A DNA stretch of 33,552 nt from a virus. The DNA is taken from positions 1-33,552 of IMG/VR virus record IMGVR_UViG_3300005600_000060, one strand, 5' to 3'. Each line of letters opens with the position of its first letter. The stretch's first letter is position 1. Below, piece by piece: positions 1-33,552 of the stretch. A program made the position numbers and the translations under genes. The notes beneath the pieces are model-generated. The model was not told the DNA's origin. It saw only the letters and a program-made list of their open reading frames with translations, and did no database searches.

Positions 1-966
1 CGAACCGGCCGAGATCGTGCCGACTGAGTTGCCGAGGTAGTCGAGGACGGTGAGGGTGAATGAGCCGGTGTTCGCGATGAAGTGGTGCGGCCCTCCGGTC
101 GGATAGCTGTCGAGGTCGTCGAGGAAGCCGTTGAGGGCGCCCGCCGTGTCGACCTCGTAGGCGAACGCCTCGCGAGCAGAGAGGTTGATGTCGTCCGTCT
201 GTGAGGCCAACTCCTCATAGCCGTAGGGCGAACCGCCCGGCATGAGCGGCACCGGGTCGTCGAACTGAATCGACTCGATCTGAAACGCAACCTCGCCGCT
301 CTCGAAGCCCGAGACGACGGCGTCGAGCCCTTCGTCAGTCGAGTTCGAGAACCGTGCCTGCGTGGCGTGATACCCGCCCCACGTCACCGCCTCGCCGAGA
401 GCGGGCGCCGACGGCAGGATGACCTCGAACGAGGCCGGCTTGAACACGAGTCCCGAGGCGACCTGCACGCCCGCGACGGCGACCTGCGGCTCGATGCTGT
501 CGCCCGAGTTGATGCCGAACAGCCGTGCTTGTGCCGCCGTCGCCGTGCCCTGCAGTGGAACGAGCCGGCGCGGGAACGCCCGCGCGGTCATGCCACCCGG
601 GTCGTCATACTGCTTGCGCAGTTGGAACCGGGTCGTCGTCCCGTCGCCGATGCCGATGAGTTGGTCGAGCATCGTCGGCGCGGTCTTGCCATCGCTGTTC
701 GTCGTGAAGTCGATCGAGTCGATGAAGTAGAAGCCGTAGAACCCGCCGCGGCGCGCGAGGAAGAAGTCGGTGAGGGTGCTCGTGTTGACGATGCCGTCGT
801 AGTTCTCGCGCTGCGCCGTCCATCGCCACTTCGGCTCTTCGAGGATCTGCACGCGGCTCTCGCCGCCGCCGTCCGCGACGGTGTATCGCGTGTCGAACGC
901 AGGACCGCCCGCGAAACCGTACGAGTAGCCGGGAGGGAGGAAGACGGGGTCGATGGAGTTCGTCAT
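1..966 (-). CDS. DUF2460-type distal tail protein (partial, runs off left edge)
   Basis: Reading the minus strand from an ATG at 966 gives 322 codons with no stop, so the gene continues beyond base 1. The first residues are MTNSIDPVFLPPGYSYG, and the region around residues 75-110 reads GGFYGFYFIDSIDF and later GIGDGTTTRFQL, the pattern of the DUF2460 (TIGR02217) family. In phages and gene-transfer agents that family sits directly after the tape measure and belongs to the distal tail or baseplate hub. The ATG overlaps the tape-measure TGA at 963-965 as ATGA, which implies translational coupling. The family assignment rests on the aromatic-rich N-terminal block, the GDGTTTxFQL motif and the gene position. 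Length cannot be compared because the C-terminus is missing. Confidence 0.85.
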   Translation of the reverse strand, partial: MTNSIDPVFLPPGYSYGFAGGPAFDTRYTVADGGGESRVQILEEPKWRWTAQRENYDGIVNTSTLTDFFLARRGGFYGFYFIDSIDFTTNSDGKTAPTMLDQLIGIGDGTTTRFQLRKQYDDPGGMTARAFPRRLVPLQGTATAAQARLFGINSGDSIEPQVAVAGVQVASGLVFKPASFEVILPSAPALGEAVTWGGYHATQARFSNSTDEGLDAVVSGFESGEVAFQIESIQFDDPVPLMPGGSPYGYEELASQTDDINLSAREAFAYEVDTAGALNGFLDDLDSYPTGGPHHFIANTGSFTLTVLDYLGNSVGTISAGS

Positions 967-3900
967 GGGCGGATGCCACTGCGCCCGCGAGCCGAAACTC
1001 CGGCGGTTGCGAGGGCTGCCTTCACCTGCTGGCCGATGGTCTGCCCGGCTGCCCAAGCCTGCTGCTTGTTCATCGGGGCGGTGACGTTGATCTGGATCGT
1101 TGGCCCGCCGCCGCCCGCGGACGCAACGCCGAGGCGGCCCTTGCTGTCGCGCTGTAGCGGGACGATGGCCTCTTCGGTGCTCCGGCCGCCCTCGGCAGCC
1201 GAGTAGAGTTTGCCCGCGCGCTGGAAGAAGGTGGGCTCGCTGATGACCTGGCCCGACATCGCGGGGATGTAGCCGCCCGACAGCCGGGGGGAGAACGACG
1301 ACGTAGCCGTCACACCGAAGCCGCTGATGGCGGTGCCGTTCCCCGGGTTGCTATTGCTCGCAAGGCCCGCGCCGATGTTGCCGAACAGGTTGGCGAGGGT
1401 CTGCGTGATGAGCCGGTTCTGCGCGATCCGCAGAAGATCCTCCGCGAGCGCCCGAACGGCGTCCCTTGCGGTCGTTGCTTGGCTCCCGAGCGTCGACAGG
1501 AAGTTCCCGAGCGACTGGCCCACCTGCTCGCCCGTCTGCGCCGCGCGTTCCTGCGCGTCCGCCAACTCCTCGAGCGCCGTCCGGCGGCGGACGTACTCAT
1601 CGAACGCGCCATCCTTCAGCCCGGCCTGCCGCGCCTCATTCTCGGCGCGGACGAGTTCGATGTACTGCTCGCGCTCGCGGCCGACGAGTCGCAGCGCCTG
1701 CTCTTCCTGCTGCAGGGTGCGGAAAAGTTCGGCGCCGCGGTTCAGCCCGCCCCGGGTCGTAGTCTGCCGTCGCTCGGCTTCCTTCTCAACGAGGAGTTCG
1801 TAGACCTCGAGCAGCTTGAGGGCTTCCTGGTACTCGTCTGCCGTCTTGTCGACGCCGATGTCGGCGAGGCTGTTGAGGATCTCCTGCCGCTTCTGCAGCG
1901 CCTCGCGAGCTGTGCCCTGCTGCTCGAGCAGGGCGTTCTCGTCACGCAGCGAGCGGAGGATCTCGGCAGCACGCTCGCCGCGTCGCGGATCCAGACGGGC
2001 ATCGATGATTCGCTCTTCCTCGTCGGCGAGTTGCTTGAGGACTGCGAGCTCCTCCTCGCGAAGCTTCCGCCCGGATGCAATGCGAGCGGCCGCGATCTCG
2101 GCCTGCCGCCGAATCTCCCGCTGCTGCTCAGAGGTGGCGCCAAGAAGTGCGACCTCCTTGCGCCGCTCTTCTACCAAACGAGTGATCGCGTCGACCCGTT
2201 GACGCTCTGTTTCGGCGACCTCCTTAGTCTGTTCGTTCCCAGTCCGCCCGGTTCGAGCAAGCTCGCCCTGGATGCGTGACGCCTCTTCCAGAACACCCGA
2301 GGCCGCCCCTTCCTTCCCTTCTAGGCGGTCAAACTCCGACGAGATGGCGGCGATGGCCGACTCGATGTCTGCCGCGATCCCGACGAACTTGAAGCGGGCC
2401 GGCCCGAAGATCGATGCCGAGAACTCCTCCTCGGTCACCGGCTGAAGCCGAAGACCGGTAAGCCGTTCGACCGCGTTCTCCAGAGTCGCGAGTTCGAGAC
2501 TCGACTTCCCTAGTCGCTGTGCATCCTCGGTGAGCGCCCGCAGCTTCGCGATCGCATCCGGGGCGCGCTGCTGCAAGGCAGACAGGACTCGCTCGGCCGG
2601 GACTGTCGTCGTCGTTCCGGTCTTCTGGAGTTCACGCAGTTCGACCAACTGCTGGCTAAGCAGGTCGCGTAGCGAATCGGTCGCCCGCTCTGTCCCACGA
2701 AGCAACGCCGTCCGGATTGCGTCAAACTGGCGTGCTGATGCCTCCGTGTCGGCAAGGTCTTCTTGGAACTTCTCCAGTTCCCTCGACGCATCGCCCACCT
2801 CGCCGCCGAACACTGCAAACGCCGCCCCTGCGACAGCGAGGGCCGTCCCCACTGCCACGATCGGGTTCGCGCGGGCTGCAAGTGCGAGGCTGCTAAGAGC
2901 GCGCTCGCTCCCGAGCACCGCCGTCGAGAACTGCTGAACCTTCGACAGCGCCGAGAACGTGACGAGCCCGGCGAGGCCGACCGCGGTTGCCTTGAGCGCG
3001 TTCGCGAGCAGGGTCCCGGCCTGGCTCGCGTTCTCCATAGCCTCGGTGTCGCCGGCCAGGATCCGAATTGCCTCGGTCCCGGTGTCGGTGATCTCTCGCA
3101 GCGCCGCAGACGCTCCCCGTTGCCCCGACTGGCGGAAGAATGCGTTTGACGCATTCCCGAGCTTCGCGAACGAGTCGCCGAGCGTTCCCGCCGTCGCCGC
3201 GGCTTTCTCAGATGCCGAACCGAGGGCGTCCTGGTCGCTCGCGAGGTCCGAGATTTCGCGCCGCGTGCGCACGAGGCTCGTGAGCAGATAGCCGAACTCG
3301 GTTCCGACGAGCGCGACCGCGTCCTGCAGGTCGATGTTCGCACCGGCGAGGTTCTCGAGCGCCCGCTCGTAGTTGCGCGGGTTGACGTCGTCGAACGTGA
3401 GGTTGAGGCGGTTGAGGGCTTCGGCCGCGCCATCGGCGCCGTTTGCCGGGTCCGCGAGTTGCTGCAGGATGCGCGCGAGGCCCGTGCCCGCGATTCGAGG
3501 CTGCACGCCCTGTTGCTGCAGCAACGCGACCGAGGCTGTGACCTGCTCGAGGGAGACGCCGAGTTCACGGCCGACCGGACCCACCTTGCGCAGTGAGTCG
3601 GCCAGGCTGCTGACCGAGGACGTTGTCGCGTCGGCCTTGCTGACGAGTTGATCGGCAACGCGAACCGAGTCCTCGATACCGAGGTTGAACTGGGCCAGCG
3701 TGTTGATCGTCGTGTCGCCAGCCTGCTCGAGGCCGATGAGCCCCGCACGGGCGAGGTCGCTGACAGACGGCAGCGCGGCAATCGCTTCCTCGGCCGAGGC
3801 ACCCGCCTTGGCGAGGCCGATGAGCGTCTCAGTCCCGTCGTTGAACGAGAACCGCGAGCTTCGCGACAGGTCGTTCGCGGCGTCTTCGAGCTTCCGCAGT

Positions 3901-4331
3901 TCCTCGGTCGTCGCACCGGTGACCGACTGCAGGATGCGCAGGTTGTCCTCGGCCGAGCTAATGGCGTTGATGCCGGCCCGGACACCGAGGAATGCCGTCG
4001 CGGCGACCGCAAGCTGCCGAAGGCCGCGCGCGGCGATGGTGGACGCTCCGCCGAGAGTTCCGAGCCGCCGGTTGAAGTCGCGCGCCGCCCGACCGCCACG
4101 GGTAAGTCCGGCGCCTGCGCGATCGGCTGCCGCGCCCGTGGCCGCGACTGGGCGCGTGGCCTTGCTGGCGCTGCCGGCGAGATCGTCGAACGTGCGGTCG
4201 GCCTTGTCGACCGACTTGCCCATCCGCTCGACAGCGCGCGCCGTCCGGTCGACCCGCTCCTCGAGCGCGCGCGCCGCCTTCTGCGCTTTCTCCGTCGAAA
4301 AGAAGACTTCGAGTCCGCCTAGATCCGTCAC
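963..4331 (-). CDS. Tail tape measure protein
   Basis: This 1122-aa protein sets tail length and is threaded through the tail tube during assembly. It has an N-terminal heptad-rich part (about residues 10-60), a central part with the repeated Ala/Gly/Leu character of tape measures (AEDNLRILQSVTGATTEEL near residue 130, FNDGTETLIGLAKAGASAEE near 165), and hydrophobic segments near residues 440-465 and 485-510 (for example NPIVAVGTALAVAGAAFAVF). A long Glu/Arg-rich coiled-coil region follows, then a Gly/Ala-rich tail. It is the longest tail gene after the tail chaperones, as expected. The GTG start at 4331 lies 1 nt past the stop of the frameshifted chaperone. By the usual 0.15 nm per residue the tail would be roughly 165 nm; this is an inference. 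Confidence 0.95.
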   Translation of the reverse strand: MTDLGGLEVFFSTEKAQKAARALEERVDRTARAVERMGKSVDKADRTFDDLAGSASKATRPVAATGAAADRAGAGLTRGGRAARDFNRRLGTLGGASTIAARGLRQLAVAATAFLGVRAGINAISSAEDNLRILQSVTGATTEELRKLEDAANDLSRSSRFSFNDGTETLIGLAKAGASAEEAIAALPSVSDLARAGLIGLEQAGDTTINTLAQFNLGIEDSVRVADQLVSKADATTSSVSSLADSLRKVGPVGRELGVSLEQVTASVALLQQQGVQPRIAGTGLARILQQLADPANGADGAAEALNRLNLTFDDVNPRNYERALENLAGANIDLQDAVALVGTEFGYLLTSLVRTRREISDLASDQDALGSASEKAAATAGTLGDSFAKLGNASNAFFRQSGQRGASAALREITDTGTEAIRILAGDTEAMENASQAGTLLANALKATAVGLAGLVTFSALSKVQQFSTAVLGSERALSSLALAARANPIVAVGTALAVAGAAFAVFGGEVGDASRELEKFQEDLADTEASARQFDAIRTALLRGTERATDSLRDLLSQQLVELRELQKTGTTTTVPAERVLSALQQRAPDAIAKLRALTEDAQRLGKSSLELATLENAVERLTGLRLQPVTEEEFSASIFGPARFKFVGIAADIESAIAAISSEFDRLEGKEGAASGVLEEASRIQGELARTGRTGNEQTKEVAETERQRVDAITRLVEERRKEVALLGATSEQQREIRRQAEIAAARIASGRKLREEELAVLKQLADEEERIIDARLDPRRGERAAEILRSLRDENALLEQQGTAREALQKRQEILNSLADIGVDKTADEYQEALKLLEVYELLVEKEAERRQTTTRGGLNRGAELFRTLQQEEQALRLVGREREQYIELVRAENEARQAGLKDGAFDEYVRRRTALEELADAQERAAQTGEQVGQSLGNFLSTLGSQATTARDAVRALAEDLLRIAQNRLITQTLANLFGNIGAGLASNSNPGNGTAISGFGVTATSSFSPRLSGGYIPAMSGQVISEPTFFQRAGKLYSAAEGGRSTEEAIVPLQRDSKGRLGVASAGGGGPTIQINVTAPMNKQQAWAAGQTIGQQVKAALATAGVSARGRSGIRP

Positions 4332-4332
4332 G

Positions 4333-5078
4333 CTACGCGCCCCCCTCGAGCTTCTCCGCCATCACGCCAGACATCGCGCCGAAGACCTGCGCCATCCAGC
4401 CCCAGTGCTCGGGATCCACTCCGCGCATATCGAACCATGCCCGCGCCTCGGACGGCTTCGTCTCGCCCTGGCACGCTTGGTGAAACCGCATGAACTCCAT
4501 GAACAGGTGCTGCTCGGCGTCGTCGATACGAGGGCGCTCGGCCCATCCGTCGGGCATACGACGGGGCGCGATGCCGCGGCGCCGCAGTCGCTCGTTCTCC
4601 CGTTCCCTCGCTTCCAGGTCCGCGACCGCGTCGGCGTTGACCCGGAACCAGCGAAGGAACTCGGTCAGTTTCCCGAGAGGGCTTCCGGTCGGAAGACCTG
4701 CCGAGACTTCGACTGGATCTTGATCCAGATCCGAAGCTCGTCGAGCTCGGGATCGGCGAGAGCGGCAGCCATCGCGGCCGAGTCGTAGGTCCGCTCGGGG
4801 TCGTTCTTGATCTTCCAGTCGACGACGAGCCCGGTCGCCGTGGCGATGGCGTCGATCTCGCGCGCGGCGTCCTCGTCGATGGGACCGTCGTCGTCGCCGT
4901 GCTGCAGAGCGTGTTCGTCTTTGGCCTGGGCGTAGGCCATGAGGTGCTCGGGGCACCATTCACGCCGCAGTAGGAAGGCGTCTCCGCTGTCGGGGTGCTC
5001 GACCCAGACGCCCTCGCGGGACTTCTTCGGGTCGGTGCGCAGGGACTGAAAGAGCGGGACGCCATTGTTCTCGGACAT
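4333..5078 (-). CDS. Tail assembly chaperone, -1 frameshift product (GT-like)
   Basis: This is the predicted long product of a -1 frameshift: complement of join(4333..4668, 4668..5078), about 248 aa. The upstream frame carries GGGAAAC (top-strand 4668-4674) right before its TGA. In the zero frame the codons are GGA AAC TGA; slipping back one base gives GGG AAA CTG and opens a frame for another 111 residues. That extension is charged and helical (LEARERENERLRRRGIAP), then has WAERPRIDDAEQHLFMEFM and a C-terminal segment rich in Trp and Met. Lambda gpG/gpGT uses the same layout just before the tape measure, and the long form there recruits tape-measure and tail-tube proteins. The extension has no good start codon of its own, which supports translation by frameshift rather than as a separate gene. 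Confidence 0.82.
4665..5078 (-). CDS. Tail assembly chaperone, short form (G-like)
   Basis: This 137-aa acidic protein lies between the tail tube and tape measure genes, the position of lambda G. It begins MSENNGVPLFQSLRTDPKK and ends RPEALSGN. It includes the segment REWCPEHLMAYAQAKDE near residue 39 and FRPEAL at the end. I see no catalytic motif; the assignment comes from position, size, and the slippery site at its 3' end. The ATG at 5078 is preceded by a C-rich leader (TCCCCCGAGAACAC) with no good Shine-Dalgarno sequence. The short form is expected to be made in excess of the frameshifted form, as in other siphoviruses. Confidence 0.8.
   Translation of the reverse strand: MSENNGVPLFQSLRTDPKKSREGVWVEHPDSGDAFLLRREWCPEHLMAYAQAKDEHALQHGDDDGPIDEDAAREIDAIATATGLVVDWKIKNDPERTYDSAAMAAALADPELDELRIWIKIQSKSRQVFRPEALSGN
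4668..4674 (-). promoter_or_regulatory. -1 programmed frameshift slippery heptamer GGGAAAC
   Basis: The coding strand reads TCG GGA AAC TGA at the end of the short chaperone. GGGAAAC fits X XXY YYZ exactly (G GGA AAC), in register with the zero frame, and the stop codon follows at once. The -1 frame then runs 111 codons to a TAG at 4333, ending 1 nt before the tape-measure GTG. Lambda G/GT uses the closely related GGGAAAG. I did not identify a definite downstream pseudoknot. Confidence 0.85.
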
Positions 5079-5117
5079 GTGTTCTCGGGGGATTGGGGGT
5101 TCTCGGTGTGCGCCCCG

Positions 5118-5150
5118 CCGCTAAGCGGGACGCCGCGCGCCGCTAGGCGG
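5118..5150. repeat. Twin short palindromes after tail tube gene
   Basis: Two near-identical dyads lie 22 bp apart: CCGCTAAGCGG at 5118-5128 (perfect, odd centre) and CCGCTAGGCGG at 5140-5150 (one G-T pair). Each is flanked by GC before and GGA/AACG-type sequence after. The second contains the tail tube stop codon (TAG on the minus strand, 5143-5145). They may act as small RNA hairpins that limit read-through between tail tube and chaperone, or as a protein site. There is no following U-run, so a simple intrinsic terminator is unlikely. Confidence 0.5.
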
Positions 5151-6540
5151 AACGCTGGTAGAAGGACAGCACCTCGACCATGCGAGCGGTGCCGGCCGTG
5201 CCGTAGCCCGCGCCGTCGCTCGCGTCGTAGGGCGCACCGCCGGCCTCGGCGGTGAACGTGAGGTTCTGCGCGACCGGGTTGTTGCGGCCCGGGTTCGGGC
5301 GCTCGCTGACGTAGCGCGCCTTCGGGAACCGCCAGAGCTGGCAGCGACCGTCGGCGTCGGCAACCGCGATCTCGACCTCGTAGAAGTCGTCCGCGAGCAT
5401 GCCGGCGTGGTAGGTCGAGTCGATGTAGAGCAGCGACATCTGCACCGAGGCGCTGAACGTCTGCTGGTTGATCGCGATCGCCCCGAGGTTCCGGGTCGCC
5501 GACACTTCCTGCGCGTTGTTCGCGACGTTCATGCTGAACGACAGCGGGTCCACGCGGACAGCGTTCGTCTCGGCGAGGCCGTTCCGGAGCAGGCGCACCA
5601 TGACCACGCTCTGGATGGCGTTCGCGAGCGGGTTCGAGTTCGCGATGACGGCCTCGTTCCAGTTCTGCACGTCGAAGCCGCCGACGGCCGCGCTCGTTGC
5701 GTCGTCGATGATCTGCTCGTCCTTGCCGATGAACGACATCGTGCCAGTCCAGCCGGCTTGCCCCGGCGCCACGGCGAGCTGCAGGCTGTTCGGGATCATG
5801 CCCCGGAACAGCGCCCAGTCGGTCGAGTCGAGCCCCGTCGTGCTCGTCGTGCCTGCGAGGCTCGTGTCGCTGTAGAAGCGCACGACCTGGAACGACCGCT
5901 CGTAGGTGCTGTTGCGGGTGTAGCCGCGCACAGCGTAGATCCGGACTGCGGTGCCCGCGAGGTCGGACGACAGGCCTGCGTAGGCTGCAACCGAAGCCTC
6001 GCCTGTGTCGTTCACCAGCGTGATCTTCGTGGACGTCGGGCTGGCCCCCACGCGGAACACCGTGTCGAGGTTCTTGTTCCCGAACCCTGTCGCGAAAATG
6101 ATCTCGCCCTCCGCCGGTGTCCGGTCCCACCCAGTCCCATGATTGAGCGAGCTGTCCGAAACCTCGAAAGTCACCGCCTCATCCGCCGTCGTCACATCTG
6201 CCAGCGGCGTGAACCCCGCCGACGTCCAGCCGTCCTCGCGCGTCACGACGCTGTCGTCGTCGGCGTAGAGCAGGCCGACGAGGAAGTCGTCGTAGGTGTC
6301 GAGGCTGTACTGCAGTTGCAGCGACCCACCGACGTTCGCGCTGACGATGACCGAGCCCGAAGACTGCGCGTCGTTGCGAACTTCGTTGCTCTCGTCGCGC
6401 TGGAACGCGGTGTTGTAGTCCTCGCTGACGAGCCGCAGGACCCGCAGGTTGTTGTTGCCGCTGTTGGGGACGGTCGTATTGCCGTAGGAGCCCTTCGTCT
6501 CCTTGACGTAGCCGAGTCCGGGATTCTTCGTAACCGTCAT
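5143..6540 (-). CDS. Major tail tube protein
   Basis: This 465-aa protein would polymerise into the tail tube. The N-terminal block has RVLRLVSEDYNTAFQRDESN, followed by a region rich in Ser/Gly beta strands (SGSVIVSANVGGSLQLQYSL). This resembles the phage tail tube family typified by Pfam Phage_tube_2, where an early motif of the form R-x-E-x-x-x-x-R precedes a GG-SLxxE/QY segment. The length is on the long side for the family and may include an extra surface domain around residues 100-230. Its ATG at 6540 overlaps the stop of the upstream gene (ATGA). The stop TAG lies inside a short palindrome. Position between the neck genes and the tail chaperones fits the role. Confidence 0.85.
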   Translation of the reverse strand: MTVTKNPGLGYVKETKGSYGNTTVPNSGNNNLRVLRLVSEDYNTAFQRDESNEVRNDAQSSGSVIVSANVGGSLQLQYSLDTYDDFLVGLLYADDDSVVTREDGWTSAGFTPLADVTTADEAVTFEVSDSSLNHGTGWDRTPAEGEIIFATGFGNKNLDTVFRVGASPTSTKITLVNDTGEASVAAYAGLSSDLAGTAVRIYAVRGYTRNSTYERSFQVVRFYSDTSLAGTTSTTGLDSTDWALFRGMIPNSLQLAVAPGQAGWTGTMSFIGKDEQIIDDATSAAVGGFDVQNWNEAVIANSNPLANAIQSVVMVRLLRNGLAETNAVRVDPLSFSMNVANNAQEVSATRNLGAIAINQQTFSASVQMSLLYIDSTYHAGMLADDFYEVEIAVADADGRCQLWRFPKARYVSERPNPGRNNPVAQNLTFTAEAGGAPYDASDGAGYGTAGTARMVEVLSFYQRSA

Positions 6541-7352
6541 GTCTGCACCTCGAAGTGGAATGGAAGCCGCACGTTGGACTGCCAGGTTTCAGCCGGCGTC
6601 CGCCCGATGACCGTCACGCTCGGAGTCCCGAACGTGAGGCCGTCGAATGAGCACTGGTCGAACGCTTGCACGATGGTTTCGCTTGCAGCCCGACTCGCGG
6701 CCTCCCCAGCGCCGAGCGGGAAGTTCGTCGCCACGAGCAGTCTGCCAGGTATCCGAACGGTCCTGACCTCGAGCTGCAGTGGGGTTAGCGCCTGGAAAGA
6801 GGCGAGCGCGAAGGGCGGCGAAACCGGTAGAGCGTCCGGCGCGTTGTCGAAGTAGGTCGGGATACCGAGCGGCGTCGCGACCGCCGCGTCCCACCGGTCC
6901 CGAATCGACCGGTAGGCGGTGATCGTGTTCGCGGCGATGCGCACGCCGACGATGCCCTGCGGTATGCGGGTGTCGTCGAACTCCCACGGCAGCGAGACCG
7001 CGACGCGGTAGTTGTTGCCCTGCCGGCCGATATCCCGGATGGTGGGCTCGTCGAGCATGTCGGCGCCTGCGTACGACTTGCCTCGGAACTCGGCCGACAA
7101 CGACTCAGCGAGTGTGTAGGCAGCAGCGACGCCGGTGCCGGCAGCGACGTGCACCTCAGCATCAGCCGTCCCCGTGACGCGCTCGGTGGCGTTCGTGAGC
7201 CGCGCCGTGGACGACGGGCGGAACTGCCACACAAGCGCGGGCGGCGTAGCCGTGGCCGGCGGGGCGTTGCCCGGCAGGAAGGCCACACTTTCGCCGGTCG
7301 CCCAGGCGCGCGCGGCGTCCTCCATCGCGTTCGCTACGTCAGATAGCGCCAC
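6537..7352 (-). CDS. Probable tail terminator / tail completion protein
   Basis: This 271-aa protein starts at a GTG with a good Shine-Dalgarno (CAGGAG, 7-8 nt upstream) and overlaps the preceding gene by 14 nt. Early residues AMEDAARAWATGESVAFLPG and a long beta-rich middle are seen, with no catalytic motif. In siphoviruses the gene between the gp10-like neck protein and the tail tube usually encodes the tail terminator (gpU-like). The protein is about twice the length of lambda gpU; its second half (GVRIAANTITAYRSIRD onward) could be an added domain. Its stop overlaps the tail tube start. The function comes mainly from position. Confidence 0.55.
   Translation of the reverse strand: MALSDVANAMEDAARAWATGESVAFLPGNAPPATATPPALVWQFRPSSTARLTNATERVTGTADAEVHVAAGTGVAAAYTLAESLSAEFRGKSYAGADMLDEPTIRDIGRQGNNYRVAVSLPWEFDDTRIPQGIVGVRIAANTITAYRSIRDRWDAAVATPLGIPTYFDNAPDALPVSPPFALASFQALTPLQLEVRTVRIPGRLLVATNFPLGAGEAASRAASETIVQAFDQCSFDGLTFGTPSVTVIGRTPAETWQSNVRLPFHFEVQT
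6779..6790 (-). repeat. Shortened sixth copy of the intergenic motif, inside a coding sequence
   Basis: The top strand reads GTGGGGTTAGCG, identical to the first 12 bases of the five intergenic copies, then diverges (CC instead of GC). The preceding bases GCA match copies at 17557 and 21060. It lies within the tail terminator-like gene, where it encodes part of ALTPLQ, about 240 nt upstream of the tail tube start. It may be chance, or an internal signal for the tail genes. Confidence 0.35.
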
Positions 7353-7848
7353 TTTGGAACTCCTGCATCGCGACCTGCAGCGAGTCGCCGAGCATCCCGC
7401 GCGGCGCGCTGACGTGGTATCCGCCGCGCACGAGAACCGTGCCAGCTACCCGCTTGCGTCGAGTCTTCGGGACGTGCGTCGCCTTGCTCGGGCCCGGGTC
7501 GCGCGGCGAGAACAGCCCGAACTCGATGATCGGTGCGTGCGGGACGTTGTTCTGCAGGTAGATGCGCTGCCCGAAGTCGGCTCGGTTGATGAGCGTGAGC
7601 CCCGCCTGCATCACCTGCCCGCTACCCGGGTAGGACTGCCGCCCTTCGGTGTTGTCCGCACCGGACGGCCCGTCGATCGTGACGTGCCAGCCCGCGCGCA
7701 ACTGGCCGAAGTTGACCGGCGACAGGTTGATCGCGCCTTCGAGCACTTTGAACGCGAACTTGCGGAACCGGGGCATGAAGACCCGGTCCGGCAGCTCTTT
7801 CACCGCCTCCCGTAGCCGCTTGGCGTAGTCGCGCGCGTTGCTCGGCAT
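7339..7848 (-). CDS. HK97 gp10-like neck/tail completion protein
   Basis: This 169-aa protein has the usual pattern of HK97 gp10-type proteins: a basic helical N-terminus (YAKRLREAVKELPDRVFMPR), a segment LSPVNFGQLRAGWHV, and then IYLQNNVPHAPIIEFG, where a strand ending in an ENxxPYAxxxExG-like motif is typical. Such proteins join head and tail or cap the tail tube. It starts at ATG 7848, separated by 2 nt from the upstream stop at 7851-7853. The neighbours are a probable head-closure protein upstream and the tail terminator candidate downstream. Confidence 0.7.
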   Translation of the reverse strand: MPSNARDYAKRLREAVKELPDRVFMPRFRKFAFKVLEGAINLSPVNFGQLRAGWHVTIDGPSGADNTEGRQSYPGSGQVMQAGLTLINRADFGQRIYLQNNVPHAPIIEFGLFSPRDPGPSKATHVPKTRRKRVAGTVLVRGGYHVSAPRGMLGDSLQVAMQEFQSGAI

Positions 7849-7850
7849 CG

Positions 7851-8237
7851 CTACGCCCCCAACGCCACCGCGTATCCGATGAGGACCGCTTCGGCCGCAT
7901 CGCCCGGGCCGAGGATCTCCTTGATCTCGAGCACCCGGTAGAAGGTGCCCGCGCGCACGCCGACCTGGTCGAGCATGGCCGGCGCCGTCGTGAGTTGCGC
8001 CCCCGGCACGACAACGGCCGTCATGGCCTGCTGCACGGTACTGTCGCTGAACATGCGCGTTCGGACCGGGTCCACGAGCATTGCCCGGATCGCAACGTCG
8101 GTCGCCGTCTCGGTGTAGAGGCGGGTCTCCGGGTCCTCGACTCGAGCGATGTGCCGCCAGGTCATCGCCGAGCCGAAGCCGTCGTCCTCGGTGGCGAACT
8201 CCTGCAACAGTTCCGCGAACTCGGCGCCGAGGGTCAC
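7851..8237 (-). CDS. Probable head closure / neck protein
   Basis: The GTG at 8237 overlaps the stop of the 1173-aa gene as GTGA, so I prefer this start to the longer frame that would begin at 8276 in the upstream gene. The 128-aa product has TWRHIARVEDPETRLYTETA, then DPVRTRMFSDSTVQQAMTAV and AGTFYRVLEIKEILGPGDAAEA. This beta-rich small protein with a repeated xxxxVxxIxxxLGPGD ending is reminiscent of phage head-closure or neck proteins. The function is assigned from size, style and position between the connector-domain protein and the gp10-like protein. Confidence 0.55.
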   Translation of the reverse strand: MTLGAEFAELLQEFATEDDGFGSAMTWRHIARVEDPETRLYTETATDVAIRAMLVDPVRTRMFSDSTVQQAMTAVVVPGAQLTTAPAMLDQVGVRAGTFYRVLEIKEILGPGDAAEAVLIGYAVALGA

Positions 8238-11200
8238 GACCGCGACACCCCCGATCCCTCGCCGCCTGCGAGCCACGGATACACGAGCCCTTCGGCTTTG
8301 GCGCGGCGCTTCGTCATGCTGCCGCCGCCGCCGTTCGCATACTCGGTCGTCTTCTCGAACCCAGCACCCTTGCGGGTCTCCCGGGTGACCGACCCCCGAT
8401 TGACCTCGTTAGGCAACACGTCATCGCCTTGCAGGATGTCGCCGGCAATCAGGCAGGTGGCTTCCTTGATGAAGTCCGGGACCGTGCTCTGATCGACGAG
8501 GCGCCCCCAATCGTCATGGCAGCCGTAGCGCGGGTAGCACAGACGCTGGCCGAGGTGCTGCGGGACACCGCGCAAGAGCGGGGCAACCTGCGCCTGCACC
8601 CAGTCGCGCGTCGCCTCGCGGAGCGCGATCTCCTTCTCGTCCTGCGTCTTCTCGGTCCAGAACGTCGGGTCGCCAAACCGGTTCCAGTAGGCGTCGGCGA
8701 ACGTGATGTCGACGAGGCTCTCCGCATCGGCCTTGCCGGTGCCGTCCTCGACGATGAGCGTCGGCGGCGGCGCGTCCGTGCCGATCTCGTCCGTCCCGAA
8801 GTCGCCGTCGGCGCCGAGGATGTTCTCACCGCCATCGATCGCGCCGGCATCGATGGCGACGTCGCCTTGCGGATGGGCCGGGATACCGGACAGCGTCCCG
8901 GCGGCCTGGTCGATGAGGAACCCGGCCGTGATGTGCCCGCGTGCCGTCCGGTGGATGCCGTTCTCGAACCGGCTCGCACGCTGCGTGTGCAGGCCGTTGA
9001 ACTCCATCGGCAAGCTACTCGGGTCGACGAGCGCCGCATTCGGGCGCGCGGCCGCGATGTCGGCCTGCTTGGCGCGGAACGCCGTCAGGTTCTCGTCCGT
9101 GCCGATCGGCGTCTTCGAGCTGAGTTGCACGATGACCTCGGCGACCGCATCCTGCCCCTTCGCGCGGATCGAGAACTCGTCGTCGATCGCGTTGAGCACC
9201 TCGAGCGTCTTCGCCTCGAAGTCGTCGGGATCGAGCCCGAGGTCGCTCTCGCCCTGCTCCCAGACCTTGAGCACCGGCCAGGGGATGAGTTTGAGCGGGG
9301 CGAGCTTCTCGAACGCCTCCTGAATGTGCTCGCGAACGAGGTGGATGAGAGGCCGCAGGCCCCACGTCAGCTTGAACGTGAGCGGCCCTTCCGCGACGAA
9401 CGTGCCCGTGAGTTCGACCCAAGAGCCATCCTCCGCGACGTCGTAGACGAGGTTCCCGCTGTACTGCGCTGAGTTGTTGCCGCCAGCGCCCTGCAACCCC
9501 AGCACCGAGTTCTCGACGAAGACCGGGGCGTTGACTTCCCACGTCGAGAACGCGCCCGCAGTCGCCGTGAACCGGCCTCGGGCGGGGATCAGGCCGCTCG
9601 CAGCCTGCACCGTGACGGTCATCGACTGCGTGACGGTGATGTTGTTCGGTGACACGTCCCAGGTCACACCGGCACCGAACTGCGCCACGCCCGGGATCGC
9701 CTCTCGCGAGACCGACGTCGCGTTGACCGGCAGGTTGATGAGCCCGACGATGCCCGAATACTCGCCCTCGTCCGCGAACCGCCCCTTCATGCGCGCCATG
9801 AGCGACACGGGCGGCCCGAACGTGTTCGAGCTCATCCCGTAGAAGTGGTTGGCGTTGACGCCGATGTCGAGCGGTTCCCAGTCGCGGGTAACCGTGTTGA
9901 ACGTGATGACCTTCGGGTCGACCGTGCTACCGCCAGGGAATGACGCCGCCGACGGGTAGAGGTCCGGGTCGCGGTCGTAGAGCAGCAGCGCAGACGAGAT
10001 GTCGCCGACCTGCTGGCTTTGCCCGCCCACGAAGATCAGCGGGCAAATCTTCCAGCCGCCCGACGGGGTGATGAGCTTGAGTTGCAGCAGCCGCCACGCC
10101 TGGAACCCCGCGTCGATGTAGTCCTGCGGCCGGTGGACGACCATCTCCGAGACCTTGGGCAGGCCCGTGGTCTGCGCCGGCTCGAAGTCCTCGGTCCGCA
10201 CGAGGCGCACGCCGGGGACCGTCGTCTGCAGGTTCTCCATCACCGCCCGCAGGTTCTGGGCGTAGGGGTAGCCGTTGACGTTCGCCGCGTTGGCACGCGA
10301 GATGGGGTCTCCGTGCCAGAGGGCGATCTGCATGTCGTCCTGGCCGAGGTCCGTCCGCAGATCGGTCAGGAACTTCTTCCAGGCGTTGATAGTCTCCGAG
10401 AACGACCGCCACGGGCAGCCGTGGAAGTTCACGAAGGTCATGACCTCCGCGTCCCAGATCGCGAGCAGCGCGCCTTCCCACTGCGCGGGCTGCGACTGCC
10501 ATAGCGAGTTGCTCTTCGCTTGTGCGACCGTGATCTCGGCAAGAAGCGACTGGTACCAGAGGCTGCCCTTCTGCCAGCCCAGGCACGCCGTCGTCGCGTT
10601 CGCGGTCGTCGCACTCGTGCCGCCCGTGATCGTACCGGGAACCAGAACCTCGTCGTTCGTGTCGACGACGTAGAGGAACCCCTGCGCCGCGTTGAAGTGG
10701 TGCAGCGTCGCCGACCATGACCCGGCTGTGACGGTCTCGCCGATCGTCCATGTCTCCGGGAACGGGTCGTCGTCGCACTTGATGCACTGCACCGACACAC
10801 CGCCGAGCAACACGTCGCCGCCCTCGTCCTGCACGTCGCGAGGCTCGAACGGGATCAGCCGGACGCCGCGGTTGGCAACGTCAGCTTCCTGCACGAAGTG
10901 CTCGTAGGCGCCGCGCAGCAGTTGGAGCTCCATCCCGAGGTGCGCCGCCTGCCCATCCGTGCCGTTGCCGTTCGGCGGGTTCTCCCACAGCCCGTTCGAC
11001 GTGCCGTTCAGGTTGGGAACGTGGTGGTGAGCGACCCAGGTGCCGGCCGTCGTCTCATCCCCGACCGTATCGATCGTTGCCTGCCACGAGACGTTGCGCT
11101 GGTTGGTGACGACGTCGCTGTCGCTGAGCGTTCCCGTGACGTCGATGATGTAGAGGACGTCCGAGCCCAGCTCGTTGCCGACCAAGATCCGGAACGACGC

Positions 11201-11755
11201 GCCTCCCGAGGTCGTGCAGCGGTCGCCCTGGAAGAACTCCTCGCCAGCACCGACAGTGGCGCCGTCCAGCGTGATCGACCGCGCGGGCTTCGCCTGCCGG
11301 TCATAGAACGGCGTGTCGGACTTGTCCTCCGGGATGAACGAGTTGAGGACCGCGTCCTGCCGGCGAAGGCCGGGCTGGCCGTAGAGCGGGTAGTCGAGGC
11401 CGCTGGCCGCGATCGTGATCGACCCCGTGCCCGAAGTCCCGTCAGCGCGCTCGAATGTGACCGTCTCGCTCGGCGCGAATGCCGCGCCCGGCACACCGAT
11501 GGACGGGTGGTCCCATGACTCGACGATGTAGGTCGTGTCGGTGACCTTCTTGAGCACCCGACCACGCGCGAGACTCGTCCCGCACGAGAAGTAGGTATTC
11601 GGCACGACCTCGATCGAAGGCGCCGCGAGCAGCGTCATCAGCTGCCCGTAGAGCGGGTCGTGCGCGCCCGGGTTCGGGTCGACCTGCGTGCCGTCTGCGA
11701 GTGGCCGCCCGCGCCACTGGTCTCCGGCGATCAGGAAGTAGTGCGTGTTTGCCAT
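8234..11755 (-). CDS. Tandem SGNH (sialate O-acetylesterase-like) protein fused to head-tail connector-like domain
   Basis: This 1173-aa protein has three parts. Residues 1-500 start HYFLIAGDQWRGRP, which lines up with the SGNH block I FLIAGQSN but lacks the catalytic Ser, and include IALWHGD near 477; this looks like a degenerate SGNH module. Residues 568-960 form a second module with FVGGQSQQVGD (candidate nucleophile Ser580), VWEQGESDLG near 831, and ENGIHRTARGH (candidate His935), the pattern of the SASA carbohydrate-esterase family. Beta-rich inserts resembling phage fibre segments (ETVTAGSW, ITGGTSATT) lie at 160-400. After an acidic Gly/Asp linker, residues 999-1173 read LIVEDGTGKADAESLVDI, then ADAYWNRFGD, PRYG and a Gly-rich end, like the DnaT-like/head-tail connector proteins normally encoded alone at this locus. 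No stop or frame change separates the parts. A virion enzyme that de-acetylates host glycan is inferred. Confidence 0.7.
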   Translation of the reverse strand: MANTHYFLIAGDQWRGRPLADGTQVDPNPGAHDPLYGQLMTLLAAPSIEVVPNTYFSCGTSLARGRVLKKVTDTTYIVESWDHPSIGVPGAAFAPSETVTFERADGTSGTGSITIAASGLDYPLYGQPGLRRQDAVLNSFIPEDKSDTPFYDRQAKPARSITLDGATVGAGEEFFQGDRCTTSGGASFRILVGNELGSDVLYIIDVTGTLSDSDVVTNQRNVSWQATIDTVGDETTAGTWVAHHHVPNLNGTSNGLWENPPNGNGTDGQAAHLGMELQLLRGAYEHFVQEADVANRGVRLIPFEPRDVQDEGGDVLLGGVSVQCIKCDDDPFPETWTIGETVTAGSWSATLHHFNAAQGFLYVVDTNDEVLVPGTITGGTSATTANATTACLGWQKGSLWYQSLLAEITVAQAKSNSLWQSQPAQWEGALLAIWDAEVMTFVNFHGCPWRSFSETINAWKKFLTDLRTDLGQDDMQIALWHGDPISRANAANVNGYPYAQNLRAVMENLQTTVPGVRLVRTEDFEPAQTTGLPKVSEMVVHRPQDYIDAGFQAWRLLQLKLITPSGGWKICPLIFVGGQSQQVGDISSALLLYDRDPDLYPSAASFPGGSTVDPKVITFNTVTRDWEPLDIGVNANHFYGMSSNTFGPPVSLMARMKGRFADEGEYSGIVGLINLPVNATSVSREAIPGVAQFGAGVTWDVSPNNITVTQSMTVTVQAASGLIPARGRFTATAGAFSTWEVNAPVFVENSVLGLQGAGGNNSAQYSGNLVYDVAEDGSWVELTGTFVAEGPLTFKLTWGLRPLIHLVREHIQEAFEKLAPLKLIPWPVLKVWEQGESDLGLDPDDFEAKTLEVLNAIDDEFSIRAKGQDAVAEVIVQLSSKTPIGTDENLTAFRAKQADIAAARPNAALVDPSSLPMEFNGLHTQRASRFENGIHRTARGHITAGFLIDQAAGTLSGIPAHPQGDVAIDAGAIDGGENILGADGDFGTDEIGTDAPPPTLIVEDGTGKADAESLVDITFADAYWNRFGDPTFWTEKTQDEKEIALREATRDWVQAQVAPLLRGVPQHLGQRLCYPRYGCHDDWGRLVDQSTVPDFIKEATCLIAGDILQGDDVLPNEVNRGSVTRETRKGAGFEKTTEYANGGGGSMTKRRAKAEGLVYPWLAGGEGSGVSRS

Positions 11756-11781
11756 CGTCGCGCCGCTGTCTTTTTGAAAAT

Positions 11782-11816
11782 GACCGACGCGGCTAGAGCC
11801 GAGAGCCGCGCCGGTC
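11782..11816 (-). terminator. Probable intrinsic terminator before the esterase-connector gene
   Basis: The arms 11782-11794 and 11804-11816 pair over 13 positions with one mismatch and a 9-nt loop. On the minus strand the 3' arm is followed by ATTTTC, a short U-run. It lies between the 93-aa gene (stop at 11862) and the start of the 1173-aa gene at 11755, so it would stop or attenuate transcripts coming from the coat protein gene. The U-run is short, so it may be partial. Confidence 0.6.
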
Positions 11817-11861
11817 GCACCGAGAACCAGTCATCCCCCGAGGACTGGAATCCGTTGTTCG

Positions 11862-12143
11862 TTACTTGGCCGCGGCCGGGTCGGCCGGCTTGCTGTCGGC
11901 CGCTGGCTTGCCCTCGGCGGGCTTCGCCTTCGACTTCTTCGCCTTGGCCTTGGCCTCCGCATCCTTCGCGATCGCTTCGGCGACGGGGCTGTCGACCCGA
12001 GCAACGTGCTGCTCGAAGCGGCCCTCGACCGTCCAGTTGTCGTTCTTGATGCGGCGATCGACGTCCCACTTGTTCGCGAACACGAGGTCGCCCTCGGGCG
12101 TGCGCATGGGGACGGTGCTGTTGAGTTTCTTCTTCTCGGGCAT
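11862..12143 (-). CDS. Hypothetical 93-aa protein downstream of coat protein
   Basis: The ATG at 12143 gives a 93-aa product beginning MPEKKKLNSTVPMRTPEGDL. A segment VFANKWDVDRRIKNDNWTVE follows, then a low-complexity C-terminal tail rich in Lys, Ala and Pro (KAKAKKSKAKPAEGKPAADS). I do not recognise the family. The leader before the ATG contains GAACCCCCCAGCAGAGC and no good Shine-Dalgarno. It could be a small head decoration or head-tail protein, given its position just after the coat protein, but that is only positional. A hairpin follows the coat gene and a terminator follows this gene. Confidence 0.6.
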   Translation of the reverse strand: MPEKKKLNSTVPMRTPEGDLVFANKWDVDRRIKNDNWTVEGRFEQHVARVDSPVAEAIAKDAEAKAKAKKSKAKPAEGKPAADSKPADPAAAK

Positions 12144-12180
12144 TGCTCTGCTCTGCTGGGGGGTTCTGAGTTTGGGTGCC

Positions 12181-12207
12181 GACCCCGGATCACTGCGACC
12201 CGGGGTC
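12181..12207 (-). terminator. Hairpin just after the coat protein gene
   Basis: GACCCCGG (12181-12188) and CCGGGGTC (12200-12207) form a perfect 8-bp stem with an 11-nt loop, 10 nt beyond the coat stop on the minus strand. No U-run follows (GGCACCC), so it is not a standard intrinsic terminator. It may stabilise the 3' end of the abundant coat mRNA or reduce read-through into the next gene. Confidence 0.5.
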
Positions 12208-12216
12208 AGCGGCGCG

Positions 12217-13419
12217 CTAGTGCACGCACGGCCGGACTGCGAGGTCCGGGTCGAGGGTCGTGTAGCCGCCGAGCGCGTCGAGGATGACCCCGACCGCGGC
12301 GCCGCGCGCCTCGTAGAACATGCGCGCACGGATGGCGAGGCCGCTCTCCGGGTCGGTCGCGGTGTAGACGCGAGCGCCAGGGAAGTCGGCTTCGCTGTGC
12401 TGCGGCAGCGGCACCATCGCGAGCGCGAAGGCGTTGCGGTGGAACGCGAGGTCCGACTCGTAGTTCGCGACCGAGCCGACGAGGCCGACGGTCGAGACGA
12501 ACGCCCAGGTCGAACTCGCGCCGAGGTCACGCCGCAGACGCGGGCTGATCGGCACGTCGGGCCAGTTGTTGCCGCTCGGAGCGGCGTCGGCCGTCACCGT
12601 GTACTTCTCGGCGATGCCGGTCGTGGAGTCGGTGATCTCGATCACCTGCCCCTCGTGCAGCGTCACCGACTGCGAGGTGCTCGTGTTGAGCCCGACAGTC
12701 AGGGCGTTCTTCTGCGGCGTGCCGGAGATGACCGGCGTCGAGCCCGTGGTGAGCGTCGCGTCGCCTTCGAGCGTCTGGACGTTCTGCGTCTCGAAGAAGT
12801 CGAAACCGTACTTCGGACCGATGTTGCCGGTCACCTGCGTCGAGATGCCTCGGTCGCCGGCACCCTGCATCTGCGCGAACGCGCTCGTGCCGAGCAGCGC
12901 CTCGGTCGTCACAGGCGACGCCATGTACTGCAGCGTCGAACCCTGCGGCACCTTGTTCTCGACCATGAGCCTGCGGATCGCCGGGATGGACTTGTCCATC
13001 TGCCCGCGGGCCGTGCTGTCGAGGTCGTAGGTGTGCGGGACCTGCGAGGCGAGGCCGAGAAGCGCCTGGTCGAACCAGTCGCCGATCGCATCCGCCATCG
13101 GGCCGATGTGCTCCGAGATGAGGCGCTTGCCGCTGTAGGCGAGCTCCTTGTCGGTGACCGTGATCGGGACCTCCTTGTGGATGGTCAGGTCGATCTTGGC
13201 CGTGCCGGTCTTCAGGTCCTGGTACGTGCTGTTGGGCGCGTCCTCGGCCGTGAAGGTTGCCGGCTTGCGGATGTTGATCGTGTCGCCGAGACCGTAGTCG
13301 TTGCGTTCGGCCTCGAAGCCGCGGTAGACCCGCGACGCCATTCCCTTGCGATTCCGCAGCCACATGAGGGCGGAACGAGCCCAGAACTCTGGGTTGTAGT
13401 TGTTGAGACGGTTGGCCAC
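12217..13419 (-). CDS. Major capsid protein, P22 coat-like
   Basis: This 400-aa protein begins MANRLNNYNPEFWARSALMWL and has RVYRGFEAERNDYGLGDTINI then HKEVPITVTDKELAYSGKRL and ISEHIGPMADAIGDWFD. This resembles P22 gp5-type coat proteins, which have the HK97 fold; the length is close to theirs. The GTG at 13419 is preceded by a strong Shine-Dalgarno AAGGGGAGGT with 5-6 nt spacing, the best in the window, as expected for the most abundant virion protein. It follows the scaffold gene after a 247-nt untranslated leader with direct repeats. Confidence 0.9.
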   Translation of the reverse strand: MANRLNNYNPEFWARSALMWLRNRKGMASRVYRGFEAERNDYGLGDTINIRKPATFTAEDAPNSTYQDLKTGTAKIDLTIHKEVPITVTDKELAYSGKRLISEHIGPMADAIGDWFDQALLGLASQVPHTYDLDSTARGQMDKSIPAIRRLMVENKVPQGSTLQYMASPVTTEALLGTSAFAQMQGAGDRGISTQVTGNIGPKYGFDFFETQNVQTLEGDATLTTGSTPVISGTPQKNALTVGLNTSTSQSVTLHEGQVIEITDSTTGIAEKYTVTADAAPSGNNWPDVPISPRLRRDLGASSTWAFVSTVGLVGSVANYESDLAFHRNAFALAMVPLPQHSEADFPGARVYTATDPESGLAIRARMFYEARGAAVGVILDALGGYTTLDPDLAVRPCVH

Positions 13420-13666
13420 GGCGGACCTCCCCTTGAGAAATCAGGTGTTCGTTGCATCTCGCGGCGCGCACATGCGCGCTTCGCGTTGCGCGGATCCCTC
13501 TCGCGCCACCGCCGGGGTTCCCCCTCAGCGGGATGCGCTCCGATTCCTCGTGAGCACTTGCCGTCTATCCGGCCCGTCTCTCGCGCTGCAGCGTCCCGCG
13601 GATCCCTCTCGCGTTCGTGGTGCAGCACCTACCGCTTCGCAGCGCGGCAGTCTGTCGCCGGAGGGC
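13420..13666 (-). promoter_or_regulatory. Long untranslated leader of the coat gene with direct repeats
   Basis: No credible gene fits in these 247 bases between the scaffold stop and the coat start. They carry a 16-bp direct repeat GCGGATCCCTCTCGCG at 13490-13505 and 13598-13613, 108 bp apart, and other CTCTCGCG copies nearby (for example around 13578). The coat Shine-Dalgarno lies at the end of the leader. The gap separates the scaffold and coat genes, which usually lie close together, so a coat-specific promoter or mRNA control is plausible. Confidence 0.5.
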
Positions 13667-14524
13667 CTACTCGGACCCCCTCCCGTCGCCCGAAGGCATG
13701 ACCACTTCGAGCCCTTGATCGGCCGCGTCGTTGACGGCCTTCTCGAACTGCTCCTGCGTGTAGCCGGGCTGCAGTTCGACACCGGAAGCCCCCTGGCGGG
13801 GTGACGCGGGCGTGGTCTTGCCACCGATCCCCGCGCCCTTCTTGCCGTCGCCTTCGAGGCAACGGGCGAACTGCTGGCGGTAGTCACCGGCAGCGAATTC
13901 GTCGGCAGTCATCGGGCCGTCGAAGCCCTGCTTTGCCGACATGAGTTTGTTCCCGTCCTTCACGAAGGCATGCGTGAAAGAGCCGTCTTCACGCTCGATG
14001 ATCTCGATGCGCGCATCGAGATCGCGCGAGATCATGTCGCGCCACTCGTCTTGCGGCTTGAGGTGTGACAGCACCTCGCCCTTGACCTTGTCGCGGTAGC
14101 CGTCCTGCGCCGCCTTCTTGTAGCGTTCGCTGGAAGCCTTGATCTTGTTCAGTTCGTCGAGGATCGGCCCCTTCGCCTGCGCGACGGCGTCGCGGATCTT
14201 GTCGTCCGCGCTCTTGTCCTTCGAGCGCAGGTTCTCGATCTCCTTGCCGCGCGCCGTGAGGTCGGTCGACAAGGCGGCGATCTCCTCGGGCGTGTAGAGC
14301 GAACCGTCTTCCTTCGCGAACCCCTGCAGCCGCTTCTTCTGCCGCTCGAGGTCGGTCGTCGTGGCGTCGAGCTTGCCGCGAAGGGCGGCGATGTTCTCGA
14401 GGCCCCAGCCGTCGACCGGCTCGACGTCGAGGACGTAGTCGCCGCTGTCGTGCTGCGTGTAGAACTCGCGCTGCGCTTCGGGCACGGCGTCGAGGGAAGG
14501 AATCTTGCTCTTGAACTTGGCCAT
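13667..14524 (-). CDS. Capsid scaffolding protein
   Basis: This 285-aa protein is rich in charged residues and has the composition of a scaffold: a long coiled-coil region at about residues 45-150 (LDATTTDLERQKKRLQGFAK, LTARGKEIENLRSKDKSADD) and a C-terminal part with QGFDGPMTADEFAAG and YTQEQFEKAVNDAADQGLEV. Scaffolds assist assembly of the procapsid and are removed before packaging. It sits between the minor head protein and the coat. The start ATG 14524 is preceded by TTCCCCCGAGATCACTGACAG, a weak Shine-Dalgarno. A copy of the intergenic motif lies 72 nt upstream. Confidence 0.85.
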   Translation of the reverse strand: MAKFKSKIPSLDAVPEAQREFYTQHDSGDYVLDVEPVDGWGLENIAALRGKLDATTTDLERQKKRLQGFAKEDGSLYTPEEIAALSTDLTARGKEIENLRSKDKSADDKIRDAVAQAKGPILDELNKIKASSERYKKAAQDGYRDKVKGEVLSHLKPQDEWRDMISRDLDARIEIIEREDGSFTHAFVKDGNKLMSAKQGFDGPMTADEFAAGDYRQQFARCLEGDGKKGAGIGGKTTPASPRQGASGVELQPGYTQEQFEKAVNDAADQGLEVVMPSGDGRGSE

Positions 14525-14596
14525 CTGTCAGTGATCTCGGGGGAACGTCGTCGGTTCTCGCGAGCCTGAATGTGGCCTCAGAGTCAAGGAAAAGCG

Positions 14597-14611
14597 GTGG
14601 GGTTAGCGGCT
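14597..14611 (-). promoter_or_regulatory. Intergenic motif AGCCGCTAACCCCAC, copy 1 (before scaffold)
   Basis: The top strand is GTGGGGTTAGCGGCT. The copy lies in the 112-nt gap between the minor head protein stop (14637) and the scaffold start (14524). It shares all 15 bases with copies at 17557, 21060 and 32830. I infer a phage transcription signal; see the finding on the repeated motif. Confidence 0.65.
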
Positions 14612-14636
14612 GGTTTTTCTGTGCGCCGCTGCGGCC

Positions 14637-15701
14637 CTACAGCTTGTGCAGCAACCGCAGCTCGTCCAGCGACAGCACCCGCGACAGCGAGGCGTCGACC
14701 ATGTCGTCGAGCGTCAGCTTGCCCGCGCGCCAGGCCGCGGCCTTCGTCGGCCCGAGCACCATGTCCTGCTCGGCTGCCGACCGCGTGCGCAGCCACTCGC
14801 GATACCGGGTCCCCGCCGGCACCTGCCCGCCGAGCGATGCGCGGTTCCCCGCCGGCCTACCGACGACCGGCTGCAGGGTGCTGCGGCAGTTGGGGTGCTG
14901 CGGCGGCGTCGGGTGCGCCGAATCCGTCGCCCAGGTCTTGCCGTCCAGCGACGCGCAAATCTCCGACGTGCGCAGGTCGAGCGTCGAGACCCATCGCACC
15001 TTCGGCACGACGTCGGCGTTCCGGCGGAAGGTGATGTCCCGGGCGACGGCCGCGGTGTGCGTCATCACCGTCCGGGTCATCATCCGCATGGCGCGACGGG
15101 CCTCGACCATCTGCCCGTTCGTGTAGCGCAGCGCCTTCGTGCCCTGCAGCGACCGGACGATCTGCGGCGTCGACTCGCCCGCCACCATCCCCGCCTGCAC
15201 CCGCGCCACGATCTTGCGCTCGGTCGCGCGCGGCACCCAGTCGTCGAACCACTCACCGAACTTGCGGCCGAGCATCGGCTGTTTCGTCGTGGCGGCTTCG
15301 ACGACCGAGGCCGGCGGCGTGCGGAACTCGACGCCGAGGATCGACTTACCGGTTTCCTTGAGCCACTGCACCTCGATCTGCGCGAGGTCGCGGGCCTCGG
15401 ACAGGAGCGCGCTACGGGCCCGGCCCGATCCCTTGCGGACGATCTCTCGGATGGCTTGCAGGAGGAACCGCGCGCGGCGGTGTTCCACGAACGCGCGTCC
15501 GCGCGGCAGGCTGTCGAGACGGCTCGCGATATCGGCGGCGACGCGGCGCAAGACCTCACGCTCAAACGTCGCGCCGACGCGGGCCGCGGCCCCGTTCCCG
15601 AACTGGAACGTGAGCACGTCGTGCATGATCTCGCGGCTCTCCCAGTCGGCCGCGAGTTGCCTCTGCGTGCGCCGAGGCTGCGGGAAGTCGATCGAGGTCA
15701 C
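14637..15701 (-). CDS. Minor head protein, Mu gpF / SPP1 gp7 type
   Basis: The GTG at 15701 overlaps the upstream stop as GTGA, giving 354 aa. The C-terminal domain at about residues 205-280 has the family pattern: RTVMTHTAAVARDITF, then VRWVSTLDLRTSEICASLDG (Cys249, Asp253), a Trp at 257 and P-x-HPNCR (His269, Cys272). This domain defines the phage Mu gpF / SPP1 gp7 head morphogenesis family, which interacts with the portal and may be ejected with DNA. The N-terminal part is helical and basic. It lies between portal and scaffold, the usual place. Confidence 0.88.
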   Translation of the reverse strand: MTSIDFPQPRRTQRQLAADWESREIMHDVLTFQFGNGAAARVGATFEREVLRRVAADIASRLDSLPRGRAFVEHRRARFLLQAIREIVRKGSGRARSALLSEARDLAQIEVQWLKETGKSILGVEFRTPPASVVEAATTKQPMLGRKFGEWFDDWVPRATERKIVARVQAGMVAGESTPQIVRSLQGTKALRYTNGQMVEARRAMRMMTRTVMTHTAAVARDITFRRNADVVPKVRWVSTLDLRTSEICASLDGKTWATDSAHPTPPQHPNCRSTLQPVVGRPAGNRASLGGQVPAGTRYREWLRTRSAAEQDMVLGPTKAAAWRAGKLTLDDMVDASLSRVLSLDELRLLHKL

Positions 15702-15940
15702 TGCGACTCGACCTCGATCACCATCCCTTCGATCCAGGTGCGAAGGCACTGGTCGATGCACAGGACGTCGCCGCGGATCTCACACTGCCCGCCCGATTCC
15801 CGGTCGACGACCCAACTACCCTCTTCGTCGTCGAAGTCGTGCACAGAGAACCGTTCGCCGGAGCCGACGGCGTACCTGTTCATGAGGATCCACTCGCCGG
15901 CATCGGTATCCGTGCCGCACATTGCACAGCGAGCGCGCAC
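15698..15940 (-). CDS. Small Cys-rich protein between portal and minor head protein
   Basis: The GTG at 15940 lies after GGAGGACGAGTAACC, so the Shine-Dalgarno is in the last codons of the portal gene. The 80-aa product starts MRARCAMCGTDTDAGEWIL and ends with EIRGDVLCIDQCLRTWIEG, with Cys pairs CxxC at 5-8 and CIDQC at 61-65 that could bind zinc. It has no recognised family. Both the overlap with the next gene (GTGA) and the tight spacing to the portal argue that it is real. Confidence 0.6.
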   Translation of the reverse strand: MRARCAMCGTDTDAGEWILMNRYAVGSGERFSVHDFDDEEGSWVVDRESGGQCEIRGDVLCIDQCLRTWIEGMVIEVESQ

Positions 15941-15942
15941 GG

Positions 15943-17520
15943 TTACTCGTCCTCCGGTTCCGGCTCCTGCGGGTCGACTCCGCCCGGCGTGCCCGCCATC
16001 TCCGCCATGCGAGCGTCGATCTCGTCCTGCTCTTCCTTGAGTTCGGCGAGGTTCTCGTCGATGTCGAAGTCCGAGGCGAGGATCTTCTGCCGCTTCGCCT
16101 CCTTGAGCCGCTGCCGCTTGGACAGGTAGCCTTCGAGCGACTGCAGGGCGCGCGCCCCGACCTCGGGCGTGACGTCGTCGAGGAACTCCTTGTCGATGCG
16201 TGGCTGCACGGACTCGGGCAGTTCGCCGCTGTTGAGCCACTCCGCGACCGCCTCCATGATCTGACGCAGGACGACCTCGAGGCGAACGCAGAACGTCTGC
16301 AGGTTGTTTGCGGACTTCTTGTCGTCGACGGTGATCGCGCGGGCCGTGACGTTGCCTGTCGTGCTCGTGAGGTGCCGAGCGCCGAGCCGCTTGCACTCGT
16401 CGGCCAACTGCTCCATGTCCCGGAACGAGAGCTCGATCGACTTGCCGTTCGGCTCGAGGAAGGCAGCGTCGGCGTCGGTGTTCTCGGTGTTGATGCGCTC
16501 GAGGGGGCCGAGCACGATCTCGCTCTGCACCTTGTCGCCCTTCTTGAACCCGGCGCTCGCCGCAGTCTTAAACCCCTTCGTGACGAGCGTGATGAGGCGC
16601 GCAATGCGCATGACGTGCGCGTGATCGCTACGGCTCTGGAAGTGCGCGAGGTTGACCCACGCCAGGTCTTCGAGCACGGGCTGCGCGTGATACGGGCCGA
16701 GCTGCTCGGTGTAGAACGGGAACAGCGGAATGCCGTTCTTCCCCGGGTTGTAGGCGCTGCCGTTGTCGCTGAACCAACGCTTCGTCTTGTCGTCGAAGCG
16801 CCACTCGGTTCGCGTGCCGTCTTCCGGGCCGATGCTCTTCTCGAGCTCGACGATGACGGTCTCGGTCTCGTGTTGGAAGTTGTCCGACTCGACGACTTTC
16901 TGCGCAACGAACCGGCAGTAGGTGACGCGCTTGCGGCCGGCAGCGTCGGTCTCGTCCCGCACGTCGAGCACCGACAGGGCGTCGAGCCGCTGCGCGTAGA
17001 CCCGGCGCGAGTCCGTTGTCGCTGCGCTCTCGCCGCTCTCGTCGCCGGCATCGACGAGGACGAAGTCCATGCCACGATGGATGCCGTAGAGCATGAGGTC
17101 GCGCGCGAACACGGTGAGCGACTTGCCAGATCCGTCCACGTCTTGGAGGAACTCGGAGAACTGCTCGGCAGGCTCCTGGTCCCACAGCAGATCCTGTCCG
17201 AACGGGCGGGCCGCGAGGTCGCAGAGCGTGTCGCGGTAGAACGGGAAGCACGTCGACCGCGAGACCCGGATCTCGTGGTTGCGGATCGACTCTTTCGCCT
17301 CGCGAGGCAGCCACTTTTCGGCCGACTTCCGCATGGCGCGCGTGCCGCCGAGAAGGTCGTCGGGAAGCTCGCACGCTTCCCGCATGTCGTCCAGGGCCGG
17401 CCGCGCTAGGTCGGGGCGGGGCGACTGGTCATCCACGACCGACGGTAGCTCGGGCGGCCCGGCGTCGTACGGACGGGTCGCGTCGCGCAGATGCAACGGG
17501 CTCGGTTCGCGGATTGTCAC
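15943..17520 (-). CDS. Portal protein, DUF4055 type
   Basis: This 525-aa protein forms the DNA gate at the capsid vertex. Recognisable segments are YRDTLCDLAARPFGQDL, a long middle with IVELEKSIG and WRFDDKTKRWF, IPLFPFYTEQLGPYHAQPVL, and ARHLTSTTGNVTARA. The arrangement matches the DUF4055 family of portal-like phage proteins. The C-terminus is a charged coiled coil (LSKRQRLKEAKRQKILASDF). I prefer the GTG at 17520; a TTG at 17529 gives three more residues. Neither has a strong Shine-Dalgarno. A copy of the intergenic motif lies 36 nt before the start. Confidence 0.88.
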   Translation of the reverse strand: MTIREPSPLHLRDATRPYDAGPPELPSVVDDQSPRPDLARPALDDMREACELPDDLLGGTRAMRKSAEKWLPREAKESIRNHEIRVSRSTCFPFYRDTLCDLAARPFGQDLLWDQEPAEQFSEFLQDVDGSGKSLTVFARDLMLYGIHRGMDFVLVDAGDESGESAATTDSRRVYAQRLDALSVLDVRDETDAAGRKRVTYCRFVAQKVVESDNFQHETETVIVELEKSIGPEDGTRTEWRFDDKTKRWFSDNGSAYNPGKNGIPLFPFYTEQLGPYHAQPVLEDLAWVNLAHFQSRSDHAHVMRIARLITLVTKGFKTAASAGFKKGDKVQSEIVLGPLERINTENTDADAAFLEPNGKSIELSFRDMEQLADECKRLGARHLTSTTGNVTARAITVDDKKSANNLQTFCVRLEVVLRQIMEAVAEWLNSGELPESVQPRIDKEFLDDVTPEVGARALQSLEGYLSKRQRLKEAKRQKILASDFDIDENLAELKEEQDEIDARMAEMAGTPGGVDPQEPEPEDE

Positions 17521-17556
17521 AGTCGACAATCCGACGGGGTGTAGGTCCCACCCGCA

Positions 17557-17571
17557 GTGGGGTTAGCGGCT
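17557..17571 (-). promoter_or_regulatory. Intergenic motif, copy 2 (before portal)
   Basis: Same 15 bases as copy 1, lying across the large-terminase stop codon (TAG at 17570-17572). The flank on the coding strand, TGCG, is shared with copy 3 at 21060. It stands 36 nt before the portal GTG. Confidence 0.65.
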
Positions 17572-20131
17572 ACATCGACTCGGTCTCGAAGTCCGACAGC
17601 GGCGTCACGAGCGACCCGAACCTCTGATGCACGAGGTAGCCCAGGGCGTCGCTCATGTGCGTGTATTTCTTGTCCTTACCCTCGTCGAGGTCGCCCCGGT
17701 CGTCGAGCTGCGTCATGTCCAAGTCGTCGATGAGGTGCGGGCACCGTTCCCGGTCGACGTAGATCCGGACGGTCTCGCTGGCGTTGCGCAGCCGGCTGTT
17801 CATCACGACCACCCGGTCGCGCTGCGCCGGGTTCGCCTTCGGAACGTCGATCTCGAATACCGGCCACTGCCGGCTGAGGTAATCCTCGATGGTCTGCCAG
17901 TCGGACCGCTCGGCGCTCGTCTTGCGCGCCCCGCCGGTCGCATCGCCGTAGCACAGCACCGGGCCCTTGTGCCGGCCGCCCCACTTCTCGAGCAGCCGCT
18001 CGCAGACGCGGCGGGTGTTGCTGTCCTCGTCGATCCAGACCTCGTCGATGACGGCGGTCACCGTCTCGAACGGAAGGTGGTACTTGCAGTAATGGCACTG
18101 CTCGCCCGACCGGCCCGGCTGCGCGACCGCGCACCGGGGGCACTCGATGAGGTCGTATGCCTGCTCGAGGTCTTGCGCGACGACGGCGACGCCGGGCGAG
18201 ACGTTGAAGTCGAACCCGAGCAGCAACGGCTCATCGGGGTCGTACTGAAGGTCGGTGATGTTCCAGGCGCCGAACTGGTAGTAGGCGCGGCCGGCGTCGG
18301 ACAGGAACTCGCCGCCGTATTCCTGCCGGAACGAGCGGTCGTCGAGCTCGCGGCGAGCGGACGCGATCTTCTCGGGCGACAGGACGAGCCACGACGGCCA
18401 CGGGTAGTAGACGCCCCAGCCGTCGAGGTCGATGGCCTTCTGCAGCAGCTTGTAGAAGTGGTTCTTGCCGCGCGGGCGGCCGATGAACATGCCCCAGCCC
18501 GGCGGGCGCCCCTCGGTGTCGAGCGCGGGCTTGACGGACGACGTCCACGCCTCGGGCTTCATGTCCGCGAACTCGTCGAGGACGACGCCGTCGAGGTGGA
18601 TACCCTCGACGCGCTTCGGCTGGTCCATGCCGATCACGTAGAGCCGCGCGCCGGTGACGAACTCGAAGTAGCGGTCCGAGATGTTCATCGAGCGCAGCGC
18701 CCACTTCGGGATCCACGCGCGGAACCGTTCCCACGAGATGCGCTTCGCCTGGTCGTGCGTCGGCGCGAGGTAGGCGTATTTCGGCTCGAGCACGCCGTCG
18801 GGCGGTGTCAGGCAGCCGTGATGGTTGCCGCCGAAGTGGAACGAGCCGTAGAGCAGGCGGTGCTGCGCCTCGACCGTCTTGCCGGAGTTGCTTGTGACGA
18901 TGCCGCCGTGATGCAGCACGTAGAGGTTGCTAGGCAGCGCAACCGTGATGTCGAAGGTCCGACACGTTCGCCGTCCGACCGGTGTCAGACCGATCCGGTC
19001 ACCTCGAACGTTGTGCAGCACGAGCCCTGATGTATCGACGGACCCCTTCTTACGAAGGAAGGGGTCCAGAGCATCGATCAAGCGCAGGGCGCACTCGTTC
19101 GATGTCGTCTTGACGTCGTAGACGTATCCGTTCTTGTACTTCTCGCGCCGATCAGCGTGGATGGTGAGGTCTTCTTGGAAGTACTTGAAGATGATCTTTC
19201 GGCAGGCCTCGACCACGCTTCGGGACTGCATCCCGATCTGCACAACGATTCTGCGCTCGGTACTCCTGTAGATCGACCCGTCCGTGTCAATGATCCCCGC
19301 GAGCAGCGCTAGGCAGGATTCACGATCCCACGTGTCGACCTCGTCCCAGTCGATGACCTTCTCATGCGCATAGCGCCCGTGGCACCACTCTCGATAGAAA
19401 GGGATGGCGTCGATGACGTAGGGGCCGACCCTGACCATCCAGCTAAAATTCTGGCTACGCGCCTTCCTGGCGACTCCGCCCAGTTCGCGGGCCACCGCGT
19501 CAGGGACAACATTGTCATCACTCGATATCGTGAGGGTTGTTTTCCGGCCCTCATACCGTCCAGCGTTTTGTTCCCGGCAACATCCATCGCCCAGCATTGC
19601 GCCAAGGCTGTAGGTGCGCTCGACGCTCTTGCTGCCTCCCTGGATCAGATCTCCGAGGTAGATCCGACGGACGCGGTGCCGCTTCGTAAGCATCTCGAGC
19701 GAGACCCGGCCGAACCCCAGGGCGGGCAGGTGAGGTCGTCGCTTGTCGAAGTCTGACTCATTGCACGCCCACAGTCTGTGATTCGGTGTTGCTTCAAGGT
19801 ACGTGCGCCGTCGCGACGTCAGTGCCAAGACGCTCTGCACGCCATTGTCCCAAGACCGCGTGACAGTAGTCACAACGGGGTGCCCCTCGTCGAACCCGAC
19901 GACCTCGTCACCGGGCCGAAGATCCTCGATCGCGCGGGGCCCCGATGGCGTTGCTACGAGTGTGCCCTCTGCCAGACATCTTCGCCCGGCGGCAATGACA
20001 TCGAACCGGTTGCGCGACGAGAGGAACCGGCGACGCTGCCGGTGCATCCGCATCTTGCCGCCGAAAGTCCGCAGGAACGCCGGGTCGAACAGCGAGGGTG
20101 CTTCCTGTTCCGCTTGCTCGACCGCGGTCAC
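17570..20131 (-). CDS. Large terminase subunit interrupted by an intein
   Basis: Packaging motor with ATPase and nuclease domains, 853 codons including a 364-residue intein; the spliced protein would be 489 aa, normal for the family. The extein junction is AAGRR (46-51) then SGKT (416-419), so the intein splits the Walker A loop. The ATPase continues with Walker B VVLDE (516-520). The nuclease domain has GFDFN (Asp641), GDATGG (Asp730) and HMSDAL (Asp828). A four-Cys module CPRC / CHYC (664, 667, 679, 682) is inserted in the nuclease domain, likely a zinc ribbon. The GTG at 20131 overlaps the small-terminase stop as GTGA. Without splicing, the protein cannot form a complete Walker A. Confidence 0.95.
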   Translation of the reverse strand: MTAVEQAEQEAPSLFDPAFLRTFGGKMRMHRQRRRFLSSRNRFDVIAAGRRCLAEGTLVATPSGPRAIEDLRPGDEVVGFDEGHPVVTTVTRSWDNGVQSVLALTSRRRTYLEATPNHRLWACNESDFDKRRPHLPALGFGRVSLEMLTKRHRVRRIYLGDLIQGGSKSVERTYSLGAMLGDGCCREQNAGRYEGRKTTLTISSDDNVVPDAVARELGGVARKARSQNFSWMVRVGPYVIDAIPFYREWCHGRYAHEKVIDWDEVDTWDRESCLALLAGIIDTDGSIYRSTERRIVVQIGMQSRSVVEACRKIIFKYFQEDLTIHADRREKYKNGYVYDVKTTSNECALRLIDALDPFLRKKGSVDTSGLVLHNVRGDRIGLTPVGRRTCRTFDITVALPSNLYVLHHGGIVTSNSGKTVEAQHRLLYGSFHFGGNHHGCLTPPDGVLEPKYAYLAPTHDQAKRISWERFRAWIPKWALRSMNISDRYFEFVTGARLYVIGMDQPKRVEGIHLDGVVLDEFADMKPEAWTSSVKPALDTEGRPPGWGMFIGRPRGKNHFYKLLQKAIDLDGWGVYYPWPSWLVLSPEKIASARRELDDRSFRQEYGGEFLSDAGRAYYQFGAWNITDLQYDPDEPLLLGFDFNVSPGVAVVAQDLEQAYDLIECPRCAVAQPGRSGEQCHYCKYHLPFETVTAVIDEVWIDEDSNTRRVCERLLEKWGGRHKGPVLCYGDATGGARKTSAERSDWQTIEDYLSRQWPVFEIDVPKANPAQRDRVVVMNSRLRNASETVRIYVDRERCPHLIDDLDMTQLDDRGDLDEGKDKKYTHMSDALGYLVHQRFGSLVTPLSDFETESM
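18887..19978 (-). other. Intein with LAGLIDADG homing endonuclease in the terminase Walker A loop
   Basis: Codons 52-415 of the large terminase. It begins CLAEGTLVATPSGPRAIEDL (Cys1, splicing block A), has TPNHRL (block B, TxxH) at residue 115, two LAGLIDADG-type helices LGAMLGDG (176-183) and LLAGIIDTDG (276-285), and ends LYVLHHGGIVTSN followed by Ser416. The 364-residue length fits a full intein with endonuclease. The penultimate residue is Ser instead of the usual His. Base composition is lower in GC: 31/60 at 19501-19560 against 45/60 at 18481-18540 in the extein, a sign of separate origin. Confidence 0.93.
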
Positions 20132-20661
20132 GATCGGGTGACATCCTCGTCTTCGGCGTCAGCGTCGGACTCGTCCGACGGCGCGGCGATCTCTTTCAGC
20201 TCGGCCGGCAGGTCGTCCTCGGCGTCCACTTGCGACGTGTCGGCGTGATGGCCGGCGAGCGTCGATAGCAGCTTGGCGATGCCCTGCACGACCTGCTCGG
20301 CGTCGATGCCGCCACCTTCGAGTTGCGCGCGGACTTCGGGGCGGGCCCACCGCTCGGGGAACCTGCGCTCGAGTAGCCACTCGCATGCGCGCGAGGACTT
20401 CTCCGAGTGCTTGTTCATGCGCAGGATCCACCGGCGCTCCGCGTCGGCCTCTGCCTGCTCGCAGCGTTCCTTGAAGATTTCGTTGCGTCTGCGGAAGGCG
20501 CGCGCCGTGTTGACGTTCACGCCGTTCACCTCGGCCGCGACCTTGAGCGACGCGCCGGTCTTGACCGATACGAGGATCTTCTCGCAGACCGCGTCGGTCA
20601 TCACCTCGCGGTCGCGCCCGACGGCGTTCTTCTTCGGGCTCGTAATCGGCTTGTCGTCCAC
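20128..20661 (-). CDS. Small terminase subunit
   Basis: This 177-aa protein directly precedes the large terminase and overlaps it by GTGA. Residues 22-60 have a helix-turn-helix pattern (ASLKVAAEVNGVNVNTARAF), expected for recognition of the phage packaging site. A charged helical middle (RWILRMNKHSEKSSRACEWL) and the ERRFPERWARPE segment follow, then an acidic tail. The GTG at 20661 has a GAGGAG Shine-Dalgarno 9 nt upstream. Confidence 0.85.
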   Translation of the reverse strand: MDDKPITSPKKNAVGRDREVMTDAVCEKILVSVKTGASLKVAAEVNGVNVNTARAFRRRNEIFKERCEQAEADAERRWILRMNKHSEKSSRACEWLLERRFPERWARPEVRAQLEGGGIDAEQVVQGIAKLLSTLAGHHADTSQVDAEDDLPAELKEIAAPSDESDADAEDEDVTRS

Positions 20662-20667
20662 CGTCGG

Positions 20668-21024
20668 CTACTCCTCGTCGGCGGGGGCTGCCGGCGGGGC
20701 GTCCTGCGCCGCGGGCGCCTCCTCCTGCACGATGAATCGCCCGTTGCTGAGGTAGACCGCCGCCATGACGATGCGGGCCGCGTAGTGCGGGTTCTCCGTA
20801 CACCACGACTCGATGAACTCGAAGTGGTCCACCTCGGCGACCGGGTCATCGCATTCGCCCGACTCGCGCTTCTGCTCGAGCGTCATGTTCAAGGCGCCGA
20901 TCGGCACCTTGCAGTACTGGCAGAGGGTCGCGATGAGGTTGGACAGCGGCGCGTTGCCGATGACCTTCCGCGGCGCGGCGTCGGTAGCGGGGGAAGTCTC
21001 GGGGGATTCGACAGTCTCGGTCAT
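20668..21024 (-). CDS. Hypothetical 118-aa protein before the terminases
   Basis: ATG 21024 begins MTETVESPETSPATDAAPRK, with an acidic, Pro-rich N-terminus, then a Cys-containing core (LIATLCQYCKVPIG, ECDD, FIESWC) and an acidic, Ala/Pro-rich C-terminus. The CxxC and later Cys residues could hold zinc. I do not recognise a family. It heads the terminase operon, 35 nt after a copy of the intergenic motif. Six nt separate its stop from the small-terminase GTG. Confidence 0.6.
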   Translation of the reverse strand: MTETVESPETSPATDAAPRKVIGNAPLSNLIATLCQYCKVPIGALNMTLEQKRESGECDDPVAEVDHFEFIESWCTENPHYAARIVMAAVYLSNGRFIVQEEAPAAQDAPPAAPADEE

Positions 21025-21059
21025 GCTGCCAAGACTGCGGGATTGCGTGGGGTGGCGCA

Positions 21060-21074
21060 GTGGGGTTAGCGGCT
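21060..21074 (-). promoter_or_regulatory. Intergenic motif, copy 3 (before the terminase operon)
   Basis: Identical to copies 1, 2 and 5 over 15 bases. The TAA stop of the upstream gene (21066-21068) lies inside it. It stands 35 nt before the ATG at 21024. Flanking TGCG is shared with copy 2. Confidence 0.65.
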
Positions 21075-21479
21075 CTCGGTATGCGGCTCCACCGGCTCCG
21101 GGAACCGCCCCAGAACCGCGTCGGTCGCCGCCTGCAACTCGGTCATCCACCCGTCCGCGCACTTCGGCGGGCGGTCGTCCTGCCAGTTACCGCGCATCAT
21201 GCTGTCGCGAATGACGACGAGCCCGGCGATGGCCTTCGTGACGTGCGAGATGCCGCTGTCTTGGTCGACGTCCTCGCCTTCCCACCATTGCATCAGGTGG
21301 CGCAGCACGGCGTCGTAGTAGATGGACGCGCGGACACCGACCGCGCGGTAGTTGTGCCGGCCGTACTTGCAGGCGCCTTCGAGCATCGCGACGCCGATCT
21401 CGGCGAGGACCGGCGCGGGGACGGTGCTCATCGGGGGCTTGCGGCAGCCGACGGCGTCCTTCGGGTTTGTGTCCTTCAC
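21066..21479 (-). CDS. dATP/dGTP diphosphohydrolase-like protein (DUF5664 type)
   Basis: This 137-aa protein starts MKDTNPKDAVGCRKPPMSTV and has PAPVLAEIGVAMLEGACKYG, then RHNYRAVGVRASIYYDAVLR, HLMQWWEGEDVDQDSGISHV and TKAIAGLVVIRDSM. This pattern fits the phage family annotated as the N-terminal domain of dATP/dGTP diphosphohydrolase (Pfam dGTP_diPhyd_N, DUF5664). Such proteins may cut purine dNTPs to dNMP and pyrophosphate. Catalysis would need metal-binding residues such as the EGEDxD motif near 67-72; the activity is inferred from the family. The GTG at 21479 overlaps the SprT-like stop (GTGA). Confidence 0.75.
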   Translation of the reverse strand: MKDTNPKDAVGCRKPPMSTVPAPVLAEIGVAMLEGACKYGRHNYRAVGVRASIYYDAVLRHLMQWWEGEDVDQDSGISHVTKAIAGLVVIRDSMMRGNWQDDRPPKCADGWMTELQAATDAVLGRFPEPVEPHTESR

Positions 21480-21856
21480 GACGCCTTCTTCCGGGCCTTC
21501 CTAGCCCGCTTGTGTTCTTCCAACGCCTCGATCGCGCGGTCCTGCCGCAGGTAGTGCCGCTCGAGCCGGCGCAGCGTGCTACGGAACTCGGTGCCGTGGT
21601 CGCGGACCGCGCGGCCTTCCTGCCACGTCAGCGCGTGCGCCCACTCGTGCAGCAGGGTCTTCCGTTCGCGCAGCATCCGGTTGCGGCGAATCTTGATGAC
21701 GAAGTCGCGCGGGCGGCCGGCCTCGTTCTCGTAGAGGTAGACGTGGCCCCACTCGCCCGGAACGTCCCGCGCATGCGCCATCCGCACCCGCACCGGCAAC
21801 AGCGGCCGCTCGCACGTCCGCAGGATGTGCAGCAAGAGGCGCAGGTTCTTCCTCAC
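21476..21856 (-). CDS. SprT-like zinc metalloprotease
   Basis: The 126-aa product from GTG 21856 has the zinc-protease motif HEWAHAL (His70, Glu71, His74) and HGTEF with His87 as likely third ligand. Upstream residues include VYLYENEAGRPRDFVIKIRR, the typical small sheet before the motif. This is the SprT/WLM style. SprT-like proteins act in DNA-protein crosslink repair in cells; the phage role is unknown. It is coupled by GTGA to the metallophosphoesterase upstream and to the DUF5664 protein downstream. Confidence 0.75.
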   Translation of the reverse strand: MRKNLRLLLHILRTCERPLLPVRVRMAHARDVPGEWGHVYLYENEAGRPRDFVIKIRRNRMLRERKTLLHEWAHALTWQEGRAVRDHGTEFRSTLRRLERHYLRQDRAIEALEEHKRARKARKKAS

Positions 21857-23178
21857 AGTTTCAATCCTTCGAGCCAGTTGCCTTGCGGCTCGGGGTCGAG
21901 GCACTTCGCCGTGCGCTCGTAGACCCGGCCCTCGACGGTGAGACGGTCGGGGTTGCCCGACACGACGATGGGGGACTGCTGCACGCTGCCGTCGGGGTAG
22001 AGCGTCGCGATGCCGAACCCGCGCTGCCAGCCGTTGTTCGTGCCCTTGATGTAGGACCGCCCGACCTCGTGCCTCGCGCCCATCGGGGTCGTCATCCACG
22101 ACAGCCCCTCGTCCCGCTCGGTCGTCCCGAACGCGAGGCCCGCGCGATGGATGTGCCCCGACTGCCCCGATCGGCCGGCGTCGCGCAGTTCCTCGCGCGC
22201 GGCGTTGATGCCCGTCCGCGTGCCGTGGTGGATGCGGTAGAAGCCGAACAGCAGCAGGCCCGGCTTCGCGTCCACCGTCCCGGGCGGCGACAGCGGCGTG
22301 CCGCCGTGGAACAGCTTGACGTCGAACGCATCGAGCCCCATGAGCCGGTCCACCCGCAAGTCCCGCAGGTTCGCGAGCGCGGGCGCGACCTGCGTGAGGT
22401 AGCGAGAGAGGCGGTCGCCGAGGTCGTGGTTGCCGCAAGTCGAGAACAGGTCGCCGTCATGCACCTTGCGGACCTGCGCGAACATCGTGCGGTGGAAGTC
22501 GAGTTCCGACTGCAGCGACTGCGTCCACCCGGGAATCTTCGGGTGACTGCTGATCTCGCTGCCCTCGAACGTGTCGCCGTTGAGCAGGACGCCGTCAGGC
22601 CGCAGGTCGCGAACCACCTGTAGGAACGCCGCCCACACGAACGGGCACAGGAACTGGCTGTGCGTGTCGCTGATGGACAGCAACACGTAGCCCCGGCGCG
22701 GCATGCGCACCTGGTCCGGATCGGCGACGTAGGGGCGCACGTACCGGTCGTAGTAGCGCGCGGCGTGCTCCGACCGGCTCGCCCTCGCGCGGTTCGCGCG
22801 CCACAGCCGGCTGCCTGGCTGGTCGCGCAGGCCGGCGACCTCGAGCGCGTGGTTGAACTGCCCGTACTCCCGGTCGACGTGCTCGATGGGGTAGTGACCG
22901 TAGAGCTCGTATCGCCGCCGCGAGATGCTGCGGAACTCGTGGTAGGGGTTCGTCGCCTCGTCTTCCGCTACGCGGATGATGTCGGCGAGCAAGTCCTCGG
23001 GCGTCGGCTGGACATTTGCGAATCGCTTGCCGTTGCGCAACTGCTCGGCCTTGGCCTTCTCCTTGGCCTTACGCTGCAGCGCCTTCGTCCGCTCGCGTTC
23101 GTTCTTGGCGACCGACTCGGGGGCGGCGAGCAGGTCGCTAACGAGCGACGACTTCGGCTTGCGCTTGCGGCCGGTCAC
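21853..23178 (-). CDS. Metallophosphoesterase with N-terminal homing-endonuclease-type repeat
   Basis: The GTG at 23178 gives 441 aa. The C-terminal half is a calcineurin-like phosphoesterase with all main motifs: SISDTH (Asp171, His173), LNGDTFEG (201-202), CGNHD (249-252), and GHIH (341-344). Before it, residues 58-117 read DLLADIIRVAEDEATNPYHE ... REYGQFNHALEVAGL, close to the homing endonuclease-associated repeat (HNH_repeat) whose signature is FGSWNxALxAAGL. The first 50 residues are Lys/Arg-rich. The combination suggests a DNA-bound nuclease or phosphatase. It overlaps both neighbours by 4 nt. Confidence 0.8.
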   Translation of the reverse strand: MTGRKRKPKSSLVSDLLAAPESVAKNERERTKALQRKAKEKAKAEQLRNGKRFANVQPTPEDLLADIIRVAEDEATNPYHEFRSISRRRYELYGHYPIEHVDREYGQFNHALEVAGLRDQPGSRLWRANRARASRSEHAARYYDRYVRPYVADPDQVRMPRRGYVLLSISDTHSQFLCPFVWAAFLQVVRDLRPDGVLLNGDTFEGSEISSHPKIPGWTQSLQSELDFHRTMFAQVRKVHDGDLFSTCGNHDLGDRLSRYLTQVAPALANLRDLRVDRLMGLDAFDVKLFHGGTPLSPPGTVDAKPGLLLFGFYRIHHGTRTGINAAREELRDAGRSGQSGHIHRAGLAFGTTERDEGLSWMTTPMGARHEVGRSYIKGTNNGWQRGFGIATLYPDGSVQQSPIVVSGNPDRLTVEGRVYERTAKCLDPEPQGNWLEGLKL

Positions 23179-23432
23179 CGAGTCTTGACCCCCTCGCAGT
23201 CCCGGACGTGCCGCTGCAGGGCGCTCGCCCCGAACGGGTAGTCCTCGTGCTCGACGAGCGCGCGGTGAAGGTCGGTCCAACTCACCGACGTGTTACCGGC
23301 CCGATGCACCTCGATGAGTTCGCGCACTGGCCCGAGCCAGCGGTCGCCGCCCGCGCACGTGCCGCACCGCTTCTTCGACTTCGGGTTCGCGAGCAGGCGC
23401 TGCACGAGCGACGGCGTGTTCTTCTTCGACAT
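23175..23432 (-). CDS. Small DNA-binding-like protein with Cys/His pairs
   Basis: ATG 23432 gives 85 aa beginning MSKKNTPSLVQRLLANPKSK. It has CGTC at about residue 23 and ends with GASALQRHVRDCEGV, so a Cys2-His-Cys zinc site is possible. The helical part WTDLHRALVEHEDYPFGASA resembles short phage helix-turn-helix proteins. No family was recognised with certainty. It starts 1 nt after the upstream stop and overlaps the phosphoesterase (GTGA). Confidence 0.6.
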   Translation of the reverse strand: MSKKNTPSLVQRLLANPKSKKRCGTCAGGDRWLGPVRELIEVHRAGNTSVSWTDLHRALVEHEDYPFGASALQRHVRDCEGVKTR

Positions 23433-23433
23433 G

Positions 23434-23631
23434 CTATGCGGCCCCGTAGTCGTGTTTCTCGGGCTCTTCGCCGCGAACGTCGCTTCGGAAGTACCCGATG
23501 AGACGCCCGCAGATCGACAGGCCGTAGAAGCGTCCCGACAGCCCGCCATCCCACGATTCATCGCGGGCGGCTGTCGAGACGTGCATGTGGCTGGAGTTGA
23601 CGTGCCAGCCCCAGCAGAAGCGGAAAGGCAT
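23434..23631 (-). CDS. Hypothetical 65-aa protein
   Basis: From ATG 23631 the product reads MPFRFCWGWHVNSSHMHVST, then GRFYGLSICGRLIGYFRSDV and an acidic tail. The sequence is short but fills the gap between two tightly packed genes, lies 19 nt after the stop at 23651 and ends 1 nt before the next ATG. I do not recognise it. A Shine-Dalgarno GGAAGG lies about 12 nt before the start. Confidence 0.5.
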   Translation of the reverse strand: MPFRFCWGWHVNSSHMHVSTAARDESWDGGLSGRFYGLSICGRLIGYFRSDVRGEEPEKHDYGAA

Positions 23632-23650
23632 CGGGGGATCGCCTTCCCGG

Positions 23651-24091
23651 CTAGTCCGCCGTGGCCGTGAGTTGCCCGATGGCGAACGTCGGAGTGATGC
23701 CGCTCGAGATCGCGAGCGACGCGGTGAGCGCCCCCGAGACGATCGGCGTGCCGGCGCCGGACGACTGCGCGACAACCGAGAAGTGCGTCGCCGTCTCACT
23801 GCCGCCGGTGGCTGCCGGGAACGCGACCTCCGCCGCATTCGACACCGTGTCCGTCGAGACCGTCCAGCCCGAACCCGTGCGCGCCACCGCTACGCGGGCG
23901 TAGCTGGTGTAGGCGCATTCGTTCGTCGTCGCATCGCCGGCCTCGCCCGGGTCCGCGGTGTGCAGCGCGACGTAGAGGCTGCCGGCCGCACCGCTCGGCT
24001 GCAGACCGCTCGCGTCGCCGATCTGCGCGAACGCGGTGTTGAGGAAGATGAGGTTGAGAAGGGCGGTTTCCGCCGAGTTGAAAAGGGACAT
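23651..24091 (-). CDS. Virion structural protein of the LYVALHTADP family
   Basis: This 146-aa protein has LYVALHTADPGEAGDATTNE near residue 39 followed by CAYTSYARVAVARTG and a beta-rich C-terminus (THFSVVAQSSG, SGALTASLAISSG). This pattern recurs in small phage proteins next to tail or fibre genes. The role in the virion is unknown; a tail-fibre-associated or capsid-decoration role is possible. ATG 24091 has GGAGG 9 nt upstream. It lies directly after the 784-aa fibre-like protein. Confidence 0.7.
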   Translation of the reverse strand: MSLFNSAETALLNLIFLNTAFAQIGDASGLQPSGAAGSLYVALHTADPGEAGDATTNECAYTSYARVAVARTGSGWTVSTDTVSNAAEVAFPAATGGSETATHFSVVAQSSGAGTPIVSGALTASLAISSGITPTFAIGQLTATAD

Positions 24092-24110
24092 TCGTTACTG
24101 CCTCCGCTAG

Positions 24111-26465
24111 CTAGAGTGTGATGCCGATGCCGAGCCCCATCCGGGGCCGGCTCTGGTCGACGCCCGCGGTGCCGTTGTGGGCGCGGGCCGTCATGGACAG
24201 GGTCGCGTTTCCCGCGAGCGCGCCGACGCCCGTCAGCGTGCCGCTCGCCGAGATCGAGAAGGACGGGCCGCCGGACAGGGCGCCGACGGCGGTCAGTGTT
24301 CCGCTCCCCGACAGCGCCAAGGTCGTGCTGCCGGAGATGTCGCCCGGCGCCAGCAGCGTCGCCGATGCGGTGAGACCGAAGGTCGCCGCCCCGGCAAGTT
24401 CACCAAGCCCCGTAAGCGTGCCGGCCGCCGAGACTCCGAGCGTGGCGTCGCCCGAGATTGCGCCGGCCGTCGCGGGGTCGAACTCGAAAGCGCCCGCGTC
24501 GGGCGTCGTCGAGTCGCGCGTGTTCCCGGCGTAGCTGTCGAAGTCGTCGCCGACCGGGACCGCCGTGCCGTAACCGATCGCGGCCGAACCGCTTTGCAGG
24601 CTCCAGTCTGTACCGGAGACGAACGACGGGTCGGTGTCTTCGAGGTTGTTCGATGCGGTGATCGAGACCCCCGACGTCATGGTCGTCGTGGTGGCGTTCG
24701 GGCAATAGAGCAGGTTGTTGCGAACGAGGCAGTTACCGGTGCCATAGTCCGCGACGCTCACCAGTTCCGCGTCACCCGTAAGGCTCTCGCTCGTGTAGAG
24801 CGTGTTGTGATAGACCTCGATGTCTTCGGGGTCGGGGGTGATCGTCCCGCGTTGTTCGACTCGGATGCACTGCACATCCACGAGGCTCGTCGCGTCCGTG
24901 ACGAGGAACCGATTGTTGCGAATCGTCGTGCCCTTGTTCCAGATCGTGAGAGGAACCGGGTAGGCCGTGTCGCGATACTTGCAGTCGAAGTCGTTCCGCT
25001 CGATGAGAACGTCTTCGACGCGGTTGTCCTGGCTGGCCGACGCGGACCCAACGCCTACGCACCATGCCGTGTTGTGCACGAAGGTGTTGTCGCTAATGAC
25101 GACGTGACTCGTCGTGTCCGCGGCGGTCGAATAGTCCTTGCTGTGCAGCTTGATGCTGTGCTTGTCGGACTCGGCGTCATCAAAGTCGCAACCCGAAACC
25201 ACCAGCCGCTCGTTGAACGGAAAGCGCAACAGGTGCTCGGTCGTGATGCTGTGGAACAGGCTGTTGAGCACCGCACCGTCACGAGCTGAGAAGTAGGCAC
25301 CGTATTGCGTCCCACTCGGGTGATCGCAGTTCGCGATGCACAGGCCGGCGCAGATATCGACAGAGAAGAAGTCCGGCGTCTCGTGGCCGAACCCGTACAT
25401 CTGCGAGAACCCCGCAGCTCGGATGCGGTAGAACAACAGGTCGTCGCCTCGGTAGCCGAGGCTGAACAACCGACCCGCGGAACTGGCCGGCGGGTCGAAC
25501 TCCAGGTCCATGACCCGGAGGTCGTTGCACTCGTCGTCCGTGCTGCCGACCTGGATCACCGACGCCGTGTGCTGCACGTCGATGATCGGGTTGTTCGTGA
25601 AGATACCCCGAGCATCGGGGCTCGTGCCCGTCCCGAACGCGCCAATGAGGCTCGCGCCCGTGTCGGAGTCGAGCGTCACCCCAGCCGACGCGACGAACGT
25701 CTCACCGCGCCGGAACAGCACCCGCTTGCCGGATGCGTAGTGTGTCGTCATGACCGAGTCGAAGTCCGAGCTCGTCACCTGCGTCGCCCCGGAAGGTGCA
25801 CCGGTGAAGGTGCCCGAGGTGCTAACGCAGACCGTGTCCGTGCCAGCGAACACGGTGTCCGCATCGGTCACCGTGATGTCGACCGTGTCCGAGGCGGACG
25901 CCCCGGTAAGCGGGTCGGTGACCGTGAGCGTGACGGTGTAGGATCCGGGCTGATCGAAGACATGCACCGCAATCGGTCCGGTCTTGCCCTTGCTGTAGGT
26001 CTCGTTGCTGTCGTCCCAGTCCCATCGGTAGTGCAGGTGATGGAACGGGCGCGATACGCCAGAGGCCGTCGTGCCCGTTGCGTCGAAGTGCACGTTCATC
26101 GGGGCGACGCCTGACGTGCGCGTCGTCGCAATCGAAATGGTGACGCCTTCGTTGAGCGTGCCCGAAGCGGACATCGACAGCGAAGCGGCACCGGACAGAC
26201 CGCCGACGCCGAGCAGGGTGCCCGTCGCCGAGAGCGCGATCGGCGCCGTTCCGACGAGCGCACCGGTAGCCGCAAGCGTCGCCGCAGCAGAGAGAGTCGC
26301 GGACGCAGAACCCGACAACGCGCCGACGCCCGTCGCCGTGCCCGAGGCCGTCATCGAGATCGACGCCGTGCCCGAGATCGCGCCGGACGCACCGGCGTCC
26401 GGGTCGGACTGATAGGCCCCGATGTCTAGCTGGCGCTGGTATGCGCCGATGTCGCGCCCGGCCAT
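24111..26465 (-). CDS. Tail-spike-like protein: 20-residue repeats, PKD domain, beta-helix, repeats
   Basis: 784 aa. Residues 28-107 are four repeats with period exactly 20, of the form GALSGxASLSxSASGTLTGV. Residues 110-200 look like a PKD/Ig-like domain (VAPMNVHFDATG, YRWDWDDSNE, VHVFDQPGSYTVTLTVTDP). Residues 225-640 are a right-handed beta-helix with short strands and many Asn/Asp turns (IIDVQHTASVIQV, HVVISDNTFVHNTAWCVG, IRNNRF). Residues 668-760 bring back about 4.5 copies of the 20-residue repeat. A receptor-binding or polysaccharide-degrading spike is likely; no catalytic pair is clear. ATG 26465 lies 6 nt after the upstream stop. Confidence 0.75.
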   Translation of the reverse strand: MAGRDIGAYQRQLDIGAYQSDPDAGASGAISGTASISMTASGTATGVGALSGSASATLSAAATLAATGALVGTAPIALSATGTLLGVGGLSGAASLSMSASGTLNEGVTISIATTRTSGVAPMNVHFDATGTTASGVSRPFHHLHYRWDWDDSNETYSKGKTGPIAVHVFDQPGSYTVTLTVTDPLTGASASDTVDITVTDADTVFAGTDTVCVSTSGTFTGAPSGATQVTSSDFDSVMTTHYASGKRVLFRRGETFVASAGVTLDSDTGASLIGAFGTGTSPDARGIFTNNPIIDVQHTASVIQVGSTDDECNDLRVMDLEFDPPASSAGRLFSLGYRGDDLLFYRIRAAGFSQMYGFGHETPDFFSVDICAGLCIANCDHPSGTQYGAYFSARDGAVLNSLFHSITTEHLLRFPFNERLVVSGCDFDDAESDKHSIKLHSKDYSTAADTTSHVVISDNTFVHNTAWCVGVGSASASQDNRVEDVLIERNDFDCKYRDTAYPVPLTIWNKGTTIRNNRFLVTDATSLVDVQCIRVEQRGTITPDPEDIEVYHNTLYTSESLTGDAELVSVADYGTGNCLVRNNLLYCPNATTTTMTSGVSITASNNLEDTDPSFVSGTDWSLQSGSAAIGYGTAVPVGDDFDSYAGNTRDSTTPDAGAFEFDPATAGAISGDATLGVSAAGTLTGLGELAGAATFGLTASATLLAPGDISGSTTLALSGSGTLTAVGALSGGPSFSISASGTLTGVGALAGNATLSMTARAHNGTAGVDQSRPRMGLGIGITL
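24186..24464 (-). repeat. C-terminal 20-residue (60-bp) repeat array
   Basis: Codons 668-760 of the 784-aa protein, about 4.5 units of GxLxGxxTxxLSxSGTLTxV with a 60-bp period. They match the N-terminal array at 26145-26384. Confidence 0.8.
26145..26384 (-). repeat. N-terminal 20-residue (60-bp) repeat array
   Basis: Codons 28-107 of the 784-aa protein, four units with a period of exactly 20 residues. The units share GAL, SG, SAS and GTL positions. Confidence 0.8.
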
Positions 26466-26471
26466 GCTGCG

Positions 26472-27779
26472 CTAACTCCCGTCCGGGATGGAGTAAAGGG
26501 CCGCGTCCTTGAGCAACGCGCCACCGCCCGCGGTGTCGTTCAGCGAGTAGTCGTCGCTCGCTCGGTTCGTGAACGGATCAGCACTGAGCGTGATGTCGTT
26601 CGGCCCGGCCGCCGGTTCCCCGGCGTGACTTGTCGTTGAGTTGAACGCGCCGCTCGTGTTGCTGTAGACGGCGTTGTAGTCGCACCACCACAGGTGGTTC
26701 GGCGAACTGACCGAGTCGTTGATCCCGTAGCCGCCGTTGTAGGCGATGACGCTTTCGGTGACCTGGATGATCTTCGGGTAGTCCGTGCCGGCCGTGCCGG
26801 TTGTCCCGATGCCATCACCCGCGTTGTCGACGATCGTGCAGTTGTCGATCGACACCATCTGCCCGAAGCCGTAGCCGGCGATCCAGACCCCATCGCCAGC
26901 GCAGTCGTAGATCAGGCAGTTCGAGAGGACAACGCCCGACATGCCTTGCGTGAACGCGAGGCCCGAGTTCCCGAAGTAGGTCTCGCCCTGCCCGTCGAAG
27001 GTGCAGTTCTGGAAGTGCGCCCCGCCTCGCGAAGACAGGATGTCGAACCCGGTGAACGTAGACCCGGTGAAGTAGCAGCCCCGCGCGTAGACGTTCGCGT
27101 AGGTGCCGCCGACGTTGAAGAAGTTGCTGGCAGCGCCCGCGACGTCGATGACGACATCGATGAGGCGGATGTGGTTGCCGCCTCCGGTCGCGGTGATGAA
27201 GCTGCTACTCCCGCCGCTCGTGGAAGTGAGTTCGACGCCCTCGAGGTGAACGCCGACGTCGGCCTCAAGCTGCATCAGCCGGAAGTTCCCGTTCGCGCGG
27301 ATGATCGGGCGACCGCTCGCAGCCTCGATCCGAATCGGTGCATCGGTCTCGCCCCAGGTCGTGTTCGCGCCAGGGAAGAAGTCGACGTGGTCGTAGGTGC
27401 CCGAGGCGAGCGAGATCGTCCAGCCCGGCGCCCAGTCGCGCGAGTCGCTGTTCGTCGTGTCGGCGTCGAGCGTCTGCCGGGTGCCGTTGACGTACCAGTT
27501 GTCGGCCGTATAGGTGCCGTCCGAGGACTCGGCGGTCACGAGCGCAGTGCAGGTCGAGACGCCACCGGTGAACGCGGTGATGCGCGCCAGCTTGCGCGAG
27601 CCAGCGGGCGTGTCGACCCAGACGTAGTCCGTGCCGTCGTCCGCGACGCCGGTGAAGTCGACGGTCTCGTTGAGCGTGACCGTGGTCCCGCTCCAGTCGG
27701 CGTTCGTGCCGCTACCGTCCGAATCCGAGGGCGCGGTGTCCGACCCGGTCGATGCGTTGTAGGGAATGATGGCCGTCAT
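26472..27779 (-). CDS. Beta-helix tail spike-like protein
   Basis: From ATG 27779 the product has 435 aa (a TTG at 27791 would add four residues; neither start has a clean Shine-Dalgarno). The N-terminus is beta-rich (MTAIIPYNASTGSD, WSGTTVTLNETVDFTGVADD). From about residue 150 the sequence shows repeating short strands with Asn/Gly turns (IRIEAASGRPIIRANG, NHIRLIDVVIDVAG, VVLSNCLIYDCAGDGVWIAG, SIDNCTIVDNAGDGIG), the look of a right-handed parallel beta-helix like pectate-lyase-type spikes. No catalytic residues are certain. It is followed by a second beta-helix protein. Confidence 0.75.
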   Translation of the reverse strand: MTAIIPYNASTGSDTAPSDSDGSGTNADWSGTTVTLNETVDFTGVADDGTDYVWVDTPAGSRKLARITAFTGGVSTCTALVTAESSDGTYTADNWYVNGTRQTLDADTTNSDSRDWAPGWTISLASGTYDHVDFFPGANTTWGETDAPIRIEAASGRPIIRANGNFRLMQLEADVGVHLEGVELTSTSGGSSSFITATGGGNHIRLIDVVIDVAGAASNFFNVGGTYANVYARGCYFTGSTFTGFDILSSRGGAHFQNCTFDGQGETYFGNSGLAFTQGMSGVVLSNCLIYDCAGDGVWIAGYGFGQMVSIDNCTIVDNAGDGIGTTGTAGTDYPKIIQVTESVIAYNGGYGINDSVSSPNHLWWCDYNAVYSNTSGAFNSTTSHAGEPAAGPNDITLSADPFTNRASDDYSLNDTAGGGALLKDAALYSIPDGS

Positions 27780-27818
27780 GTTCGACGCCAACCATCCCGC
27801 CCCCGCCCCTCCCTGTCG

Positions 27819-27832
27819 GTGGGGTTAGCGGC
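27819..27832 (-). promoter_or_regulatory. Intergenic motif, copy 4 (before the tail-spike operon)
   Basis: GTGGGGTTAGCGGC on top, 14 bases shared with the other copies, in the 80-nt gap between the stop at 27860 and the ATG at 27779. The flank CGACA on the coding strand is shared with copy 5 at 32830. Confidence 0.65.
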
Positions 27833-27859
27833 CTGCTTTCCGGCCGCCGCCTCGGGTTT

Positions 27860-28066
27860 TCAGCCGCCGCGTCGCTTCGTCTTCAACCGCTGCAACCCCA
27901 CCAGCAACACCAGCCCAACCGCGATCGGCCAGCCGAGCACGCACTCGGCGAGCAGGACGAGATGGTCGCGCCAGCCGTCGATCGGCTCGTCGTCCGTCAG
28001 GCAGTAGGCGTAGACCAGCAGGCCGGCGGCGACGTAGCAGGATGCGGCGAAGACGAGGGTTGTCAC
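27860..28066 (-). CDS. Small two-helix membrane protein (holin-like candidate)
   Basis: From GTG 28066 the 68-aa product has two hydrophobic segments: TLVFAASCYVAAGLLVYAYC (residues 3-22) and AECVLGWPIAVGLVLLVGLQ (about 40-59), with a short acidic loop between them and a basic tail KTKRRGG. That shape fits class II holins, which form the lysis pores, but no lysis gene next to it confirms it. It follows the EF-hand lipoprotein by 12 nt. Confidence 0.55.
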   Translation of the reverse strand: MTTLVFAASCYVAAGLLVYAYCLTDDEPIDGWRDHLVLLAECVLGWPIAVGLVLLVGLQRLKTKRRGG

Positions 28067-28078
28067 GGGCGCCCCCGG

Positions 28079-28381
28079 CTACTCGCCTTCGGACAACCGG
28101 CGCGACAACAGTTCGATCAGCAGCGCCATCGACTCGGGGCTGCCCTCGAGTTCGCGGACTTCGTCGAGCGACACGAAGCCGTCTTCGTTCGTGTCGAGCA
28201 GCGGGACGAGGAACGGCGCCTTCTCCTTGAGGTAGGCGGTGCCCACCTTCTGGATCGCGAGGTCAGCCGTCGACTCGACGAACGACTGTAGGCGCTCGCG
28301 GCCGGGATCGCCTCCGCCCCAGCAGGAGCAGAGTAGGATCAGGGGAAGGGCGCAGAATGTTGCGCGGAGTGGTTTCTTCAT
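28079..28381 (-). CDS. EF-hand lipoprotein
   Basis: The 100-aa product starts MKKPLRATFCALPLILLCSC, a lipoprotein signal with a lipobox ending in Cys20, then GGGDPGRERLQSF. Later it carries DTNEDGFVSLDE, an EF-hand loop (Asp-x-Asn-x-Asp-Gly-x-Val-x-x-x-Glu). Calcium binding and an outer-membrane or periplasmic location are likely. Phage-encoded lipoproteins include spanins and superinfection-exclusion proteins; neither is proved here. ATG 28381 has GGAG 5 nt upstream. Confidence 0.7.
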   Translation of the reverse strand: MKKPLRATFCALPLILLCSCWGGGDPGRERLQSFVESTADLAIQKVGTAYLKEKAPFLVPLLDTNEDGFVSLDEVRELEGSPESMALLIELLSRRLSEGE

Positions 28382-28402
28382 GTCGTCTCCATCCTCACAG
28401 GT

Positions 28403-28702
28403 TCAGGAACTCGTCAGCCCGGGATTCAGGAAGCCCAGGTACTTGTTGAAGCGCACCGACGAACCGCGGATGTGCTCGTCGGGCTCTATCCGGTAGACCA
28501 CGAGGCGTTCGATCTGCTCGCCCGCCTTCGCGCAGCAGTTGCATGTGCCACCCTCCGCGTTCGCTCGACCAACGAAGCGTGTGCTGCCGCCTTCGAGATG
28601 TGCCTCGGCGATCTCGGTCTCGGGGTCTGGGTGATCCCAGTCGAGGAAGAGATCGCTGTCGAACAGGTCGACGAGGATCGTGCGGTGCGGTGCGAACCTC
28701 AC
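28403..28702 (-). CDS. Hypothetical 99-aa protein with Cys cluster
   Basis: The GTG at 28702 overlaps the 33-aa gene's TGA as GTGA; the longer reading that starts at 28936 would run through other genes. The product begins MRFAPHRTILVDLFDSDLFL and holds CNCCAKAGEQ at about residue 54, then VVYRIEPDEHIRGSSVRF. The Cys trio could bind metal. I do not recognise a family. Confidence 0.6.
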   Translation of the reverse strand: MRFAPHRTILVDLFDSDLFLDWDHPDPETEIAEAHLEGGSTRFVGRANAEGGTCNCCAKAGEQIERLVVYRIEPDEHIRGSSVRFNKYLGFLNPGLTSS

Positions 28703-28800
28703 CCGAACAACTCCATCCCGATCAGGAAGGACACAAGCATCATGGTCACCCAGCAGGTGACCTTGATGTCTTGCAGAAGCTTGCGTTCGTCTTCGCTCAT
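28699..28800 (-). CDS. 33-aa single-pass membrane protein
   Basis: The ATG at 28800 overlaps the TGA of the 65-aa gene (ATGA), and its own TGA overlaps the next GTG (GTGA). The product begins MSEDERKLLQDIKV and continues to a hydrophobic stretch VTMMLVSFLIGMELFG at the C-terminus. GGGGG lies 8 nt before the start. Too short to classify; coupling on both sides is the main support. Confidence 0.6.
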   Translation of the reverse strand: MSEDERKLLQDIKVTCWVTMMLVSFLIGMELFG

Positions 28801-28994
28801 CGCCGGAACCCCCAGATCCCCGCCAGCAAGTGCTTGGCAAGGCGCTCGGTTTCACGAAAGGTAAGTTCGACGTACACGGATTCGCCGTCGCGGTTGTCGA
28901 TCTCGAGGCGGAGGCCGCTGTAGACCTCGCGATCATCGGAGACGCGAAGCACCGGTTTGCGTTCGTCGCCCTCGTCGTATTCGGGGAACCTCAC
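28797..28994 (-). CDS. Hypothetical 65-aa protein
   Basis: GTG 28994 has GGAGG about 9 nt upstream and overlaps the upstream stop (GTGA). The product reads MRFPEYDEGDERKPVLRVSD, then SGLRLEIDNRDGESVYVELT and FRETERLAKHLLAGIWGFRR. The acidic, beta-rich middle and amphipathic C-terminus do not point to a known family. Confidence 0.6.
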   Translation of the reverse strand: MRFPEYDEGDERKPVLRVSDDREVYSGLRLEIDNRDGESVYVELTFRETERLAKHLLAGIWGFRR

Positions 28995-29302
28995 GATGAT
29001 TCCTCCACCTTCGCGAACTCGCCGAGGTCCACCCCGAGCGCTTCCGCCACCGCGCGCAGCGCCGCAAGCTTCTCGTCGTTCTCGCAGTCCGGCTGCCCAG
29101 TCGCGTCGTCGAACTTCTTCGCGGCCTTGAGTAGCTCGCGCAGTTCTTCGACCTCCTTCTTGAGCGCTTCGAACTCAGCGCGCGAAACGCCTTGCACGAA
29201 CTCGATGACCTGCTCGCGATTGGGGTAGACGTTCGGCTGGATAGGCTCGATGCCTGGCCACTTCTTGGCGAACGCATCGCCGACATTGGAGACCATGCAC
29301 AT
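28991..29302 (-). CDS. Coiled-coil protein, 103 aa
   Basis: The ATG at 29302 follows GGAGGAGC by 6 nt, the best Shine-Dalgarno in this cluster, so I reject the much longer upstream reading. The product begins MCMVSNVGDAFAKKWPGIEP and holds a heptad-rich stretch SRAEFEALKKEVEELRELLK, then an acidic tail. It could be a small helical adaptor. No family recognised. Confidence 0.65.
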   Translation of the reverse strand: MCMVSNVGDAFAKKWPGIEPIQPNVYPNREQVIEFVQGVSRAEFEALKKEVEELRELLKAAKKFDDATGQPDCENDEKLAALRAVAEALGVDLGEFAKVEESS

Positions 29303-29304
29303 GG

Positions 29305-29556
29305 CTAGCTCCTCCGCCGCTTCGGCTTGTCCACGATGCGACATGCCGCCCCGCCAAGGAGTGCGAAGAACCCGCCAAAGCACAGGAGCAGCAGCCCGAT
29401 CGCTACAATGAGCGCGAACCCACCCCACAACGGCGCCGTCACCCACCACCACGACCAGTTGATGACGCCGCAGAGCTTGAGGACGAGGAACGTGATGAAG
29501 AGGGCGCCGGGGAGACCGACGCCGAATTGTGCTTGCGATTGGGGGCGATTGCTCAT
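29305..29556 (-). CDS. Two-helix membrane protein, Fragile-X-F-like
   Basis: 83 aa with FITFLVLKLCGVINWSWWWV followed by TAPLWGGFALIVAIGLLLLC and FGGFFALLGG, then a basic tail KPKRRRS. The LKLxGVIxWSWWWVxxPLW pattern occurs in small bacterial and phage membrane proteins that pipelines name transmembrane Fragile-X-F protein; the true role is unknown. ATG 29556 overlaps the upstream TGA (ATGA) and has GGAGGTG 6 nt upstream. Confidence 0.65.
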   Translation of the reverse strand: MSNRPQSQAQFGVGLPGALFITFLVLKLCGVINWSWWWVTAPLWGGFALIVAIGLLLLCFGGFFALLGGAACRIVDKPKRRRS

Positions 29557-29966
29557 CCCTGCACCTCCGCTTCCTCAGGCTCGCCGACCTCGATCCAGTC
29601 GACGACCGTGGCCGGCTCACCCTTCCATACAACTGCGCGAGCACGCACGAACACTCCGCAATAGCTGCCGTAGGCGAACTCCTCGCCTGGCGGTGCGTCA
29701 CCGATGCCGGTTCGGCTCATGTCTACGAACCTGAGGCGCGTGTGCTTGGACACGTCATGGGCCGCGGCCTTCCCCATCTCACGAGCCTGCTCGCGACTCA
29801 ACTCCTCGGGATTGCCAATGCAGCAGACCTCTCGGTGGCGCTCGCCTTGGAATGACACAGGTAACCCCTGCCGTTTCCTGTCGGCGTGGTAGATGGCCCG
29901 CGCGACTGAAAGCGCGATACGTGCCAAGATCGCGTTCGACGCGAAAGGTCTCGTTCGCTCCGTCAC
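29553..29966 (-). CDS. Hypothetical 137-aa protein
   Basis: The GTG at 29966 overlaps the stop of the 603-aa gene (GTGA). The product starts MTERTRPFASNAILARIALS with a helical N-terminus, has ERHREVCCIGNPEELSREQA and GSYCGVFVRARAVVWKGEPA, and an acidic C-terminus. I do not recognise the family. Position between the secreted protein and the membrane protein suggests the same transcript. Confidence 0.55.
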   Translation of the reverse strand: MTERTRPFASNAILARIALSVARAIYHADRKRQGLPVSFQGERHREVCCIGNPEELSREQAREMGKAAAHDVSKHTRLRFVDMSRTGIGDAPPGEEFAYGSYCGVFVRARAVVWKGEPATVVDWIEVGEPEEAEVQG

Positions 29967-31774
29967 TTGCCCGTCCCCCCAACAACCTCCGGCGGAATCC
30001 AAAGCCCCCCGAGCCGGTTGTTGCTCGCGTCCTGGTCAACAAGCGCCCGGGCCTTCTCGTGCTTCGGATCGTGACGCAGTACGGTCGCCGAAGCGGTCAC
30101 CATCCACCCCGAGGTCCCACCCCAAGGCGTACTCGCACTGAGGACGGGGTCGCCGCTCGGGTCGAGCACGACATACGGGTAGGGCACCCAATGCGAAGCG
30201 TCGCCGTCGAACGTGTAGGCGTCGTCGACAACCTTCCGCGCAGCCCGCAGCGCAAACTCGCGTGCCTCGGGCACGTCGAACGCCTCGCCCGCAAGGTCGA
30301 CGAAGTAGGCGATCGGGCCCTGCTGCCAGGCGTACCACTTGCCGTACGCGGTCATCCAGTATTCGCCCTGAAGCCGCGCACGCAGCACGTTTTCCCAGCG
30401 CCAGATCCAGCGGTCACGCACCTGCCGCGCAAGCCACCGGTCCTCGACGCTGTGCCACAGGTGCCACGCCAGCAACGCCGACCAGCCGAGACCCCGGTTC
30501 GCGCCGGTGTAGGCCGTCGTGGTGAACTCGGGGTCGGTCGTGTGCTCGAACAGGTAGAGCGACGCACGCCGCTCGATCTGCCACTGCAACGCCGGGCAAC
30601 CTGTCGCGCGGTAGGCGACGAACAGGTTGTTGTAGAACATGTGCTCGCGCCATGTTCGATAGCCGTGCAGGTCGGCGCCCTCGTGAGGCATCTCGCTGCC
30701 GAACTCGAACAGGTCGCGGCTGTTGCCGCGCGCGAACGGGTAGCCCTCGAACATCGCGAGGTCTTTCTCGCGACGGATGTGCAGCCGGCTGCCGCTGATC
30801 TCGGTCCATAGCCCCGGGCGCCGCGCCATGCTCGCGGCGGTCATCCACCGCAGCCACTCGCCGCCGGCAGACTCCTGCCCGAGCCCGAGATCGGCGCCGA
30901 CGAACACCTGGTCGGGCTCGCCGCCACTCGTATAGGCGCTCTTCGTCAGGAACGTGAGCGGCGTCAACGTCGACCAGTCCTGCAACGAGTCCGCGACCGG
31001 TTGCCAGTGCTGTTCGACGAACGCGCGCGGGTGCCCGCGGCTCTCGTGCCACAGCGGGTTGCCCGTCGGCCAGACCTTGTTCACGCCGATGGCGCCGATC
31101 TCGAGCTTGGCGTATGCCTCGGCGCTCGGACGTTCGGACTCGTCGAATAGGGCAACGAACGGGACCGGCGGCAGGCCCTGACCGTGGCCGACCGTCATGC
31201 CGGACCGGATCAGCGGCTTACCCCAGCCGGACCATGCCCCGCGCACCTCGGCGCCGCTGCGGAACCAGGGGTGGATGTTCCACTTGAGGCGGGCCGACTT
31301 GTCGGGCAGCGTCGGGTTGCTCGCCGAGACTTGCAACTTGCCCGGCGCCCAGCCCTGGCCGGCGTAGAACGTCATCCAGACATCGCAGACGACGATGCGG
31401 TCGAGGCGGACCTGCCAGTGCCCGTCGACGCCCGCGCCGTTCTTCTCGAGCGACCGCAGCGACATCCGGGTGCCGCCGAGGCTCGGCCAGTGCTTCAACG
31501 CCAGGTCGTAGTCGTGGACGACTGCGCGCGGTGCGCGCGACAGGTCGAGCGTTGTGGCGCTGCCGGCGGGCATGTCGTCGGCTCGGACGTCGACGTGCCA
31601 CAGCCCGGGCGCGATCCACTTGCCGCGGACGTGCGAGGCGCCGGTGTCGGGCGCCCAACGATCAACCGTGCGGCGGATCCAGCCGGAGAAGGGCGCGTCG
31701 GATCGGTTGGCGACGTGGACCTGCTGCGCGAACAGGGAGCAGGCGAGGAAGGCGAACGCGAGTAGGGTTCTCAT
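29963..31774 (-). CDS. Secreted 603-aa protein, possible lyase or glycosidase-like fold
   Basis: ATG 31774 overlaps the upstream stop as ATGA and has GGGGAG 8 nt upstream; a longer reading from 31858 lacks such support. The signal peptide reads MRTLLAFAFLACSLFAQ. A beta-rich N-terminal part follows (VHVANRSDAPFSGWIRRTVD, WIAPGLWHVDVRADDMPAGS), then a Trp-rich helical part (WRENxxx, LAWHLWHSVEDRW, WIWRWENVLRA) typical of (alpha/alpha) toroid enzymes. This layout recalls the RIFT-barrel plus toroid proteins related to exo-rhamnogalacturonan lyases (PcRGLX/YetA-like), but I cannot confirm that. A signal peptide on such a large protein is unusual in a phage operon; it may come from the host. Confidence 0.6.
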   Translation of the reverse strand: MRTLLAFAFLACSLFAQQVHVANRSDAPFSGWIRRTVDRWAPDTGASHVRGKWIAPGLWHVDVRADDMPAGSATTLDLSRAPRAVVHDYDLALKHWPSLGGTRMSLRSLEKNGAGVDGHWQVRLDRIVVCDVWMTFYAGQGWAPGKLQVSASNPTLPDKSARLKWNIHPWFRSGAEVRGAWSGWGKPLIRSGMTVGHGQGLPPVPFVALFDESERPSAEAYAKLEIGAIGVNKVWPTGNPLWHESRGHPRAFVEQHWQPVADSLQDWSTLTPLTFLTKSAYTSGGEPDQVFVGADLGLGQESAGGEWLRWMTAASMARRPGLWTEISGSRLHIRREKDLAMFEGYPFARGNSRDLFEFGSEMPHEGADLHGYRTWREHMFYNNLFVAYRATGCPALQWQIERRASLYLFEHTTDPEFTTTAYTGANRGLGWSALLAWHLWHSVEDRWLARQVRDRWIWRWENVLRARLQGEYWMTAYGKWYAWQQGPIAYFVDLAGEAFDVPEAREFALRAARKVVDDAYTFDGDASHWVPYPYVVLDPSGDPVLSASTPWGGTSGWMVTASATVLRHDPKHEKARALVDQDASNNRLGGLWIPPEVVGGTGK

Positions 31775-32742
31775 TCTGCGGTCTCCCCGGCTTCTGCGGT
31801 CTCCGGGCTGTCGGCTTCTGCGGCCGCGGCCGCGCGCGCCTGACAGAAAGCCAGGCATCCGTCCGCGACCGACGCGATGCTCTCCAAGGCGCCGTATGCT
31901 TCGTCGGGTTCGGTCTTGAGCGCGAGAGTCGAGACAGTCGAAAGGCCGCTCTCGGCAGCCTCCGCCCTGGACCGGTAGCTCGGGTCGACACCGGCATCTC
32001 TCTCCGCCTCACTCTGCTTGCGCTCGGCGACCACGACCCGGCGGCACAACTCGGACACGAGGTCAGGCAGCCTGTCGAAGGACCCGACCTCTTTGCCGGG
32101 ATCCAGCGTGTTGAGGCTGGACTGCATGCGGCCACATATCTTCTCGATCAGCTTGTAGTAGCCGTCGGCGAGGACGCGCTCGGTCTGCGCGGCCTTCTCG
32201 GCGGGTTTGACGCGTTCGCGCAAATCGAGCACCTCTCGGAACGTCGCCGAGTCGAACTTGTCCTCGCTCGTGTTGCCCATCGCACACTGCCGGACGTGCT
32301 CGATGCGCTTGTTCGCCCAGACCGCTTGGTCGTAGGCACGAGCGCGATCGCGGTTGATGCGGTCGGACTGCGCGCGCGCCTCGTCGCGTTCCTTTAGCAC
32401 CCGACGGGCGCAGTCGAGCGCACCTTCATCGTGCTCTGCACCGGCCTCCCTCATGAATCGCAGGCCGTCGTCGGTGCGGTCGTTCTCCCGCTTTACGATG
32501 TCACGGAGATCCTCGTACGCCTGCTGTAGCTCGCGCTCCAACTCGGCGATGCGCTTGCCGGCGGCGTCGAGGTCGTCCGCCTGTCGGCCAATCGTCCCGC
32601 GCTGTTCCTCGACCTTCGCAGAGTAGAGCGTTCGGATAGCCTCCGATGCGCTCAGCCCCTGGCGGGCCTTTGAGATGAGGTGCTCGGCCGCCTCATCGAA
32701 GGGGGGTACCATCTGTCCGCCGCTGTTCTCTCCGCTCGACAT
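31771..32742 (-). CDS. Coiled-coil protein, 323 aa
   Basis: ATG 32742 follows CCCCGGAGTGAG. The product begins MSSGENSGGQMVPPFDEAAE and is dominated by heptad repeats (LDAAGKRIAELERELQQAYE, LKERDEARAQSDRINRDRAR), with a Leu-rich later part and an Ala/Glu-rich C-terminus (ARAAAAAEADSPETAEAGE). It heads the accessory operon and overlaps the secreted protein by 4 nt. No catalytic motif is visible, and I do not recognise a family. Confidence 0.65.
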   Translation of the reverse strand: MSSGENSGGQMVPPFDEAAEHLISKARQGLSASEAIRTLYSAKVEEQRGTIGRQADDLDAAGKRIAELERELQQAYEDLRDIVKRENDRTDDGLRFMREAGAEHDEGALDCARRVLKERDEARAQSDRINRDRARAYDQAVWANKRIEHVRQCAMGNTSEDKFDSATFREVLDLRERVKPAEKAAQTERVLADGYYKLIEKICGRMQSSLNTLDPGKEVGSFDRLPDLVSELCRRVVVAERKQSEAERDAGVDPSYRSRAEAAESGLSTVSTLALKTEPDEAYGALESIASVADGCLAFCQARAAAAAEADSPETAEAGETAE

Positions 32743-32829
32743 CTCACTCCGGGGGTTTGGGGTGCTCGGTGCAGCGACCCGGCTCTCGGATCGCCGAGCA
32801 CACACTCGCCCGCGGGGCGGTTTATGTCG

Positions 32830-32844
32830 GTGGGGTTAGCGGCT
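32830..32844 (-). promoter_or_regulatory. Intergenic motif, copy 5 (before the accessory operon)
   Basis: Same 15 bases as copies 1-3, 87 nt before the ATG at 32742. The flank CGACA on the coding strand matches copy 4 at 27819. Confidence 0.65.
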
Positions 32845-32870
32845 GCGATCGAGGAATTCGCGGGGCTCAC

Positions 32871-32884
32871 TTTGCAGCGCAAAG
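32871..32884. promoter_or_regulatory. Operator-like palindrome, site 1
   Basis: On the minus strand CTTTGCGCTGCAAA; within it CTTTGC and GCAAAG arms pair around a 3-nt centre. It repeats at site 2 with one difference in the centre. Confidence 0.5.
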
Positions 32885-32916
32885 CTTCCGTTCGCCGCCG
32901 TCCGGTTTCGGCGTAG

Positions 32917-32930
32917 TTTGCACCGCAAAG
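32917..32930. promoter_or_regulatory. Operator-like palindrome, site 2
   Basis: On the minus strand CTTTGCGGTGCAAA, 13 of 14 bases identical to site 1 and 46 bp away in the same orientation. Confidence 0.5.
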
Positions 32931-32947
32931 TGAACGGCCGGAAAGAG

Positions 32948-32964
32948 TGTGCGGAATCCGCACA
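32948..32964. promoter_or_regulatory. 17-bp perfect palindrome
   Basis: TGTGCGGAATCCGCACA is an 8-1-8 perfect dyad. No U-run follows on either strand, so an operator is more likely than a terminator. It lies 18 bp beyond site 2. Confidence 0.5.
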
Positions 32965-33000
32965 GTTTCGCAATTCACTCCCGCTACGCGAAGAGGCCGG

Positions 33001-33261
33001 TCACGATTGCCCCCGGGCCTCGACCAGTCGCCGCCACGCCCCCGGCTCCAGCAACTCCTCCGGCCAATCCCACACCTCATCGAACACGACGAGACGACGA
33101 GGCAGCTCGCCGCGCACCTTGAGCTCGATCTTCTCGAGGGGCGACAGCGAACGAGTCAGCCCCTCGGTGTGCCAGGGTTCGACCCGTGTCCATTCGGCGG
33201 GGTCGCGCACGGCATCGTAGTCGGACAGGTTGTAGGACATGTCGCCGGCTCGGAAGGTCAC
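33001..33261 (-). CDS. Hypothetical protein, 86 aa
   Basis: I start it at GTG 33261, which overlaps the upstream TGA as GTGA; an ATG at 33240 would give 79 aa. The product contains MSYNLSDYDAVRDPAEWTRV, LSPLEKIELKVRGELPRRLV and FDEVWDWPEELLEPGAW, an acidic, Trp-rich C-terminus. The family is not recognised. The control region follows it. Confidence 0.6.
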   Translation of the reverse strand: MTFRAGDMSYNLSDYDAVRDPAEWTRVEPWHTEGLTRSLSPLEKIELKVRGELPRRLVVFDEVWDWPEELLEPGAWRRLVEARGQS

Positions 33262-33512
33262 GAATCGGACCCCGCCGCTGTCACAGTGTAGCCGTCGTAC
33301 GGAACGGCAGGCTCGTCCAGGTTCCGATCGAACTGGAACCGGCAGCCGCAGTCGTAGACGAGCAAGAACGTGATGCGCCCAGGGACGCCGCCACCTACGT
33401 GTGCCCCATGCTCGGATTGGATGTATCCGCACCCGTGCTCGGGGCACTTGCGCGGCATCGACTGGGGGAACCCCCGAGCGGGTTCGACAATGTTCGTGTA
33501 GCCGTTGCTCAC
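33258..33512 (-). CDS. Small Cys-rich zinc-ribbon-like protein
   Basis: The GTG at 33512 follows GGTGGGAG by 8 nt and overlaps the upstream TGA (GTGA); a GTG at 33527 is possible but lies inside the Shine-Dalgarno. The 84-aa product has KCPEHGCGYIQSEHGAHVGG and then YDCGCRFQF, so two Cys pairs that may bind zinc. No family recognised. Confidence 0.6.
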   Translation of the reverse strand: MSNGYTNIVEPARGFPQSMPRKCPEHGCGYIQSEHGAHVGGGVPGRITFLLVYDCGCRFQFDRNLDEPAVPYDGYTVTAAGSDS

Positions 33513-33552
33513 GCCAGAATCTCCCACCGAAAAACGAACGACTGCGCTCCCT
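33509..33552 (-). CDS. End of an upstream gene (partial)
   Basis: The frame ending in the TGA at 33509-33511 reads GAQSFVFRWEILA before the stop and is open to the right edge. Its TGA overlaps the GTG of the next gene, the same coupling used through the window. Only 13 residues are visible, so function cannot be inferred. Confidence 0.5.
   Translation of the reverse strand, partial: GAQSFVFRWEILA

Follow-up and report, generated by a model that had tools for sequence, protein, structure and literature searches.

SGNH esterase-like modules fused in frame to a phage head-tail adaptor domain, and their recurrence on other neck domains

Introduction

The usual place to expect a sugar-modifying enzyme of a phage is a tail fibre or spike. 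The window analysed here, a stretch of 33,552 nucleotides (positions 1 to 33,552 of the IMG/VR virus record IMGVR_UViG_3300005600_000060), raises the question of whether such an enzyme may also be carried at the neck of the virion: one gene appears to join two SGNH-like modules to the adaptor between head and tail. An enzyme placed on this essential ring would have its copy number and position fixed and, if the neck placement is true, could clear or grip glycans round the virion body and not at the tip.

Results

A single frame joins the SGNH modules to the adaptor

The gene runs on the minus strand from an ATG at 11755 to a stop codon at 8234-8236 and encodes 1173 aa. Its parts, N-terminal part first, are:

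8234..11755, minus: fusion gene, SGNH module 1 - SGNH module 2 - linker - head-tail adaptor Ad1 (continuous frame)
10076..11755, minus: SGNH module 1, degenerate, residues 1-560, with low-confidence inserts (motifs; homologous first modules in relatives)
8891..10075, minus: SGNH/SASA-like module 2, residues 561-955, with an insert of ~120 aa at ~680-800 (SASA, hhalign, fold matches)
10016..10018, minus: codon of Ser580, predicted nucleophile (motif position)
8951..8953, minus: codon of His935, predicted catalytic histidine (motif position)
8762..8890, minus: linker, residues 956-998, Gly/Asp/Pro-rich, ending in PPPT (sequence; pLDDT mostly below 50)
8237..8761, minus: head-tail adaptor Ad1 (DnaT_2), residues 999-1173 (Pfam; phrog_477; pLDDT ~95 in the core)

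The sequence-only reading had proposed a continuous 1173-aa frame that physically fuses SGNH modules to a connector, and both points held: another full-length assembly and two partial assemblies contain the same frame, and divergent relatives have the same layout. The near-identical contigs L003, L004 and L005, from three other samples, match the window at 99.96-100% identity; only L003 covers the whole fusion gene, with a translation identical to that of the window, and the partial coverage by L004 and L005 is in agreement. The separate start near codon 995 that the same reading had named as evidence against a fusion was not found, since no ATG, GTG or TTG occurs in frame between codons 917 and 1053. 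Internal initiation of a separate Ad1 was therefore rejected. The motif LIVEDGTG, which lies 1-3 residues past the start of free-standing relatives, is found at residue 1000 of the fusion.

Joining of two genes by an artefact of assembly or frame, for which no supporting point was found, has a negligible probability in our judgement. The second full-length and two partial assemblies of the same virus argue against it, as do the same join in many divergent relatives and a dN/dS below 0.5 on either side of the join, and an assembly artefact was rejected on these grounds. In the SGNH part, dN/dS was 0.12-0.46 for nine pairs of relatives; both halves of the fusion are under purifying selection in relatives.

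The C-terminal domain occupies the normal adaptor slot

The C-terminus, read earlier as a DnaT-like connector, was confirmed as such by matches to Pfam DnaT_2 (PF20557; residues 999-1169, profile positions 2-160 of 168, E=1.8e-24, 87 bits against a cut-off of 27) and to phrog_477, 'head-tail adaptor Ad1' (E=3.2e-26), E-values that place the match far beyond chance. In the structural model of the window protein this domain has a pLDDT of ~95 in its core. The order coat protein, small gene, Ad1, Hc1, Ne1, tail terminator is HK97-like and puts the fusion in the normal Ad1 slot:

12217..13419, minus: major head protein (P22-coat type), upstream neighbour (phrog_283, E=1.3e-51; PF11651, E=2.9e-12)
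7851..8276, minus: head closure Hc1, directly downstream and overlapping the 3' end of the fusion (phrog_161, E=5.3e-7)
7339..7848, minus: Neck1/tail completion protein Ne1 (phrog_169, E=1.9e-17)
6537..7352, minus: tail terminator (phrog_179, E=4.2e-20)

Comparing the Ad1 profile directly with HK97 gp6 gave no significant match, and the predicted identity of the domain rests on the curated family names and the gene order. Exactly one DnaT_2 copy was found in the window record and in each of 13 other fusion-holding records, which are possibly incomplete. Free-standing Ad1 proteins (phrog_477/DnaT_2) and Bbp14 of Bordetella phage BPP-1 share the connector domain and its gene slot with the fusions but lack their N-terminal SGNH extension. 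In related cultured phages the space between the coat protein and Ad1 is often taken by other large genes, rich in Ig or PKD domains.

Module 2 retains the SGNH motifs and module 1 has lost the nucleophile

Module 2 had been credited with a full motif set, which was indeed found: GGQS at 577-580, WEQGES at 832-837 and GIHRT at 933 (GIH 933-935) supply the block I Ser, the block III QGE and the block V His. In the window, no residue stands out as the acid of the usual DxxH motif (ENGIH). The SASA profile PF03629 matched module 2 with E=7.6e-4 and 19.6 bits, under the curated cut-off of 24.8 bits, a cut-off that is passed in relatives L098, L105, L106, L057 and L074; hhalign aligned module 2 with the related modules at E=1e-5. 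Because of the SASA score we call the window protein SGNH-like through homology and not through membership by score. A sequence search of the PDB gave nothing useful. The model of the window protein has a low mean pLDDT of 49, and its top PDB fold matches were SGNH esterases with E of 0.015-0.1; in the model of L098 the three-layer alpha/beta/alpha fold is clear and matches acetylxylan esterase, sialic acid esterase and CE2 enzymes.

The description of the first module as degenerate was likewise borne out. It has GDQW (residue 11) at block I, without the nucleophile Ser, NFHG where QGE is expected, and HRP.DYIDAG at block V. Taken alone, window module 1 gave no Pfam match, and its profile match to related modules was not significant; in relatives, the homologous first modules could be aligned with second modules (hhalign E=4.7e-12). 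Assigning window module 1 to SGNH relies on its motifs, on a low-confidence model that shows part of the fold and on the clearer modules of relatives; this is the weakest part of the analysis. In every lineage examined the Ser of the first module is replaced (GDQW, GDKQ, GDQQ, GDNI, GDHM and GDFQ at block I). Block I of module 2 reads GDSQ, GTSQ, GDSI or GGQS, and the Ser (GDSQ/GTSQ/GGQS) is kept by module 2 in every two-module lineage examined. Loss of the nucleophile in module 1 is systematic.

Related fusions recur on four neck domains

Fusions of SGNH modules to Ad1 were found on 25 further IMG/VR contigs and form, with the window counted, 13 lineages at 75% identity. The Ad1 tree shows at least seven label changes, at least three of them forced by well-supported branches. 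Low-complexity linkers comparable to that of the window are present in L098 and L099. Module 2 and the fusions of types B and C have conserved catalytic motifs; in type C the set GQSN...QGExD...HY is complete.

SGNH relatives also occur on three other neck domains, making four with Ad1: a Bbp14/'tail tubular protein A'-like domain (phrog_394), 43-53% identical to the free-standing Bbp14 of BPP-1; a lambda gpW-like domain (phrog_2545/118), encoded between TerL and portal; and an unclassified domain of a Mu-like head module, adjoining Ne1 phrog_26. In profile comparisons Ad1 matched neither the Bbp14-like nor the L205/L255 domain significantly, and for this reason the neck domains were taken to be unrelated in sequence. 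L104 and L255 share an SGNH cassette (83% identical) that is joined to Ad1 in the former and to an unrelated neck domain in the latter; DNA similarity between the two contigs stops at the SGNH/neck junction. In insert-free sister phages the flanking genes are the same.

Among 50,697 phage records no homologue of the SGNH parts of the window or of the type A/C SGNH modules was found, only free-standing adaptors. In a search of 84,980 bacterial and archaeal genomes for prophage versions, the SGNH pattern retrieved no relatives; the adaptor pattern retrieved 39 relatives in the same genomes, none with an SGNH-bearing frame.

Discussion

The reading that we consider best, and probably correct, is that the adaptor ring surrounds the neck with an esterase, or with a glycan-binding derivative of one. 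The gene slot strongly suggests a position at the virion neck, and so does the recurrence on four neck domains, which points to a real, repeatedly selected role. The C-terminal Ad1 would form a ring under the portal, of ~12 copies by analogy with known adaptors, and the N-terminal SGNH modules would surround the neck, facing outward. The most likely role of module 2 is to de-esterify, and probably to deacetylate, an acylated glycan on the host surface or in the surrounding slime; module 1, its nucleophile lost, would most likely be a glycan-binding module or a structural spacer. Both the enzymatic activity and the earlier picture of collar fibres or whiskers are inferences.

A pure adhesin function, in which both SGNH modules are lectin-like, do not catalyse and keep the virion close to hosts or particles with a glycan coat, is unlikely; binding without catalysis is nevertheless realistic because the comparable collar fibre of phage DEV showed no LPS hydrolase activity (PMC10925440). 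The nucleophile missing from module 1 in all lineages examined, the divergence of window module 2 and the neck passage proteins of 936 phages, which have carbohydrate-binding modules and one of which bound its host (PMC6669499), are in keeping with this explanation. It is opposed by the Ser kept in module 2 of every two-module lineage examined and by the full motif set of type C, which pure binding does not need.

The long Gly/Pro-rich linker, predicted to be disordered in the window, L098 and L099, could also indicate a polyprotein that is cut in the linker, with Ad1 assembling alone and the SGNH part acting elsewhere, as free enzyme or at another virion site. We regard this as improbable: in type B/C SGNH-Ad1 fusions the linker is almost nil (for example L103 ...DSSVQTFVVEDG, L105 ...VAGVDSALVVEDG), a separate gene would be simpler, and cleavage would not account for the fusions on four different neck domains. 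Even less credible is a structural decoration, in which the SGNH fold stabilises the head-neck joint and has no glycan role. The large Ig- or PKD-rich genes in the same slot of related cultured phages would fit it; the conserved catalytic motifs of module 2 and of types B and C do not, and a fitted structural contact is hard to square with a cassette that has moved between unrelated necks.

Returning to display of an esterase or sugar-binder by the adaptor ring, phages seem to anchor such modules at the neck time and again, since these recur on several unrelated linker proteins. SGNH cassettes would have been gained or exchanged repeatedly, in frame, at the 5' end of neck genes, leaving the neighbouring assembly genes undisturbed. 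We lean slightly towards a general plug-in site at the neck of tailed phages, where SGNH esterase cassettes would be fused in frame, always N-terminally, to whichever portal-proximal protein is used (Ad1, Bbp14/TTPA-like, gpW-like or the Mu-module protein). Each virion would then carry ~12-24 enzymes or lectins in a ring, working at a distance from the tail tip on glycans of the host or of a biofilm.

In the open-access literature searched, a direct SGNH-neck fusion appears to be undescribed, in agreement with the sequence-only reading, to which no such design was known. Separate neck proteins that contain carbohydrate-esterase-like domains are already known. The neck passage structure (NPS) proteins of lactococcal 936 phages, for which a role in host attachment was proposed, are neck-located virion proteins of this kind, groups F and G having an HHpred match to a carbohydrate esterase, PDB 2waa (PMC6669499). 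Unlike the fusion, they are separate collar proteins with a BppU-like N-terminal ring domain and a trimeric coiled coil (PMC6669499); the window protein has no such Pfam domain, and its predicted ring-forming part is the C-terminal Ad1.

Similarly, in the N4-like Pseudomonas phage DEV, whose gp53 showed the authors no LPS hydrolase activity, the collar holds a carbohydrate esterase-like domain at the level of the head-tail adaptor, as proposed here; however, gp53 is encoded by a separate gene and forms its own 15-mer beta-barrel collar round a dodecameric adaptor, with the esterase part in a trimeric fibre (PMC10925440). The G7C gp63.1 protein and Pectobacterium phage tailspikes are phage SGNH deacetylases of surface polysaccharide, but are attached to the tail and not to an adaptor (PMC7693777). 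Tail tubular protein A of KP32 and phiYeO3-12 combines the adaptor position with a reported second, glycan-hydrolysing function; the reported activity is alpha-1,4-glucosidase-like, there is no SGNH module, and the phiYeO3-12 protein is described as single-domain, unlike the fusion (PMC5741709, PMC7060351).

The fusions offer a direct test of collar and whisker function. Automatic adaptor annotations such as 'DnaT-like ssDNA-binding' or 'tail tubular protein A' can mask large enzymatic domains.

The SGNH-Ad1 gene and its position

A frame without stop codons runs through the minus strand of the window and encodes 1173 aa, as the sequence-only reading had stated:
8234-11755, minus strand: fusion of two SGNH modules (esterase-like hydrolases), a linker and the Ad1 domain.

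Residues 999-1169 matched Pfam DnaT_2 in a Pfam profile search (E=1.8e-24) and the C-terminus matched PHROG 477, 'head-tail adaptor Ad1' (E=3.2e-26), bearing out the connector-like C-terminus proposed earlier. The motifs reported for the modules were all located: GDQW at residue 11, GGQS at 577, WEQGES at 832 and GIHRT at 933. Free-standing Ad1 relatives start with M-x-(L/I)-V-E-D-G-T-G, a motif found at residue 1000 of the fusion. A separate Ad1 start near codon 995 had been put forward for checking: no in-frame ATG, GTG or TTG was found at codons 917-1053, so that Ad1 cannot be produced alone through an ordinary internal start. The same virus was found at 99.96-100% identity in IMG/VR contigs of three other samples, none of which breaks the frame; only L003 covers the entire gene, and its translation is identical to that of the window.

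Along the minus strand, terminase and portal (phrog_145) are followed by a Mu-F-like head morphogenesis gene, a gene where the scaffold is usually encoded, the P22-type coat (phrog_283), a small gene and then the fusion; after it come Hc1 (phrog_161), Ne1 (phrog_169), the tail terminator (phrog_179) and the tail tube. HK97 has the same order, with Ad1 between coat and Hc1. DnaT_2 was matched once only in the record. The fusion is one gene, the sole adaptor of the record, in the adaptor slot, with the SGNH modules in front.

Related cultured phages have a free-standing Ad1, and another large gene can occupy the slot before it:
Alteromonas phage R7M: 1154 aa, PKD-containing
Vibrio phage AQKL99: 768 aa
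Vibrio phage 033B: 387 aa, weak Ig-like match

These differing genes suggest that virion decorations can generally be inserted in the coat-Ad1 slot. Slot genes of Ad1-related cultured phages lie at L015:529-3993, L008:1429-3735 and L018:2819-3982 (PKD, phrog_10818, Ig-like). PF20557 (DnaT_2) is named 'putative DnaT-like ssDNA binding protein', which seems misleading, since the gene occupies the head-tail adaptor slot in the annotated phage records examined (e.g. L007-L018).

SGNH-Ad1 fusions in related contigs

IMG/VR was scanned with the Ad1 alignment and then with the SGNH modules, and the frame was read through each Ad1 match. SGNH and Ad1 shared one frame in 25 further contigs, L003 included, and with the window these formed 13 fusion lineages at 75% Ad1 identity. 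Ad1 started beyond residue 190 in 36 of the 213 frames examined; some contigs are in this set as overlapping copies, and the choice of queries has enriched it. All 36 carried SGNH modules or belonged to the window's own virus.

Layouts of the SGNH-Ad1 fusions
Type A, two SGNH modules and Ad1: window, L098, L099, L100, L101, L250, L251, L038 (5' end cut)
Type B, one GDSL-type module and Ad1: L103, L104, L077
Type C, a GQSN...QGExD...HY module and Ad1: L102, L105, L106, L200, L201, L203, L223-L225, L238

The two type A modules are homologous (hhalign E=4.7e-12); window module 2 matched the A/B profile (E=1e-5), which matched the C profile (E=1.6e-5). The nucleophile position of module 1 was Q, K, Q, N, H or F, and Ser in no lineage examined, in agreement with the earlier description of this module as degenerate. 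The only complete SGNH frame without a neck domain among the relatives found was L257:4801-6807, a two-module protein with a dead first module, no connector domain and a different gene context.

SGNH fusions recur among the relatives, are exchanged and are under selection. The SGNH parts of L104 (on Ad1) and L255 (on neck domain 3, see below) were 83% identical over 268 residues, and their DNA 79% identical over 809 bp, from the ATG region to the SGNH/neck junction; past that point the proteins did not align (22%, background). L106 (Ad1) and L205 (neck domain 3) shared 69% identity over 639 residues, with unlike C-termini. Contigs L032 and L065, which have no SGNH, resembled the fused L101 and L103 (coat protein 71-85%, Ad1 72-73%, Hc1 76-85%) about as closely as these two resemble each other. 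A quick tree of 150 Ad1 domains, with many weak forks, required at least seven changes of the fused state, three of them forced by well-supported branches. Nine fusion pairs, all taken from relatives since the copies in the window's own lineage are almost identical, had dN/dS values (Nei-Gojobori) of 0.12-0.46 in the SGNH part and 0-0.45 in Ad1; both halves are thus selected as protein, in one frame.

SGNH modules on other neck domains

SGNH relatives were also fused N-terminal to three further neck-position domains. Domain 1 (phrog_394), which related records label 'tail tubular protein A', shares 43-53% identity with Bbp14 of Bordetella phage BPP-1, a free-standing protein of 223 aa; exactly one copy was present in each of 14 contigs tested, always inside a long frame (472-1449 aa). 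The neck gene of Limnohabitans phage DC33 (L258, PQ492659.1; 39-kb genome) is of podovirus type and 52% identical to this domain; the record's taxonomy line reads Inoviridae, probably a misclassification.

Domain 2 is gpW-like (phrog_2545 'head-tail adaptor Ad1', E=3e-8; phrog_118), and its fusion gene sits between large terminase and portal, as does lambda W. Domain 3, of about 150 aa, adjoins Ne1 (phrog_26) upstream in a Mu-like head module (L205, L255, L256) and carries two different SGNH types (L205, L255). It had no Pfam or PHROG match (L205:7870-8382, L255:4620-5096); its gene position alone leads us to infer a connector, possibly of an undescribed adaptor family. In profile comparisons Ad1 matched neither the phrog_394 domain nor domain 3.

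Predicted fold and proposed function

The AlphaFold2 model of the type A protein L098 (832 aa; mean pLDDT 71.7, Ad1 core ~95) matched acetylxylan esterase 1zmb (E=7.5e-7), mammalian sialic acid esterase and CE2 enzymes. The window model was poor overall (pLDDT 49; Ad1 ~95), and its leading PDB matches, at E values of 0.015-0.1, were thioesterase I, Axe2, CE2 4xvh and sialate O-acetylesterase 6xpm, all of them SGNH enzymes. In BFVD its best matches were unnamed proteins of 170-187 aa, the size of Ad1.

Ad1-type adaptors form rings of about 12 beneath the portal. The SGNH modules would accordingly be displayed around the neck, in about 12 copies of each. Module 2, in which Ser was always retained in the lineages examined, would probably strip an acylated glycan of ester groups; for module 1 a binding or spacing role is probable. 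The main rival to this reading is a collar that is purely glycan-binding. Cleavage of the product at the linker, which would release the modules from the adaptor, is unlikely, since there is hardly any linker in types B and C.

Carbohydrate-esterase-like domains at the neck have already been proposed in the NPS proteins of groups F and G of lactococcal 936 phages (PMC6669499), which unlike the fusion are separate proteins, and likewise in gp53, the collar fibre of phage DEV (PMC10925440). Tailspikes contain SGNH deacetylases, e.g. G7C gp63.1 (discussed in PMC7693777), and tail tubular protein A itself is reported to hydrolyse glycans as a second function (PMC5741709, PMC7060351). Neck-located esterase-like domains are already known; the SGNH-adaptor fusion is an unusual, repeated architecture. 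The open-access literature searched yielded no account of an SGNH module joined to an adaptor, and the earlier statement that no described protein of this design was known holds to that extent.

Other genes of the window

Three further minus-strand genes were recorded:
17570-20131, minus strand: terminase large subunit, split by an intein of the Hint/LAGLIDADG type (Hint_2 E=3e-8)
24111-26465, minus strand: large protein with a right-handed beta-helix match and a PKD domain
26472-27791, minus strand: adjacent large protein with a right-handed beta-helix match

The intein appears to be inserted in the ATPase P-loop (AAGRR/CLAEG...VVTSN/SGKT). The two beta-helix proteins are possible further host-glycan-binding virion or tail proteins.
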